Assembly (NCBI RefSeq): GCF_021021555.1
Contig: NZ_JAINWA010000003.1
Location: 1,240,001 to 1,304,000 of the forward strand
DNA length: 64,000 nucleotides
From: Teretinema zuelzerae
GTDB lineage: Bacteria; Spirochaetota; Spirochaetia; Treponematales; Treponemataceae
Direction of reading: 5' to 3'
The notes beneath the pieces are model-generated. The model did not search any database. It had not been told where the DNA came from and worked only from the letters and a program-made list of their open reading frames with translations. This document shows, one piece after another, positions 1-64,000 of the stretch. Within the stretch, counting starts at the first letter, position 1. Each line of letters starts with the position of its first letter. Position numbers and translations under genes: made by a program.

Positions 1-505
1 CGTAGTACCACGGACGGATAAGGCCGAAAAGCCGGCCGACGCCTACAAGAAAAAGGCCGCCCATCCCTATTTTCGAGAGGGCTTCCATCCGCACGGAATC
101 GACGGCGCCGCGTTCCCGGCCTGAAAACATATCGTCCAGGGACCCGAGGGCGGGAATAATGTACATCATGAACATTCCCCAGCCTACAAGCTGGGTAGTC
201 AGCCCGAAAGCCGCTCCTCCAGAATCGCCCTGAATAAAGGAGCCGACCCCGAACCCGACGAAATGATTCGCGATGAAGGGGAAAAGGGCGGTTTTCTTAT
301 GCTGCTCGTACAGAGAGAACCGCTCCGAAGGAGAGAGAAGGGCCGCGTTCGCCCGTATGTCCGCCTCGTTCCGAAATACGCCCTCCGAAATAAGGGCGGC
401 GGTATCGAAAGCGATGCCGCCTGAGGACGGCTCGGAGGCCCGCGCAGAAACAGCGGACAAACACAGACAGGCAACGGCGAACAGTCTACGCATTCTGATT
501 CTCAT
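1..505 (-). CDS. P13-like spirochaetal membrane protein (3' end off window)
   Basis: About 168 codons are visible and the C-terminus lies outside the window. Translating by eye from the ATG at 505 gives a signal peptide (MRIRMRRLFAVACLCLSAVS, then ARA), a mature start rich in small residues, a segment LSPSERFSLYEQHKK, and then glycine-rich hydrophobic stretches (FVGFGVGSFIQGDSGG; a second membrane segment around MFMMYIIPALG). A 'LSxxER..LYxxHKK' motif followed by a GxGSFxQGD hydrophobic segment is what I associate with the P13 porin-like family of Borrelia and Treponema. The assignment is from memory of the family, without alignment. A second in-frame ATG lies at 493. There is no Shine-Dalgarno; a TATACT box ends 6 nt upstream of the ATG. 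Confidence 0.55.
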   Translation of the reverse strand, partial: MRIRMRRLFAVACLCLSAVSARASEPSSGGIAFDTAALISEGVFRNEADIRANAALLSPSERFSLYEQHKKTALFPFIANHFVGFGVGSFIQGDSGGAAFGLTTQLVGWGMFMMYIIPALGSLDDMFSGRERGAVDSVRMEALSKIGMGGLFLVGVGRLFGLIRPWYY

Positions 506-511
506 GCATCG

Positions 512-517
512 AGTATA
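512..517 (-). promoter_or_regulatory. -10 box of leaderless promoter for the P13-like gene
   Basis: The minus strand reads TATACT, six bases (CGATGC), then ATG at 505. Transcription would start at or next to the A of the start codon. The -35 region is weak (TCGATA at 17 bp). Confidence 0.5.
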
Positions 518-559
518 CCAAGGCTTTATGCATTTATCGAGTAGATGAGAAGAACGCAT

Positions 560-588
560 TTGCGGTTTTTCCGCTGACCGGCTATAGT
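560..588 (+). promoter_or_regulatory. Promoter of the solute-binding protein gene at 618
   Basis: TTGCGG (560-565), 17-bp spacer, TATAGT (583-588). The 5' leader carries AAGGA at 606-610, spaced 7 nt from the TTG start codon, so this gene has an ordinary leader, unlike its divergent neighbour. Confidence 0.55.
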
Positions 589-617
589 TTGAGACAAGCA
601 TATATAAGGATGACAAA

Positions 618-1355
618 TTGAAAAGAAGAGCATGCGCCGCGGTCTTCGCGCTGGCGATGAGCATGGGATTCGCCCAGAAACTGGTTATTTACTCCGAGCA
701 GGCCCCGCCCTTTCAGGTTCCTCCTTCCGGGGACGCGCCGTCGACGGGATTCGCGGTGGAGATAGTGCGCGCGCTTCAAAGGGAAGTCGGCACGAACGAG
801 CCGATTCAGTTCGTCGAATGGGCGCGCGGCTTTTACGAAGCGCAGCATACGCCGAACGTCATGCTGTTCACCGCGGCCCGGACGGAAGAGCGGGAAAAAC
901 TCTTTCGCTGGCTCGGGCCCTTCTTTACGGTGGAATACCTGCTGGTCGCGAAAAAGCATCGCTTCCGATCGACGCTCACGACCGAACAGGCGAAAGGGCT
1001 GAAAATTATCGGAACGGTCAAGGGCGACGCCCGGGACCAAATCTTGCGCGATGCGGGATTTACCAATCTGGAACAGACGACTACCGCCGCCCTGAATGTT
1101 CGAAAACTCCAGGCCGGCAGGATCGACGCGTACGCTACGTCTAACGTAGCGTGGAAGGAGCAGATCAGAAAAGAAGGCTTTAACCCGGAAGAGTACGAGG
1201 CTGTCTATCCCATCCGTGTAATACCGGTATATTGCGTCTTTTCCCCCGCGACCGATCCGGCGATTTTCGCAGCCTGGGAGCGCGCCTTTAAAACCATCGC
1301 CGCTAACGGCACGCTGAAACGTCTCTCGAAGCAGTGGTTCCCGGACCTGGACTGA
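618..1355 (+). CDS. Periplasmic solute-binding protein, SBP_bac_3 type
   Basis: 245 aa with a TTG start, chosen because AAGGA sits 7 nt upstream and the nearby ATG frame stops after three codons. Residues 1-19 form a signal peptide (MKRRACAAVFALAMSMGFAQ). The mature part has the two-lobe layout of type 2 periplasmic binding proteins: an opening strand KLVIYSEQAPPF, GFAVEIVRALQRE in lobe 1, a switch through 'GLKIIGTVKGDARDQIL', and a closing helix LKRLSKQWFP. Family members bind amino acids or other small polar ligands, either for ABC import or as free sensors. No permease or ATPase is adjacent, so the ligand cannot be named and the protein may work alone or with distant partners. It converges on the GH36 gene. 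Confidence 0.8.
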   Translation: MKRRACAAVFALAMSMGFAQKLVIYSEQAPPFQVPPSGDAPSTGFAVEIVRALQREVGTNEPIQFVEWARGFYEAQHTPNVMLFTAARTEEREKLFRWLGPFFTVEYLLVAKKHRFRSTLTTEQAKGLKIIGTVKGDARDQILRDAGFTNLEQTTTAALNVRKLQAGRIDAYATSNVAWKEQIRKEGFNPEEYEAVYPIRVIPVYCVFSPATDPAIFAAWERAFKTIAANGTLKRLSKQWFPDLD

Positions 1356-1421
1356 CGGCACGACGCGCTTCCGGCAGAAGGCGGACTGGAACGAAGCCGC
1401 CCCTGCCTCGGCTGCCTGAGA

Positions 1422-1451
1422 GGGGGCTCCGATCGTACAGACGGCGCCCCC
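1422..1451. terminator. Hairpin between convergent genes (possible bidirectional terminator)
   Basis: GGGGGCTCCG (1422-1431) pairs with CGGCGCCCCC (1442-1451) with one mismatch and a 10-nt loop. No T-run follows on either strand, so it would be a weak or factor-assisted terminator. Confidence 0.35.
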
Positions 1452-1458
1452 CAATCGA

Positions 1459-3678
1459 TCATTCTGCCTCGATTTTTTTGAATTCCAACACCATGCTGGT
1501 TCTGTCCTCTCTCAGAGGGATCGCGACGCCGCGGTTCATCCAGGCGTCTCCCCGAAGAGCCGTGCCGATCGCGCCCGAGCTTCCGGTTGGAGGGAAAACA
1601 GGCGGCGGTTCGGCGGGAGACAGGACTGAAAGCGCGTAACGGAAAGCGGGATCGAGTCCTCGGGGCATGAGCGGAGGAAGGCGGGTTCCGAAGTTGTTTT
1701 TTTCGAGGAATACGAAAAGGACCGCGCGGGTTTTCGCGTCGTCGATGTACAAAAAGGACGCGCGGTTTCCGTTCGCCGGAGATTCGAGCCGGTAGAGATT
1801 TCCCCGCTGCACGAGGGGGCGGATGTCTTTGTAGAGCTCGATCAGGGAGCGCGCGAGGGAAGCTTCCGCTTCGTCCCACTCGCAGAGGTTTTCCCCGATT
1901 CCCAGCACGCCGGCCATGGCCGCGTGGAAGCGGAATTCGAGCGGAACAGTCCGTCCATTGAGCCAGTTTTTTTTCGCGGTAACCCAGGCTTCCATGGCGT
2001 GGGCGCCGTATGCCCAGGAAAATCCTTCCTGGATGAGCAGGCGGTCGCAGGCGTCGGTGTTGTCGCTCGTCCAGGCCTGGTCGAAATGGCGGAGAATGCC
2101 GATGTCCGCGCGTCCGCCGCCGCCCGAGCAGGTTTGGAAGCGAACTGCCGGATGGCGCTCTCTCAGCCGGGAGACGACGCGGTAGACGGCTTGGATATGG
2201 CGGAGGTTCGCGTCCCTGCGGTGTTCGGGAGGGCCGCCCGGTTCGCTCACGCTCCGGTTTAAATCCCATTTTATGAAGGATATGCGGTTCTCGGAGAGTA
2301 GTCGGTCCATGAAGGAGAATACGTAGTCTTCCACTTCGGGGAGGGAGAGGTTGAGAACCAGCTGGTTGCGCATTTCGGTGCGTTCGCGGCCGGGATAGTG
2401 GTAGACCCAGCCGGGATGGGCGCGGTAGAGGTCGCTGTCGGGGTTTACCATTTCCGGTTCGACCCAGAGGCCGAAGCTCATGCCGAGCTCCCGGATCCGT
2501 TCGATAAGCGGGGAAAGGCCGTCGGGAAATTTCTCGGCGTTCACATACCAGTCGCCGAGGCCGGCGCGGTCGTTCGAGCGGGCGCCGAACCAGCCGTCGT
2601 CCATGACGAAGAGCTCCACTCCGCAAGAGGCGGCGAGGGACGCGAGTTTTTCCTGGCCCGCTGAATCGACGGAGAAGGCGGTCGCCTCCCAGGAATTGTA
2701 GAGCACCTTGCGGTTTTCCGTTCCCGAGGGGGAAAGAAGGTTCCGCTGCCAGGCGTGGAGGCTGCGGCTCATGGCGCCGAATCCGCGTTCGGTAAAGCCG
2801 AAGAGGAAGAGCGGGCTTTCAAGGCTGTCCCCCGGGGAAAGCTCGGAGGAGAAATCGCGATCGTGATAGCCCGGGCTTACACGGGTTTGGCCGAAGGAGT
2901 CGCGTTCAAGGGAGATTTTCCAGTTTCCGCTCCAGGCGAGTTCGCCGAACCAGACGGGGCCGTCTTCCTCGGTCGCGCGGGAATCCGCATCGAGGGCGAA
3001 GAAGGGGTTCGCGTGATGGCTCGTAAAGCCCCGGACGCTTTCGAGCACGGTGCGCGCCAGGGGAAGCGGAATGCGTTGGAGCTGAGTCTCGCCGACCCAG
3101 CGGCCGGTAAGATGGGTCAGCCGGCTTTCGGTTCCCCGGGGCAGATAGACCGCGCCGGAAAGAAGGCTTTCGATCCGCGCCGCGCCCGGCGCAGGGGATT
3201 CGGATTTCTCGGGATTGCGCACAACCGTTCGGCGCGAGAAAAGATCGTATTCGGGAAAGACCTCGAACTCGAGGTCCGCTTCAAGTCCGTAGACCGGATC
3301 CGCGAGGGTGACGACGAGGCGTTCCTTATCGGCCTTCCATGAGCGGTATTCGAGGCGGAGGTCGCGCACTCCGTCGGGGAAGACGGCCGCCAGGGACGGC
3401 TCGCCGTAGCGGGGTCCTCCTGCGACGGGGAGGATTTCCGGGCTGAGGGTCTCCGGCGTGGAAAAGGAGGCCCAGCCCGCTTCCGGGAGGGCTTCAGGAT
3501 AATCGGCCGGGTCGCCGAGGCGCGGACCGAACCAGGTTTGCAGGAGGAGCCCTTCCCCGGCAGGCCGCGAAAAGGGGAAGCCGTCCACGCTGGAGCCGCG
3601 CTGCGAAACGCCGAATACATAGGCCGCCGAGCGGGTTTCAAGAATCCAGAGTTTTCTCGTCTCGTCGAAACGTATCAT
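1459..3678 (-). CDS. Alpha-galactosidase, GH36
   Basis: 739 aa, the normal length for bacterial GH36 enzymes. It hydrolyses terminal alpha-galactosides such as melibiose and raffinose. An N-terminal beta-sandwich (about 1-330) precedes a TIM barrel with the family signatures FVMDDGWFG (357-365), WVEPEMVN (405-412), the nucleophile Asp472 in FIKWDLNR and the acid/base Asp539 in TSDNTDA. No signal peptide is seen, so it is probably cytoplasmic and acts on sugars brought in by the adjacent ABC system. The ATG at 3678 overlaps the TGA of the upstream GH2 gene (ATGA), suggesting translational coupling. The reading frame is open for a further 390 codons upstream, but that part lies antiparallel-in-phase inside the GH2 gene and has no family similarity; start 3678 matches the usual N-terminus. 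Confidence 0.93.
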   Translation of the reverse strand: MIRFDETRKLWILETRSAAYVFGVSQRGSSVDGFPFSRPAGEGLLLQTWFGPRLGDPADYPEALPEAGWASFSTPETLSPEILPVAGGPRYGEPSLAAVFPDGVRDLRLEYRSWKADKERLVVTLADPVYGLEADLEFEVFPEYDLFSRRTVVRNPEKSESPAPGAARIESLLSGAVYLPRGTESRLTHLTGRWVGETQLQRIPLPLARTVLESVRGFTSHHANPFFALDADSRATEEDGPVWFGELAWSGNWKISLERDSFGQTRVSPGYHDRDFSSELSPGDSLESPLFLFGFTERGFGAMSRSLHAWQRNLLSPSGTENRKVLYNSWEATAFSVDSAGQEKLASLAASCGVELFVMDDGWFGARSNDRAGLGDWYVNAEKFPDGLSPLIERIRELGMSFGLWVEPEMVNPDSDLYRAHPGWVYHYPGRERTEMRNQLVLNLSLPEVEDYVFSFMDRLLSENRISFIKWDLNRSVSEPGGPPEHRRDANLRHIQAVYRVVSRLRERHPAVRFQTCSGGGGRADIGILRHFDQAWTSDNTDACDRLLIQEGFSWAYGAHAMEAWVTAKKNWLNGRTVPLEFRFHAAMAGVLGIGENLCEWDEAEASLARSLIELYKDIRPLVQRGNLYRLESPANGNRASFLYIDDAKTRAVLFVFLEKNNFGTRLPPLMPRGLDPAFRYALSVLSPAEPPPVFPPTGSSGAIGTALRGDAWMNRGVAIPLREDRTSMVLEFKKIEAE

Positions 3679-5933
3679 GAAACGCGCACCTCGAACGAAG
3701 CGGGAGCAAGGCCTTCGACGGAAACGGTCGCCTTCACGACGCCCGCCTTTCCGGAAGACTCGATCCAGAACGCAGTTGTACCGCCCCGGAGCACCAGGGT
3801 CGAAGGACCCTGTACGCGGGCAGGACCGGAGAGGCTCACGGCCGCGACGGCGTCGGCGAAGGGTAGCGGATTTCCGTACTGGTCCAGAAGCGACACGACG
3901 ACCCGCGTTGCGTCTTTTTCGCCGGCGCAAAGTACGGAATCGTCGGGCGCGGCAGTCAGGGAGGCCGGCAGAGGATTCTTCGGCATTCTGCACACGGCGG
4001 CTTCCTTGCCGTTGATGTAGCCGGTCAGGCGGAGATCCTCCCAGCGCATTCCCCATGCCCCGATCTTTTCCATGCTGATGTGCCGGGTATCGACGACGAA
4101 AGGCGGATGCGGCAGATGCGAGAGGGTCGGTTCGCGGCCCGTTATATGGATAGGTTCGTAATCGCCGAACTGCAGCGAGATGGAGTCGCAGTTGGTCAGC
4201 ACGACGAGGGGGAAGACGCCGCCGATGCTCCGCTCTCCGCGGGCCCATACGGTGACGGGTTTGAGCACGATCTTTTCTGAGGGCGAAACCTGGGAGCCGT
4301 ACACCCAGGCGGCGAATTTGGGCAGGCGGAAGATGTCCATCACGCCGTGGTGGCAGATCCGGTCGCCGGCGCCGAAGTCGCAGTGGGTGTTGTAATCGAA
4401 GGCGCACCAGCCGATGGCTCCGGAGACGCGGTCGTCCGCGTAGGAGGCGTTCTGCACGCGCAGATGGCGCAGGACATGCTCGTTCTGGCGTTCTTCGCAG
4501 TCTGTTTTCTTGGTGGGGTACATGTGGCCGTTGTACTCGGTGACCATGTAGGGCACGTCCCGGTCGAGGCCTGTCACCTCGCGCTGGCCGCGGAGAACGA
4601 TCTCCCCGCCCGAGTGGACGAAGTCGTTCATCGTGTAGACATCCTCGAGGAGGTTGCTGTCCGTAATGTAGCGGACTCCGCCGGTTTGCCGGGTCGGGTC
4701 GAGGGCGCGGGAGAGGGAGTTCGTGCGCGAGTAGAAATCGTCGTCGTCCATGGACTCGTTGATGCGGACGCCCCAGAGAATGATCGAAGGATGATTCCAG
4801 TCGCGCGTGATCATTTCTTCTACATGGCCGATCGCGGTTTCCTTCCATTCGGCGGGGCCGATGTGCTGCCAGCCGGGAATTTCCTCGAACACCAGCAGTC
4901 CTATTTCGTCGCAGCGGTCCAGGAAGCTGATGGACTGGGGATAATGAGAGGTGCGCACCAGATTGACGGCGAGCTCTTCTTTCAGAATGTCCGCGTCCTT
5001 TTTCTGGGCGCGTTCGGGCATGGCGTAGCCGACGTAGGGCCAGGCCTGATGGCGGTTAAGGCCGCGGATTTTCAACCGCTCGCCGTTGAGGAAAAAGCCG
5101 TCGGCGCGGAATTCGGCCTTTCTGAAACCGAAGCGCGTTTCGAACGCGTCTGCGGGAATTTTCGGATCGGCGGCGGCCGGGGAGATGGAAACGCGAACCG
5201 CGTAGAGTGCGGGAGCATCGGGGCTCCACAGGGAAACGCGGCCGAGGCCGGAAAGCACGGAGCGGAGCACGCCGCCGCCTGCGGGCACGGTAACGGGGAA
5301 GGAGCGCTCGGCGACTGTCTTTCCGCTCGAGTCGGAGACGAAGGCGGTGAGAATCGCGGGAGCCGGGGACGGGAGGCCGCTACCGGCGTAGGCTTCGATC
5401 TCGAGATCGGGAGAAGCGGCGAGCGGATCGGGAGAGCTCAGGCGGACGTTTTTAATATGGAGGGGAGCGTACTCGTCGAGATAGACTTCCCGGTAGATTC
5501 CCGCGTAGGTCAGGTAGTCGATCTGTCCGCCGAAGGGGGGGACGTCCGGCCGTTCGGTCGCGTCGGCGGCGACCGTCAGGACGCGCGGCGAATCGGCGCC
5601 GAGCCTGCCGGTAACGTCGAACTCGAAGGGAGTGTAGCCGCCCTTGTGCTCGCCGAGGTAGGTGCCGTCAAGCCAGACCCTGGCGACCGCCATCACGCCC
5701 TCGAAGCGGAGAACGAGGCGTCCGCCAGGCACAGCCGTTTTAGCCGGCACGGTTCGCCGGTAGCAGGAAACTTCCTGATAGCATCTTTCGTCGAAATACG
5801 AGAGAGGCAGGTCCACCGGATTATGGGGCAGATCGACAGGGATGAAGCCGGAGCCGTCCGGGGACAGCTCCATACCGTCAGCATACCGTCGGTTGAATAG
5901 CCAACCGTTCATCAATCGTTCTCGTGCAATCAT
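3675..5933 (-). CDS. Glycoside hydrolase family 2 (beta-galactosidase/beta-glucuronidase type)
   Basis: 752 aa. Domains in order: N-terminal jelly-roll sugar-binding domain (about 1-155), an Ig-like domain (about 156-270), a TIM barrel (about 275-550) and C-terminal beta domains, the last resembling an Ig/invasin-like fold. The catalytic acid/base is Glu393 in WGVRINES and the nucleophile is Glu466 in VTEYNGH. No signal peptide is present, so it acts in the cytoplasm. GH2 covers beta-galactosidase, beta-glucuronidase and beta-mannosidase; pairing with a GH36 alpha-galactosidase makes galactosides the likeliest substrates, which is inference. AAGGA lies 9 nt before the ATG. A 106-bp gap separates it from the permease gene upstream, and it overlaps the GH36 gene downstream by 4 nt. 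Confidence 0.88.
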   Translation of the reverse strand: MIARERLMNGWLFNRRYADGMELSPDGSGFIPVDLPHNPVDLPLSYFDERCYQEVSCYRRTVPAKTAVPGGRLVLRFEGVMAVARVWLDGTYLGEHKGGYTPFEFDVTGRLGADSPRVLTVAADATERPDVPPFGGQIDYLTYAGIYREVYLDEYAPLHIKNVRLSSPDPLAASPDLEIEAYAGSGLPSPAPAILTAFVSDSSGKTVAERSFPVTVPAGGGVLRSVLSGLGRVSLWSPDAPALYAVRVSISPAAADPKIPADAFETRFGFRKAEFRADGFFLNGERLKIRGLNRHQAWPYVGYAMPERAQKKDADILKEELAVNLVRTSHYPQSISFLDRCDEIGLLVFEEIPGWQHIGPAEWKETAIGHVEEMITRDWNHPSIILWGVRINESMDDDDFYSRTNSLSRALDPTRQTGGVRYITDSNLLEDVYTMNDFVHSGGEIVLRGQREVTGLDRDVPYMVTEYNGHMYPTKKTDCEERQNEHVLRHLRVQNASYADDRVSGAIGWCAFDYNTHCDFGAGDRICHHGVMDIFRLPKFAAWVYGSQVSPSEKIVLKPVTVWARGERSIGGVFPLVVLTNCDSISLQFGDYEPIHITGREPTLSHLPHPPFVVDTRHISMEKIGAWGMRWEDLRLTGYINGKEAAVCRMPKNPLPASLTAAPDDSVLCAGEKDATRVVVSLLDQYGNPLPFADAVAAVSLSGPARVQGPSTLVLRGGTTAFWIESSGKAGVVKATVSVEGLAPASFEVRVS

Positions 5934-6039
5934 CTTATCGTTTCCTTCAATTATCTTATTAGTTCAGCCGATCAACACGTCGGCACGTTTCGCGGAATCC
6001 ATAGACAGCAATCGCGCCCCCGTTGCCGGAGGCTTCGCG

Positions 6040-6879
6040 TCATTTAACCGAGCCGAGCATTCCTTCCACGAACTGCCGCTGCATAGAGAAGAATATCGCA
6101 AGGGTCGGCGTCGTCGCAAGAATGATGACCAGCATTATCACGCCGTAGTCGGGCGTATAGGAGGAGTTGAGCGACGAAATAGCGAGCGTGAGCAGCTTTT
6201 TATTGTTCGTCTGCAGAATAATCAGGGGCCACAGGAAATTGTTCCAATAACTCATGAATACTATGATGGCCGCCGCCGCGAAGGTCGACTTCATCGACGG
6301 CAAATAGATCAAAAAGAAGGCCTGAATCTCGCCGAGCCCGTCCACGCGCGAAGCCTGGATCAGTTCCTTGCTGAAGGTCCTCGTGCTCTGCCGGAAAAAG
6401 AAGATGACGAAAATAGAGGCGACCGCCGGGAGGATGATGGCCGCGAAGGAGTTGAGCATCCGTGCCTTTGCGAACATGCGGAAGAGCGGAATCATCACCG
6501 CGGCGAAGGGCACCATCATGGTAAGGAGCATCAGGCTGTACGTCCGCTCGCGGGCCTTGCTCCGGTACATCTCGAAGCCGTAGCCGGCCATCGAGGCGAC
6601 CAGAAGCGTGCAGAAGGTGCCCACCAAGGTGACGATCGTCGTGTTCCTGAACACGAGGCCGAGGTGTACCACGGAGCCGAGCGAGCGGAAGTTGTCTATC
6701 AATGCCGTGCCGAAGCTCAGCTTGCCCATAGAGATGTCCTTCGAGGTGTTGGTCGCCCCGATGATCATCCACAGAAAGGGGAACACGCTGAAAAACGCTA
6801 CGACGGAAATGAAGATATACGCCAGCGATCCGGAAATAGCGGACTGGGCGCGGCTGGATGAATACGAGTTTTTAGGCAT
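6040..6879 (-). CDS. Sugar ABC transporter permease, MalG type
   Basis: 279 aa, six predicted membrane helices, beginning with YIFISVVAFFSVFPFLWMII. It is one of the two membrane subunits of a CUT1-family carbohydrate importer. The cytoplasmic EAA loop is visible as 'IQASRVDGLGEIQAFFLIYLP', where the ATPase would dock. Its ATG lies inside the end of the MalF-type gene (8-nt overlap), with a GGGGGAAG ribosome-binding site. No ATPase gene is present in the cluster. Confidence 0.9.
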   Translation of the reverse strand: MPKNSYSSSRAQSAISGSLAYIFISVVAFFSVFPFLWMIIGATNTSKDISMGKLSFGTALIDNFRSLGSVVHLGLVFRNTTIVTLVGTFCTLLVASMAGYGFEMYRSKARERTYSLMLLTMMVPFAAVMIPLFRMFAKARMLNSFAAIILPAVASIFVIFFFRQSTRTFSKELIQASRVDGLGEIQAFFLIYLPSMKSTFAAAAIIVFMSYWNNFLWPLIILQTNNKKLLTLAISSLNSSYTPDYGVIMLVIILATTPTLAIFFSMQRQFVEGMLGSVK

Positions 6880-7762
6880 TGTCTTCCCCCGAAATCTTGA
6901 ATTGTATCAGAGCCAGAATCGCTACGAAAAACACGATCACGTACGAAATGGTCGCCGCGTAGCCGAAGTTCGGCGTAAAGAGAAACAGCACGTTATAAAT
7001 ATAGTGGGAGATCGACAGCGTCGCGTTCGACGGCCCTCCCAGCGTGATATTCATGGATTCGTCGAAAAGCTGCAGGGTGCCGATCGTCGACATGACGGAT
7101 GTGAACAGGATGATGGGCTTGAGCATCGGAATGGTGATGAGCCTGAACTGGGAAAGCGGGCCCGCCCCGTCTATGCGCGCGGCTTCGTATATGGAAGGTT
7201 CGATGTTCTGCAGGGCCGAAAGATAGAACATCATGTTGTAGCCGGTCCACCGCCAGGTCAGGGCGATGATGATGAGAACCTTGGCCCAGAACGGGTCAAG
7301 AAGCCAGGGGATGGGTGCGGATATGAACTGGAGGCGCAGAAGCGTGTGATTCACGAGTCCTTCCAGGGAGAACATGCTCCGGAAGAGAACCGAATACGCG
7401 ACCAGCGAGGTGACGCAGGGAAGAAAGATCGCGGTTCTAAAGAGCCCCTTGAACCGGAGCTTCGGGCTGTTGAGCACGGACGCGATGGAAAGGGCGAGGA
7501 CTATCATCACCGGAACCTGGAAGATGAAGTACACGAAGGTGTTCTTCAGGGCTTGGTGAAACACCGCGTCCTGAAAGAGGCGGCGGATATTGCCCAATCC
7601 GTTGAAGCGGATCTGGTTGCCCCTGCCGGTTTGAAAAGAAAGCAGAAACGAGCTGATTATGGGATACAGGCAAAAGGTCGCGCACAGCAGAACAGCGGCG
7701 CCGACGAACAGCCATCCGGTCAGGTTTGTAGAGGGCTCGCCCCGGTATCGTATAGACTTCAT
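6872..7762 (-). CDS. Sugar ABC transporter permease, MalF type
   Basis: 296 aa with six predicted membrane helices and the EAA-loop pattern YEAARIDGAGPLSQFRLITIP. It forms the heterodimeric CUT1 channel with the MalG-type subunit encoded just downstream. GAGGA precedes the ATG. A GC-rich hairpin with a T-run separates it from the binding-protein gene, so it is probably transcribed only by readthrough of that attenuator. Confidence 0.9.
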   Translation of the reverse strand: MKSIRYRGEPSTNLTGWLFVGAAVLLCATFCLYPIISSFLLSFQTGRGNQIRFNGLGNIRRLFQDAVFHQALKNTFVYFIFQVPVMIVLALSIASVLNSPKLRFKGLFRTAIFLPCVTSLVAYSVLFRSMFSLEGLVNHTLLRLQFISAPIPWLLDPFWAKVLIIIALTWRWTGYNMMFYLSALQNIEPSIYEAARIDGAGPLSQFRLITIPMLKPIILFTSVMSTIGTLQLFDESMNITLGGPSNATLSISHYIYNVLFLFTPNFGYAATISYVIVFFVAILALIQFKISGEDNA

Positions 7763-7789
7763 GCGGTATTCCTCGCGGTAAAAAAGTGG

Positions 7790-7824
7790 AAAAAAGCCGG
7801 AGCCCGGACAGTCCGGGCGCCGGC
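7790..7824 (-). terminator. Attenuator hairpin between sugar-binding protein and permease genes
   Basis: On the minus strand GCCGG-C-GCCCGGAC, a single-base turn, GTCCGGGC-T-CCGGC, followed by six Ts (7790-7795). The very strong stem should end much of the transcription after the binding-protein gene and let a fraction through to the permeases and glycosidases. Confidence 0.75.
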
Positions 7825-7839
7825 TCTCAAAACTGGAAA

Positions 7840-9123
7840 TTATTCCTGGATCTGGGAAACAAGCTGGGTTTGCGCGTTCTTTAACGCGGCGGCAACGCTC
7901 GATCCCTTGTAGACTTCGGGAAGGATGGCCGCGATCGCCGCGTCGGCTTCATAGGTGTATGAACCGTATTCGATCGAGGGGATCTTGTTCATCCAGGCGG
8001 AGAAGTCGGAGAACACTTTCTGGCCGCCGAAGAAGGCGTCGGCGTTCATGTACGCGGTTCCGCTCTGGGAGGGAGAGAAGGTTCCCACGGCGCCGCGCTC
8101 GACAAGGATCTTCTGATAGAAGTCGTTGTCCTTCGCATAGATCGCATTCAGGAAGTCGATGGCGGTGTCCTTCGCCTTGGACTGGTTCAGCACGTACCAG
8201 CTGGAACCGCCGAGGTTGGACGCGTTCACCGAGTTCGCCACGTTCAGGCGGGGAATAGGAGCGACGGCCCACTTGCCTGACTGGGAAGCTTCGGCCTTGA
8301 CGGAACCTACGATCCAGACGCCGGTGCTGATTGTCGCGGCCTTTCCGGAGTTGATCGCGCCGACCCACTCGGACCAGCCGCTGGTCTTCATGGTAGCCGG
8401 AGAAGCGATGAGTTTGGCATAGGTCGATACGGCGGCTTCCATCACGGCGTTGCCGGCAAGATTCGGTTTTCCGGCCTTGTCGAAGTACCAGGAACCGGCC
8501 GACTGGAGCATGATGCGCACAAGGCCGCCGTCGGTAGGATCGAAGGCGCACATTGATACGCCGGTTTTCTTGAACACGACTTCGCCGATTTCGATGAAGC
8601 GGTCCCAGGTGATGTTTTCAAGGTCTTTCGCCTTGAAGCCGGCGGCCTCGAGAACGTCCTTGCGGTAGAAGGTTCCGGCGACGCCTGAATCGAAGGGAAC
8701 GCCGTAGGTTTTTCCGCCCATGGTCATGAGGCGAACCTTATAGGGCGCGAATTTGGAGTGATCGATTTTTCCGGTAAGATCCGCGAAGCTTCCGGGGAAG
8801 GAGGAAAGATATTTCTGAGCGTTGTAGTCTTCGATAAGGACGATGTCGGGCAAACCGTCGCTGACGCCTGAAGAAAGATTAATCAAGAGTTTTTGCTCGA
8901 CGTCGGCCTTCGCCATATCGACCACTTCGATTTCCACGCCGGGGTTCGCGACCGCGTAGCGAGCCTTCGCCTCGTTCATGATCGCGATGTTGAAATTCGG
9001 ATCCCATGCCCAGATCGTCAGTTTTTTTGAACCGCTTCCCTGTGATTCCGTTCCGCCGCCGGCGAAAGCTCCCGCCAAACAGGCAGCGGCCATAGCGATA
9101 GCCGCAATTCGTGTCTTTTTCAT
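7840..9123 (-). CDS. Extracellular sugar-binding protein of the ABC importer
   Basis: 427 aa, SBP_bac_1 family (MalE-like). The signal peptide is MKKTRIAAIAMAAACLAGAF, then AGGGTES. Cleavage after FA would give a soluble form; the MAAAC tetrad could instead serve as a loose spirochaetal lipobox, so anchoring is uncertain. The mature part begins KKLTIWAWDPNFN, typical of the family, and has the hinge and tryptophan-rich ligand region (GSWYFDKAGKPNLAG; SNLGGSSWYVL). It delivers sugar to the two downstream permeases. A GAGGAGG ribosome-binding site sits 7 nt from the ATG, in keeping with high expression of the binding protein. The promoter and operators are at 9180-9245. Confidence 0.9.
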   Translation of the reverse strand: MKKTRIAAIAMAAACLAGAFAGGGTESQGSGSKKLTIWAWDPNFNIAIMNEAKARYAVANPGVEIEVVDMAKADVEQKLLINLSSGVSDGLPDIVLIEDYNAQKYLSSFPGSFADLTGKIDHSKFAPYKVRLMTMGGKTYGVPFDSGVAGTFYRKDVLEAAGFKAKDLENITWDRFIEIGEVVFKKTGVSMCAFDPTDGGLVRIMLQSAGSWYFDKAGKPNLAGNAVMEAAVSTYAKLIASPATMKTSGWSEWVGAINSGKAATISTGVWIVGSVKAEASQSGKWAVAPIPRLNVANSVNASNLGGSSWYVLNQSKAKDTAIDFLNAIYAKDNDFYQKILVERGAVGTFSPSQSGTAYMNADAFFGGQKVFSDFSAWMNKIPSIEYGSYTYEADAAIAAILPEVYKGSSVAAALKNAQTQLVSQIQE

Positions 9124-9179
9124 GTATTTCCTCCTCTGAGATTGCGGGCGGAGATACCATGACCCCGTCCGTTACTCAG

Positions 9180-9207
9180 AGTATAAACTGGTTTTACTAA
9201 AAGTCAA
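9180..9207 (-). promoter_or_regulatory. Promoter of the sugar-uptake operon
   Basis: Minus strand: TTGACT (-35, 9202-9207), 16-bp spacer, TATACT (-10, 9180-9185). The 11-bp palindrome TTTTAGTAAAA fills much of the spacer, so a bound repressor would exclude RNA polymerase. Confidence 0.75.
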
Positions 9208-9245
9208 AACATTTTACTAGTATTTTACCACTTATTTTACTAAAC
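9192..9245. promoter_or_regulatory. LacI-family operator cluster
   Basis: TTTTACTAAAA at 9192-9202 is a perfect odd-centred palindrome. Related copies follow at 9212-9222 (TTTTACTAGTA), 9223-9233 (TTTTACCACTT) and 9235-9245 (TTTTACTAAAC), the last three spaced 11-12 bp apart, about one helical turn. The same palindrome recurs at the lacI promoter (10472-10482), which supports it as the recognition site of the adjacent LacI protein. Confidence 0.65.
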
Positions 9246-9254
9246 TTTCAAAGC

Positions 9255-9283
9255 AAAAAAAAACGGTTCCCGCAAAGGAACCG
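9255..9283 (-). terminator. Rho-independent terminator of lacI
   Basis: Minus strand: CGGTTCC, 6-nt loop, GGAACCG (9264-9283), followed by nine Ts (9255-9263). It lies 67 nt after the lacI stop and separates lacI from the sugar operon promoter. Confidence 0.85.
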
Positions 9284-9349
9284 CAATTAATCACCCGTTA
9301 ACGCAATATTTCACCCGGACAGCCGTTCGGTTTCAGAAAAATCAGGATT

Positions 9350-10426
<1,077 letters not shown>

Positions 10427-10471
10427 TCAAGGGAACCGGCCGCATTGCAATCGCCTTCCGATTCTCTTTAT

Positions 10472-10521
10472 TTTTAGTAAAACTGTTCGTTCTATTCTAT
10501 CCCTATGTATGAATTCTGCAA
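10472..10521 (-). promoter_or_regulatory. lacI promoter with autoregulatory operator
   Basis: Minus strand: TTGCAG (10516-10521), 16-bp spacer, TAGAAT (10494-10499). The palindrome TTTTACTAAAA (10472-10482) starts about 12 bp downstream of the -10 box, over the predicted early transcribed region. It is identical to the operator in the sugar operon promoter. Confidence 0.6.
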
Positions 10522-10551
10522 AGGGGTGCTTTTCCAAAAACGGACGCCGGG

Positions 10552-10557
10552 TATACT
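10552..10557 (+). promoter_or_regulatory. -10 box of leaderless promoter for the pseudouridine synthase
   Basis: TATACT followed by six bases and the ATG at 10564. No Shine-Dalgarno is present. The -35 region (TGCTTT area) is weak. Confidence 0.45.
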
Positions 10558-10563
10558 GGGCGA

Positions 10564-11562
10564 ATGACGAGTCCGATTCCGCTTACACGGCGCATATCTA
10601 TCCCTCCCGACGCCAGGGGACTAAGCCTGGCCGGCTATCTTTCCGCCCGCTTCACCTATTTCGACTCGGCCTCGTGGACCAGGGAAATCGAGGAAGGACG
10701 AGTGCTGATCAACGGCAGGCCGGCGGATCCGCTGTCGCTCCTGAAGCCCGCAGACCAACTGCAATGGACGCCCCTCCCATACGAGGAGCCTCCGGTAAAC
10801 ACGAATTGGAAAACGCTCCATGAAACCGACGATTTCATCTGGATCGAAAAACCCGCAGGACTTCCCGTCCACCCGTCCGGCATCTACCGGGAAAACACGC
10901 TCTGGAATTTTCTCGGAATGGCGGAAACCGGCTATTCGTTCATAAACCGCCTGGACCGCGAAACCTCCGGCGTCGTCGTGGCGGCGAAGGGGGCCAGGCA
11001 GGCGGCCCTCGCCTCCCGGTGGCTGCAGGAAGGCCTGATACGCAAAGAATACCGAGTCCTCGTCCACGGCGCCGCCCCGGAAGCCTTCGAAGCGCGGGGC
11101 TATCTCAAACCGGACAGCGCCTCGCCGGTACGAAAAAAAAGTCTGTTCGTCCGGGATGATGCAGAACCGCGCGCGCAACCTGAATCCGGCGAACGACAGG
11201 AGCCTCCGATTCCCGCTTCTTCGCGGTGCGAGACAGCCTTCGAGCGGATCAAGGAGTTCTCGCTTCCCGACGGGTCCCGGGGAAGTTTGCTCGCGGCCTT
11301 TCCCCGCACCGGGAAGACGCACCAGATCAGGGCCACCCTTCAGGGATCGGGATTTCCGGTCGTCGGAGACAAGCTCTACGGACTCGATCCAGAGTTTTTC
11401 ATCAGATTTATCGAAGGAAGCCTGACGGAAAAGGACCATGAAAGGCTCATCCTGCCGAATCAGGCCCTTCACTGCATGCGCATGATCCTTCCGATAAAAG
11501 GCGTCGATATCGCGAAAACCGTCTCCGGAATTCCTGAATCCTGGGATGAAGTACTTGTCTGA
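10564..11562 (+). CDS. RluA-family RNA pseudouridine synthase
   Basis: 332 aa. An S4-like RNA-binding region (about 10-65, with LAGYLSARF and EEGRVLINGRPAD) precedes the catalytic domain. The catalytic motif is NRLDRETSG with Asp131; most relatives have His in place of the first Asn. The closing motif GKTHQIRATLQGSGFPVVGD is present. It isomerises specific uridines in 23S rRNA or tRNA; the exact target (RluC, RluD or RluA-like) cannot be decided from sequence alone. An insertion of about 30 variable residues (about 185-220) sits between the two catalytic-domain halves. It starts from a leaderless-type promoter, divergent from lacI. Confidence 0.88.
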   Translation: MTSPIPLTRRISIPPDARGLSLAGYLSARFTYFDSASWTREIEEGRVLINGRPADPLSLLKPADQLQWTPLPYEEPPVNTNWKTLHETDDFIWIEKPAGLPVHPSGIYRENTLWNFLGMAETGYSFINRLDRETSGVVVAAKGARQAALASRWLQEGLIRKEYRVLVHGAAPEAFEARGYLKPDSASPVRKKSLFVRDDAEPRAQPESGERQEPPIPASSRCETAFERIKEFSLPDGSRGSLLAAFPRTGKTHQIRATLQGSGFPVVGDKLYGLDPEFFIRFIEGSLTEKDHERLILPNQALHCMRMILPIKGVDIAKTVSGIPESWDEVLV

Positions 11563-11583
11563 TAGACAACCCGAGGGTACAAT
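11555..11583 (+). promoter_or_regulatory. Leaderless promoter of the hemerythrin gene
   Basis: TTGTCT (11555-11560), 17-bp spacer, TACAAT (11578-11583), six bases, then ATG at 11590. The -35 overlaps the end of the preceding pseudouridine synthase gene. Confidence 0.6.
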
Positions 11584-11589
11584 TCCTGC

Positions 11590-12009
11590 ATGATCAATGT
11601 TTTCAAATGGGATGAATCCCTCAGCACCGGTTTCGACGAAGTGGACAACCAGCACAAGAAGCTTATCCGCGTCATAGAAGACGTCCATCAGGCCATGGAA
11701 GCGGCCGACAGGGACGAAGCGGACGCAGGCCTCAAGCTCGCGAAGGATTTGAAGCGGCTCACCGATTACACGCTGTATCATTTCACGGAAGAAGAAGACC
11801 TGATGCGCAGAAACGGATTTCCCGGGCTCGAGTCCCATAAAAAGGAGCACGAAGCCTTCGTCGCCAAGATTACGGCGCAGATTAAGGGGCTCGCCGCCTC
11901 AGACGCGGAAGCCTCGTTCCAGCTCTACCGCTTTCTCGGCTCCTGGCTGCTCGCGCACATAGCCCGGTCCGACCAGGAATGGGCGGCCTTCATTTCGCAG
12001 AAAGCCTGA
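11590..12009 (+). CDS. Bacteriohemerythrin
   Basis: 139 aa, a single-domain four-helix bundle that binds oxygen at a non-haem di-iron site. All expected ligands are visible: His22 (VDNQHKKL), His64 and Glu68 (HFTEEEDLM), His83 and His87 (HKKEHEAF), His123 and Asp128 (HIARSD). The N-terminal FKWDESLSTGFDEVD is typical. In anaerobes such proteins are thought to scavenge or sense oxygen. It has its own promoter, with -10 box 6 nt before the ATG, and no ribosome-binding site. Cytoplasmic; no membrane segment. Confidence 0.95.
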   Translation: MINVFKWDESLSTGFDEVDNQHKKLIRVIEDVHQAMEAADRDEADAGLKLAKDLKRLTDYTLYHFTEEEDLMRRNGFPGLESHKKEHEAFVAKITAQIKGLAASDAEASFQLYRFLGSWLLAHIARSDQEWAAFISQKA

Positions 12010-12072
12010 ATGGGAGCATCAGAAGCCGGATTGCAGCCTCTTGCTATCCGCGACCGCGGCGAAGGATGACCG

Positions 12073-13104
12073 ATGAATCTTGAGGATTTCACCAAAACAT
12101 TCATTTTCAGCTACGGCGTCGCCTTCATGAATATAGCGCTGATTATGATAGTCTCGCGGCGGAAGCATCTGATCGATTACATCAATGCCCTGTTTCACTT
12201 CGTGTTCGGCTTGATGTGCTTCGCAGGAGGATTCTCCGTCGCCAACCGGTTCGAGAGCCTTCCGGCGAATCTGACCGTCTACTATTCGATGGCCCTTTTA
12301 GGCCCGATCGGCTCGGCCTTCGTCCTCGATTCGGTCGGCATCCGCTTCACGAAGATGCGTCTGTTTCACACGATAATACTCGGCATAACCGCCGTTTACA
12401 TTGGCGGAACCGTTTTGATTTTCGCGGGAGTTCCCTGGAAGTACGTCTTCACCCTCTCGTATGGTCTCCTCTTTTTAAGCGACGTGTCCGTTTTCATTTT
12501 CCTTAGAATAGAATTGGGAAAGTTCAGGAACGTTGCGGGAAATCTGAAGGTTCTCTACACTATTCTCCTTGTTATTGCCGTTCAAACGCTGGGAATGCTG
12601 CTTTCCAAGCCCCTCGGTCTCGATTCGCTCCTCTACATTTTCTGGATCCTGCTCATATTCGCGATTTTCGGATTAACCTTGCTCAGCTTTTCCGCGCCGG
12701 AAACATGGAACCGGCTCAGGGAATCGGCAACCCAGGCGCACAACGACAAAACCCGGCTGAAAAAACTGGATATTCCGGAGTTGCTGAAGTCTCTTGAAGA
12801 GGTAATGGAGACGAGAACTCCGTTCACAGACCCCGAACTCAGCCTCGAAGACCTCGCGAGCCTCATCGGCATAAGCGGTCCTCAGCTCTCGGAAATCCTG
12901 AATCAGCATCTCGGCGTGAATTTTTCGAGCTATGTAAATTCATGGAGAATCAAAATGACGAAAAAGAGAATCCTCGCCGAACCCGATTCGTCGATACTTA
13001 CGATCGCATTCGATTCCGGCTTTAATACCAAATCGTCTTTCAACGCAGTATTTAAAAAAGAAACCGGCACCACGCCGACCGCATACCGCAAGGAGAACAC
13101 ATGA
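12073..13104 (+). CDS. Membrane-anchored AraC-family regulator
   Basis: 343 aa. Residues about 8-215 contain seven hydrophobic segments (for example FIFSYGVAFMNIALIMIVS, LFHTIILGITAVYIGGTVLIF and YIFWILLIFAIFGLTLL), followed by a linker and a C-terminal AraC/XylS double helix-turn-helix (about 250-340: LSLEDLASLIGISGPQLSEIL and ILTIAFDSGFNTKSSFNAVFK). A membrane sensor fused directly to an AraC DNA-binding domain is a one-component regulator that must act on DNA from the membrane. The ligand is unknown. AAGGA lies 9 nt before the ATG. The stop overlaps the start of the esterase gene (ATGA), linking the two functionally. Confidence 0.85.
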   Translation: MNLEDFTKTFIFSYGVAFMNIALIMIVSRRKHLIDYINALFHFVFGLMCFAGGFSVANRFESLPANLTVYYSMALLGPIGSAFVLDSVGIRFTKMRLFHTIILGITAVYIGGTVLIFAGVPWKYVFTLSYGLLFLSDVSVFIFLRIELGKFRNVAGNLKVLYTILLVIAVQTLGMLLSKPLGLDSLLYIFWILLIFAIFGLTLLSFSAPETWNRLRESATQAHNDKTRLKKLDIPELLKSLEEVMETRTPFTDPELSLEDLASLIGISGPQLSEILNQHLGVNFSSYVNSWRIKMTKKRILAEPDSSILTIAFDSGFNTKSSFNAVFKKETGTTPTAYRKENT

Positions 13105-14093
13105 AATCGCATACCCGAACGGCATCGCGCGGAGAGCTCCGCCCGCGATCGATCATCAACCTGGCGCTGCTTTTAGCGGCGGCCTTCTCGCTCGCTTCCT
13201 GCGCTACAGTGAGCAGGCACTACATGGATAACGTAGAAACAAAGTATCCCACGGTGCGCCGCTTCGCCGAATCGACTCCTCCGGCCGCCGGAGTGAAAAT
13301 GAAAGAAATCCGCGATTCGGAAATACCCGGTCCCGCTGGAACCATAGAAGTCCGCTTCTATGTTCCGCAGACGCAGAAGGAAAACTCGCCGGTTCTGTTC
13401 TATATTCACGGAGGCGGCTTCGTTTCGGGGAGCATCAACGCGGCGGACAGCCTCGTGAGACGGCTTTCCAGGGATTTGCAGGCGCCCGCCATCTCGATCC
13501 ATTACCGGCTCGCCCCGGAGCATCCCTGGCCTGCGGCGATAGAAGACTGCCGGGCGGCGTATGCATGGGCTGAAGAAAACGCCGCGACCGTTTTTCCGGG
13601 ATCGAACGGCAAACTCATCATTGCCGGAGAAAGCGCCGGAGCGAATCTGGCGGCGGGAATTACGCACTGGAAAAAAGCGGAAGGCGGAGAGCAGCCCGTC
13701 GCCCAGCTGTTGTACGCCCCCTATGTAGGGAACCCCGAGCCGGAGCTTGGCGCGCTGTGGCCGTCGCGTCTGGAACACTCGAAGACGAGCGTCATCACGC
13801 CGCGGAGCATAGACTTTTTCACCCGGGCCTACACGGCCGGACGCGAAGAGCTTTTAGCAGAACCGTCGATCTATCCTGTTCTCTACCCTTCGTTCGACGG
13901 CCTCGCTCCCGCCTTCGTTACTATCTGCGGCAGGGATACGCTGAGGGATGAAGCGGAAGCGTACGCGACGCTTCTCGAACGCGACGGCGTATTCGTCGTG
14001 AAAATGTTCATAGCGGACCGGGATCACGCATGGTCGGGAGATCCGGTCGTCCGGGCTTCGGCAGACTTCATTCACGGGCTGCCGCAAGAATAG
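13101..14093 (+). CDS. Lipoprotein alpha/beta-hydrolase (HSL-family esterase)
   Basis: 330 aa. A lipoprotein signal (LLAAAFSLASC, acylation at Cys34) follows an N-region of about 20 residues. The hormone-sensitive-lipase fold is shown by the oxyanion motif HGGGF (103-107), the nucleophile Ser178 in GESAGAN, an acid in CGRDTLRDEAE, and the catalytic His in RDHAWSG. It should hydrolyse short-chain esters of unknown identity at the cell surface or periplasmic face. The ATG overlaps the AraC stop by 4 nt and has AAGGAG upstream, so the membrane regulator and this esterase are co-produced and may share a substrate or signal. Confidence 0.87.
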   Translation: MKSHTRTASRGELRPRSIINLALLLAAAFSLASCATVSRHYMDNVETKYPTVRRFAESTPPAAGVKMKEIRDSEIPGPAGTIEVRFYVPQTQKENSPVLFYIHGGGFVSGSINAADSLVRRLSRDLQAPAISIHYRLAPEHPWPAAIEDCRAAYAWAEENAATVFPGSNGKLIIAGESAGANLAAGITHWKKAEGGEQPVAQLLYAPYVGNPEPELGALWPSRLEHSKTSVITPRSIDFFTRAYTAGREELLAEPSIYPVLYPSFDGLAPAFVTICGRDTLRDEAEAYATLLERDGVFVVKMFIADRDHAWSGDPVVRASADFIHGLPQE

Positions 14094-14120
14094 AGCATCG
14101 AACGCGATACGGCCCGGATC

Positions 14121-14834
14121 TTATTTCTTGCCGAATAATTTCCTGAACGATTCGCGGAAATCCCTCCGAACCTGGCGTTCAGGATCCCGGGAAAAGGCGA
14201 AGATGTCCTCTTCTGCTCCGGCGACGAGGAGCACGTCTTCTTTCGCGAACGCGTAGGAGGGATCGTTGATGAAGGTGAACTCGTCGCTGTCCTCCTTCCT
14301 GAGCGCCACTACGTTGAGGGAGAATTCCTTGCGGAGATTCGCTTCCATGAGCGTTTTCCCGATGCAGTATTCGTTCGCACGGATTTCCGCAAGGGACAAG
14401 TTCTGGGAAATCGGCATGAAATCGAAAAGCAGAGACGACGCGAGGATCGGCGTGATGCGCTTGGCCGCTTCGCGATCCGGATAGATGACCTTCGTCGCTC
14501 CCATCAGTTTCAGGATTTCTCCGTGTTCGTCAGTCTGCGCCTTCGCGACGATCTCCCGTATGCCCATCTTATGCAGAAAATTAATCGTCATGATCGAGGA
14601 TTCGATTTTTCCGCCCAGATCGACGATGACCGCGTCTATCTCGGGCGGCACGATCTTCCTCAACGCCGTTTCGTTGATCGCGTCGGTAATATAGGAAGCC
14701 CGGGCGAAGTCCTTATATTTTTCGATCACGTCCTTGTCGCGGTCGATAATGATGATCTCGTTGGTGATTTCCAACAGCTCTTCGAGCATCCTGATGCCGA
14801 AGGCTCCAAGCCCTACGATTGCAAACTGTTTCAT
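14121..14834 (-). CDS. ktrA: Potassium uptake regulatory subunit (KtrA/TrkA)
   Basis: 237 aa. An RCK_N Rossmann domain with the nucleotide-binding GLGAFG (8-13) and the acidic end of strand 2 (IIIIDRD) is followed by an RCK_C domain (about 140-215). It gates the KtrB channel in response to ATP/ADP or NAD(H) and sits on its cytoplasmic face. A single RCK unit is the KtrA layout; E. coli TrkA has two. AAGGAG lies upstream, 52 bp after the ktrB stop, so the pair forms an operon that converges on the esterase gene. Confidence 0.88.
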   Translation of the reverse strand: MKQFAIVGLGAFGIRMLEELLEITNEIIIIDRDKDVIEKYKDFARASYITDAINETALRKIVPPEIDAVIVDLGGKIESSIMTINFLHKMGIREIVAKAQTDEHGEILKLMGATKVIYPDREAAKRITPILASSLLFDFMPISQNLSLAEIRANEYCIGKTLMEANLRKEFSLNVVALRKEDSDEFTFINDPSYAFAKEDVLLVAGAEEDIFAFSRDPERQVRRDFRESFRKLFGKK

Positions 14835-14886
14835 TCGTTCTTCTCCTTTTCGATTCTATCGAAAATCGCGCCGTTGCGTTCCCGGC

Positions 14887-16224
14887 TCATCCTATTAAAA
14901 TCGACGCGGACGGATATTCGAAATACCGCTCTTTTTCGCTGTGAGCGAAGCCGAGGGCCATGGCGAAGATGCCGGTTCTTCCGATGAACATCGTCGCGAT
15001 GACGATGGCCTTGCCGGCGGCGCTCAACGATGCGGTGGCGCCCAGCGATAATCCGACAGTAGCGAACGCCGATATCGTTTCAAAAAAGATATCGAAAATG
15101 CGCACAGTGCCGGCCATGAGGCTTTCTCTTTCGCTGATCAACAACAAAAAACAGGCGCTCATGCATATCATAAGACTCTTCGCCACTATGCTGAACGCTT
15201 TTTCGACGGTTGCGGTATCGATGCACTTCCGCCGCATATTGAAGCCGTTCTGCTCGGTATTGCCCCGAATCGCGTATAAAAACACCACCAGAAAGGTGGT
15301 AGTCTTTACGCCGCCTGCGATCGATCCGGGAGATCCGCCGATGAACATGAGAACGGCCGTGAACAGATTGGAAGCCGGCGTCAGATTCGCCTGGGAAACG
15401 GTCTCGAATCCGGCTGTTCTCGGCGTCACCGCCTGAAAAAACGCTGCCGAAATCTGTCGCAGAGGGGGCAGGCCCGCGAATGCGCGGTTGCGCTCTAAAA
15501 GCCAGAACACCGCGGCGGCTCCGAAAATAAGAGTCCCGCTCGCGATCAGCACGATTTGGCTGTGATAGGTAAGCCGGTGCAATTTTTTCGTAAAAAGTTT
15601 GCGGACATCGGCCAATACGGAAAAACCGAGCCCGCCCGCGATGATGAGCAAACTTATCGCAAGGGGCAGCCAGGGATCGTTCACAAAACCGGCGAGGCTA
15701 TCGGAACGCGTGGAAAAACCGGCGTTGCAAAAAGCGGAAACCGAATGAAAGACGGCATCCAGAACCGGCTGTTCAGACCCGGCGCCCCGGAAGCCTCCGT
15801 ACAGCAACACGGCACCTATCAGCTCGACGATGAACGTCGTCCCGATGATTGAAAGGAGTATCCGTCTCGGCTCAATTTCCACATCCTCGGAAAAAAAGTC
15901 GCGGACGACGGTGCGATTCACAAGGGACAGCTTCCTCTTGGGAGCAGCCAGATAAAAAGAAATGAAGGTGACGATTCCCAAACCGCCCATTTCGATTAAA
16001 ACCATGATGACGATGAATCCGGCCGGGCTGTACACGTCCATGGAGACCGTAGAAAGTCCGGTTACGCAGACAGCAGACATCGCGGTGAACAGCGCGTCCA
16101 GGTAGGGAACCGGAATGCCCGACGCATAGGCGAAAGGTTGAGACAACACAGCCGAACCCAGGAGCGGCAACACGATGAAATACGCAAAAAGCTGAACCTT
16201 GTCCATTGAAAGGCGGGTACGCAT
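14887..16224 (-). CDS. ktrB: Potassium-translocating subunit (KtrB/TrkH)
   Basis: 445 aa from the ATG at 16224. An ATG five codons further upstream lies before the -10 box and is unlikely to be used. The protein has the four-fold M1-P-M2 repeat of the TrkH/KtrB superfamily, with pore-loop glycines in SAVCVTGLS, SAFCNAGFS, TPRTAGFE and SAFATVGLS. It is an inner-membrane K+ (perhaps Na+-coupled) uptake channel gated by KtrA. A TACACT box ends 6 nt before the ATG and there is no Shine-Dalgarno. Confidence 0.9.
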   Translation of the reverse strand: MRTRLSMDKVQLFAYFIVLPLLGSAVLSQPFAYASGIPVPYLDALFTAMSAVCVTGLSTVSMDVYSPAGFIVIMVLIEMGGLGIVTFISFYLAAPKRKLSLVNRTVVRDFFSEDVEIEPRRILLSIIGTTFIVELIGAVLLYGGFRGAGSEQPVLDAVFHSVSAFCNAGFSTRSDSLAGFVNDPWLPLAISLLIIAGGLGFSVLADVRKLFTKKLHRLTYHSQIVLIASGTLIFGAAAVFWLLERNRAFAGLPPLRQISAAFFQAVTPRTAGFETVSQANLTPASNLFTAVLMFIGGSPGSIAGGVKTTTFLVVFLYAIRGNTEQNGFNMRRKCIDTATVEKAFSIVAKSLMICMSACFLLLISERESLMAGTVRIFDIFFETISAFATVGLSLGATASLSAAGKAIVIATMFIGRTGIFAMALGFAHSEKERYFEYPSASILIG

Positions 16225-16230
16225 GGGGAA

Positions 16231-16236
16231 AGTGTA
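16231..16236 (-). promoter_or_regulatory. -10 box of leaderless promoter for ktrB
   Basis: Minus strand TACACT, six bases (TTCCCC), ATG at 16224. A weak -35 (TTTCAA, 16-bp spacer) is upstream. Confidence 0.45.
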
Positions 16237-16269
16237 CACGGAAGACGCGAATTTGAAAAGGAGAAGCTC

Positions 16270-16626
16270 TCAACAGGAAAGTTTGACGAAATCCCTGATT
16301 TTCTCCATTTTCCGGAGCAGAAGCCCGGTCATCATAGGCGGATACAAGCCGTCGCGAACCTTCTCAGGGATAGTCGAGGAAAGATGTTGAATAACTTCTT
16401 CTACCGATTCGAAGAGAACAGGATCGCAGGACCGCACCTCGGAAAGAAAATCGGAGAGGGCGTCGAGTTCAACCCGGTACAGGGCGTTATTCTCCCGTGC
16501 CACATACTCGGTATACAGGCCGTTCGATCGCTTTACTTCGATCTGGCCGATAAGGAGGGCGATATCATCCTGCATATCCTCGATTTCAAGAGTCAGAATT
16601 CCCAGGAATTTACTCACTTGCTTCAT
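16270..16626 (-). CDS. Hypothetical protein, 118 aa, unrecognised
   Basis: No family recognised. The start at 16626 is chosen because GGAGG lies 4 nt upstream (GGAGGCGTTATG); an upstream in-frame ATG at 16728 lacks a site and crosses a regulatory inverted repeat. The product is predicted mostly helical and acidic, with no signal peptide or membrane segment. Leucine/isoleucine-rich stretches (residues 6-27, FLGILTLEIEDMQDDIALLI) suggest a coiled coil or helical bundle. It ends in a cysteine. It lies between ktrB and the GH1 gene on the same strand, and its promoter region contains an 11-bp inverted repeat. A small regulatory or adaptor protein is one possibility; no function can be assigned. 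Confidence 0.65.
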   Translation of the reverse strand: MKQVSKFLGILTLEIEDMQDDIALLIGQIEVKRSNGLYTEYVARENNALYRVELDALSDFLSEVRSCDPVLFESVEEVIQHLSSTIPEKVRDGLYPPMMTGLLLRKMEKIRDFVKLSC

Positions 16627-16662
16627 AACGCCTCCCTGAACCGGCTGCTGCCGTTCACCTAA

Positions 16663-16716
16663 GATTTTCGTATCCCCGGGACGCCTTGTCAAACATCCAA
16701 AGTGAATACGAAAATC
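16663..16716. repeat. Inverted repeat upstream of the 118-aa gene
   Basis: GATTTTCGTAT (16663-16673) and ATACGAAAATC (16706-16716) are perfect 11-bp inverted copies, 32 bp apart. On the minus strand a TTGACA lies between them, and the downstream arm would cover the -10 position (GAAAAT at 17 bp). This could be an operator pair or a leader-RNA stem. Confidence 0.5.
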
Positions 16717-16732
16717 CGGGAGGCGCATGAAA

Positions 16733-18094
16733 TCAGTCGTGCAGAATCTTTCCGTTCGATTCGATGACGGACTTATACCAATAGCCGGAATCCTTTATCG
16801 TCCGCTTCTGGGTTTGCAAATCAACATGAATGAGGCCGAACCGCTCGCGGTAACCCTCTGCCCACTCGAAATTATCCATCAAGCTCCAATGGAAGTAGCC
16901 GGCGATATTCGCTCCGTCTCCGATCGCTTTTTCGAGCTCCCTGAGATACCGTGTCGTAAAGTCGATGCGCGCGGGGTCGTGCACCTTGCCGTCGACATGC
17001 ACCCAATCGGAAAGAGACAGCCCGTTCTCGGTGATGATCACCGGTTTTCCGTACCGTTCGGAAAGGAAGCGCGGCGCCCAGCGGAGGGTCTCGGGCTCCA
17101 CGTACCACTTGATCGCAGTCTGCTCCCTGCCGGAGGGAACGGGCACGGGCTCGATTCCGGTTTCCGTCTTTTTCACCCGGAAGCCGGAATACAGATTTAT
17201 GCCGCAGAAATCGGTTTTTCCGCCGATCCCCGGCAAGTCCTTTTCCCAGTTCGGGGGAAGATGGCTGCCCATTTGCGAAATGAAATCCTCAGGGTAGGTT
17301 CCGAAGAACACCGGATCGGTATACATGGCCATGGACCACATGTAGCCGTGGCGGGGTTTATAGGAGAAAAACGCATTCTTCGCCGCTTCTACTTCCTCGG
17401 GGCTGTCGTTTACGGGAATGAAGGACTGCGCGGTGGGAACGTAGCCGATGTTGAAAACGCCGCCGCCGACCGAACGGAGAGCGTCTACCGCCTTTCCGTG
17501 CGCGACCAGATGATTATGCAGGCCGTACATCAAATCCTGGACGGGAGCCTTCAGGCCGGGCGCGTGAACGCCCGCCTCGTAGCCGAGGCCGAGGATGCAC
17601 TGGGGCTCGTTGAAGGTCATCCAGTCGGTCACCCGGTCTCCGAGAACCTCCGCGACCGCGAGGGCGTATTCGGCGAACGCGTCGCTTATCGCAGGGTTGA
17701 TCCAGCCGCCCTGCCGGTGAAGGTCGTAGGGGAGGTCCCAATGATAGAGAGTCGCCCAGGGGCGGATGCCGGCTTCAAGAAGGCCGTCCACGAGCCTGGA
17801 GTAGAAATCGAGACCGGCGGGATTGATTTTGCCTCTTCCGTCCGGAATAATGCGGGGCCAGGCGAGCGAGAATCGATAGGATTGAAGCCCGAGCTCTTTC
17901 ATCAAGGCAATATCGTCTTTCCAGCGGTTATAGTGATCGCAGGCTATTTCTCCCGAATCGCTGTTGAAGGTTTTACCCGGCGTAGCGGAAAAAACATCCC
18001 AGATCGACGGTTTTCTTCCGTCGGCCCGGACGGAGCCTTCAATTTGATACGAGGCGGTCGCCGCTCCCCAAATAAAATCGGATGGAAATGACAT
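16733..18094 (-). CDS. Beta-glucosidase, GH1
   Basis: 453 aa, normal for GH1. The N-terminal signature FIWGAATASYQIEG is intact. The acid/base is Glu163 (TFNEP) and the nucleophile Glu356 (IITENG). It cleaves beta-glucosides or related beta-glycosides such as cellobiose. No signal peptide is present. There is no phosphate-binding signature that I can identify, so a plain beta-glucosidase is preferred over a 6-phospho-enzyme. The start is set by CAGGAG 5 nt before the ATG. No transporter gene is adjacent. It is divergent from the acetyltransferase gene. Confidence 0.93.
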   Translation of the reverse strand: MSFPSDFIWGAATASYQIEGSVRADGRKPSIWDVFSATPGKTFNSDSGEIACDHYNRWKDDIALMKELGLQSYRFSLAWPRIIPDGRGKINPAGLDFYSRLVDGLLEAGIRPWATLYHWDLPYDLHRQGGWINPAISDAFAEYALAVAEVLGDRVTDWMTFNEPQCILGLGYEAGVHAPGLKAPVQDLMYGLHNHLVAHGKAVDALRSVGGGVFNIGYVPTAQSFIPVNDSPEEVEAAKNAFFSYKPRHGYMWSMAMYTDPVFFGTYPEDFISQMGSHLPPNWEKDLPGIGGKTDFCGINLYSGFRVKKTETGIEPVPVPSGREQTAIKWYVEPETLRWAPRFLSERYGKPVIITENGLSLSDWVHVDGKVHDPARIDFTTRYLRELEKAIGDGANIAGYFHWSLMDNFEWAEGYRERFGLIHVDLQTQKRTIKDSGYWYKSVIESNGKILHD

Positions 18095-18158
18095 ACAAAC
18101 TCCTGTACTATGTTCTGAATTGAATACTACCGAAGCCGGGAAAAAAAGGGAAGCATTT

Positions 18159-18941
18159 GTGAGTGAATTAATTGCCGATTTCAACAATTTAAGCGGTTTT
18201 TTTACAGAACTTTTTACTCGGGCGGCCTCTTTGTATCCGGGCAACGCCCTTCCCCGACATCCCGCGGTCTTGATCCACAGCTCGCTTTCAGCCTTCGGCA
18301 CGGTGGCAGGCGGGGAAGGGACCGTATGCGCGGCCCTCGCCCAAGCGGCGGCTCTCAGGCGCGTAACGCTGATAATGCCGGCACACAGCGACGACGTCCC
18401 GCCGGCACCCTTCGACAAACGGTCGACTCCCTGCCGCTCCATGGGCAGAATCCCCGAATGGTTTCGCGCCATGCCCCGCGTCCGACGCTCCGATCATCCC
18501 GTTCTTTCATTCGCCGCCCTCGGCCCCGCCTCAGGCAGATTCGCACGGGGACACCGGCTTTCGAACGGACTCGGGCCTTCCTCTCCCCTCGGAACCCTCG
18601 CCCGGGAAGACGCTTTCATACTCATGCTCGGAACCGGCTGGGAAACCTGCACCGCCCTCCATCTCGCCGAATATCCGCCGGACGGAAGCCGGCCGACCGA
18701 GACCGTCACCTGCTCAGCGTCCCGCGTCGTCCGCATCGGACCCGTATCCCTGACGTTCAGGGAAACGGCACCTGACGCGGCCTTCCATACGCAAAAATTT
18801 CCGGAAACAGGCGAATTCTTTGAAACGCGGCATCCCGAATCAGTGTTTTCGGGCGCACTCCCGAACGGAAAATGGAAGTTGTTCAGAATCCGCGCCCTTC
18901 TCGAAGCGGCAGCGGGCAAGGCCAGGGGAAGCGAATCCTGA
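18159..18941 (+). CDS. AAC(3)-family acetyltransferase (aminoglycoside N(3)-acetyltransferase-like)
   Basis: 260 aa from GTG 18159, which has AGGGAAG just upstream; a TTG at 18120 would add 13 residues. Family signatures: VLIHSSLSAFGTVAGGEGTV, LIMPAHSDD, IPEWFRAMPRVRRSDHPVLS, SSPLGTL, and TALHLAEY near the end. Members transfer acetyl from acetyl-CoA to the 3-amino group of aminoglycosides; environmental relatives often have other or unknown substrates. The region between 18600 and 18800 is intact and the length is normal, so it is likely functional. Divergent from the GH1 gene with a short shared upstream region. Confidence 0.78.
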   Translation: MSELIADFNNLSGFFTELFTRAASLYPGNALPRHPAVLIHSSLSAFGTVAGGEGTVCAALAQAAALRRVTLIMPAHSDDVPPAPFDKRSTPCRSMGRIPEWFRAMPRVRRSDHPVLSFAALGPASGRFARGHRLSNGLGPSSPLGTLAREDAFILMLGTGWETCTALHLAEYPPDGSRPTETVTCSASRVVRIGPVSLTFRETAPDAAFHTQKFPETGEFFETRHPESVFSGALPNGKWKLFRIRALLEAAAGKARGSES

Positions 18942-18978
18942 TGGACAGATGCATACATTTACGGTAACCTGACGGCGT

Positions 18979-21642
18979 ATGCTCACATTTATGAAACGCT
19001 TATTCGGACGCGCCCAGGCGCCCCTCCAGGACATAGAGGATACGCCCGAAGAACTTTGGCGAGCGCCCTTTAAAAAACCCGACGCGTCGCGGCTTCCCGC
19101 TGAAAAAGGGGACGGATACCGAAGCTCCTTCGGCCCGGACGGGTTCATACTCGAACTTGAACGCAAGAATATTTTCGCCTGGACCGTCGATCCGATTTAT
19201 CGCTACCGGGACGCGGTCTTCGAAGCCGACATCCTGCCCGGTTCCCCGGAACACGCTCCGGCGGAAGGAGAGGCAGCCCCGCAGAACCCGCTGCCCGATT
19301 CCCGGCGAATGACGAACGCGGGAACGGCCGCCGGCGGCATAATCTTCAGATATCTGAACGAATCGACTTTCTATATGGTTCTCGTTTCCGACGCGGGAAT
19401 GATCAGGATGGACGCCGTAGTGAACGGAACGCCCCTTCCCGTTCTCGGCTGGACCGAAACGGCAGCGGCCGCGGCGGGAAAACCGGGAAGCCGACTGAAA
19501 ATAATCGCCCGGGGAACTTCCTTCACGCTCATCGTGAACGAGCGCTGGGTCGCCGAGTGTTCGGACGATACGATCCAGGCCCCCGGACGGATCGCCCTCG
19601 CGGGACAAAACTGGAACGCGCTCTCCTCTGTTCGCATAGTATTCGGCTCGCTGTCAATCGACTCCCGGCCCTTCGAAATCGAAGCGGTTCATACGCGATG
19701 GAATTCTCTCATCCCCATTCCCCCGGAAGCCCGCGTAAGACTCGCCGAAACCTGGCTCGCGATGGGCTCCTACGTACCGGCCATCCTTCAGCTGAAAAAA
19801 GCCGAGAAGGCCGCTCCCCTCCAACCGGAAGCCCGCCTCGCTCTCGCGCGAGCATACCTGGCTCAGCGGGTTTTTGAGGAAGCCGAGGAGGAATTCAGGA
19901 AAATCATAGAAGCGCGTCAGGAGGCCCCGGAGGCACTGGAGTTTGCCGGGACTGATCAGGTTTTATTGAGTACCGATCCCGCAGAAGACTCGCAACCAGC
20001 ACAAGTCCGCGCGGAAGGCGGCGCCGGGACTGCCTCAATCGCGGCGATAACAGAAGCCCGATCCGAGCTGGGAGGAATTTTCTACCTTCAGGATAGATAT
20101 CAAGATCTGGAAATCCTGCTCTCGGGAATCCCGATAGAACAACGGAGGGAGTCTCCCTTTCTTTCCAACCTCGAAGGCCATCTGCTGAGGCACAAGGGCT
20201 GTCATGAGGAAGCGGCAACCCGCTACGAACGCGCCGGCGAACTCGTTCCCGGAGAAGGACTCTTCCACCTCAACGCCGGAAACGAATGGCTGAAGGCGGG
20301 ATTGCATCCCCGGGCTGTAGACGCATGGCTCGAAGCCGGTCGCAGATACCTCGCAGCCGGAGACACGGACGAACTCGAGGGCATCATAGATAATCTCGAA
20401 TCTGCAGGGCGCCTGAGCTTGCCCGAACAGGAATATCCGATGCAGGCCCTGCGGGGAAAATACCACTACGCCAGGGGAAACGCCGACGAAGCCCTCGCCT
20501 GCTTCGAACGAATCGAAGGGGAACGCTGCTCCGATTCCGCCGTCTGGTATCTTTCAGCCCTGCTGCGCCGTGAAAAGGGCGATATCCAGGGCGCCCTCGA
20601 ACGGTTAGTGCGCGCACGGGATCTGGAGCCGGGATTTGCGGCCTACCGCTTCCGCCTCGCCGAAACCCTCCGCAACGCGGGACAGGACTACGAAGAAGAA
20701 CTGAAACAGGCCCTTGAGGCCGACGACAGCGACGGATGGATACACAATCTCGCCGCTCTTTCCTTGCTGGACAAAAACGACCCGGACTCGGCGGCGATAC
20801 ACCTGGCCGAAGCCCGCCGGCTTCTTCCCGGGGAACGCGAAATCGTCGTCAATCTCGCGGAAGTCAGGCGGCGACAGGGCAGGCTCGCCGAAGCGCTTGA
20901 ACTCCTCGACCGCTCGAACGCCCGGGAACTCCATGCCGGCGCGAATCTGCTGGTAGAGGAAGGAAAATACGAAGATGCCGAAGAATGGTACCGCGAAGCC
21001 CTCCGTAAAACGCCCTTCGATCCGGAACTGTTGGCAGACCGCGCGGCGAACTGCCTTGAACTCGACCTCCTGAACGAAGCCGACGACCTCTTGGGCAGGG
21101 CCTACGATATTCAACCGAGTCCCCGCGTTTTTCTGCTCATCAGCTTCCTTGCCGGGAAAAAGGGAGAATTCACCCGTTCTGAAATCGCTCTCCAGCAGGG
21201 GCTGGAGGAATTCCCCGAAGAAACCGAACTGCTTCGCGAGCTTGCCCGCGTCTATCTCCACACCCAGCGCGTAGATAACGCAAAAGCGGTTCTCCGCAAA
21301 CTCAAGCGCATAGACTCGGGTCCGGAAACAAACGAACTCGAACAGGACATCGAGGAACGCAGCTCGCAAAAAATATCCTGCTCGTCATGCAACCGATACT
21401 GGCGTGTTCCGCGCAATCTTCCCCCGCAGGGCTCTCTCCACCTCACCGCCCAGCCCCCGGACGATCTCCCCGCCGGAACCTGTCCCGCCTGCCGCGCCCA
21501 TTACTGCATCGGCTGCGCCCGGGAACATCTGGGAGACGACGGAAGATTCCGCTGTAAAACCTGCAATACGCCTTTAAAACTCGTCGAACCGGGAATAATT
21601 TGGCTTCTCAACCGGTGGCAGGCTGATTCTCCGGAAGGATAA
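18979..21642 (+). CDS. TPR protein with N-terminal beta-sandwich and C-terminal zinc ribbon
   Basis: 887 aa. Residues about 45-240 look like a LamG/DUF1080-type concanavalin sandwich (GGIIFRYLNESTFYMVLVSD; PGRIALAGQNW). Residues about 255-790 are a long run of tetratricopeptide repeats (for example ALACFERIEGE, ALERLVRARDLEPG, RSEIALQQGLEEFPEETEL). The C-terminus (about 795-875) has paired cysteines CSSC, CPAC, CIGC and CKTC, consistent with a two-zinc ribbon or RING-like fold. No signal peptide. It is likely a cytoplasmic scaffold, but no function is known to me. No good ribosome-binding site is seen at the ATG; an alternative ATG is at 18991. It is followed 37 bp later by the sensor kinase. 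Confidence 0.75.
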   Translation: MLTFMKRLFGRAQAPLQDIEDTPEELWRAPFKKPDASRLPAEKGDGYRSSFGPDGFILELERKNIFAWTVDPIYRYRDAVFEADILPGSPEHAPAEGEAAPQNPLPDSRRMTNAGTAAGGIIFRYLNESTFYMVLVSDAGMIRMDAVVNGTPLPVLGWTETAAAAAGKPGSRLKIIARGTSFTLIVNERWVAECSDDTIQAPGRIALAGQNWNALSSVRIVFGSLSIDSRPFEIEAVHTRWNSLIPIPPEARVRLAETWLAMGSYVPAILQLKKAEKAAPLQPEARLALARAYLAQRVFEEAEEEFRKIIEARQEAPEALEFAGTDQVLLSTDPAEDSQPAQVRAEGGAGTASIAAITEARSELGGIFYLQDRYQDLEILLSGIPIEQRRESPFLSNLEGHLLRHKGCHEEAATRYERAGELVPGEGLFHLNAGNEWLKAGLHPRAVDAWLEAGRRYLAAGDTDELEGIIDNLESAGRLSLPEQEYPMQALRGKYHYARGNADEALACFERIEGERCSDSAVWYLSALLRREKGDIQGALERLVRARDLEPGFAAYRFRLAETLRNAGQDYEEELKQALEADDSDGWIHNLAALSLLDKNDPDSAAIHLAEARRLLPGEREIVVNLAEVRRRQGRLAEALELLDRSNARELHAGANLLVEEGKYEDAEEWYREALRKTPFDPELLADRAANCLELDLLNEADDLLGRAYDIQPSPRVFLLISFLAGKKGEFTRSEIALQQGLEEFPEETELLRELARVYLHTQRVDNAKAVLRKLKRIDSGPETNELEQDIEERSSQKISCSSCNRYWRVPRNLPPQGSLHLTAQPPDDLPAGTCPACRAHYCIGCAREHLGDDGRFRCKTCNTPLKLVEPGIIWLLNRWQADSPEG

Positions 21643-21667
21643 CCTCGCCAATCGCCGCCCGTTAGGC

Positions 21668-21673
21668 TATAAT
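21668..21673 (+). promoter_or_regulatory. -10 box of leaderless promoter for the sensor kinase
   Basis: A perfect TATAAT is followed by six bases (TTCCCG) and the ATG at 21680. The -35 region is poor. No Shine-Dalgarno is possible in this spacing. Confidence 0.5.
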
Positions 21674-21679
21674 TTCCCG

Positions 21680-23359
21680 ATGAGCATCAAACGATTTTCC
21701 CTGTCCTGGGTCATCATCGCCGTCACGTTGCCGCTCCTGGCCATGCTGGCGTGGAGCCAGTTCAACTGGCTTCAGGAGCTGCAAAAAAGGGACGAACGGC
21801 GCATTCGCTACAGCATGATCAGCTCCGCGCAGACGCTGACCCGCCGGATCCACGAAGAACTCCTGTTCCTCCCCACCTTGCTGCGTTTTCAGCGCGAAGA
21901 CGACAAACCCCTTGAATACCACATGACCGAGCGCAGACAGTTCTGGGAAAAATACGCGATCAATCCGAAAATACTCAAGGCAGTCGTCGTCTCCGATTCA
22001 TTTCAGGATGATTCTCCGATATGGTCCTATTCGTCGCCGGATCCTTTCAGCAACGAGCCCCCCTTCAGGCACGCTCCTCCCGATGCCGACGAAATACGCA
22101 TCAGCGTTCCGGCGCCGTCGAGCTCGGCGAACGACAAAGCTGCTGTTCAAGCGGAAATAACCTGCGTCTACGACCGCAACGTCTTCCTCGACACGGTCAT
22201 CCCTGCCCTCGCGGAAGGAAATCTGGTTTCCCTCGATCTTCACGCCTATCGAATCATCGATTCTAAGTCGGGAAAGCTCGTTTACCAATCCGATTCGTCA
22301 ATTCCTCCAGAAGCATTTCTCGTTCCCGACGTCGAAGTCGCGCTCGATGAAAACACGCAATTTCCCCTCCCCCCGCGAGGACAAAACCTGCTTCCGGAAA
22401 CCCTCAACATCGACTGGATGGAAGCCTTCGCCTTCCTCAAGGAATATACCCGGGAAGGGGGAGCCCGCCCGCCGGAAAAAAGAATCTCGGGGGCGCTTTC
22501 CCATTTGAAGCTGCAAGCGGTTCTCCGCGACGGCTCCCTCAGCAACCTCTCCCGCAAAGCTACAATTCAGAATGCGGTGCTCAGTTTCGGCATACTCGCG
22601 CTCATCCTGGTCGCGATGATCCTCCTCGCTGAAGCCTCCCGCAGATCGCGCAGGCTCGCGGTCAGCCAGCAGGAGTTCATTGCCACTGTCACGCACGAGC
22701 TCAAAACGCCGCTTGCGGTCATCTCTTCGGCGGCTCAAAATCTCACCGACGGCCTGGTCAGGGACCGGGAAAAGGCGGAACAATACGGGCAGCTGATCAG
22801 AAAGGAGTCTGCCCGGTTGAGCGCGACCATCGAGCATTTTCTGCTCTACGCGAACACCTCGAACCTGACGCGCGTCAATCACGACATCATTAATCTATCC
22901 GACCTTATTATCAAAGTTCTCAAATTTTCCGAACGCGACCGGCTCGAACTGGATTTTCAAACAATCGTAACCTTGCCTCCGGAACCTGTGTTCGTTAAGG
23001 GAGACGCCGTCGCCCTCGAATCAGTAGTGCAAAACCTCGTTCATAACGTCGTCAGACACGCTTCGGGAGGCAAATACCTCGAAATTCACCTTTCTGTCGA
23101 AGAAAGGGGGAGGAAAGTGCCTGAAAGGCATACTATACTGAAAGTGAGAGATAAGGGATGCGGCATTCCGGCGAATGAACAGAAGTATATCTTTGAACCC
23201 TTTTGGAGAGGAAAAAGAGCAAAAGAAGGCCAGATCGCCGGAAACGGCATCGGTCTAAACCTGGTCAAGCGGATTGTTCAGGCGCACGGGGGCACGATTG
23301 CTCTCGAAAGCAAACCGTATGCCGGCAGCACGTTTAGTATTTCATTACCATGCCGGTAA
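21680..23359 (+). CDS. Sensor histidine kinase
   Basis: 559 aa. An N-terminal membrane helix (about 7-25), an extracytoplasmic sensing region of about 270 residues with no recognised fold, a second helix (about 299-318), then HisKA with phospho-acceptor His339 (VTHELKTPLAVIS), and a HATPase_c domain with N box NLVHNVVRHA, G1 DKGCGIP, F box FEPFW and G2 NGIGLNLV. It autophosphorylates in response to an unknown periplasmic signal and passes the phosphate to the regulator encoded 11 nt downstream. Confidence 0.93.
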   Translation: MSIKRFSLSWVIIAVTLPLLAMLAWSQFNWLQELQKRDERRIRYSMISSAQTLTRRIHEELLFLPTLLRFQREDDKPLEYHMTERRQFWEKYAINPKILKAVVVSDSFQDDSPIWSYSSPDPFSNEPPFRHAPPDADEIRISVPAPSSSANDKAAVQAEITCVYDRNVFLDTVIPALAEGNLVSLDLHAYRIIDSKSGKLVYQSDSSIPPEAFLVPDVEVALDENTQFPLPPRGQNLLPETLNIDWMEAFAFLKEYTREGGARPPEKRISGALSHLKLQAVLRDGSLSNLSRKATIQNAVLSFGILALILVAMILLAEASRRSRRLAVSQQEFIATVTHELKTPLAVISSAAQNLTDGLVRDREKAEQYGQLIRKESARLSATIEHFLLYANTSNLTRVNHDIINLSDLIIKVLKFSERDRLELDFQTIVTLPPEPVFVKGDAVALESVVQNLVHNVVRHASGGKYLEIHLSVEERGRKVPERHTILKVRDKGCGIPANEQKYIFEPFWRGKRAKEGQIAGNGIGLNLVKRIVQAHGGTIALESKPYAGSTFSISLPCR

Positions 23360-23370
23360 AGGAGCGGGAG

Positions 23371-24060
23371 ATGGCAGACAGGATTCTGATGATTGAAGAC
23401 GAACCCGGCCTCGTTCTGACAGTCGGAGACAGGCTCAAGGCGGAAGGATATATCTTTGATTCGCGTACTGACGGCGTCAGCGGCGAAGAAGCGGCTTCAA
23501 ACGGAAAATGGAGCGCTATAATCCTCGACGTCATGCTGCCGGGCAAAGACGGCTTCGCGGTTTGCAGGAGCTTGCGAACGTCAGGCGTCAAAACGCCGAT
23601 ACTCATGCTCACGGCCAGAAGCCAGACGGAAGACCGCGTGCAGGGGCTTAAAATCGGCGCAGACGACTATCTATCAAAGCCCTTCGAAATGCCGGAACTC
23701 ATCGCCCGCATCGAAGCCCTCATACGCAGATCTTCCCAACGGCACGGAAATGCCCAGGCCGCTGATTGCGAGGAAGTTTCGATAGACCTGAAAAGAGGGG
23801 TCATCTGCAACAAGGGAGAGGAAACAACCCTTTCTGCGCAGGAAATAAAGCTTCTGGATTACTTCTACAAGCACCGCGACGTCATCATTTCACGGGAAGA
23901 GCTGCTGAATACCGTCTGGGGATACGACTCGAACATCACCACTCGCACCATAGACGTTCATGTGGCTCGTCTTCGGCAAAAAATGGGAGACGTACGGGAC
24001 ATCCCCCGCTACATTCATACCGTGCGCGGCATCGGCTATAAATTCACCCCGCCGAATTGA
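23371..24060 (+). CDS. OmpR/PhoB-family response regulator
   Basis: 229 aa from ATG 23371, which has AAGGAG at the right distance; an ATG at 23350 inside the kinase gene is less likely. The receiver domain has the acidic pair Glu9-Asp10, phospho-acceptor Asp53 (IILDVMLPG), Thr in MLTARS and Lys in LSKPF. The C-terminal winged helix (about 135-229) ends with TIDVHVARLRQKMG and HTVRGIGYKF, which is diagnostic. Partner of the preceding kinase; target genes unknown. Its last 17 bp overlap the convergent end of aat. Confidence 0.95.
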   Translation: MADRILMIEDEPGLVLTVGDRLKAEGYIFDSRTDGVSGEEAASNGKWSAIILDVMLPGKDGFAVCRSLRTSGVKTPILMLTARSQTEDRVQGLKIGADDYLSKPFEMPELIARIEALIRRSSQRHGNAQAADCEEVSIDLKRGVICNKGEETTLSAQEIKLLDYFYKHRDVIISREELLNTVWGYDSNITTRTIDVHVARLRQKMGDVRDIPRYIHTVRGIGYKFTPPN

Positions 24061-24865
24061 AGGCCCGGCCGGGTTCCGCCAATACATCAGGCGGCCAGAT
24101 TCCCCTGCCCGCTAAAAGCCTCTCGCGGTTTTCGCTTTGGTCTGTTTCAGCATGGACCTCGAAGCCGAGCGCTCCGCGCAGCTTTCTCAGATACGCCGAA
24201 CGCGAAATATTGATTCCGCCGAACCGCGCCATGTGGTCCGTATACACCTGGGAATCGATCAGAACTCCGCCCATTTTTTCAAAAAAATGCCGCGCGAACA
24301 CCGTAAACGCCGTTTTCGCCGCGTCGTCCGCGCGGGTAAACATCGATTCGCCGAAAAACACGCCGCCCATCAGAATGCCGTAAAAACCGCCTACCAGGCG
24401 GCCGTCCTGCCAGGCCTCGACCGAATGGGCCAACCCTTCATGATGGAGCTCTATATACGCGTCCATCATGTCCTCGGTGATCCAGGAACCCTGCTGATTT
24501 TTCCGCACGACTCCCGAACAGCAGCCGATCACCCGCTCGAAGGCGGTATCGGTCCGAATTTGAAACGGACTCTTTTTCACCGTCCGTTCCAATCTGGACG
24601 GAACATGAAAGCTTTCCGGCAGAATGACGAAGCGGGGATCGGGCGATTGCCAATACAGGGGATCGTCGTCGTTGAACCACGGAAAAATACCCTGCGTGTA
24701 CGCAGAAACGATCATCCCCGGAGAGAGATTGCCGCCTACCGCCACCACCGAGCCGCAGGCATCCTCCGGCTCGGGAAAGGGAAAGTACTCGTCCAGCTCA
24801 AGATAAGGAAAGGCCGGATCGCAGCGGGACTGCGAATCAAATATTTTCGGCAGTCTGCACGCCAT
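24044..24865 (-). CDS. aat: Leucyl/phenylalanyl-tRNA--protein transferase
   Basis: 273 aa. It adds Leu or Phe from aminoacyl-tRNA to proteins with N-terminal Lys or Arg, creating primary N-degrons. Family motifs: GGNLSPGMIVSAYTQGIFPWF, WQSPDPRFVI, GSWITEDMMDAYIELHHEG, HSVEAW, GGVFFGESMF and GGVLIDSQVYTDHMARFGG. About 25 extra residues at the N-terminus and 25 at the C-terminus frame the core. It starts inside clpA (29-nt overlap) as the third gene of clpS-clpA-aat, so the enzyme making the degron, the adaptor and the unfoldase are co-transcribed. Confidence 0.95.
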   Translation of the reverse strand: MACRLPKIFDSQSRCDPAFPYLELDEYFPFPEPEDACGSVVAVGGNLSPGMIVSAYTQGIFPWFNDDDPLYWQSPDPRFVILPESFHVPSRLERTVKKSPFQIRTDTAFERVIGCCSGVVRKNQQGSWITEDMMDAYIELHHEGLAHSVEAWQDGRLVGGFYGILMGGVFFGESMFTRADDAAKTAFTVFARHFFEKMGGVLIDSQVYTDHMARFGGINISRSAYLRKLRGALGFEVHAETDQSENRERLLAGRGIWPPDVLAEPGRAFNSAG

Positions 24866-27542
24866 CTGGTTTCTCCGTCAAAATCTTCACCGCGCTTCCC
24901 TGGCCGGAAGTTCCCGCGGACGCATCGAGCACGCAGGTCGCCCTTCCGCCCCTCGAAAGCTCTCCGAAGAGAACCAGATCGACAAGCGGCGTGGTGATCA
25001 GATCTTCTATCAGCCGCGCCACATTCCGGGCCCCGAACTCGGGAGACCAGCCGCGCTCCACGATCAAATCCAGCACCTCGTCCGAAACGGCGAGCGACAC
25101 CTTTTTCTCCGTGAGCCTCGAGCGAACCTCGTCGAGCTCCTTCTTCACGATGGAGATCATCACCTCGCGGGAAAGATGGTCGAAGCGCACCACCGCGTCG
25201 AGTCGATTCCTGAATTCCGGCGTAAAGGTTTTTTCCACCGCTTCCGAAACCGCCGCGTCAGTAACCGCCCGCTCGCCGAAGCCTATCATCGGCTTTCCGA
25301 TTTCGCGCGCTCCGGCATTGCTGGTCATAATCAGAATGATGTTCCTGAAATCGGCCTTCCGCCCCTGATTGTCCGTCAGGGTCGCGTAATCCATAATCTG
25401 CAGAAGAATATTGTAAATATCCGAATGCGCCTTTTCTATTTCATCCAGAAGTACTACCGCATGAGGCTGCTTGCGCACTGCGTCGGTGAGCAATCCGCCC
25501 TCTTCAAATCCCACGTAACCGGGAGGGGAACCTATCAAACGGCTAACGGTATGTTTTTCCTGATACTCGCTCATGTCGAAGCGGAGCATCGCTATGCCCA
25601 GGATGTCGGCCAGCTGCCTGGCCAGTTCCGTCTTGCCCACGCCGGTGGGCCCGACGAAGAGAAAATTCGCCACCGGTTTTCCCGGCGCACGGAAGCCTGC
25701 CCTGGAACGCTTGACCGCCCGCACTACCGCGGCTACCGCATCCTGCTGGCCGAATATCTTCTGCGAAAGCTCGGCGTCCAACAGCTTGAGCCGTTCGGTC
25801 TCTCCGGTGCTCACCGTTTTTTCCGGAATCCTCGCCACCTTCGCCACGACTGTTTCAATCAAGGCGCGGTCTATCACCGGAACAAGGCAAGGAGCATCAT
25901 CCCGTCCGGCCGAGGCGTCCCCGGTTTCTGTAGCGACTCCGCATCCAGTTTCTGCAGCGACTCCGGCGCCGGTTTCTGGAGCGAGACCGGCGCCTGTTCC
26001 TGCTTCGCCTATGGCGCCATTAGATGCTGCCTCGGAGAGGTCCGCTTCGGGGAATGATTCTTTCGCCGCCGCGGCAGAACCTCCAGCTGCAGCCGTTGCG
26101 TCAGAGGCCGTTAAAGAAGCGGCTGCCGACGCCCCGCCGGCGATGATTCTTGCGCGCGCTCCGGCTTCGTCGATTATGTCGATAGCCTTGTCAGGAAGCT
26201 TCCGTTCGGTAATATATTGGGCTGAAAGCCTCACGGCTTGTTCGATCGCCTCGTCGGTATAGACTACGCCGTGGAATTCCTCGTACCGCTTTTTCAATCC
26301 CTTCAGAATTGCAATCGCGTCTTCTTCCGCGGGTTCCACGATATCTATTTTCTGGAACCTGCGCGCGAGCGCATGATCCTTCTCGAAGTATTTATTGTAT
26401 TCCTCGTAGGTCGTCGATCCGATGCACCGTATTTTTCCGGATGTCAAAACAGGCTTCAACAGGTTGGACGCGTCCAGGGTTCCGCCCCCGGTGGAGCCGG
26501 CGCCGATTATCGTATGGATCTCGTCGATGAACAGAATTGCCCGTTCTTTCTTGAGAAGCTCGTCGATGACTCTCTTTATGCGCTCCTCGAAATCTCCGCG
26601 GAATTTTGTTCCCGCAACCAGGGAACCCATATCGAGGCTGTAGATTTCATAGTCCTTCAACAGGCGGGGCACATCGCCGCTCGCGATCCGCTGGGCCAAG
26701 CCTTCGGTAATCGCGGTTTTTCCCACGCCCGCGTCTCCGACATGCACCGGATTGTTCTTCATGCGTCTGCACAGAATCTGCACGGTGCGTTCGAGTTCGC
26801 CTTCCCGTCCGATGAGCGGCTCGAGTTTTCCCTGGCGGGCAAGCGCCGTCAATTCCACGGTATACCGCTCAAGAAAGGATTTTTTCGCGCCCTTCTGCCT
26901 ATTCAGCGGGTCGCCTGATTCGTCAGGTTCAGCGCGTTCTCCGGAATCGACTCCCTCGGCCTCGCCGCCGGGGCCTGTTTTTTTCTGCGCAGAGGGGTCT
27001 GCGGCGTTCCGGGCAGAGGATTCGCGCCGTTCGATGTCGTCCGCCTTCCTGCCCTCTCGATCTTCGGAATTCAGGAACAACCCGTTTTCTTCCGAATCAT
27101 AGGAATCGTCGGCCGACATGCCGCCGTGGCTGATGACTTCCAGAAGGATCAACCGGTCGAGCCCGCCGCGCCGCATATAGTAGGAACAGTAATTTTTCTG
27201 TTCGTCTATGAGGCTTACCAGAATATCTGATATTTCCAGCACCTGCTTTTCGGCGCTTTCGCAATGAATCACCGCGCGCTGGAATACTTCCTGAAACCCG
27301 ACGGTCTGCAGGGGCTCCGATCCGGTGAGAACCGGCATGGATTTCCGCAGATACTCGTCAACGCTGTCGTGTATATAGGCTATGTCGGCGCCGCACATGG
27401 CGAGCACCTTCAGGGCAGGAGGATGATCGAGAGCGGCCAGTAGCACATGCTCGGGGGTTACGTATTCATGCCCCCTCGCCCGCGCGTCCGACCATGCCTG
27501 ATCCAATACCTTTTGAACCACTCCGCTTATCTTGATTTTCAC
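24837..27542 (-). CDS. clpA: ATP-dependent Clp protease ATP-binding subunit ClpA, with unusual insertions
   Basis: 901 codons from GTG 27542, which overlaps the clpS stop (GTGA) and has GGAG 5 nt upstream; an ATG at 27560 is the alternative. E. coli ClpA is about 758 aa. Order: ClpN domain (1-140), a charged linker of about 75 residues, D1 AAA+ with Walker A GDAGVGKTAI, a low-complexity Ala/Gly/Glu/Thr insertion (about 475-550) containing 8-residue repeats, then D2 with GPTGVGKTEL. The ClpP-docking loop is present as PMIGFGER. ClpA unfolds N-degron and other substrates for ClpP, whose gene is not in this window. The D1-D2 insertion is the main oddity. Confidence 0.93.
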   Translation of the reverse strand: MKIKISGVVQKVLDQAWSDARARGHEYVTPEHVLLAALDHPPALKVLAMCGADIAYIHDSVDEYLRKSMPVLTGSEPLQTVGFQEVFQRAVIHCESAEKQVLEISDILVSLIDEQKNYCSYYMRRGGLDRLILLEVISHGGMSADDSYDSEENGLFLNSEDREGRKADDIERRESSARNAADPSAQKKTGPGGEAEGVDSGERAEPDESGDPLNRQKGAKKSFLERYTVELTALARQGKLEPLIGREGELERTVQILCRRMKNNPVHVGDAGVGKTAITEGLAQRIASGDVPRLLKDYEIYSLDMGSLVAGTKFRGDFEERIKRVIDELLKKERAILFIDEIHTIIGAGSTGGGTLDASNLLKPVLTSGKIRCIGSTTYEEYNKYFEKDHALARRFQKIDIVEPAEEDAIAILKGLKKRYEEFHGVVYTDEAIEQAVRLSAQYITERKLPDKAIDIIDEAGARARIIAGGASAAASLTASDATAAAGGSAAAAKESFPEADLSEAASNGAIGEAGTGAGLAPETGAGVAAETGCGVATETGDASAGRDDAPCLVPVIDRALIETVVAKVARIPEKTVSTGETERLKLLDAELSQKIFGQQDAVAAVVRAVKRSRAGFRAPGKPVANFLFVGPTGVGKTELARQLADILGIAMLRFDMSEYQEKHTVSRLIGSPPGYVGFEEGGLLTDAVRKQPHAVVLLDEIEKAHSDIYNILLQIMDYATLTDNQGRKADFRNIILIMTSNAGAREIGKPMIGFGERAVTDAAVSEAVEKTFTPEFRNRLDAVVRFDHLSREVMISIVKKELDEVRSRLTEKKVSLAVSDEVLDLIVERGWSPEFGARNVARLIEDLITTPLVDLVLFGELSRGGRATCVLDASAGTSGQGSAVKILTEKPDGVQTAENI
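25921..26009. repeat. 24-bp tandem repeat inside clpA
   Basis: Three full units (25921-25944, 25945-25968, 25969-25992) of the type CCGGTTTCTGTAGCGACTCC plus 4 nt, and a degenerate fourth (25993-26009). They encode an 8-residue repeat with core ETGxGVAx, residues about 512-541 of ClpA. The in-frame unit length means copy-number change would not break the gene. Confidence 0.85.
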
Positions 27543-27844
27543 AATTGCTCCATTACGCACCGCAAAGGATACCCGTTTTGGCGGGCAGCCTCATGAACCT
27601 GCACGCATCGGGTGGCCGCGATGTCGTATATGTACGAGCCGACAACGCCCCTGCCCTTCCGATGCACGTCTTCCATGATAAATAAGGCTTCTTCATGGGT
27701 TTTATGAAACACGCCCACGAGAATAGCCACGACGAAATCCTTCGTCGTGAAATCGTCATTCAAAAGCACTACTCTATACTGTTTCGGCTCATCCACGTCT
27801 TCGGAGAGGAATGTCCGCTGATCTACCCTGTTATCCGGATTCAT
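27539..27844 (-). CDS. clpS: ClpA adaptor ClpS (N-recognin)
   Basis: 101 aa. The core signature YRVVLLNDDFTTKDFVV and the later HKTHEEALFIMEDVHRKG match ClpS. It binds proteins with N-terminal Leu, Phe, Trp or Tyr and delivers them to ClpA. The stop overlaps the clpA start. The -10 box TATTTT ends 6 nt before the ATG; an AAGG directly adjoining the ATG is too close to work as a standard ribosome-binding site. Confidence 0.95.
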   Translation of the reverse strand: MNPDNRVDQRTFLSEDVDEPKQYRVVLLNDDFTTKDFVVAILVGVFHKTHEEALFIMEDVHRKGRGVVGSYIYDIAATRCVQVHEAARQNGYPLRCVMEQL

Positions 27845-27850
27845 ACCTTA

Positions 27851-27879
27851 AAAATACTGCAAAACACGGCCCGAAACAA
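27851..27879 (-). promoter_or_regulatory. Leaderless promoter of clpS-clpA-aat
   Basis: Minus strand: TTGTTT (27874-27879), 17-bp spacer, TATTTT (27851-27856), six bases, ATG at 27844. Back to back with the exonuclease promoter, whose -35 starts 12 bp away. Confidence 0.55.
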
Positions 27880-27891
27880 TAGTAATTCACC

Positions 27892-27921
27892 TTGAAACCC
27901 CTGGTCGGCTCATGGCATTAT
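27892..27921 (+). promoter_or_regulatory. Leaderless promoter of xth
   Basis: TTGAAA (27892-27897), 18-bp spacer, CATTAT (27916-27921), six bases (GAGGCT), ATG at 27928. Confidence 0.5.
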
Positions 27922-27927
27922 GAGGCT

Positions 27928-28710
27928 ATGAAATCCATTATTTCCTGGAACGTGAACGGCATCAGAGCCGCGGAAAAGAAAGGCTTTTTAGAATGGCTGG
28001 CGGCCGAATCGCCGGACGTATTATGCCTTCAGGAAACGAAAGCCCATAAGGGACAGGTGTCGCCGGAGCTCGGCGATCCGGTCCTGCCGGACGGACGGAA
28101 ATGGAAATCCTGGTGGAGCTCGGCGAAAAAAGCAGGCTACTCCGGCACGGCCATCTACTCGAAAGAAGAACCGCTGGACGTCCGCAACATGGGGATCCCC
28201 GAGTTCGACGACGAAGGCCGGGTAACGATGGCTGAATATCCCGGAGCCGTCGTCATATCGGCATACTTTCCAAACTCGCAGGAAGCCGGCGCCCGGCTCG
28301 GCTATAAACTCGATTTTTGCTCCGCGATGAAGGAAACCTGCGACTCCCTGGTTTCAAAAGGAAAAAACGTCATTCTCTGCGGAGACTACAATATCGCCCA
28401 CAAGCCGATCGATCTGGCCAACCCGAAAACCAACGAAAAAAATCCGGGATACCTTCCGGAAGAACGTGCGTGGATGGACGAATTCATAGGCGCCGGCTGG
28501 GTTGACACCTTCAGGCGTTTCTGCGCGGAGGGCGGCCATTACAGCTGGTGGAGCTACCGCTTCAAGGCGCGCGAAAAAAACATCGGGTGGCGCATCGACT
28601 ATGCATGCGTAAATCCCGGATTCGCTCCCGCGGTCGGCGAATCGGTCATTCTCAAGGACGTCTACGGGTCGGACCATTGCCCGGTGAAAATCACCTGCGA
28701 TCTTCCATGA
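27928..28710 (+). CDS. xth: Exodeoxyribonuclease III (AP endonuclease)
   Basis: 260 aa. Endonuclease/exonuclease/phosphatase fold with the expected active-site residues: Asn in SWNVNGIR, Glu36 in LQETKA, the Asp/Asn pair in CGDYNIAHKPIDLANP, and the terminal Asp-His in YGSDHCPV. It cleaves DNA at abasic sites and trims 3' blocks in base excision repair. An upstream TTG in the same frame would add 12 residues but lies in the promoter. The stop overlaps the start of the rhomboid gene (ATGA). Confidence 0.93.
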   Translation: MKSIISWNVNGIRAAEKKGFLEWLAAESPDVLCLQETKAHKGQVSPELGDPVLPDGRKWKSWWSSAKKAGYSGTAIYSKEEPLDVRNMGIPEFDDEGRVTMAEYPGAVVISAYFPNSQEAGARLGYKLDFCSAMKETCDSLVSKGKNVILCGDYNIAHKPIDLANPKTNEKNPGYLPEERAWMDEFIGAGWVDTFRRFCAEGGHYSWWSYRFKAREKNIGWRIDYACVNPGFAPAVGESVILKDVYGSDHCPVKITCDLP

Positions 28711-29642
28711 GAATAAAATACAACGCCCCGACGACGCTGACCTTCGCATTTTTCTGCACTCTGACCGTCGCGATCGACCAGTTCCTTCTGCACGGGTTCA
28801 TCCGCGCTTTTTTCACCGTGCCGAGCGCTCTGCAGTTCGATATTCTCAAACCGCTGGATTATCTCCGCATGTTCACCCACATCGCCGGACACGCAGACTG
28901 GAACCATCTGTTGAGCAACCTCGCCTACATACTCCTGCTCGGCCCGATGCTCGAAGAAACCTACGGCTCGTTCACCATGTTCTTGATGATCGTAGTGACC
29001 GGCTTCGTTACCGGCGTGTTGAACGCATGCTTCTTTCCCCACCCCCTGCTCGGCGCCTCCGGCGTCGTATTCATGATGATTTTGCTCGCCTCGTTCACCA
29101 ATCACGGGAAAAACGACGTTCCGCTCACCTTCATCCTGATCGTCATCCTGTATCTCGGGCGCGAATTCCTGAACGCGTTCAGGGGCGACGATATTTCCCA
29201 ATTCGCTCATCTGGCGGGTGGCCTGTGCGGAAGCCTCTTCGGCTTCTTCCGGCCGAGGCCCGCTCCCCGGCGAACCGCTGCGCCGAAAATAAACGTCGCC
29301 GCGAATGCAGCCGCGCCAGCCGACCTGCCGGTTCGAACGCCTCCAATCATGCAAGCCGGCGCGAAAAAAGCCCCCCCGGCGCGATTTCAGACCAAACCCT
29401 CGAAAACCGCAACGCCGGCGGCTGCCCAACCGAAAAAGCCGAGCGCTTCGCTGAAATCGGCTTCTCCTCAAAAAGCCTCCTCAGAACAAAGCCGTTCCGC
29501 TCAGCCGGCAAAAAGAAAAACCGCGCCAGAAGCGCGCCGACCGGCCGAACCAAAGGATGTTCGCAAACGAGAAACGTCGTCCGGGGACGCCTCCTCGCGA
29601 AACGCCGGTAAAACGCGAAAGACGCAAAGCGGCGGCAATTGA
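28707..29642 (+). CDS. Rhomboid-family intramembrane serine protease with basic tail
   Basis: 311 aa. Six membrane segments fill residues about 10-182. Catalytic Ser118 is in GASGVVF and His168 in SQFAHLAGG; WNHLLSNLAY matches the rhomboid HxxxN motif. The protease cuts transmembrane or juxtamembrane sites. Residues about 185-311 form a low-complexity cytoplasmic tail rich in Ala, Lys, Pro, Ser and Arg (many KPS and AAP steps), which is unusual and could bind DNA, RNA or membrane. The ATG overlaps the xth stop by 4 nt. The natural substrate is unknown. Confidence 0.85.
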   Translation: MRIKYNAPTTLTFAFFCTLTVAIDQFLLHGFIRAFFTVPSALQFDILKPLDYLRMFTHIAGHADWNHLLSNLAYILLLGPMLEETYGSFTMFLMIVVTGFVTGVLNACFFPHPLLGASGVVFMMILLASFTNHGKNDVPLTFILIVILYLGREFLNAFRGDDISQFAHLAGGLCGSLFGFFRPRPAPRRTAAPKINVAANAAAPADLPVRTPPIMQAGAKKAPPARFQTKPSKTATPAAAQPKKPSASLKSASPQKASSEQSRSAQPAKRKTAPEARRPAEPKDVRKRETSSGDASSRNAGKTRKTQSGGN

Positions 29643-29668
29643 AGAGCCGGCGTGCTATCTGATATACT
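29639..29668 (+). promoter_or_regulatory. Leaderless-type promoter of prfA
   Basis: TTGAAG (29639-29644, overlapping the end of the rhomboid gene), 18-bp spacer, TATACT (29663-29668), seven bases, ATG at 29676. Confidence 0.5.
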
Positions 29669-29675
29669 CGTTTCC

Positions 29676-30746
29676 ATGCACGACCGACTTTTGCGCATGA
29701 AAGCGCGATTCACCGAACTCGATACGAACATACAAAACCCCGACCTGGTCCGGGATCCTTCAAAATATAAAGAAACCATGAGGGAACATTCATATCTGTC
29801 CACGCTCATGGAAGAATACGAGCTTTACTGTAAACTGGAATCGTCGATCGCGGAAACCAAAAGCCTTATCCAGGACGCCGACGATCAGGAAATGAGAGAA
29901 ATGGCCCGCGAGGAGCTCAAAGAGCTGGAGGCCGGCCTTGAGAAAAGCGAAGAACGCCTCAAAGTCCTCATCATACCTCCGGATCCGTTGGAAGAAAAAA
30001 ACATCATCATGGAAATCCGCGCCGGCACCGGCGGAGAGGAAGCCGCGCTTTTCGCAGCCGATCTTTTCAAGATGTACACCCGTTTTGCCGAATCCCGCCG
30101 ATGGAAGTACGAAGTCATTTCCGCCAATGAAACGGGCCTCGGCGGTTTCAAGGAAATAACCCTTTCCATTTCCGGCAAATCCGTATACGGCGCGCTCCGC
30201 TACGAGTCGGGCGTCCACCGCGTGCAGCGCGTGCCTGAAACGGAAGCCTCGGGACGCATACAAACCAGCGCCGCCACCGTAGCGGTTCTCCCCGAAGCCG
30301 AGGAGACGGAGGTAGTCATCCGGCAGGAAGACCTGCGGGTAGACGTGATGCGCGCCGGGGGACCTGGAGGACAGTGCGTCAACACGACCGACTCGGCAGT
30401 CCGGCTTACCCACATTCCCACCGGCATCGTAGTCATTCAACAGGACGAAAAAAGCCAAATCAAGAATAAGGCGAAGGCGATGCGCGTTCTCCGCACGCGG
30501 CTGTTCGAGCTGGAAGAAAATAAAAAGAACGCCGAGCGAGCGGCGAACCGGAAAAGCCAGATAGGCTCGGGGGACCGCTCGGAACGCATCCGCACGTATA
30601 ATTTTCCGCAGAACCGGCTTACCGATCACCGCATAAATCTGACGCTCTATAAACTCGACCTGGTAATGCAGGGAGACATCGACGAACTCGTCGAAGCTCT
30701 CGCGATGGCCTCGCGCGAAGAACTCATGAAGGAACAGCAAGGCTGA
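29676..30746 (+). CDS. prfA: Peptide chain release factor 1
   Basis: 356 aa from ATG 29676, which gives the normal RF1 N-terminus; a GTG at 29652 lies upstream of the -10 box. It terminates translation at UAA and UAG. The catalytic GGQ is in [19 protein letters not shown], and the RF1-type C-terminus [20 protein letters not shown] is present. It is followed 28 nt later by prmC, which methylates the GGQ glutamine, so enzyme and substrate are co-expressed. Confidence 0.96.
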
Positions 30747-30774
30747 TTCCTTTTTTTACCGTCAGGAGCAGACT

Positions 30775-31659
30775 ATGAACGCCGCCCAGGCGCGTATGAA
30801 GGCAGTGGAAATTCTCAAAAAGAACCCATTCGTCGCCGCCGCGACTCCGGAACTGGATGCGTCCATTCTTCTTTCAAAAATTCTCGGAGTCTCCAGAACA
30901 ATGCTTTTGGCCCATCCCGAAATAGGATTAACCAGAGAACAGGAGAAAGACTTCATTAGTCAACTCGAAATGCGGCTCCAGGGAACTCCCATAGCCTATA
31001 TAACGCAGGAGAAAGAATTCTGGGGATTGCGTTTCAAGGTAACTCCCGCTGTTCTCATACCGAAACCCGATACGGAAATCCTGGTGGAACGCGCATGCGG
31101 CATCGTCCAATCCATCAGAATCGCTCATCCCGGCGCCCCCATACGCGTTTTGGACGTTTGCACGGGTTCCGGATGCATCGCGATAGCCGTCAAACGCAGC
31201 TGCCCCTACGCCGAAGTTTCCGCGACAGATATTTCCGGCGAAGCCCTCGAAATCGCGCGTGAAAACTCGCGCGCCCTCGTCGACGACGAGGTCTCTTTTA
31301 TCCAGGGAGATCTCAGACAGGGATTGCCGCGCATACAGGGCGGATGGAGCCTTGTCGTTTCCAATCCTCCCTATGTGCCGTCGCTCGTTGCCCGTTCCCT
31401 CCTCGAGGACGGCAGGGGGGAGCCGTTGTCTGCTCTCGACGGCGGCTCGGACGGTCTCGACCTCGTACGCGCCCTCGTTCCCGCCGCCCTCGATGTTCTC
31501 GCTCCTAATTCGCGTATTCTCATCGAGAGCGGCGAATATAACGCATCTGAAACGGCTCGAATATTGAAGAGCTCCGGCTTTACCGATATAGTGATTCATA
31601 AAGATCTGGAAAACCAGGATAGAGTCGCAGAAGGAAAAAGCCATGACGGAATACCCTGA
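30775..31659 (+). CDS. prmC: Release factor glutamine methyltransferase
   Basis: 294 aa. An N-terminal helical bundle (1-75) and a SAM-dependent methyltransferase domain with LDVCTGSGCIAIAV (motif I) and the substrate-binding motif SNPPYVP. It N5-methylates the Gln of the GGQ loop in release factors. AGGAG lies 6 nt before the ATG. It ends 17 nt inside the rel gene. Confidence 0.95.
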   Translation: MNAAQARMKAVEILKKNPFVAAATPELDASILLSKILGVSRTMLLAHPEIGLTREQEKDFISQLEMRLQGTPIAYITQEKEFWGLRFKVTPAVLIPKPDTEILVERACGIVQSIRIAHPGAPIRVLDVCTGSGCIAIAVKRSCPYAEVSATDISGEALEIARENSRALVDDEVSFIQGDLRQGLPRIQGGWSLVVSNPPYVPSLVARSLLEDGRGEPLSALDGGSDGLDLVRALVPAALDVLAPNSRILIESGEYNASETARILKSSGFTDIVIHKDLENQDRVAEGKSHDGIP

Positions 31660-33421
31660 ATCCCTGTTCAAGGACTACCCGCATTTTTCTCCAGAAGAGT
31701 CGGATCAAATTTCCCGAGCTCTCGAGTATCTTATTTCCGTCAGTTCCAACATGGCGCGCCCTTCCGGAGAAGCCTTCTCGGCGCATCCCGTCAGAGTCGC
31801 CCGCATTCTCGCTGATCTCGGAATGGACGGAGACACGGTAGCCGCCGCCCTCTTCCATGCATCCGCGGAGCTTCCCGATTTTTCCCCTGAAATTCTCCTG
31901 TCCCGGTTCAATCCGACCGTCGAATCCCTCGTCTCCGGATCTTCGCGCATATCCGGCCTTAACATGAAGAATAAAACGCTGCAGCAGGCTGAGTCGATCC
32001 GGAAAATGTTTTTCGCCATGATCAACGACATCAGAATCCTGATGATCCGCCTGGCGGACCGGCTCGACAAGATGAGATCGCTGAAAAACCTTCCCGAATC
32101 GGAGGCCCGCGTCATCGCGCAGGAGACCATCGAAATCTGGGCGCCTCTGGCGAACCGGCTGGGTATTTCCTCCATTAAGGATGAATTGGAAGATCTCAGC
32201 CTCAAAGCGCTCAATCGCGAAGCATTCGACCAGATAAAAGCCCTGGTCGCGGCTAAAAAGGGCGAACGCGCATCTTTCCTTCAGGAAGCTGAAGAAACCC
32301 TCGTCGCTCGCGCCCGCGCATCCGGAATCGAGATCGCCGTTCAATCGCGCGCAAAGCATTTCTGGTCCATTTACCAGAAAATGAAAAAACGGAACAAAGC
32401 GGCTGACGAATTGTACGACCTCCTGGCGATGAGGATTCTCTGCGAAACGGTTAACGACTGCTATACGATGCTCGGTCTTGTCCACACCATATGGAAACCC
32501 CTGGACAACAGATTCAAGGACTACATCGCCATGCCCAAGCCCAACGGCTATAGAAGCCTTCACACAACCGTAATGGGCTTGGAAGGCCGTCCGCTCGAGA
32601 TACAGATCAGAACCCGGGAAATGCACGACATCGCGGAAAACGGAGTCGCCAGCCACTGGCTCTATAAGAAGGGAACGAGCAACGAAATAATCACAGAAAA
32701 CAGCCTTTCCGTCATCAATCAACTGAAGGAGCTCACGAAATCGAGATTCACCGATGAAGACTATCTAGCCTCCATCAAGACCGATATCCTGGGCGACTCC
32801 ATCTATGTGTTTACGCCGAAAGGCGACATCATGGAACTTCCGGCCGGCTCTACCGCGATCGACTTTGCCTATCATGTCCATACGGCAGTCGGCGAAAAAA
32901 TCGTGGGAGCCAAAGCGGACGGGTCAATCATCCCGCTGTCGGAGCCGCTGAAAAACACCCAGGTGATCGAAGTAATCACGCACCCTCAGGCTCATCCGAC
33001 TCAAAATCAATATGCGAACGCCCATACAGCGAAAGCCCGGCAAAAAATACGGGCCTGGCTCGCAGAGAACGATCCCGGCGCATCCTTCGAGAAAAAGGAA
33101 GCCGAACAGGAGCCGGCCGAACAGAAGCACCACCATCGCGGGATACGCACTCATGAGCCTGAAAGCTCGGAAGAAAGGGAATTCGACGCGGCCGTTCTGA
33201 ATATCAGGATCGGCGACACCACGAACTTCATGATCAAATTCGCCCAGTGCTGCAAACCGGTCCCTCCGCTCCCCATCGTCGGCTATGTATCCCGCGGGAG
33301 AGGCATCATAATCCACCGGAAAGACTGCACGAACCTTGGCCGCATTCCGGAGATAAAGCACAGAAGCATCCCCGTGGAATGGGAAGTTCCTCCGGAAGAA
33401 AAGCCCAAAAAGAAAAAATAA
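31643..33421 (+). CDS. rel: RelA/SpoT-family (p)ppGpp synthetase with degenerate hydrolase site
   Basis: 592 aa. The N-terminal HD-type hydrolase domain (1-190) keeps His48 and His72 but has FHASAEL where active enzymes have LHDxxED, and LADRLDKMRS where they have LADRLHNMRT; by eye alignment to streptococcal Rel this changes D78 to Ala, D82 to Leu and N148 to Lys. The synthetase domain is well conserved (YDLLAMRI, WKPLDNRFKDYIAMPKPNGYRSLHTT, EIQIRTREMHDIAENGVASHW). TGS (about 388-450) and the cysteine-containing FAQCCKPVPP motif follow, but the usual C-terminal ACT domain is missing. It probably makes (p)ppGpp but may not degrade it. The gene overlaps prmC. Confidence 0.9.
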   Translation: MTEYPESLFKDYPHFSPEESDQISRALEYLISVSSNMARPSGEAFSAHPVRVARILADLGMDGDTVAAALFHASAELPDFSPEILLSRFNPTVESLVSGSSRISGLNMKNKTLQQAESIRKMFFAMINDIRILMIRLADRLDKMRSLKNLPESEARVIAQETIEIWAPLANRLGISSIKDELEDLSLKALNREAFDQIKALVAAKKGERASFLQEAEETLVARARASGIEIAVQSRAKHFWSIYQKMKKRNKAADELYDLLAMRILCETVNDCYTMLGLVHTIWKPLDNRFKDYIAMPKPNGYRSLHTTVMGLEGRPLEIQIRTREMHDIAENGVASHWLYKKGTSNEIITENSLSVINQLKELTKSRFTDEDYLASIKTDILGDSIYVFTPKGDIMELPAGSTAIDFAYHVHTAVGEKIVGAKADGSIIPLSEPLKNTQVIEVITHPQAHPTQNQYANAHTAKARQKIRAWLAENDPGASFEKKEAEQEPAEQKHHHRGIRTHEPESSEEREFDAAVLNIRIGDTTNFMIKFAQCCKPVPPLPIVGYVSRGRGIIIHRKDCTNLGRIPEIKHRSIPVEWEVPPEEKPKKKK

Positions 33422-33452
33422 GGGCGGCTCGTCCATATCGAACGAACCGCCC
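33422..33452. terminator. Terminator hairpin between rel and the CBS-domain gene
   Basis: GGGCGGCTCGT (33422-33432) and ACGAACCGCCC (33442-33452) pair with one mismatch across a 9-nt loop. On the minus strand the hairpin is followed by TTATTTTTTCTTTTT (within the end of rel), so it ends the liv operon; it may also stop rel transcripts without a T-run. Confidence 0.7.
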
Positions 33453-33532
33453 CTTCCGGCGAAAAGAATTTCCACCTGAGCAACGCTTGCCTGCACCGAA
33501 TAACAAAAGCCGTTATCGGATAGCGGACTGCT

Positions 33533-34171
33533 TTATCGAATATCAAGAACTTTTATCGAATACGGTTTCGTCGCTTCCAAAAGCGCGTCCTTGGAAATAT
33601 CGGAAACCTTTATCAAACACCTTTTGTTCGTAACATCGCTGCCCTCGCAGATGACCAGCGCATGAATGTTTCCGCCCTTCTCGGTAATGCAGGAAGCCAG
33701 CTTGTGCAACTCGCCTCTTTCTTCGGGGACCAGAAGCGTGATGCGCACTCCCTCCTGATACGCGCCGAACATTTTTATGAACAGCCTGTACAGGTCTCCA
33801 TCGGATACGATGCCGGTTAAAACGCCGTTTTTTAATACCGGCAGTGCGCTGATGTTGTTATCGACCATTATGCGGGCGGCTTCTTCGACCACCTCGTTTT
33901 CATCGACGGTTATGACGTTCTTTTTCATAACCTGCTCAACTTTCAACCGGGAGAGGAGGTGGCTCATCTCGTACATATCGAGGGTTGTCGCTACCGACGG
34001 GCTTGCATTGACAATATCCCTTTCCGTGATGATACCGACAAGTTTGTTGGATTTGTCCAAAACCACAAGCCGCCCGATCTTTTCTTTTTTCATGATGGAG
34101 CGGGCTTCCGGAACGGACATATCCGGATGAATAAATCTCGGATTAAGAGTCATAACATCTGCGACGACCAT
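33533..34171 (-). CDS. CBS-CBS-ACT domain protein
   Basis: 212 aa. Two CBS domains (about 5-60 and 75-133; VADVMTLNPRFIHPDMSVPEA, VEQVMKKNVITVDENEVVEEA) bind adenosyl ligands in related proteins, and an ACT-like domain (about 140-212, VRITLLVPEERGELHKLASCI) usually binds amino acids. It resembles AcuB-type proteins. AAGGAGG lies 6 nt before the ATG. As the last gene of the liv operon (45 bp after livF), it may report intracellular amino acid or nucleotide status to the transporter; that is inference. Cytoplasmic. Confidence 0.82.
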   Translation of the reverse strand: MVVADVMTLNPRFIHPDMSVPEARSIMKKEKIGRLVVLDKSNKLVGIITERDIVNASPSVATTLDMYEMSHLLSRLKVEQVMKKNVITVDENEVVEEAARIMVDNNISALPVLKNGVLTGIVSDGDLYRLFIKMFGAYQEGVRITLLVPEERGELHKLASCITEKGGNIHALVICEGSDVTNKRCLIKVSDISKDALLEATKPYSIKVLDIR

Positions 34172-34216
34172 AGCATGCCTCCTTATGATGGATGATACTA
34201 TGATTATACATCATAA

Positions 34217-34930
34217 TCAGACTCCGAGGTATGCTTTCCGCACTTCCTCGTTCGCTAAAAGATTTTCAGCGGTATCCGCGAGCTTTATCGCTCCGTTCTG
34301 CAGAACATATCCCTTATGAGCGATCTTCAAGGCCATGTAGGCGTTTTGTTCGACCAGAAATACCGTCGTCTTTCGTTCACGGTTTATCTTGCCGATTATT
34401 TCGAAAATATGCTGAACAAAAATCGGCGCAAGACCGAGAGAAGGCTCGTCAAGAAGAAGAATCTTCGGACGCATCATAAGAGCCCGGGAAATGGCGAGCA
34501 TCTGCTGTTCGCCCCCCGAAAGGGTTCCCCCCTGCTGATGACGCCGTTCCGCAAGCCGGGGAAAAAGCTCGAAAACCTCTTCAAGATCGCGTCGAATGCC
34601 TTCTTTGTCGGAACGCAAGAAAGCTCCCATATCCAAATTTTCGGTTACGGTAAGCTGCGGAAAGATGCGGCGGCCCTCGGGAACCTGAGCTATGCCGAGC
34701 TCTACGATCTTGTTCGGAGCCATTCTGGTTATGTCCTTGCCGTCCAGAACGATGGTTCCCGAACGAACCGGCGTAATGCCGCAAATCGACATCAACGTCG
34801 TGGTTTTACCCGCTCCATTCGCGCCGATAAGGGTTACGATCTCTCCTTCTTCGACGGTAAGGGAGATATCTCTGAGCGCTTGTATATTTCCGTAAAAAGT
34901 TTGAATCGAATTCAGTGTCAGCAATGCCAT
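34217..34930 (-). CDS. livF: Branched-chain amino acid ABC transporter ATPase LivF
   Basis: 237 aa. Walker A GANGAGKTT, signature LSGGEQQ, Walker B ILLLDEPS and the switch His region (VFLVEQN) are intact. The C-terminal KAYLGV is typical of LivF. It powers the LivHM channel with LivG. A single base separates its start from the livG stop. Confidence 0.95.
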   Translation of the reverse strand: MALLTLNSIQTFYGNIQALRDISLTVEEGEIVTLIGANGAGKTTTLMSICGITPVRSGTIVLDGKDITRMAPNKIVELGIAQVPEGRRIFPQLTVTENLDMGAFLRSDKEGIRRDLEEVFELFPRLAERRHQQGGTLSGGEQQMLAISRALMMRPKILLLDEPSLGLAPIFVQHIFEIIGKINRERKTTVFLVEQNAYMALKIAHKGYVLQNGAIKLADTAENLLANEEVRKAYLGV

Positions 34931-34931
34931 G

Positions 34932-35720
34932 TCACTCTCCCAGGTACGCCTTGATTACTTCAGGGTTGCTCTTGATTTCTTCGGGTACGCCTTCGGCGAT
35001 CATGCGGCCGTAGTCAAGCACGTATATTTTCTCGGATACATTCATAACAAGACTCATATCGTGTTCAATCAATAGAATTGAAACGCCTTCTCCGTCCCTG
35101 ATCTTATGAATGCTCTCTTCCAGTTCTTTTGTTTCCTGCGGATTCATGCCGGCGACGGGTTCGTCCAATAGCAGGAGAAACGGTTCCGTTGCGAGCGCCC
35201 GGGCGATCTCCAACCGCCGCTGGGCTCCGTACGGGAGATTTCTTGCGGCGTCGTTTACGAAAGAATGAAGATTCATCTTTCTGAGAATTTCATAACTATC
35301 GTGAATAACCTTTTCTTCTTCGAGACGAGTCGCCGGAGTTCTAAAAATGGATTGAAACACGCCCGCCTTTAGCGAATTATGACGAGCGAGCATAACATTC
35401 TCCAGAACGCTCATATTCGAAAAAAGTCGGATATTCTGAAAGGTTCGAGCCAGTCCTTTTTGATTGATTACGTTGGGCTTCAAGCCTTGTATCTCTTTTT
35501 TTCCGCTTCCGTCGGGATCGATGCTCACGGTGCCCGAAGTCGGCTTGTACACGCCGGTTATGCAATTGAAAATCGTCGTTTTTCCCGCTCCGTTAGGCCC
35601 GATCAGCGCGGTTATCGAGCCTTCCTTGAGCGATAGAGAGGCGGAATCGATCGCGCGTAGCCCGCCGAACACCATCGATATATCATTAAGCTCCAAAATT
35701 GTGCGTTCTGATGCATTCAT
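34932..35720 (-). CDS. livG: Branched-chain amino acid ABC transporter ATPase LivG
   Basis: 262 aa. Walker A GPNGAGKTT, a LivG-type signature (LPYGAQRRLEIARAL), Walker B LLLLDEPVAGMN and the long insert after Walker A (QKGLARTFQNIRLF) that marks LivG. It pairs with LivF. Its ATG overlaps the livM stop (TAATG). Confidence 0.95.
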   Translation of the reverse strand: MNASERTILELNDISMVFGGLRAIDSASLSLKEGSITALIGPNGAGKTTIFNCITGVYKPTSGTVSIDPDGSGKKEIQGLKPNVINQKGLARTFQNIRLFSNMSVLENVMLARHNSLKAGVFQSIFRTPATRLEEEKVIHDSYEILRKMNLHSFVNDAARNLPYGAQRRLEIARALATEPFLLLLDEPVAGMNPQETKELEESIHKIRDGEGVSILLIEHDMSLVMNVSEKIYVLDYGRMIAEGVPEEIKSNPEVIKAYLGE

Positions 35721-36994
35721 TATTGATTTCCCTCCCCCGTCGTCCGGAAGGCGTATTTTTTACGGTTTCTCGGTAGCAGCCCGTCAGGCTTGAAAATAAT
35801 TATAACGATCATCGCTACCCCGTAAATGAGCATGCGATACTGGGAAAGCGCGCGGAAATATTCAGGCAAAAGCTTCAGGAGAAGGGCTCCGACGATCGCT
35901 CCGGGAATAGATCCGGTGCCGCCGATTACTACAGCCATCAGGATCATTATGGATTCCCACAGGGTGAAGCTGTCCGGATTGATGAAAGTCGTTTGAGCGG
36001 CGAGCAAAACGCCGGCTATTCCCGCCCAGAAAGCGCCGAGCGCGAAGGTAATCAGCTTATTGCGCACCAGATCGATGCCCATAGCCTCGCATGCGATTTC
36101 ATCTTCCCTCATGGCTTCCAGGGCGCGTCCGGTTCTTGAATCCTCGATTCTTCTTGCTACCAGTATCGACAAAGCTACCAGGGCGACTGTTATATAGTAG
36201 ATATACACCGCGGCGGCGCCTGGCTTCAGCTTCATATTAAAGAACCAGGGACGCGGGATCAGACTGATTCCCGACGCTCCTCCGGTAAGGTCTCCTGAAT
36301 TCTGGATGAACATGCGGACGATTTCTCCGAAGGCGAGCGTAATGATCGCCAGATAATCACCGCGGAGCCTCAGCACCGGGAGGCTTACCAGCACTCCGAA
36401 TATGGTCGCGAAAATTCCGGCCAGGGGAAGCGCGATCCAGAACAACCAGCCGGCATTAATACCGGCGGCGGCGAACACCGAACCCGCGTATTTCCATAGC
36501 AAACCGTACGTATACGCGCCCACCGCGAAAAAAGCCGCGTACCCTAAATTGAGCAATCCGCCCATTCCTACGTGAATGTTCAATCCAAGCGCGAGAATTA
36601 CGTATATCAGAGCGGTTATCATGATGTTCGTATGATACATGCCGAACAAATGCGGATACAAAACAACGAACAGCATCACCGCGGCCAACCCGCTGAAGCG
36701 GACTGTCTTCTTTTCCCACAAAGGAGATACGATTTTTTTTACGCGGTATGAGATCGATGAATCATCGGGTTTTTGTCCGCGGCGTTCGTTCCACACGAGA
36801 GCGCGCGTCCAAATCCACGATAAGACAAAAGCAGCGACTCCTACGATGGGCACCATTACCCATCGGAATTTAACCGTCGCGGCGCCGCCGGTAACGGAGA
36901 CCTTCATCACGGTCAGAGGGAATAGCAAAACAACGAACCAAAGAGATATTTTGACGCGGTCGAACAGATTTAACGCAATTTTCTTTATTTCCAT
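35720..36994 (-). CDS. livM: Branched-chain amino acid ABC transporter permease LivM
   Basis: 424 aa. It has about ten hydrophobic segments; the core from residue 125 onward (HTNIMITALIYVILALGLNIHVGMGGLLNLGYAAFFAVGAYTY region) matches LivM, as does the EAA-like loop around GRALEAMREDEIACEAMGID. An N-terminal extension of about 110 residues with two helices and a charged loop is longer than in E. coli. It starts 3 nt after the livH stop. Confidence 0.93.
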   Translation of the reverse strand: MEIKKIALNLFDRVKISLWFVVLLFPLTVMKVSVTGGAATVKFRWVMVPIVGVAAFVLSWIWTRALVWNERRGQKPDDSSISYRVKKIVSPLWEKKTVRFSGLAAVMLFVVLYPHLFGMYHTNIMITALIYVILALGLNIHVGMGGLLNLGYAAFFAVGAYTYGLLWKYAGSVFAAAGINAGWLFWIALPLAGIFATIFGVLVSLPVLRLRGDYLAIITLAFGEIVRMFIQNSGDLTGGASGISLIPRPWFFNMKLKPGAAAVYIYYITVALVALSILVARRIEDSRTGRALEAMREDEIACEAMGIDLVRNKLITFALGAFWAGIAGVLLAAQTTFINPDSFTLWESIMILMAVVIGGTGSIPGAIVGALLLKLLPEYFRALSQYRMLIYGVAMIVIIIFKPDGLLPRNRKKYAFRTTGEGNQ

Positions 36995-36997
36995 CGT

Positions 36998-37900
36998 TCA
37001 AACCTTCTGCTTTATATTTTTTCCGAGAATTCCGGCGGGCTTAATGACCAGAATTACGATCAGGATTACGAAGGCGAACGCGTCTTCATAATCGCTGGAG
37101 ATGTAGCCTGTTCCAAGGCTTTCAGTCCATCCGAGGATGAAGCTTCCCAGAACGGCTCCGGGTATGCTCCCGATTCCGCCGAGAACGGCAGCCACAAAAG
37201 ACTTGATGCCGGCGACAAAGCCGATGTAGTAGTTGATCTGTCCCATATATGAGCAAATCAATACTCCGCCTACCGCTGCCAGAGCTGATCCTATGATGAA
37301 GGTGACGGAAATAACCTGATTGATGTTTACGCCTAACAATTGCGCCATGTCTTTATCCTGAGCCGTCGCCCGCATGGCCTTGCCGATTTTTGTAAACTTA
37401 ATGATGAAAACCAATAACAACATCACCACGGTTGTGGTAACCAGGATGATGAATTGAGTCGAATTGATGTACCCCTTCACCGGAGCAAGAAACTCCAATT
37501 CCGGCAGATATGAAGGAAATGAAAGATATTTTTCAGTCTGGCTCAACAGCACAAAATTTTGGAGAATGGTTGAAATACCGATAGCGCTTATCAGCGCCGA
37601 CAGGCGAGGCTTGTTCCGAAGCGGGAGATAGGCGATCTTCTCTATGGTAACGCCGAAAGCAGCTGAAAAGAATACCGACACGACTACGGAAATAAGCAAC
37701 ACGAGATATATCGGAAAACCGGCGCTGTATAAAAATCCGCCGACGATGAGAGCGGTAAAGCCGCCGATCATATAGACTTCGCCGTGGGCAAAATTGATGA
37801 GCTGCACTATACCGTACACCATTGTGTATCCGAGAGCCATCAAGGCATATATGCTGCCCTTGGCAGTACCGCTTAGAAACAGCTTAAGAAAATATTCCAT
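36998..37900 (-). CDS. livH: Branched-chain amino acid ABC transporter permease LivH
   Basis: 300 aa from ATG 37900, which has CAAGGA upstream and the standard LivH N-terminus; an ATG at 37930 adds ten unrelated residues. Eight membrane helices are likely, with the signatures GSIYALMALGYTMVYGIVQLINFAHG (in part) and MRATAQDKDMAQLLGVN. It forms the channel with LivM. It lies after a hairpin that probably limits readthrough from livJ. Confidence 0.94.
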   Translation of the reverse strand: MEYFLKLFLSGTAKGSIYALMALGYTMVYGIVQLINFAHGEVYMIGGFTALIVGGFLYSAGFPIYLVLLISVVVSVFFSAAFGVTIEKIAYLPLRNKPRLSALISAIGISTILQNFVLLSQTEKYLSFPSYLPELEFLAPVKGYINSTQFIILVTTTVVMLLLVFIIKFTKIGKAMRATAQDKDMAQLLGVNINQVISVTFIIGSALAAVGGVLICSYMGQINYYIGFVAGIKSFVAAVLGGIGSIPGAVLGSFILGWTESLGTGYISSDYEDAFAFVILIVILVIKPAGILGKNIKQKV

Positions 37901-37952
37901 GAAAACCGATCCTTGCCAGACGTCTTGCATACAAGTAAAAAGAATCGCCTGT

Positions 37953-38002
37953 AAAAAAAATAAGAAGCGTCCGCCGGCGCGCGGAAGGCGCGCCCGGCGG
38001 AC
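37953..38002 (-). terminator. Attenuator between livJ and livH
   Basis: Minus strand: GTCCGCCGGGCGCGC pairs with GCGCGCCGGCGGAC with one bulged base (37969-38002), then GCTTCTTA and eight Ts (37953-37960). The offset T-run suggests partial termination, giving more binding protein than permease. Confidence 0.7.
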
Positions 38003-38028
38003 AAGCCGCTAGCTGCGGCGGAATTAGC

Positions 38029-39150
38029 TTATTTCAGCTCTACATACTTTCCGCTCTGTACCTGGAATACAGAGAAGCCGAAGCCGATAACGTCGCCGCG
38101 TTCGTCGAAGCTGATGTTGCCCAACGAAGTGTCGACATAGTTCGAGCGCAGAGCGGCTGTGATATCCTCATACTTCTCTGATCCGGCTTTGTCGATAGCG
38201 TTCAGAAGTGCCTGAGTGGCGGCATACGCTTCCTTGAAGAAGGCGCCGGGTTCTTCGCCGTACGCGTCTTTATGTGAAGTAATCGCCTTCACGGCAACGG
38301 GGAGAGCGGAGGTGTCCATGGGTCCGGTCGCGTACACGCCCTCGGCGTATTTTCCGGCGACTTCAATGAACGTATTGTCTTTGATTCCGTCGCAGGAAAC
38401 GAACGGAACGGTAATTCCCTTTTCTCTCATCTGCTGAACGAGCTTAGAAGCTTCGGGGTGGTATCCGCCCCAAACGACGCCTTCGATTCCTGCATTGCCG
38501 ATTTTATTCACGACAGCGGAATAGTCGGGAGCTCCGGGATTAACGCCTTCGAAAAGAACGATTTCAATTCCGGTTTCTTCGGCGAATGCCTTTACGAGAT
38601 CCGCGAATCCTTTGCCGTAATCGCCCTTGTCGTGCAGAACGGCGAGCTTGGTAAGCTTGAGCGTATCCTTAATGAATCCGACGGCAAGCTTTGCCTGCGC
38701 ATCGTCCGGAGCGATAGTGCGGAAGAAGTTGGGATATTCGCCGCTCTGGGTAAGAGGCGGATTCGTCGCGGAGGGAGAGATGCAAACGAGTTCTGAATCT
38801 TTGTAGATTCCGAGTGCGCTCTTGGTGGCGCCTGAGCAGATGTGGCCGATTACCGCAACGACTTTGTCGCTCACAAGCTTGGAAGCGGCATTGGTCGCGA
38901 GTTCGGGCTTGCACTGATCATCAACGATCACGAGCTCGATTTTCTTGCCTCTGATGCCGCCTTTGGCATTGTACTCTTCGGCAACAAGCTTTGCGGCGTT
39001 GACGGTCGGAAGACCGTAGGATGCGAGGTCTCCGGAATGGGCTCCGGCGACGCCGATTTTGATTACTTTCGAATCCTTGTTAGCGCATCCGCCCGCCAGC
39101 AAAACTGCCGACGCCGCGAAAACCGCCAAAACTACATGACGAACTTTCAT
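38029..39150 (-). CDS. livJ: Branched-chain amino acid-binding lipoprotein (LivJ-like)
   Basis: 373 aa from ATG 39150, which follows AAGGAG; an ATG at 39183 would place charged residues before the signal peptide. The lipobox is LAGGC (Cys22). The mature protein starts KVIKIGVAGAHSGDLASYG, typical of type 1 periplasmic binding proteins of the Peripla_BP_6 family, with ICSGATKSALGIYKDS and ISPSATNPPLT ligand-region motifs. It captures leucine, isoleucine, valine or related amino acids at the cell surface for LivHMGF. First gene of the operon. Confidence 0.94.
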   Translation of the reverse strand: MKVRHVVLAVFAASAVLLAGGCANKDSKVIKIGVAGAHSGDLASYGLPTVNAAKLVAEEYNAKGGIRGKKIELVIVDDQCKPELATNAASKLVSDKVVAVIGHICSGATKSALGIYKDSELVCISPSATNPPLTQSGEYPNFFRTIAPDDAQAKLAVGFIKDTLKLTKLAVLHDKGDYGKGFADLVKAFAEETGIEIVLFEGVNPGAPDYSAVVNKIGNAGIEGVVWGGYHPEASKLVQQMREKGITVPFVSCDGIKDNTFIEVAGKYAEGVYATGPMDTSALPVAVKAITSHKDAYGEEPGAFFKEAYAATQALLNAIDKAGSEKYEDITAALRSNYVDTSLGNISFDERGDVIGFGFSVFQVQSGKYVELK

Positions 39151-39170
39151 ATGGTTCTCCTTCTTTCTCG

Positions 39171-39186
39171 CCCGTGTTCTCACGGG
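39171..39186. other. Small perfect hairpin in the livJ leader
   Basis: CCCGTG, TTCT loop, CACGGG. It lies just upstream of the livJ ribosome-binding site in the predicted 5' untranslated region and might affect stability or translation. No known riboswitch was recognised. Confidence 0.4.
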
Positions 39187-39193
39187 TGAACTT

Positions 39194-39222
39194 ATTCTAA
39201 GTGCAGGAAAGATTCCTGTCTA
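39194..39222 (-). promoter_or_regulatory. livJ promoter with palindrome in the spacer
   Basis: Minus strand: TAGACA (39217-39222), 17-bp spacer, TAGAAT (39194-39199). The spacer contains CAGGAAAGATTCCTG (39204-39218), a 6+3+6 palindrome that could be an operator for an unidentified regulator. Confidence 0.5.
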
Positions 39223-39255
39223 CAAAAATACCGTATAAATATTCTAAAAATATGC

Positions 39256-39290
39256 AAAAAAAAGGGACTGTCAGAAATTCCGACAGTCCC
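39256..39290 (-). terminator. Terminator of the ribosomal protein operon
   Basis: Minus strand: GGGACTGTC, 9-nt loop, GACAGTCCC (39264-39290), followed by eight Ts (39256-39263). It marks the end of the long tuf-to-zinc-ribbon transcription unit and shields livJ. Confidence 0.9.
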
Positions 39291-39311
39291 CTCTTTAGGC
39301 TGCTAGACGAA

Positions 39312-39488
39312 TCAAACGGCCTTACCGTTTTTGATCGCCGCCTTGCAGGTTTTGCATATCTTCGACTTTACGCCGGCGACTTCCTGATCATACAGTGTCT
39401 TAACCTGCTCGCGCTTGCACACTGGGCAAACGCCGCGTCCATGATTTGGGTTGGTACGAATACCTTTTCCGCGATGTGCTTTCGACAT
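39312..39488 (-). CDS. Small zinc-ribbon protein, 58 aa, at the end of the alpha operon
   Basis: Read directly from the minus strand: it starts MSKAHRGKGIRTNPNHGRGV and ends AAIKNGKAV. Cys21/Cys24 (CPVC) and Cys45/Cys48 (CKTC) form a four-cysteine zinc site; the flanks are rich in Lys and Arg. GAGGAG lies 6 nt before the ATG, 3 nt after the rplQ stop, and the operon terminator follows 22 nt after its stop. Position, size and basic charge suggest a ribosome-associated or RNA-binding protein, but it is not a standard ribosomal protein that I recognise. Coding potential is supported by the strong site, the paired motifs and the tight spacing. Confidence 0.82.
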   Translation of the reverse strand: MSKAHRGKGIRTNPNHGRGVCPVCKREQVKTLYDQEVAGVKSKICKTCKAAIKNGKAV

Positions 39489-39491
39489 GAT

Positions 39492-40031
39492 TTACTCCTC
39501 AGCGCCTTCAGCAGCCTTTGCTTTCTTCGCCGCAGGCTTCTTTTCACCGTCAGCTTTCTTAGCAGGTGCTTTTTTAGGAGCCGCAGCTTTCTTATCGGCT
39601 GCAGGCTTCTTTTCAGCGGCTGGTTTTTCCGCGTCTTTCTTAGGCTTCTTCTCGGCTTTATCTTCAGTTACCAACTGAAAATCGACCAATTCAAGGATCG
39701 CTACTTCGGCGGCATCGCCCTCGCGGAAGCCCAACTTCAGAACACGGGTGTATCCGCCGGCACGATCTTTCATGCGGGGTCCGATATCTGTAAAAAGCTT
39801 CGCAAGCACGGCTTCATCATGAATGATGCGCGCTACCTGGCGGCGATTGTGAACTGTATCAACCTTAGCGCGGGTGATAAGCTTCTCAGCGGTTCTTCGT
39901 ACTTCCAAAGCTTTCGGCTGAGTAGTTGTTACTCGCTCGTACCTGAACAAAGACGTCACCATATTGCTGTGCATGGCACGGCGATGAGACGCATTGCGTG
40001 AAAGCGGATTAAAGCCGTTTTTATGCTTCAT
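39492..40031 (-). CDS. rplQ: 50S ribosomal protein L17 with Lys/Ala-rich tail
   Basis: 179 aa. Residues 1-122 are a complete L17 ([22 protein letters not shown]). The remaining 57 residues are an added low-complexity tail of Lys, Ala, Pro and Glu (repeats of KKPAAEKK and KKAPAKKA type), similar in composition to histone H1-like proteins; E. coli L17 has only a short tail. The gene overlaps the rpoA end by 11 nt. Confidence 0.95.
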
Positions 40032-41076
40032 CTGATTCTTCCTTCTGCTTGGGCAACTTGATAGAATTCTTAAGGTGACTGTAATCGGTCATGCCTAAAC
40101 CAAGATTCCATTCGAGAAGCTTTTCGCGAATTTCCTGCAGACTCTTTTTGCCGAAGTTTCTTGTCTTGGCAATGTCGTCTTCAGTTTTCTTGGTTAATTC
40201 ACCAATCGTCCTGATATTTGCGTTTTTGAGGCAGTTCGACGAACGAACGGATAACTCAAGTTCTTCAACCGGAGTATTGAGAAGCTGACGAACGCGTTCG
40301 TCCTCTTCATCAAAATCGTCATCCTTTCCGATCTCATTCTCGTTGAAGTTGACAAAGGTTGTAAAATGATCTTTTGCAATCTTCGCCGCTTCAGCAAGAG
40401 CGTTTTCAGGGGATATTGTCCCGTCTGTCCAGATTTCAAGGATAAGCTTGTCGTAATCGTTCCGCTGTCCGACACGGCACGGTTCAATGGCGTACTTCAC
40501 CTTGGTTACCGGGCTGTAGATCGCGTCCATAGGAATGGTTCCGACAACCTCGATGTATTTCTCGTTAACTTCGGCAGGAACATAGCCCCTGCTGAAATCT
40601 ACCTGAACCTCAATCTCGACCTTGCCGCCTTCCATCATTTCAAAAATGTGGAACGGCTTGCTTAGGATCTCCAACTGAGTGTCACGGGAGAACATATCGC
40701 TCTTAACTGAAACGGGTCCCTTGAATTCAAACAGAAAAGTATCCTGTTCTACATCTTCCGGAAGCCGCAAACGAATCTGTTTAAGATTATTCAGGACTTC
40801 CAAGGTATCTTCTACAACATTCGGAATCGTCTCAAACTCGCTGGAAATACCATGAGGCACCCCATCAGCATCATAGGATGTAATCTTCACTGCGGAGATT
40901 GCGTATCCCTGGATGGAAGAAAGAAGGACGCGACGAAGCGTATTTCCGACAGTAGTTCCAAAACCGGTCTCGAAGGGAGAAGCCACAAATTTTCCGTAAT
41001 CAGATCTTGATTCATCTTGCTCGAAGGTAATACCCTTAGGCTTTTTGAATCCTTTTAGCAGATTTTTGCGGGCCAT
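40021..41076 (-). CDS. rpoA: RNA polymerase alpha subunit
   Basis: 351 aa. The N-terminal assembly domain (about 1-235, with [25 protein letters not shown]) and the C-terminal domain (about 265-340, [20 protein letters not shown]) joined by an acidic linker ([16 protein letters not shown]). The C-terminal domain contacts UP elements and activators. It starts 11 nt after rpsD in the alpha operon. Confidence 0.97.
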
Positions 41077-41087
41077 CCGAACTCCTC

Positions 41088-41723
41088 TTACTTAGAATAG
41101 AGCTCGACTACGAGCTGCTCTTTAATGTCGGCCAAGTCAGTAACATCGGCGCGATGAGGAATGGAAACAAAAGTACCCTTAAGGGCGTCAACATCAATAC
41201 TGATCCATGAGTATGAACCGGATTTGGAGACTTCCTTTAATGAATCCTTGATTACATTGAGTTTTTTGCTGCTTTCCTTAACCTCGACCACATCACCAGG
41301 CTTCACAAGGTAGCTGGGGATATTCACCGGCTTGCCATTAACCAGAATGTGTCCATGACCGACGATCTGGCGGGCTTGATTGCGGTTCGCCGCTAAATGC
41401 ATGCGGAACACGACATTATCGAGTCTGCGCTCGAGTAAACCGATAAGGTTTTCACCGGTTACGCCGGGCATGCGAAGAGCACGTTCAAAGAAAAGGCGGA
41501 ATTGCTTTTCGAGCATTCCGTACATTCTCTTGATTCTCTGCTTTTCACGGAGCTGAACGCCATAGTCAGAGCGCTTTCCGGTGCGGGCCTTGGGATCCTT
41601 GCCGGGAATTGCGCGCTTCTTATTGATAGGACACTTGTCGGATTTGCAGCGATCGCCTTTAAGGAAGAGTTTCTTCTGTTCAGCGCGACAAAGTCTGCAA
41701 AGGGGTCCTGTATATCTAGCCAT
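41088..41723 (-). CDS. rpsD: 30S ribosomal protein S4
   Basis: 211 aa, 16S rRNA-binding assembly initiator. Cysteines in the N-terminal region ([24 protein letters not shown]) form the zinc-binding C+ variant of S4. The S4 domain is at about 100-165 ([20 protein letters not shown]). In E. coli S4 represses the alpha operon; no matching leader was identified here. Confidence 0.97.
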
Positions 41724-41737
41724 TTATTTCTCCTTTG

Positions 41738-42118
41738 TCAGATTCGCCGAGTCTTGCGGGGACGGCAGCCGTTGTGAGGAATGGGGGTAACGTCGCTGAT
41801 GGACTTTACCTTCAAACCAAGCGCTCCAAGGGAGCGAACTGCAGATTCGCGGCCGACGCCGGGACCCTTTACGAAAACATGCACTTCGCGAAGGCCATAT
41901 GTAAGAGCCTTCTGAACTGCGGTTTCCGCGACACTCTGAGCGGCGAAGGGAGTTGATTTCTTTGCTCCGTTGAATCCAAGCTGACCGGAAGACGCCCATG
42001 AAAGGGCATTTCCCATCAAGTCAGTAATAGTTACGATCGTGTTGTTGAACGTCGCCTGGATGTATACATTTCCTTCGTATACGCTCTTCTTTTCTTTCCG
42101 TTTTTTTACGGTTGCCAC
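41738..42118 (-). CDS. rpsK: 30S ribosomal protein S11
   Basis: 126 aa, normal length. Ends with the diagnostic [19 protein letters not shown]. Platform protein that helps form the mRNA exit channel. Lies between rpsM (26-bp gap) and rpsD (14-bp gap). Confidence 0.97.
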
Positions 42119-42144
42119 GTTATATGTTCCTCCAACTCAGGATA

Positions 42145-42510
42145 TTACTTCTTCTTGCCGGCAACGGTCTTTTTCTTACCCTTGCGCGTGCGAGAATTGG
42201 TCTTTGTGCGCTGTCCGCGAACAGGAAGACCCTTTCTGTGCCGGAGGCCCCGGTAGCAGCCGATATCCATCAGACGCTTGATATTGAGACCGATTTCGGT
42301 TCTCAAGCGTCCTTCGACCTTGTACTCAGCATCGATCACGGTGGTGATCTGCTTGAGCTCATCCTGGCTCAGATCGTTGATCTGGCGCATGGAATCAATT
42401 TTGGCCTTTTTACAGATATCGTCAGCGGAGGCGCGACCGATTCCATAGATATAAGTCAACGCAATGTTAACATGCTTGTTAGGGAGGTCAACTCCCGCGA
42501 TACGTGCCAT
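42145..42510 (-). CDS. rpsM: 30S ribosomal protein S13
   Basis: 121 aa, typical [20 protein letters not shown] start and [21 protein letters not shown]-terminal region. Head protein contacting the P-site tRNA and L5. Twelve nt after rpmJ. Confidence 0.97.
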
Positions 42511-42522
42511 TCAGTTCCTCCG

Positions 42523-42636
42523 TCAGCCCTGGCGCTGTTTGTGCTTGGGATTGGTGCAGATTATCCGAACGATTCCACGTCGGCGGATGACTTTGCACTT
42601 ATCGCATATGGGCTTTACGCTCGTTCTTACCTTCAT
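42523..42636 (-). CDS. rpmJ: 50S ribosomal protein L36
   Basis: 37 aa, read from the minus strand: starts [20 protein letters not shown], with Cys11, Cys14, Cys27 and His32, the zinc-binding type. Six Ts directly precede the ATG and GGAGG lies 9 nt upstream. A 10-bp hairpin sits just ahead of that site. It marks the start of the alpha-operon part after secY; the adk, map and infA genes often found here are absent. Confidence 0.96.
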
Positions 42637-42650
42637 AAAAAACAACCTCC

Positions 42651-42679
42651 GAGAAAGAGGCACATTGTACCTCTTTCTC
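42651..42679. other. Perfect hairpin between secY and rpmJ
   Basis: GAGAAAGAGG (42651-42660) and CCTCTTTCTC (42670-42679) with a 9-nt loop. On the minus strand it is followed by GGAGGTTG and six Ts, then the rpmJ ATG. It could be an attenuator or an RNA-processing site separating spc and alpha segments; the T-run is 8 nt from the stem, so it is not a classic terminator. Confidence 0.6.
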
Positions 42680-42689
42680 AAAATTTTGG

Positions 42690-44006
42690 CTACAGGTTAC
42701 GGGACCTGATCCTTCCTTTTTTTACCAGACCCTCATGATGATGCATCTTAAGCTGCGCTTCAATCTGACTCATAGTATCGAGATCGACACCGACAAGAAT
42801 CAACAATGAGGTTCCGCCCATCAACATTGAAATTGACTGCGGAAAACCGAAAAGGTTCTGAATGATTGTGGGAAGAACCGCAATCGCCGCGAGATACAGG
42901 GAACCGGGAAGAACCAGACGGTTCAGGATTCTCTGCATATATTCTTCAGTCTTGTCTGTTCGGATCCCGGGAATCGAGCCGCCGTTTTCCCGGATTTGCT
43001 TTGCGATTTCAGTGGGGTTCAGTGTTACCTGTGTATAGAAATACGCAAAGAATACAATAAGAAGAACATAGAAAACATTGTACCAGACGCCGTTCGGACG
43101 AAGGAAGGTCGCAAGGCTGTTAAGCCACTTGACGTTCGGTCCGATGCTGCTGGCGACCTGGAGGGGAAAGGTCAGGAATGAAGAAGCGAAAATGACAGGG
43201 ATCACTCCGGACGGATTGATCTTGAACGGAATATACGTATTCTGTCCACCGTACATTTTTCTTCCGACGACCCTTTTAGCGTAATGCACGGGAATCTTGC
43301 GCTGGCCCTGCTGTTCATAGACAACAAGAGCGACGATCGCCACGAACATTACAAAAGCAACAATTACGAATACCGGGTTAATGTCGCCCCGCTGAACCAT
43401 CTTGACCAATTCCCAAGCTGCGCTCGGGAGACGGGCTACGATACCAGCAAAGATGAGCATTGAAATACCATTTCCGATTCCGCGCGCCGTTATCTGTTCG
43501 CCGAGCCACACAGTAACCATCGTACCGGTAGTAACCGTAAGCATGGCGATCAATGTGTAGGCGAGCCGATCGATAACAATCGCACCGGGTATGCTTGATG
43601 CATACACGGTAACGGCGTATGACTGGATGAGAGCGACGCCGATAGTGGCGAGCCTCGTCCAGGACTGGATTTTTTTCCGCCCGCCGTCATCTTCCGCGGC
43701 CTTCTTCAGACCGGGGAAAATGATGAGCGCAAGCTGCATCAGAATCTGGGTGGAGATATACGGCATTACACCAAGCATAAACACGGAAAAGTTAGAAAAA
43801 GCGCCGCCCGCGAAGAAGTCCATATAATCGACGAAGGCGTTTCCCCGAACCTGATCTCTGAAAAAGCTTGTCAATGCAGCCGGATCAATACCTGGAATGG
43901 TCAGTACCGAACCGAGGCGAAAAACAGCGAGAATTATGACGGTAAAAAGGATTCGCTCGCGCAATTCCCTAATCCTGAACATATTTACAAAAGCATTGTT
44001 TGCCAT
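42690..44006 (-). CDS. secY: Protein translocase subunit SecY
   Basis: 438 aa with ten predicted membrane helices. Motifs: [24 protein letters not shown] near the N-terminus (in part), [15 protein letters not shown], and [13 protein letters not shown]. Forms the SecYEG channel for export and membrane insertion. 19 nt after rplO. Confidence 0.97.
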
Positions 44007-44025
44007 TTTCTACACCCGCTCCCAG

Positions 44026-44478
44026 TTATTCAGCAGCCTGGACGACAGTTCCACCAGCCTTTTCGATCTTCTCCTTCGCAGAAGCAGAAACCTTATCCAC
44101 ATCGACGGTCAGCTTTTTAGTAAGCGTACCGTCTCCGAGGACCTTTATGAGGGCAGAGAATTTTCGGAGAATCCCTTTCATTACGAGACTCTCGCGGTTA
44201 ACGGTTTCGCCGTTTTCATACTTGGTTTCAATCTCGGAAAGATTGAAAACTTCATATTCCTTGGCGAAAACTTGATTGGAGAAACCGCGTTTGGCGATAC
44301 GGCGATAAAGAGGCATCTGACCGCCTTCGAAACCTACGTACACCTTACCGCCGGAGCGGGACTGCTGTCCCTTGTTTCCCCGGCCCGCGGTTGTTCCGCG
44401 GCCTGATGAAGAACCGCGTCCTACAATCCGTTTCTTCTTGTTTGCGCCTTCGGGCGCGTACAGGTTAAAATCAGACAT
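44026..44478 (-). CDS. rplO: 50S ribosomal protein L15
   Basis: 150 aa. The glycine-rich N-terminal RGSSSGRGTTAGRGNKGQQS segment is characteristic; the globular part follows (GFEGGQMPLYRRIAKRGF). Immediately follows rpmD, with no intergenic base. Confidence 0.97.
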   Translation of the reverse strand: MSDFNLYAPEGANKKKRIVGRGSSSGRGTTAGRGNKGQQSRSGGKVYVGFEGGQMPLYRRIAKRGFSNQVFAKEYEVFNLSEIETKYENGETVNRESLVMKGILRKFSALIKVLGDGTLTKKLTVDVDKVSASAKEKIEKAGGTVVQAAE

Positions 44479-44664
44479 TTAGTTGATCTCCTTGACTTCG
44501 ACAAGGTGCCGAACCGCAGCAACCATTCCCAGTACGGGAGCGGACGCTTCGTGTTCAACGGTCGAATTGAGCTTTTTCAGGCCCAGAGAACGTACTGTCG
44601 CCGCGACTTTCGGCTTTTGACCGATCGTGCTGCGCACGAGCTTAACAGAAATCTTGCTGGCCAT
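44479..44664 (-). CDS. rpmD: 50S ribosomal protein L30
   Basis: 61 aa; VKLVRSTIGQKPKVAATVRS and LGLKKLNSTVEHEASAPVLG define L30. Starts 3 nt after rpsE and abuts rplO. Confidence 0.96.
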   Translation of the reverse strand: MASKISVKLVRSTIGQKPKVAATVRSLGLKKLNSTVEHEASAPVLGMVAAVRHLVEVKEIN

Positions 44665-44667
44665 AGT

Positions 44668-45189
44668 TTACCCCCACAGATCCTTGAGGGCCTTGCCTCT
44701 GTTTTTTGCTACAACCTTCGCGTTCATGAGCTTTTTGATAGCTTCAAAGGTAGCGCGAATGACGTTGACTGAAGAGTTCGCTCCAAGAGATTTGGAAAGA
44801 ACGTCAGTTACTCCAGCCGCTTCCAGAACAGCCCGGATCGGGCCGCCGGCAATGATTCCGGTACCGGAACAAGCGGGTTTCAGGAGAACTGAAGAACTTT
44901 TGAAATCAGCCTGGATGTCGTGAGGAATGGTTCCGTTCTTTATGGGAACGTGAATCATATTCCTCTTGGCTTTATCAATACTCTTACGAATAGCTTCAGT
45001 TACATCATTTGCCTTGCCGAAACCAAATCCGACACGGCCTTTCTGGTCGCCCACAACGGTGAGCGCGGAAAAGGAGAAACGGCGTCCGCCCTTTACAACC
45101 TTAGCGGTTCTGTTGAGCTTTACGAGCTTCTCAACGAACTCTTTTGGTTCCCTTTCCTTGTTAAAGTCCTTATGGTGATCCATAGCCAC
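44668..45189 (-). CDS. rpsE: 30S ribosomal protein S5
   Basis: 173 aa. N-terminal dsRNA-binding fold ([20 protein letters not shown]) and C-terminal domain with [19 protein letters not shown]. Involved in decoding accuracy. Two nt after rplR. Confidence 0.97.
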
Positions 45190-45191
45190 TC

Positions 45192-45554
45192 CTAGAATTC
45201 GATTCCGGCGCTGCGGGCACCGTCGGCAACGGCCTTAACAACACCATGATAGATATAGCCGTTTCGGTCGAACACCACGGAGGTGATGTTCTTTTCCTTA
45301 AGACGGCGGCCGATTTCCTCTCCAACCTTGGTGCCGGAAGCGATATTCGCTTTCATTGCAGCAAGATCTTTCTCGAGGGTAGTCACAGAAGCAAGAGTCG
45401 TTCCTGCGTCATCATCGATGACCTGAACAGAAATATTGCTGTTCGAGCGGAAAACGGTCATCCGGGGACGAGCGCTGGTTCCATGAATTCTCTTGCGAAT
45501 GTGAACCTTTCTTTTCAGCCGTTTTCTGTCTTTATCGTTAAGTTTCTTGAACAT
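45192..45554 (-). CDS. rplR: 50S ribosomal protein L18
   Basis: 120 aa, 5S rRNA-binding. [20 protein letters not shown] and the ending [20 protein letters not shown] are typical. Follows rplF by 11 nt. Confidence 0.97.
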
Positions 45555-45565
45555 TTCGCTTTCCC

Positions 45566-46105
45566 TTATTTCACGCCGGTCTTTCCGACCTTCCGCTTAA
45601 TGATTTCGGTCTCATAGCGAATACCCTTACCCTTGTAGGGTTCGGGTCCACGAAGCTTACGGACCTGCGCGGCGAACTCACCGACTTGATCCTTACGGCT
45701 GCCGGAAATAGTGATTTTACCCTGTGCATCCGCAACGACGGTAAGTCCTTCAGGAATGCCTGCGATAAAATCAGTTGAATAACCAAGGTTAAGAATTAAC
45801 AGTTTTCCCTGCACTTCCGCGCGGTAACCAACACCGTTGATTACAAGCGTCTTGGTGAAGCCGGCGGAAACGCCCTTAACCATGTTATTAAGAAGATTTC
45901 TGTACAGACCATGGCAAGCACGGCCCTTTTTCGAATCATCTTTGCGCGTAACAACAGCTTCCGAACCCTCAACCTTGATTTCAACGATGGGGTCGTAAGA
46001 CTGGGAAAGCTTTCCTTTCGGACCTTCAACATGGATTGAATCGGCAGAAACGGAAACCTTTACGCCTGCCGGAATGGCGACCGGAAGTTTACCAATACGA
46101 GACAT
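45566..46105 (-). CDS. rplF: 50S ribosomal protein L6
   Basis: 179 aa. Two similar domains; start [17 protein letters not shown] and C-terminal [20 protein letters not shown] are characteristic. Sits near the factor-binding site. Confidence 0.97.
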
Positions 46106-46115
46106 GTAATCCTCC

Positions 46116-46514
46116 TTACCAGACCGAACAGATCAGTTCGCCGCCGACCTGCTTCTCCTGGGCTTTTTTACCGGTGGTAACGCCCAAAGATGTTGAAACG
46201 ATCAAGGTTCCGTACCCGTTATATACACGGGGAAGTTCCTTGTAGCTTGAGTACACGCGTCTTCCGGGCGTAGAAAGTTTTTCAATGCCGTGGATGACGG
46301 ATGAATTGGATTCATCGTATTTAAGGAAAACCCGGATGCAATTCGCTCCGTCCTGGCTAACCTTCTTGAAATTCTTTATGTAACCTTCGGTCTTCAGAAT
46401 CTTGACGATCTCAAGCTTGAGTTTGGAGGCGGGAATGTCCACTTTTTCATGGCGGGCCATAGCCGCATTCCGGACCTTGGTTAGCATATCTGCTACGGGA
46501 TCTGAAACGCTCAT
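46116..46514 (-). CDS. rpsH: 30S ribosomal protein S8
   Basis: 132 aa. Start [17 protein letters not shown] and ending [18 protein letters not shown] are diagnostic. In E. coli S8 represses the spc operon by binding the rplE leader; no clear site was seen here. Confidence 0.97.
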
Positions 46515-46532
46515 ATTCTCTGTCCTCCCCTA

Positions 46533-46718
46533 CTACCAGCTCGACTTAGTGACGCCTGGAATAAGGCCTTCACTAGCTAATTTCCGAAAACAGATACGAC
46601 ACATCTGATATTTCCGGAGATATCCGCGCGGCCTTCCGCACACCTTGCACCGGTTATACTTCCGGGTTGAATACTTCGGGGTGGCGTTAGCCTTATTTAT
46701 CCACGCAATTGTTGCCAT
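46533..46718 (-). CDS. rpsN: 30S ribosomal protein S14, zinc-binding type
   Basis: 61 aa from ATG 46718 (GAGGA upstream); an in-frame ATG at 46778 would run into rplE. The CKVC and CRIC pairs bind zinc, so this is the short C+ form, not the 101-aa zinc-free form. Confidence 0.96.
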
Positions 46719-46725
46719 GAATTCC

Positions 46726-47277
46726 TCACTTCCTGAAGGGCATACCGAACTTGAGGAGGAGAGCTTTCGCCTCCGCATCAGTTCTGGCAGTGGTTACCAC
46801 GTTGATATTCAAACCGGCAATTCTTTCGATTTTATCGAAGTCGATTTCCGGGAAGATAATCTGTTCAGTGATACCCAGCGAATAATTTCCGTTACCGTCG
46901 AATCCATTCGGATTGATTCCGCGGAAATCCTTGACGCGCGGAAGAGCTACGTTCACAAAGCGGTCGAGAAACTCGTACATCTTTGCGCCGCGCAGCGTCA
47001 CCATAACGCCAATCTCGTTACCCTGACGAAGCTTGAAGTTCGCGATACTCTTTTTTGCCTTAGTTTTGACAGCCTTCTGGCCTGTGATAAGTCCCAGGTC
47101 GGTGGCCGCGGCGTCAAGGAGTTTCTTGTTAGCAAGCGCTTCGCCAATACCCATGCTCAAAACGATTTTAACGAGCCGGGGCGTCTGCATTACAGACTTG
47201 TATCCGAGTTCCTTAAAGAGCTCGGGGGCGATTTTCTCCACATAGACTTTCTTAAGCCGAGGTACGTAATTACTCAT
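46726..47277 (-). CDS. rplE: 50S ribosomal protein L5
   Basis: 183 aa from ATG 47277, which overlaps the rplX stop (TGATG); an upstream ATG at 47295 lies in rplX. Start [20 protein letters not shown] and the loop [20 protein letters not shown]. Binds 5S rRNA and P-site tRNA. Confidence 0.97.
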
Positions 47278-47591
47278 CACAGTGCTTCTCCACACTTGCG
47301 GCAGACGCGTGTTTTCTTGTCGCCGTCAATTTTGTAACCAATCCTGGTCGGTCCGCATTTCTTGCATACGATCATGACGTTGGACACATGGAGCGGAGCC
47401 TCGATTTCGACGATTCCGCCGCGATCCTGCTGACTGCGTTTTTTCATTGCCTTTTTTACAATGTTTACGCCGGAAACAAGAACACGATCCTTGTCCCGAA
47501 GCACGCGCACGATTGTACCGCGTTTTCCCTTGTCTTTTCCGGCAATGACTTCAACCGTATCGTCCTTCCGGATCTTGAATTTCTTTTCCAT
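47277..47591 (-). CDS. rplX: 50S ribosomal protein L24
   Basis: 104 aa from ATG 47591, with AAGGAG 7 nt upstream. KOW motif [20 protein letters not shown]; two CxxC pairs near the C-terminus (CKKC, CRKC) suggest bound zinc. Assembly initiator of the large subunit. The stop overlaps the rplE start. Confidence 0.97.
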
Positions 47592-47602
47592 TTTCAATCT
47601 CC

Positions 47603-47971
47603 TTACAGGACTTCCGGAGCGAGCGATACGATCTTCATATAATCCATATCACGAAGTTCGCGGGCAACCGGTCCGAAAATGCGCTTTCCCTTGGGGTTCT
47701 TGTTTGCGTCGATGATAACGCAGGCGTTGTCGTCGAAGCGGATATAAGTTCCGTCAGGGCGGCGATATTCCTTGGAAATGCGCACGATCACGGCCTTTTC
47801 CACGGAACCCTTTTTTATTGTAGATGTCGGGAGAGCATCCTTGACAGCCACAACGATAATATCACCGATACTGGCATACCGGCGGTGCGAACCGCCGATT
47901 ACCTTGATACACTCAACGAGCTTTGCGCCCGAGTTGTCGGCAACATTCAATCTTGATTGCATCTGAATCAT
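47603..47971 (-). CDS. rplN: 50S ribosomal protein L14
   Basis: 122 aa. [20 protein letters not shown] and [20 protein letters not shown] are diagnostic. Contacts 16S rRNA in an inter-subunit bridge. Confidence 0.98.
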
Positions 47972-47985
47972 TTGCTGCTCCTCGT

Positions 47986-48252
47986 TTACTTAGCCCGGGC
48001 TACAATTTCGATGAGCCGCCAGCACTTGTCTTTGCTGACGGGACGGCATTCCTGGATTCGAACGGTGTCGCCGATATGGGCGTCGTTCTTCTCGTCGTGT
48101 GCCTTGTACTTCTTACTGCGAGCCACGTACTTCTTGTACAGTGGATGAAGTTTTTTGGTGCTTACCTGGACAACGATGGTTTTGCTCATCTTGTCGCTGG
48201 TTACTACACCAACAAACTCGCGGTTCCCGGTTGTCTTAACTTGTTCTTCCAC
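47986..48252 (-). CDS. rpsQ: 30S ribosomal protein S17
   Basis: 88 aa from GTG 48252, which has TAGGAG 6-7 nt upstream and lies 10 nt after the rpmC stop; the longer open frame to 48291 overlaps rpmC and has no homologous residues. Core: [20 protein letters not shown] and [20 protein letters not shown]. Confidence 0.95.
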
Positions 48253-48262
48253 GGGCCTGCTC

Positions 48263-48469
48263 CTACTTATTTCCCTGTCCGGCGAGCTCATGCTGCCGGA
48301 TAAGTGTATTCACACGCGCGATTTCTCGGCGAAGGATACGCTTCTGGAGGGGGTTGTCAACATGTCCAAGAACGAACTGAAAGCGCAAATCCATGAACTT
48401 CTTGTCGAGTTCGTTCTTTTTGGAAACCAGTTCGGCATAAGAGAGAGCTTTTACTTCATTCTTCTTCAT
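48263..48469 (-). CDS. rpmC: 50S ribosomal protein L29
   Basis: 68 aa, two-helix protein at the exit tunnel. [20 protein letters not shown] and the conserved [13 protein letters not shown]. Starts 11 nt after rplP. Confidence 0.96.
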
Positions 48470-48480
48470 CTTAAGCCTCC

Positions 48481-48900
48481 TTAGTTCTCGTTAGGTCGTT
48501 CGGCGAATTTCGTCTTGAATGGCAGTTTGCTGCCGGCAAGATGCATCGCTTCGGACGCCAATGTTTTATCGATACCGGCGAGTTCGAACAAAATCGTTCC
48601 CGGCTTAACAACGGCGACCCAATATTCAGGGGCGCCTTTTCCCTTACCCATTCGGGTTTCAGCGGGCTTCTTGCTGAAGGGCTTATCCGGGAATACCCGA
48701 ACCCACAGCTTTCCACCGCGCTTAACCTTACGATTAAGGGCGACGCGCGCAGCTTCAAGCTGGCGGTTGGTGAGCCAGAACGGCTCAAGAGAAACGAGTG
48801 CGAATTCGCCGAAATCGATATTGTTTCCGCGTGTCGCATTTCCGTTAACTCTACCGCGCTGGACCTTTCTATGTTTTACTCGTTTTGGGCTGAGTGCCAT
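48481..48900 (-). CDS. rplP: 50S ribosomal protein L16
   Basis: 139 aa. [20 protein letters not shown] start, and [40 protein letters not shown]. Needed for the A-site structure. Three nt after rpsC. Confidence 0.97.
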
Positions 48901-48903
48901 AGC

Positions 48904-49647
48904 TTAACTCCTTCCGGCAGATGCACGGTCTCCGCGGTCCGAACGCTCTCCGCGCTCAGGCCTGTCACGGCGCTGCTTTTTCAGAAGCGCTCCGGCATCT
49001 TCTTTCTGTTCGTGACCATACATCATCCCGTTGTAAATCCATACCTTGACGCCGATGGCGCCGTAGGTGGTATGGGCTTCCGAGAAGCCATAATCGATAT
49101 CCGCGCGAAGGGTATGCAGTGGAACACGTCCTTCTTTGTGCTCTTCGGTGCGGGACATTTCCGCTCCTCCGAGACGACCGGACACGCGAATCTTTACGCC
49201 CTGTGCGCCGGCTTTCATCGCGGCGGAAGACGCCATTTTAAGGGCTCTTCGGAAGGATCCGCGATTCATAAGCTGGCGTGCGACATTCTGAGAGACCAAA
49301 GCGGCGTTCGTCTCAGAGCGTTTGATTTCCTTAATCTTGATCTGAACCTTTTTTGTCAGGCTCTTCTGGATCTGGACACCGATCTGCTCGATATTCGCGC
49401 CCTTCACTCCGATGATGACACCGGGGCGTGCGGTATGAATAACGATAGTAACGCGCTGAGGATGGCGCACGATTTCAATCTGCGCGATATCGGCGTTTTT
49501 GCATTCCGGAAGATCCATTACCATTTTGCGAATCTTCAGGTCTTCGTGAAGAAGATCTGCATATTCGCGGGGATCCGCGTACCAACGAGAAGCCCAGGTC
49601 TTATTAATCCCGAGGCGTAGTCCAATAGGATTTACTTTCTGTCCCAC
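48904..49647 (-). CDS. rpsC: 30S ribosomal protein S3
   Basis: 247 aa from GTG 49647, one base after the rplV stop with a G-rich site upstream; the usual [12 protein letters not shown] start follows. KH domain at about 40-110 ([16 protein letters not shown]), C-terminal domain to about 215, and an Arg/Asp/Gly-rich tail ([16 protein letters not shown]). Confidence 0.96.
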
Positions 49648-49648
49648 G

Positions 49649-50005
49649 TTATTCCCCCGCCTTTTCGTCAACGATTACGGTAATATGACACATCCTTTTC
49701 AGGAGCATATCCGCCCTTCCGCGACCGCGAGTCCAGAGCCTTTTAAGGCGAGGACCTTCGTCAATGCGAATTTCTTTAACGAAAAGCATATCTTCATCAA
49801 GTTTCTTGTTCAAATCCAAAGCGTTAGCCGCTGCCGATTTCATGGTTTTCGTCAGAAGACGCGCACCCTTCTGGGGCATGTTTTCCAAAATCGCCATCGC
49901 TTCGGTGTAGGACTTCAGCTTCACCACATTCGCCACGGGGCGAACCTTGGTGGGAGATGCAATAAGGAACTTGGAAGTGGCTATATATCCGTTTTTGTCA
50001 GCCAT
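49649..50005 (-). CDS. rplV: 50S ribosomal protein L22
   Basis: 118 aa from ATG 50005; an adjacent ATG at 50008 and a GTG at 50014 are also in frame, but spacing to AGGTG favours 50005. [12 protein letters not shown] and [18 protein letters not shown] are typical. Its hairpin lines the exit tunnel. Confidence 0.95.
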
Positions 50006-50019
50006 CATATTCACCTATC

Positions 50020-50298
50020 TCACTTACCTGTTTTCTTGTCTGAACCGGCATGACCGCGGAAAACGCGGGTAGGCGCAAATTCACCAAGCTTATGACCGAC
50101 GAGGTTTTCGGTGATGTACACCGGAATCCAGGACTTGCCATTATAAACAGAGATGGTATTACCTACCATTTCAGGGATAATAGTCGAACAACGGGAATAG
50201 GATTTAATCATCTTCCGATCGCTCGCCTTATTCATCTCGATTACTTTCTTGTAAAGGCTCTTCTCGATAAAAGGCCCTTTTTTAACAGATCTTGACAC
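50020..50298 (-). CDS. rpsS: 30S ribosomal protein S19
   Basis: 92 aa. [19 protein letters not shown] and [18 protein letters not shown] are diagnostic. Forms a complex with S13 in the head. Confidence 0.98.
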
Positions 50299-50309
50299 GG
50301 TCAGTCCCC

Positions 50310-51134
50310 CTACTTCTTCCGTCTCGAGACAATAAACTTGTCCGAAACTTTCCGCTTGTTACGGGTCTTGTATCCGCGACAAGGCTGTCCCCAAGGAGTA
50401 ACAGGGTTACGACCTTTACCGCGGCCTTCACCACCACCAAGAGGATGGTCGACAGGGTTCATGTTCATACCCTTTACAGCCGGACGGATACCTCTCCAGC
50501 GTGAACGGCCTGCCTTACCCAGGCTGGTGTTCATGTGATCTTCGTTACCGACTTCTCCGATTGTCGCGAAACAGCGCTTGTGAACCAAGCGCATTTCGCC
50601 TGAAGGGAGCTTAATCGTTACATATTCGCCTTCTTTAGCGGCCACAAGAGCGCTGGCTCCCGCGGAGCGAGCCATCTGGCCGCCTTTACCGATAGTAAGC
50701 TCAATGTTGTGAACGGTAAAACCGACAGGAATAATTTCCAGCGGAAGAGCGTTTGCAACTTCGAGAGCGGCGTTTTCTCCGCTCAGGATTTTCTGGCCTA
50801 CAACAAGGCCTTTGGGTGCAAGGATGTAACGTTTTTCACCGTCTGCATAAAAAACCAGAGCAATGTTCGCACTGCGGTTCGGATCGTACTCGATAGTCTT
50901 CACTGTACCCGGAATGCCGAACTTATCGCGCTTGAAATCGATATCGCGATATTTCTGCTTATGGCCTCCACCCTGGTGACGAACTGAAATCCGTCCGCCA
51001 GCACCGCGACCGCCGTTCGATTTCTTACCGCTGGTCAGGCTCTTCTCGGGCCGATCGGCAGTAATAACATCGCGCTGAAGGTCGATGCGAGTTCTGGTTC
51101 CGGGTGTATAAGGCTTGTATACTTTAAGAGCCAT
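50310..51134 (-). CDS. rplB: 50S ribosomal protein L2
   Basis: 274 aa. [20 protein letters not shown] in the N-terminal OB-like domain and [20 protein letters not shown] near the peptidyl-transferase centre, which contains the His needed for subunit association. Confidence 0.98.
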
Positions 51135-51167
51135 TTAGAATCCCCTTATTAACGCCAGGCCGAAGGC

Positions 51168-51452
51168 TTAAACGCCCTCGAACACCTTGATTGTCTCGCC
51201 GGGCGCAAGCCGTACAATGGCTTTCTTCCAGCTGGAAGTCTTTCCGGGTCGACCACGGACCCTTTTGAACTTTCCATCCACATTCATGACAGTGCAATCG
51301 ACAACCTTGACGTTGAACAACTTGCGAACTGCTTCCTTAATCTCGATCTTGCTGGCTGCGGTATCGACTTTGAAAACGTACTTGCCCTGCTCGCGCAGCG
51401 CGTTCGTTTTTTCAGACAATACAGGAGCGATAAGAATCTGCTCAAAAGTCAT
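51168..51452 (-). CDS. rplW: 50S ribosomal protein L23
   Basis: 94 aa. IAPVLSEKTNALREQGKYVF and FNVKVVDCTVMNVDGKFKR. Docking site for trigger factor and SRP at the exit tunnel. The start overlaps the rplD stop by 1 nt. Confidence 0.97.
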   Translation of the reverse strand: MTFEQILIAPVLSEKTNALREQGKYVFKVDTAASKIEIKEAVRKLFNVKVVDCTVMNVDGKFKRVRGRPGKTSSWKKAIVRLAPGETIKVFEGV

Positions 51453-52090
51453 TACTCGGCCCCCTCTTCTGTTCCATAGAAGCCGGCGAGATTCTTGGCA
51501 GCAGTTTCAAGCATGATGACCTTGCGTCCGTAGAAGAGGTCGTGTGCCCGAAGCCTGTTGTAAGAAAGGAAAGACAGGGTCGGAATATTCCTTCCGGCCT
51601 GCTTGATCCTGGCATCATCATCTTTGAGGACGATGACAGTTCGCTCGCCCTTGGAGAAATTCTCAAGGATCTTCGCGAGATCTTTTGTCTTGCCGCTTTC
51701 AACGGTAAAATCTTCGATCACAGTGAGCCGATCGTCCTGGGCCTTGAGGCTGAGGATCGACTTCATTGCGAGGCGCTTCACTTTCTTGGGAAGCGTATAA
51801 CTATAATCACGCGGGCGAGGACCGAATACAATACCGCCGCCAACCATAATCGGGGATTTTTTATCACCGCGGCGTGCGTTACCGGTTCCTTTCTGCTTGT
51901 ACGGTTTCTTGTTTGAACCGTGAACTTCGGCTCTTGTCTTAGTGCAAGCAGTCCCGACGCGCAGATTCGCTAATTCATTGTTGATGGCGTAGTAGATCAC
52001 GTCTTCGTTGACCGGAAGGCCAAATACGTTATCATCGAGATTTATTGTCCTCAGTTCTTTGCCATCGACCGAATAGACTTTCTTTTCCAT
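51452..52090 (-). CDS. rplD: 50S ribosomal protein L4
   Basis: 212 aa. The tunnel loop KPYKQKGTGNARRGDKKSPI is present, as is GPRPRDYSYTLPKKVKRLA. In E. coli L4 also represses the S10 operon; no matching leader hairpin was recognised upstream of rpsJ. Confidence 0.97.
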   Translation of the reverse strand: MEKKVYSVDGKELRTINLDDNVFGLPVNEDVIYYAINNELANLRVGTACTKTRAEVHGSNKKPYKQKGTGNARRGDKKSPIMVGGGIVFGPRPRDYSYTLPKKVKRLAMKSILSLKAQDDRLTVIEDFTVESGKTKDLAKILENFSKGERTVIVLKDDDARIKQAGRNIPTLSFLSYNRLRAHDLFYGRKVIMLETAAKNLAGFYGTEEGAE

Positions 52091-52105
52091 CGTCTTCTCC
52101 TGTCG

Positions 52106-52732
52106 TTAGAATTCTTTCTTGACTGCGGACTTGATGATCAGCGTACAGTCCTTGTTACCAGGCACAGATCCGCGAACCATAACAACCTTCAACTCGGGAT
52201 CAATTTTCTGAATCTTCAGATTCTGCACGGTGACGCGTTCGCGACCCATCCGTCCAGGCATCTTGATATTCTTGAAAGTATGTCCGGGAGTAGTGCTGTT
52301 ACCGGTACCACCGGGCTCGCGATGAAACTTGGAACCATGCGAAGCGCGTCCGCCATGGAAGCCCCAGCGCTTCATAACGCCCTGGAATCCCTTACCCTTA
52401 GAAGTGGCGGTAACGTCGAGAAACCTAATGGACTCGAACAATTCAACGCCAATCTGATCACCCACGGCTACTTCGCTGTCAAAATCGCGAAATTCCTTAA
52501 GATGCCGCTTGGGGGCAATCCCCTCAGGAAACTGGCCGGCATAAGGCTTGGAGGTGCGGGAAGCCTTGAGATCGTCAAGACCGAGCACCACGGCGTTATA
52601 GCCAAAGGTTTCCTCTTTTTTTACGGATACGACTGTATTGGGTTCAACGCGGATCACGGTCACTGGAATCAGATTTCCGTTTTCGTCGAAGACCTGGGTC
52701 ATACCCACTTTTGTTGCCATCAGACCTATCAT
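52106..52732 (-). CDS. rplC: 50S ribosomal protein L3
   Basis: 208 aa. MIGLMATKVGMTQVFDENGN start; loop WGFHGGRASHGSKFHREPGG contacts the peptidyl-transferase centre and includes the Gln-methylation region of relatives. 60 nt after rpsJ. Confidence 0.97.
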   Translation of the reverse strand: MIGLMATKVGMTQVFDENGNLIPVTVIRVEPNTVVSVKKEETFGYNAVVLGLDDLKASRTSKPYAGQFPEGIAPKRHLKEFRDFDSEVAVGDQIGVELFESIRFLDVTATSKGKGFQGVMKRWGFHGGRASHGSKFHREPGGTGNSTTPGHTFKNIKMPGRMGRERVTVQNLKIQKIDPELKVVMVRGSVPGNKDCTLIIKSAVKKEF

Positions 52733-52792
52733 TCTGAATACTCTCCTTGGTACGTTATCCCCTGATCCGGGGGACCGTCTACCATAAATTGG

Positions 52793-53101
52793 TTACTGCT
52801 TGATCTCTACGTCAACGCCGGCAGGAAGTTCAAGCTTCATTAATGAATCCATCACTTCTGCAGAAGGCTCGATAATATCGATAAGGCGCTTATGGGTACG
52901 CATTTCGAACTGCTCACGAGACTTTTTGTTAACGTGGGGAGAACGAAGCACAGTAACCTTATTAATACGGGTCGGAAGGGGGATGGGGCCGGATACTTTG
53001 GCGCCAGCCTTCTGAACCGTCTGCACAATTGCCTTAGAGCTCTGATCAATCAACTCAACATCAAATCCGCGGAGTCGTACGCGAATCCTTTCCTTAGCCA
53101 T
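52793..53101 (-). CDS. rpsJ: 30S ribosomal protein S10 (NusE)
   Basis: 102 aa from ATG 53101 with GGAGG 5 nt upstream; an in-frame ATG at 53149 would lie in the hairpin region. [20 protein letters not shown] and the ending [12 protein letters not shown]. Also acts in antitermination with NusB. Confidence 0.97.
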
Positions 53102-53121
53102 TTTTCCTCCAGACAGATGAA

Positions 53122-53169
53122 ATGCGGGACGAGATATCCCGTCCCGCATGATGGACGATCAACGTCCAT
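53122..53169. other. Two tandem hairpins between tuf and rpsJ
   Basis: ATGCGGGACG (53122-53131) pairs with CGTCCCGCAT (53140-53149), and ATGGACG (53151-53157) pairs with CGTCCAT (53163-53169). Both are perfect and neither is followed by a T-run. They may act as RNA-processing or stability elements, or as a regulatory leader for the S10 genes. Confidence 0.6.
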
Positions 53170-53187
53170 ACAGCACCTGTTCAATAA

Positions 53188-54375
53188 TTACTCAACGATG
53201 TCGGTTACCTGACCGGAAGCAACAGTGCGTCCACCTTCGCGGATAGCGAACTTGAGCCCCTTCTGCATAGCGATCGGGTGAATAAGTTCACCGATGATCT
53301 TGGTGTTGTCGCCCGGCTTAACCATGTCGACTCCGGCAGGGAGCGTAATGGTTCCGGTGATATCGGTAGTTCTGAAATAGAACTGGGGGCGATATCCGGA
53401 GAAGAACGGACTGTGGCGTCCACCCTCGTCCTTTGAAAGAACATAAACCTGTCCTTCAAATTTCTTGTGAGGGGTGATTGAACCGGTCTTGGCAAGAACC
53501 TGACCGCGTTCTACAGCCTTCTTGTCGATACCGCGGAGAAGAAGACCAACGTTGTCTCCAGCCATACCGTTATCAAGAAGCTTGTTAAACATTTCGATAC
53601 CGGTGATAACAGTCTTGACTGTCGGGCGGATACCTACGATTTCAACTTCTTCGTTGAGATTGATGACACCGCTTTCGATACGGCCGGTAACAACAGTACC
53701 GCGTCCGGAAATCGTAAAGATGTCTTCGATCGGCATAAGGAAGGGCTTATCTGCTGCGCGTTCGGGATCTTTGAAGTAGGAGTCCATGGTATCAAGGAGT
53801 TCCTGGATGCAAGCGGTGTCTTCAGCGGATGCGCCGTCGGCCATGGCCTTGAAAGCAGATCCCTTGATGATCGGAGTTTCGCGGGGGAAGCCGTAGTAGG
53901 CGACGACATCGCGAATTTCTTCCTCGACAAGCTCCATGAGGTCAGGATCGTCCAAGAGGTCGACCTTGTTCATGAACACGACGATCGCAGGAACGCCTAC
54001 CTGACGGGCAAGCAGAATGTGCTCGCGGGTCTGGGGCATAACCGAATCGGGCGCGGAAACAACGAGAATCGAACCGTCCATCTGGGCAGCGCCGGTAATC
54101 ATGTTTTTGATATAGTCGGCGTGTCCAGGGCAGTCGATGTGCGCGTAGTGGCGCTTCTCGGACTGATACTCCATGTGACGGGTATTAATGGTAATACCGC
54201 GAGCCTTCTCTTCCGGAGCATTGTCGATTTCATCGTACTTGAGCACCTTATCACCATACTTTTTGGCGCAATAAGCAGTGATAGCTGCGGAAAGAGTGGT
54301 CTTACCATGGTCAACGTGACCAATGGTACCAACATTCATGTGAGGTTTCGTTCTTTCGAACTTTTCCTTTGCCAT
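53188..54375 (-). CDS. tuf: Elongation factor Tu
   Basis: 395 aa from ATG 54375, with AGGAGG 6 nt upstream; longer in-frame starts lie in the promoter region. GTPase motifs [18 protein letters not shown] and NKVDL are intact, with domains 2 and 3 complete. Delivers aminoacyl-tRNA to the ribosome. First gene of the tuf-S10-spc-alpha unit; fusA is not adjacent. Confidence 0.98.
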
Positions 54376-54420
54376 TTGATCCTCCTGAAAGATAATAGGC
54401 AAGTTAATAATATTTGCCGC

Positions 54421-54449
54421 ATTATATGTAATAGAAGACACTTGCACAA
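54421..54449 (-). promoter_or_regulatory. Promoter of the tuf-S10-spc-alpha operon
   Basis: Minus strand: TTGTGC (54444-54449), 17-bp spacer, TATAAT (54421-54426). The leader of about 40 nt contains GGCAA...TTGCC arms and then AGGAGG before the tuf ATG. Confidence 0.7.
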
Positions 54450-54983
54450 GCATCCCTATTACCCAATGCGTTCATACCCGGATAACCAGCTTCTTACAAT
54501 AGAGGAATAATAGACAATTTCACAGGAAGGAGCTTTAACGGAGAGAACCGAAAAGCAAACAGACTAAACCGTTCATAGGATTTCGAACGGATTCGGCCGG
54601 TACCACCTGATCATCGTCAACCTCTACAGATTGATGACTGGTTTGGTATCCAAAAGAACCTGAAAGACAGACACTGTCTTTCATTACGGGAATTACCCGT
54701 AGGCTCGGACCACCCGGATTAAGGAAAAACCTCACCGGACTACCGATCCAGCACCCTTGATACCATCATATATATTCAAACGCCAACGGCGGGTGAAACA
54801 GGAACCAAGGGCTGCGCAATCCTTCCATGCGATAGCATCGCAGGTTTTACGGTCGCGCCCTGGACTCTCAAAGACCACCGGGATTTCCATCTTTTTGAAG
54901 ATAGACGTCCCAATACAGAATATCTTTATACACAAAAGAATAAAACAAGTCAATACAGCGACGGAACGACACATGCATTCAAG
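54450..54983. other. Long spacer between tuf and rpsG with palindromes and broken open frames
   Basis: About 530 bp without an accepted gene. It contains TGAAAGACAG-ACA-CTGTCTTTCA (54661-54683), a perfect palindrome, followed by TACGGG-AATTA-CCCGTA (54685-54701). On the minus strand two overlapping open stretches occur in different frames: 54732-54974 (80 codons, starting with a signal-like hydrophobic segment) and 54535-54735 (66 codons, GTG start). They could be remnants of one frameshifted gene, or chance frames; no ribosome-binding site or family match supports them. A structured RNA is also possible. Confidence 0.3.
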
Positions 54984-55008
54984 AAAAAAAAAGATCCCCG
55001 AAGGGATC
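54984..55008 (-). terminator. Terminator after rpsG
   Basis: Minus strand: GATCCC, TTCG tetraloop, GGGATC (54993-55008), then nine Ts (54984-54992). The flanking A/T runs extend the stem. It ends the rplL-rpoBC-rpsLG transcription unit. Confidence 0.9.
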
Positions 55009-55042
55009 TTTTATAAAATTATCATTATTAAAAGAGATATTC

Positions 55043-55513
55043 CTACCAGCGATAGTGGGCGAAAGCCTTGTTCGCTTCTGCCATCTTGTGGGTATCTTCT
55101 TTCTTCTTGTAAGCCGAACCGGTGTTATTAAACGCATCCACCAATTCCGCCGCAAGACGCTCGGACATTTCGTGACCGCTGCGGGAGCGGGCTGCGTTGA
55201 TCACCCAGCGCATTCCCAAAGCCTCGCGGCGGGCATCGCGGATTTCAACGGGAACCTGATAGGTAGCACCGCCGACGCGGCGGCTCTTTACTTCCACCAT
55301 CGGCTTTACATTATCAAGAGCCTTAAGGAAAACCTCGAGAGGATCCTTATCGGTTTTTTCCTTCATTTTATCCATGGCATCGTATACGACGCGAACGCTT
55401 GTGGCCTTCTGGCCGCGAAGCATCATGCGGTTAACGAACTTGGATACGACAACACTGTGATACTTAGCGTCGGGAGCGACGGGCCTGTCGATTGTCTTAT
55501 TCTTTCTTCCCAT
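55043..55513 (-). CDS. rpsG: 30S ribosomal protein S7
   Basis: 156 aa. Start MGRKNKTIDRPVAPDAKYHS, with KFVNRMMLRGQKATSVRVVY and the C-terminal AEANKAFAHYRW. Assembly initiator of the 30S head. Thirteen nt after rpsL; followed by a terminator instead of fusA. Confidence 0.98.
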   Translation of the reverse strand: MGRKNKTIDRPVAPDAKYHSVVVSKFVNRMMLRGQKATSVRVVYDAMDKMKEKTDKDPLEVFLKALDNVKPMVEVKSRRVGGATYQVPVEIRDARREALGMRWVINAARSRSGHEMSERLAAELVDAFNNTGSAYKKKEDTHKMAEANKAFAHYRW

Positions 55514-55525
55514 TTTTCTCTCTCC

Positions 55526-55900
55526 TTATGCTTTCGGACGCTTGGCGCCGTACTTGGAGCGACTGCGCTTACGATCGGCAACGCCAAGGGTATCCTTGGT
55601 TCCTCGAACGATGTGATAACGCACACCAGGGAGATCCTTAACACGACCGCCGCGGATTAATACTACGGAGTGTTCCTGAAGGTTATGTCCGATACCGGGA
55701 ATATAGGCGGTTACCTCGATTCCATTGCTCAAGCGAACACGAGCGACCTTTCGGAGAGCTGAGTTCGGCTTTTTCGGGGTTACGGTCATAACGCGGGTGC
55801 AAACACCACGACGCTGGGGACAAGACTGAAGAGCCGGGCTTTTGGTCCGGTATTCAACAGATTTTCGTCCCTGTTTGATCAACTGATTTATTGTAGGCAT
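55526..55900 (-). CDS. rpsL: 30S ribosomal protein S12
   Basis: 124 aa. [20 protein letters not shown] start. The streptomycin-site lysines are wild type: [12 protein letters not shown] and [20 protein letters not shown]. Decoding-centre protein. AGGAGA lies upstream of the ATG, 87 nt after the rpoC stop. Confidence 0.98.
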
Positions 55901-55987
55901 CTGCCTTTTCTCCTATATGATCCGGCCAGCACTCCGGATAAAATCTGAATAATGCGGTGCTTATCTTACAAGCACGCGCATAAACTG

Positions 55988-58900
55988 TCAATCGTTCTCG
56001 TCAGAATCGAAATCCGAATCATCTTCGATGGCTTCGGTTTCCTTCTCAAGTTTCCTGCGTTCCAGAATCTCGTTCATCTGAAGATCGAGGTCGGCATTGT
56101 TCTTATCGAAAAGCTTGACGTTTCGATAAGTCTTGATGCCGGTACCCGCGGGAATCAGGTGACCGATAATGACGTTTTCCTTCAAGCCGCGAAGATTATC
56201 GCTGGCTCCGGAAATCGCCGCGTTAGTAAGAACACGAGTCGTCTCCTGGAAGGACGATGCGGAAATGAAGGAATCGACATTAAGAGACGCCTTCGTGATT
56301 CCCTGGAACATCGGACGGGCGATAGCCGGCTGTCCGCCTTCCTGCATAACCCGGGAGTTTTCCTCATGGAACTTGTACTTGTCGGCCTGTTGCCCGAAAA
56401 TAAAGCGGGTGTCTCCTACGGATATGATTTCGACCTTTCGAAGCATCTGGCGGACAATAACGCCGATATGCTTGTCGTTGATCGAAACGCCCTGAAGCCG
56501 ATACACCTGCTGGATTTCGTCCATAAGGTAGTTCTGAAGAGCGTTTTCTCCCGAAACCATAAGGATTTCGTGAGGATTGTAGGCTCCGTCGCACAATTGT
56601 TCGCCGGATTCCACGGTATCTCCGTCGCGCACAAGCAAACGCTTGGTCATCGGCACGAGATGCTTGAATTCCTTTCCGAACTGATCGCGGACGATCAACA
56701 CGCGCTTGCCTTTCAGGATGCCTTTAAAGGAAACGGTTCCGGAAATTTGGGCGAGAACAGCGGGCGACTTCGGTTTTCGTGCTTCGAAAAGCTCGGAAAC
56801 GCGGGGAAGACCTCCGGTGATGTCCCTCGTCTTGGCGGATTCCTTAAGCATCTTCGCGATGGTCGTTCCAGCCTTGATGACAGCCTTTTCTTCGACCAGA
56901 AGATACGCGCCTCCGGGAAGGTAGTAGGAACCGATGGTATTACCGGATTCATCGGTAATGTGCACGCGAGGCTGCTTCGTATCAAGCTGGAATTCGGCGA
57001 TGCGTTTTTCGATTTTACCGGTTTCTTCGTCCAATTCTTCGTTAAGAGTCGATCCGGGGATAATGTCTTCAAAGTGGACGTATCCGTCGTATTCGGCGAT
57101 TATCGGCTCGGAGAAGGGGTCGAAGGTTGCAATGGTCTGAGTTGCGGGAACAAAGTCTCCGGCCTTTATCACAAGTTCGGAACCGTTTCTGATTTCGATC
57201 TTCTGATCCTGGCTAACGAGACGGATAATATTGCCCATCACGGAAACATACGCAATGTCTTCCGCGAGAACTTCCTTTCCGCCGTGCGAGTAAAGGGCTT
57301 CTCCCTTCAATATGCGGTGTCCGTCCTCGACGAGAATCTTGTCGGCCTTGGCGAGTTCGTATTCGCGGATGACTTTATTTACGGTGAGCCAGCCCTTACG
57401 GGTAAAGAGCCAGTTTCCGTTTTTCAGCGTAACGTGAGTTCCTGCGACGTCTTTTACGACGACAGGATACTTCAACAGAATTCTGTTTTCTTCGCTTATC
57501 TTGGTAGCCGTACCACCGACGTGGAAGGTACGCATGGTAAGCTGGGTTCCCGGCTGTCCGATCGACTGTGCAGCTATGATTCCGACCGCTTCGCCGATTT
57601 CGACGATCTTGTTATGGGCAAGGTTTCGTCCGTAGCACTTCACGCACACGCCGTGCTTGGATTCGCAGGTGAGAACAGTGCGGAGCTTAACGGATTCAAC
57701 GCCGGCTTCTTCGATCTCGAGAGCAAGCTCGTCGGTGATGTATTCGTTGACGTCGACGATGACGTCGCGGGTGATCGGATGCAGAACGCGTTCCAGCGTA
57801 TAACGGCCGGTAATGCGGTCGTGAAGCGCTTCGATCACTTCGTCGCCGTCTTTCACTGCGGAATACTCGATTCCGTTGATGGTTCCGCAATCTTCTTCGT
57901 TCACCACGACGTCCTGCGCGATATCGACGAGACGGCGGGTCAGATATCCGGCGTCGGCTGTTTTAAGAGCCGTATCCGCGAGACCCTTACGGGCGCCGTT
58001 CGTGGAGATGAAGAATTCGATAACGGTCAAACCTTCTTTAAAGTTCGAGCGGATCGGGAGTTCGATGATGTCTCCGTTCGGCTTCGCCATAAGACCTCGC
58101 ATACCCGCGAGCTGGCGGATCTGGTTGCGGCTACCGCGCGCGCCCGACGTGGCCATCATGAAGATCGTATTGAAACCGTTTTTGTCGGCTTCCATGGTCT
58201 TCATCATTATGTTCGTCAGTTCTTCGTTGGTCTTGGACCATACTTCGACTACGCGGTTATAGCGTTCATCCTGGGTAATGTGACCCTGCTGATACTGCCG
58301 CTGAATTCCGTCTACTTCCTTGTTCGCGCGGTCGATCATTTCCGCTTTTTCTGCCGGAACGATGATGTCGTCCATGGACAGGGTCGCACCGAAGAAGGTT
58401 GCGTACTTGTAACCGGTGGACTTGAGCTTGTCGAGCATCTGAACGGTAAGCCAGGGACCTGAATCCTTGTGAACCTTTTCAATGAGCTTGCGGATCTGCT
58501 TGTCGTCGAGGGTAACATTGGTAAAGGGAACGCCTTCGGGCATTTCCTCGTTGAATATCAGGCGTCCGGGAGTGGTTTCGACCATTTCTCCGCGGTAGGG
58601 AAGCTTGATCAGAGCCTGCCAGGCCAAAGCGCCGGATTCAGCGGCCATCATCACTTCGTCTACATTCGTGAAACGCCGTCCGGTACCATGGGCTTCAGGC
58701 TTGACCTTGGTCAAATAGTACAGACCGAGAACCATGTCCTGGGAGGGGAATACGATCGACTTGCCGTTCGCGGGGTCGAGGAGGTTCCGGCTTGAAAGCA
58801 TGAGAGTCCAGCATTCCATCTGCGCGGCCTGGGTGAGAGGCACATGGACGGCCATCTGGTCTCCGTCGAAGTCGGCGTTGAACGCGCGGCAAACGAGGGG

Positions 58901-60217
58901 GTGCAGACGAATAGCCTTTCCTTCCACCAGTACGGGCTCGAAAGCCTGGATACCGAGGCGGTGCAGCGTAGGAGCGCGGTTAAGCATAACCGGATGCTCG
59001 CGGACAACCTCGTCGAGGATGGCGAACACTTCCGGAGACTCCTGCTCGACGAGCAGCTTGGCTTTTTTGATGTTGTACACAACGTCTTTGTCGACAAGCT
59101 TCTTCATGATGAAGGGCTTGAAGAGTTCCAACGCCATTTTCGTGGGGAGACCGCACTGCCAGAGCTTGAGGTCGGGACCGACGACGATAACCGAACGTCC
59201 GGAGTAGTCTACGCGCTTACCGAGAAGGTTCTGGCGGAAACGACCCTGCTTTCCCTTAAGCATGTCTGAAATGGACTTAAGGGGGCGGTTCGAGGCGCCC
59301 TTGATGACGCGCTTTCTTTTCGAGTTGTCGAAAAGGGCATCGACCGCTTCCTGCAGCATTCGCTTTTCGTTGCGGATGATGATGTCGGGAGCGTTCAGAG
59401 TCATCAACCTCTTGAGGCGGTTGTTTCTATTAATGACGCGGCGGTACAGGTCGTTCAAGTCGCTGGTCGCGAAGCGCCCGCCGTCGAGCTGGACCATCGG
59501 GCGAAGCTCGGGAGGAATGACCGGAATAACGTCGAGAATCATCCACGACGCTTTATTGGTCGAAGCGCGGAAATTTTCGACGATTTCGATGCGTTTCAGG
59601 AGGCGCTTGTCCGATTTCGGGCCTTTCTCGATCATCTTGGCGCGGAGCTCCGCGGCGAGTTCGTCGAGGTTAAGGTTTTCAAGAAGGGTTTTAACCGCTT
59701 CAGCGCCCATGCCTGCGGTGAACGAGCCGCCGTAGCGCTCGGTAGCCTCGTGGTATTCTTCCTCGGTGAGAAGCTGATTCTTTTTAAGATCGGTGTCGCC
59801 CGCGTCGATTACGATGTACTTTTCATAGTAAAGAATCGAACGGAGAGCCGCGACCTGGAGATCGAGGAGAAGGCCCATGCGGCTGGGAACCGAGCGGTAA
59901 TACCAGATATGGGATACCGGAGCGGCGAGCTCGATATGACCCATGCGCTCGCGGCGAACCTTGAAGTGAGTGACTTCAACGCCGCAACGATCGCAAATAA
60001 CGCCCTTATAGCGTATGGATTTAAACTTGCCGCAATAGCATTCCCACTCTTTTGTGGTTCCGAAAATTCGTTCGCAAAACAAACCGTCCTTCTCCGGGCG
60101 GAGAGTACGGTAATTGATGGTTTCAGGTTTTTTCACCTCGCCGTACGACCATGCGCGGATGGTTTCGGGCGAAGCGAGTTTTATTTGCAGACTATCAAAA
60201 TCCTGTATGTCTCTCAT
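55988..60217 (-). CDS. rpoC: RNA polymerase beta' subunit
   Basis: 1409 aa. The zinc-binding N-terminus has [20 protein letters not shown]; the active-site Mg motif [12 protein letters not shown] is intact; the clamp, bridge-helix and C-terminal regions are complete with an acidic tail ([11 protein letters not shown]). Starts 12 nt after rpoB. Confidence 0.98.
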
Positions 60218-60229
60218 GATCGTTCCTTA

Positions 60230-63733
<3,504 letters not shown>

Positions 63734-63780
63734 CCAACACCCCCTAAAAAAAACGATTGGACACAGGGTCCGGAGACTAC

Positions 63781-63817
63781 AAAAAGGTCCCTGCCCATAC
63801 CTCCGGCAGGAACCTTT
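63781..63817 (-). terminator. Attenuator between rplL and rpoB
   Basis: Minus strand: AAAGGTTCCTGCC (63805-63817) pairs with GGCAGGGACCTTT (63783-63795) with one wobble, followed by five Ts in total at the edge. This is the expected partial terminator that lowers rpoBC expression relative to rplJL. Confidence 0.75.
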
Positions 63818-63840
63818 CGAGAATAATCAAACAAAACAGT

Positions 63841-63868
63841 GTGTCAGGCGGCTTGCGCAGCCCGACAC
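63841..63868. other. Second hairpin in the rplL-rpoB spacer
   Basis: GTGTCAGGC (63841-63849) and GCCCGACAC (63860-63868) pair with one mismatch. It lies directly after the rplL stop, ahead of the attenuator, and may be an RNase III processing stem as in other bacteria. Confidence 0.5.
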
Positions 63869-63878
63869 ATATGATACA

Positions 63879-64000
63879 TCAAGCAACCTCGACCACACCG
63901 CCGGCGGCAGTAATGGCTTCCTTGATTTTTGCGGCTTCGTCCTTGGAAACGCCCTCTTTGAGAGTCTTGGGAGCGCCTTCGACGAGATCTTTCGCTTCTT
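63879..64000 (-). CDS. rplL: 50S ribosomal protein L7/L12, C-terminal end
   Basis: The last 40 codons only; the 5' part lies beyond the window. It reads [20 protein letters not shown], then [20 protein letters not shown] and the stop, the conserved helix and end of the L7/L12 C-terminal domain, which recruits translation factors. Followed by two hairpins before rpoB. Confidence 0.95.

Follow-up and report, generated by a model that had tools for sequence, protein, structure and literature searches.

A small zinc-finger-like protein encoded behind rplQ in treponemes, a candidate accessory ribosomal protein of Spirochaetia

What does the last gene of the large ribosomal protein operon of a treponeme encode, and does its product act on the ribosome? 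The question is raised by a 64,000-nucleotide stretch of DNA, here called the window, in which a 58-aa open reading frame (ORF) follows rpoA and rplQ (Table 1). Its translation is MSKAHRGKGIRTNPNHGRGVCPVCKREQVKTLYDQEVAGVKSKICKTCKAAIKNGKAV, a chain of 6.3 kDa with a pI of 10.1 and four cysteines (C21, C24, C45, and C48), and it begins 3 nt after the rplQ stop at 39492. The hairpin of the terminator behind it is far more stable than its 200 shuffles (-9.2 +/- 2.1 kcal/mol), and this terminator was absent from the output of a simple pattern scan. A basic four-cysteine frame with a strong ribosome-binding site, lying between rplQ and the operon terminator, had already been picked out in a sequence-only reading of the locus, and all of these features were confirmed on the minus strand. 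By eye, the C terminus of rplQ itself is a K/A/P-rich tail, some 55 residues long, that appears to be an addition to the bL17 core. An apparent branched-chain amino-acid ABC transporter cluster, also noted by eye, occupies 33533-39183 (minus strand) past the operon terminator and comprises a binding protein, two permeases, and two ATPases, then a CBS-domain protein.

Table 1. Coordinates of the 58-aa ORF, its parts, and its neighbors in the window
Feature	Coordinates	Strand	Remarks
58-aa ORF, small zinc-finger-like protein (TP0214 family)	39312..39488	minus	stop codon included; ATG start at 39488
N-terminal arm, residues 1-20, conserved and basic (MSKAHRGKGIR...GRG)	39429..39488	minus	from alignment; RNA-inserting role putative
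First CxxC, C21-C24	39417..39428	minus	from sequence and alignment; CPVT or CPIT in C- forms
Second CxxC, C45-C48	39345..39356	minus	at strand-helix junction of the model; SKVG, SKIG, or SKMA in C- forms
GAGGAG ribosome-binding site of the 58-aa ORF	39495..39500	minus	within the last rplQ codons, just before the stop
Intrinsic terminator closing the operon	39258..39296	minus	hairpin and U-run; fold -26.4 kcal/mol, z -8.15
rplQ (bL17), 179 aa, upstream neighbor	39492..40031	minus	first 130 residues used as query, 18/18 genomes matched
rpoA (RNA polymerase alpha), next upstream of rplQ	40021..41076	minus	tblastn query for tree

The pattern of substitution indicates that the 58-aa ORF is a real gene under purifying selection. 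Against 10 relatives (12 were supplied, of which L131 and L167 failed the start pattern), pN was 0.14-0.20 and pS 0.63-0.88, and all pairs of the 11 sequences together differed at 561, 426, and 1825 first, second, and third codon positions, respectively. Small size, basic character, and purifying selection, all traits of ribosomal proteins, were thus found in this protein. Eleven columns are invariant in 16/16 aligned sequences (M1, K3, H5, R6, G7, G17, R18, G19, C21, K30, and K46), and five of them are lysine or arginine. The linker at residues 12-16 and the tail are variable, the latter often being rich in Ala, Glu, and Pro. Long tails of this kind were seen in four homologues (L029, L050, L042, and L031; total length up to 107 aa), and other homologues stop at residue 54-58.

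Of 40 genomes, among them the window's own, 36 gave good matches (E <= 3.7e-15). The four genomes that yielded none (G003, G007, G008, and G010) also yielded no rplQ (0/4), and since the rplQ query matched all 18 of the other genomes tried, these absences look like assembly gaps. With a profile of 16 members, strong matches (E <= 3.3e-18, counted by hand) extended to 81 of the 296 phylum genomes, of which 49 belong to the window's family (its own genome counted), 10 more to its order, and 22 more to its class, Spirochaetia; none lies beyond the class. A further 22 phylum genomes, with best E values of 0.0038-0.1, look like chance. Among the genomes listed, none of the window's family or order was without the protein (173 unmatched genomes lie outside this list). 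In a named genome collection scanned with one start pattern, 458 stretches encode relatives, and the best 80 of these come from Treponema, other spirochaetes, or an organism given only as "bacterium" (L175). Ten pattern matches arose in viral contigs, none of which was confirmed. Within the class, the Borreliaceae-like family f7, family f8, the single genomes of f9 and f50, and one f51 genome yielded no match. A profile of cysteine-poor (C-) forms run over 23 genomes matched both positive controls and, in 13 noncontrol genomes, gave only matches at E >= 0.006, which we take as chance. The ribosome can therefore do without this protein.

The position of the gene behind rplQ characterizes the window's order. 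The sequence-only reading had taken this linkage to be more general. Of 52 parsed loci (L026 and L051 being omitted), 48 have rplQ upstream at a gap of -17 to 289 nt, and the four exceptions all belong to other orders. Among the best 80 of the 458 relatives, rplQ lies within 1,200 nt upstream in 78/78 readable loci, one of the remaining two (L187) being unparsed and the other (L182) offering only 81 nt of upstream sequence. In 20 genomes of other Spirochaetia orders (f6, f10, f11, and f51-f55), rplQ was not found upstream; 19 of these were checked within 1,200 nt upstream and the twentieth is G088, and three are common to both locus sets. By eye, the neighbors at eight loci outside the window's order do not look ribosomal, and at two f6 loci the gene stands near a gene for an era-like assembly GTPase. 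The codon usage of copies outside the order is near that of ribosomal genes in three of seven genomes and not in the other four. Because the linkage holds only at the level of the order, the gene is either older than the linkage or independent of it.

Searches of Pfam, NCBIfam, PHROGs, and PDB sequences gave no match above threshold, in agreement with the earlier view of the protein as unassigned. The two outcomes that the sequence-only reading had set against itself, absence from close relatives and membership of an unrelated family, did not occur. Matches below threshold mostly cover one zinc knuckle, and the Gin anti-sigma factor family (PF10764) remained under its gathering cutoff (15.7 bits versus 27; E = 0.015). 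Matches to Csm1, Lar, and aMBF1 in NCBIfam (best E 0.002) were taken as knuckle matches. A weak PDB match to eL43/L37Ae, restricted to the first knuckle (E 0.24-0.26), was set aside, as were weak matches to Rad50 and LUC7. In a structure model of the protein (pLDDT 86.7; pTM 0.61), a hairpin (residues 29-37 and 40-45) runs into a helix (residues 46-53) that bears the second CxxC. The best structural matches include treble-clef zinc fingers, all of them weak (Foldseek best E 1.0; VIA Z <= 3.1), and the fold libraries held nothing at E <= 0.001 and no Z >= 5. From the model there is thus a weak indication of a fold closer to a treble clef than to a two-knuckle zinc ribbon. Excerpts of the open-licence literature yielded no functional assignment for the protein.

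In T. pallidum, and probably in T. denticola, the gene is already annotated, so the expectation that it could be missed by automatic annotation proved wrong there. In T. pallidum it is apparently TP0214/TPANIC_0214, an assignment made by place and mass: TP0213 is listed as L17 and TP0216 as DnaK (excerpts of PMC5015957), TPANIC_0215 is given as grpE (excerpts of PMC8525777), and the 65-aa family member from the T. pallidum-like genome G095 weighs 7.0 kDa, agreeing with the 7-kDa TP0214. In G095 the gene lies, by eye, between rplQ and a frame that is followed by dnaK-like and dnaJ-like genes. The T. denticola counterpart is probably TDE0793, by its place right after rplQ (TDE0792); it is annotated as a "conserved hypothetical protein" in the excerpted text of PMC3914990.

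Published expression data for these genes largely point to the ribosome. In the abundance table excerpted from PMC5015957, the uncharacterized TP0214 heads the top-50 list for T. pallidum with an NSAF of 19.6, ahead of L34 (13.1), S18 (12.5), L17 (9.4), L28 (8.9), S14 (7.6), and L33 (7.2), and RpoA falls outside the top 50. This 2016 result is repeated in the part of PMC9200625 available to us, and a later (2023), deeper T. pallidum proteome, as excerpted from PMC10600179, does not have TPANIC_0214 as highly abundant. According to the comparison quoted from PMC8525777, TPANIC_0214 was higher in rabbits (log2 1.28), as were all 27 large-operon genes (0188-0213). In the T. denticola co-culture tabulated in the excerpt of PMC3914990, TDE0793 changed by +2.22, rpoA by +2.40, and rplQ by +2.20; in two red-complex co-cultures from the same tables, TDE0793 has only a "-" entry, and rpoA changed by -1.73 and -1.80.

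A second line of evidence concerns the zinc site. Two CxxC pairs, which should be able to bind one zinc ion, are present in 104 of 110 aligned rows, a count in which a few places occur twice. The six C- rows come from five genomes: G095, G298, and G310 of the T. pallidum genus (g29), G272 (f52), and G315 (f55). In these, T takes the place of C24, S that of C45, and G (A in G315) that of C48, and G095 shows that a T. pallidum-like genome carries the C- form. On a tree built from rpoA and rplQ of 26 genomes, with weak basal support, the C- forms are scattered, as are the absences in f7, f8, f9/f50, and one f51 genome, and the three C- genomes of g29 are interrupted by a C+ (four-cysteine) genome, G070. 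Judged from these sequences, zinc is dispensable for the protein in five genomes of one genus and two further families. Of the zinc-ribbon form proposed earlier, the two CxxC pairs stand, and the fold leans, weakly, toward a treble clef. Zinc-type forms of uS14 and bL36 persist in the T. pallidum-like genome, which argues that it has not generally shed its zinc sites. Short basic chains with a four-cysteine zinc site that some lineages have lost are known among ribosomal proteins (bL31, bL32, bL33, bL36, and uS14), and C+/C- change is said to have been described as a habit of ribosomal proteins by Makarova in 2001.

Taken together, these data make it probable that the protein is a lineage-specific accessory ribosomal protein of Spirochaetia, ribosome binding, RNA contact, and zinc binding all being inferred. 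A shade less confidently, we lean toward the fuller proposal of an unrecognized, stoichiometric family of Spirochaetia ribosomal proteins that has undergone repeated zinc-site loss and gene losses and whose member TP0214 would rank with the most abundant T. pallidum proteins; a new bL or bS number would then be called for. The basic N-terminal arm (residues 1-20) would thread into rRNA, and the C-terminal half would form a small head of CxxC, beta-hairpin, and CxxC at the start of a helix. One zinc ion would staple this head in most members read, and in some lineages the head may have been kept zinc-free once three of its four cysteines had been substituted. The arm would then be buried in rRNA, with the tail outside.

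This proposal draws on the position of the gene as the last of the operon, with its own ribosome-binding site and a terminator behind it; in the window's order, placement at the end of the S10-spc-alpha operon behind rpoA and rplQ would tie its supply to that of the ribosome. It draws also on conservation in the 81 phylum genomes, all of the class, on the reported abundance of TP0214 and co-expression with the ribosomal operon, on C+/C- switching in five genomes of one genus and two other families, and on the high pI with its five invariant basic residues. Counted against it are the deeper proteome without high TPANIC_0214 abundance (excerpts of PMC10600179), the combination of no upstream rplQ, non-ribosomal-looking neighbors, and mixed codon usage (3/7) outside the order, the absences from f7, f8, f9, f50, and one f51 genome, and the "-" entries of TDE0793 in red-complex co-cultures, together with the lack of an rRNA site tied to presence of the protein. 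On the last point, 25 genomes were searched for 23S rRNA. The alignment comprised 17 full-length copies, in which 11 genomes that have the protein differ from 6 that lack it (f7 and f8) at 23 columns. These columns are scattered, and the f50 genome keeps the absence state in 5 of the 17 separating columns that it covers, so no 23S rRNA site was localized. A tie to the N-terminally extended uL30 of Borrelia was likewise rejected, since that extension does not match the absence pattern of the protein. The extension, 44-46 residues before the domain, was seen only in four f7 genomes (L259-L262) among 21, the other 17 having at most 12 residues before the domain at likely starts (in G166 an alternative start lies 28 residues ahead of it); five further genomes without the protein do not have the long uL30.

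The sequence-only reading had left a ribosomal, ribosome-hibernation, or RNA polymerase-associated role side by side. The expression data and the loss of zinc ligands favor the ribosomal part, and the polymerase part fares poorly. Unlikely, yet the likeliest of the alternatives, is that the protein is a non-structural factor in assembly, hibernation, or translation that binds the ribosome part-time and is supplied with the operon. Such a factor would share the operon and the expression evidence, would account for a protein that is not universal within the class, and could be reconciled with the era-like GTPase gene near the two f6 loci and with subthreshold NMD3 matches in two members (E 0.0088 and 0.038). 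The plan of an arm plus a zinc head, with C+/C- switching, is however typical of structural ribosomal proteins, and no factor family scored above its cutoff.

Many small zinc proteins bind RNA polymerase, and rpoA lies two genes upstream, so a small polymerase-associated protein made together with RpoA has also to be weighed; some members show weak, subthreshold matches to zinc ribbons of the TFIIB and Elf1 types. We regard this role as improbable, because the gene is not near rplQ in 19 genomes of other orders and no polymerase subunit or anti-sigma family scored above its cutoff. The excerpted abundance table, moreover, places TP0214 among and above the ribosomal proteins and RpoA outside the top 50 (PMC5015957). 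The published expression and the repeated loss of zinc ligands thus favor the ribosome over RNA polymerase.

We also doubt that the protein is a shortened duplicate of bL28, although such an origin would still be compatible with a place in the ribosome. The two share a zinc knuckle, a hairpin, a CxxC, and a GK tail, and C- forms of the protein read CPVTG...DGKKVxxS, much like C- bL28, which we take to have VTG and S in place of the cysteines. HMM-HMM comparison pairs the second hairpin and CxxC with bL28 at 53% identity over 19 columns, but the probability of this pairing is only 2%. A home-made bL28 profile singled out 3 of the 52 members by score (15.9, 12.1, and 10.9 bits; best E 3.3e-5 over 52 sequences). 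The 15.9-bit member beats all 200 of its own shuffles, and the best of 52 shuffled members with cysteine positions kept reached 15.9 bits in 2 of 200 sets; as a comparison of sequences, the profile score of these three members is suggestive. Against this, PF00830 was not hit by the window protein, by eight further members, or by the three best-scoring members (12 in all), and bL28 itself was found in 30 of 31 genomes and is C+ in all 20 sequences read, which implies that the window protein is replacing nothing.

The description of TPANIC_0214 as a candidate antimicrobial peptide (excerpts of PMC10600179) would make it a secreted peptide; this is very improbable for the last ribosomal-operon gene across an order, evolving under purifying selection, the more so as basic composition may drive such predictions and, in the excerpted account of PMC9200625, the proteins taken forward to peptide tests were Tp0451a and Tp0749 alone.

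Identity with bL38, one of two previously unannotated proteins (with bS22) reported for the Borrelia ribosome and likewise small, basic-spined, beta-stranded, of similar size, and from the same phylum (excerpts of PMC10618245), is next to impossible: the Borreliaceae-like genomes do lack the window protein, but the identity is refuted by a separate bL38 relative in 11/11 carriers tested. The bL38 counterpart from a Borreliaceae-like genome matches PDB 8fmw_Ai (E = 3.1e-24), and bL38 relatives (E <= 2.7e-4) were found in 19/19 further Spirochaetia genomes, those 11 and 8 without the window protein. The relative in the window's own genome lies outside the window (G000 C1:119429-119581; E = 6e-8), and 8fmw_Ai was not listed at E <= 10 by profiles of the window family. 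Since these genomes have their own bL38 relative beside it, the window protein is a further, different gene. Separately, the 19 genomes suggest that bL38 may be class-wide.

Should the protein indeed be an accessory ribosomal protein, treponeme ribosomes would carry a component missing from the well-known model ribosomes and from the solved Borrelia ribosome. The nature of what seems to be a highly abundant "hypothetical" protein in the syphilis bacterium would be explained, the description of that protein as a candidate antimicrobial peptide would need correcting, and ribosomal proteins would gain one more example of zinc loss.

Several known systems resemble the protein in part. Treble-clef fingers (GATA, LIM, FYVE, RING, the ClpX zinc domain, and uS14) have the same order of CxxC, hairpin, and CxxC at the start of a helix, but none matched significantly or was seen to share the conserved N-terminal arm. 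The C+/C- ribosomal proteins combine, as this protein does, a basic chain with a losable four-cysteine site; they do not match it in sequence, and each matching genome shows one strong copy of the window protein rather than a C+/C- pair. bL28 (PF00830) has two CxxC motifs with a hairpin before the second, as here, but carries a loop of the type SH or SK...RR.W.PN and lacks the MSKAHRGKGIR arm. bL38 of Borrelia burgdorferi (BB0162; PDB 8FMW chain Ai) was, by the excerpted account of PMC10618245, small, basic, and overlooked until the ribosome was mapped; its sequence differs, and it has its own relative in every tested carrier of the window protein. TP0214/TPANIC_0214 and TDE0793 are, by their place after rplQ, the same gene, annotated until now only as hypothetical.
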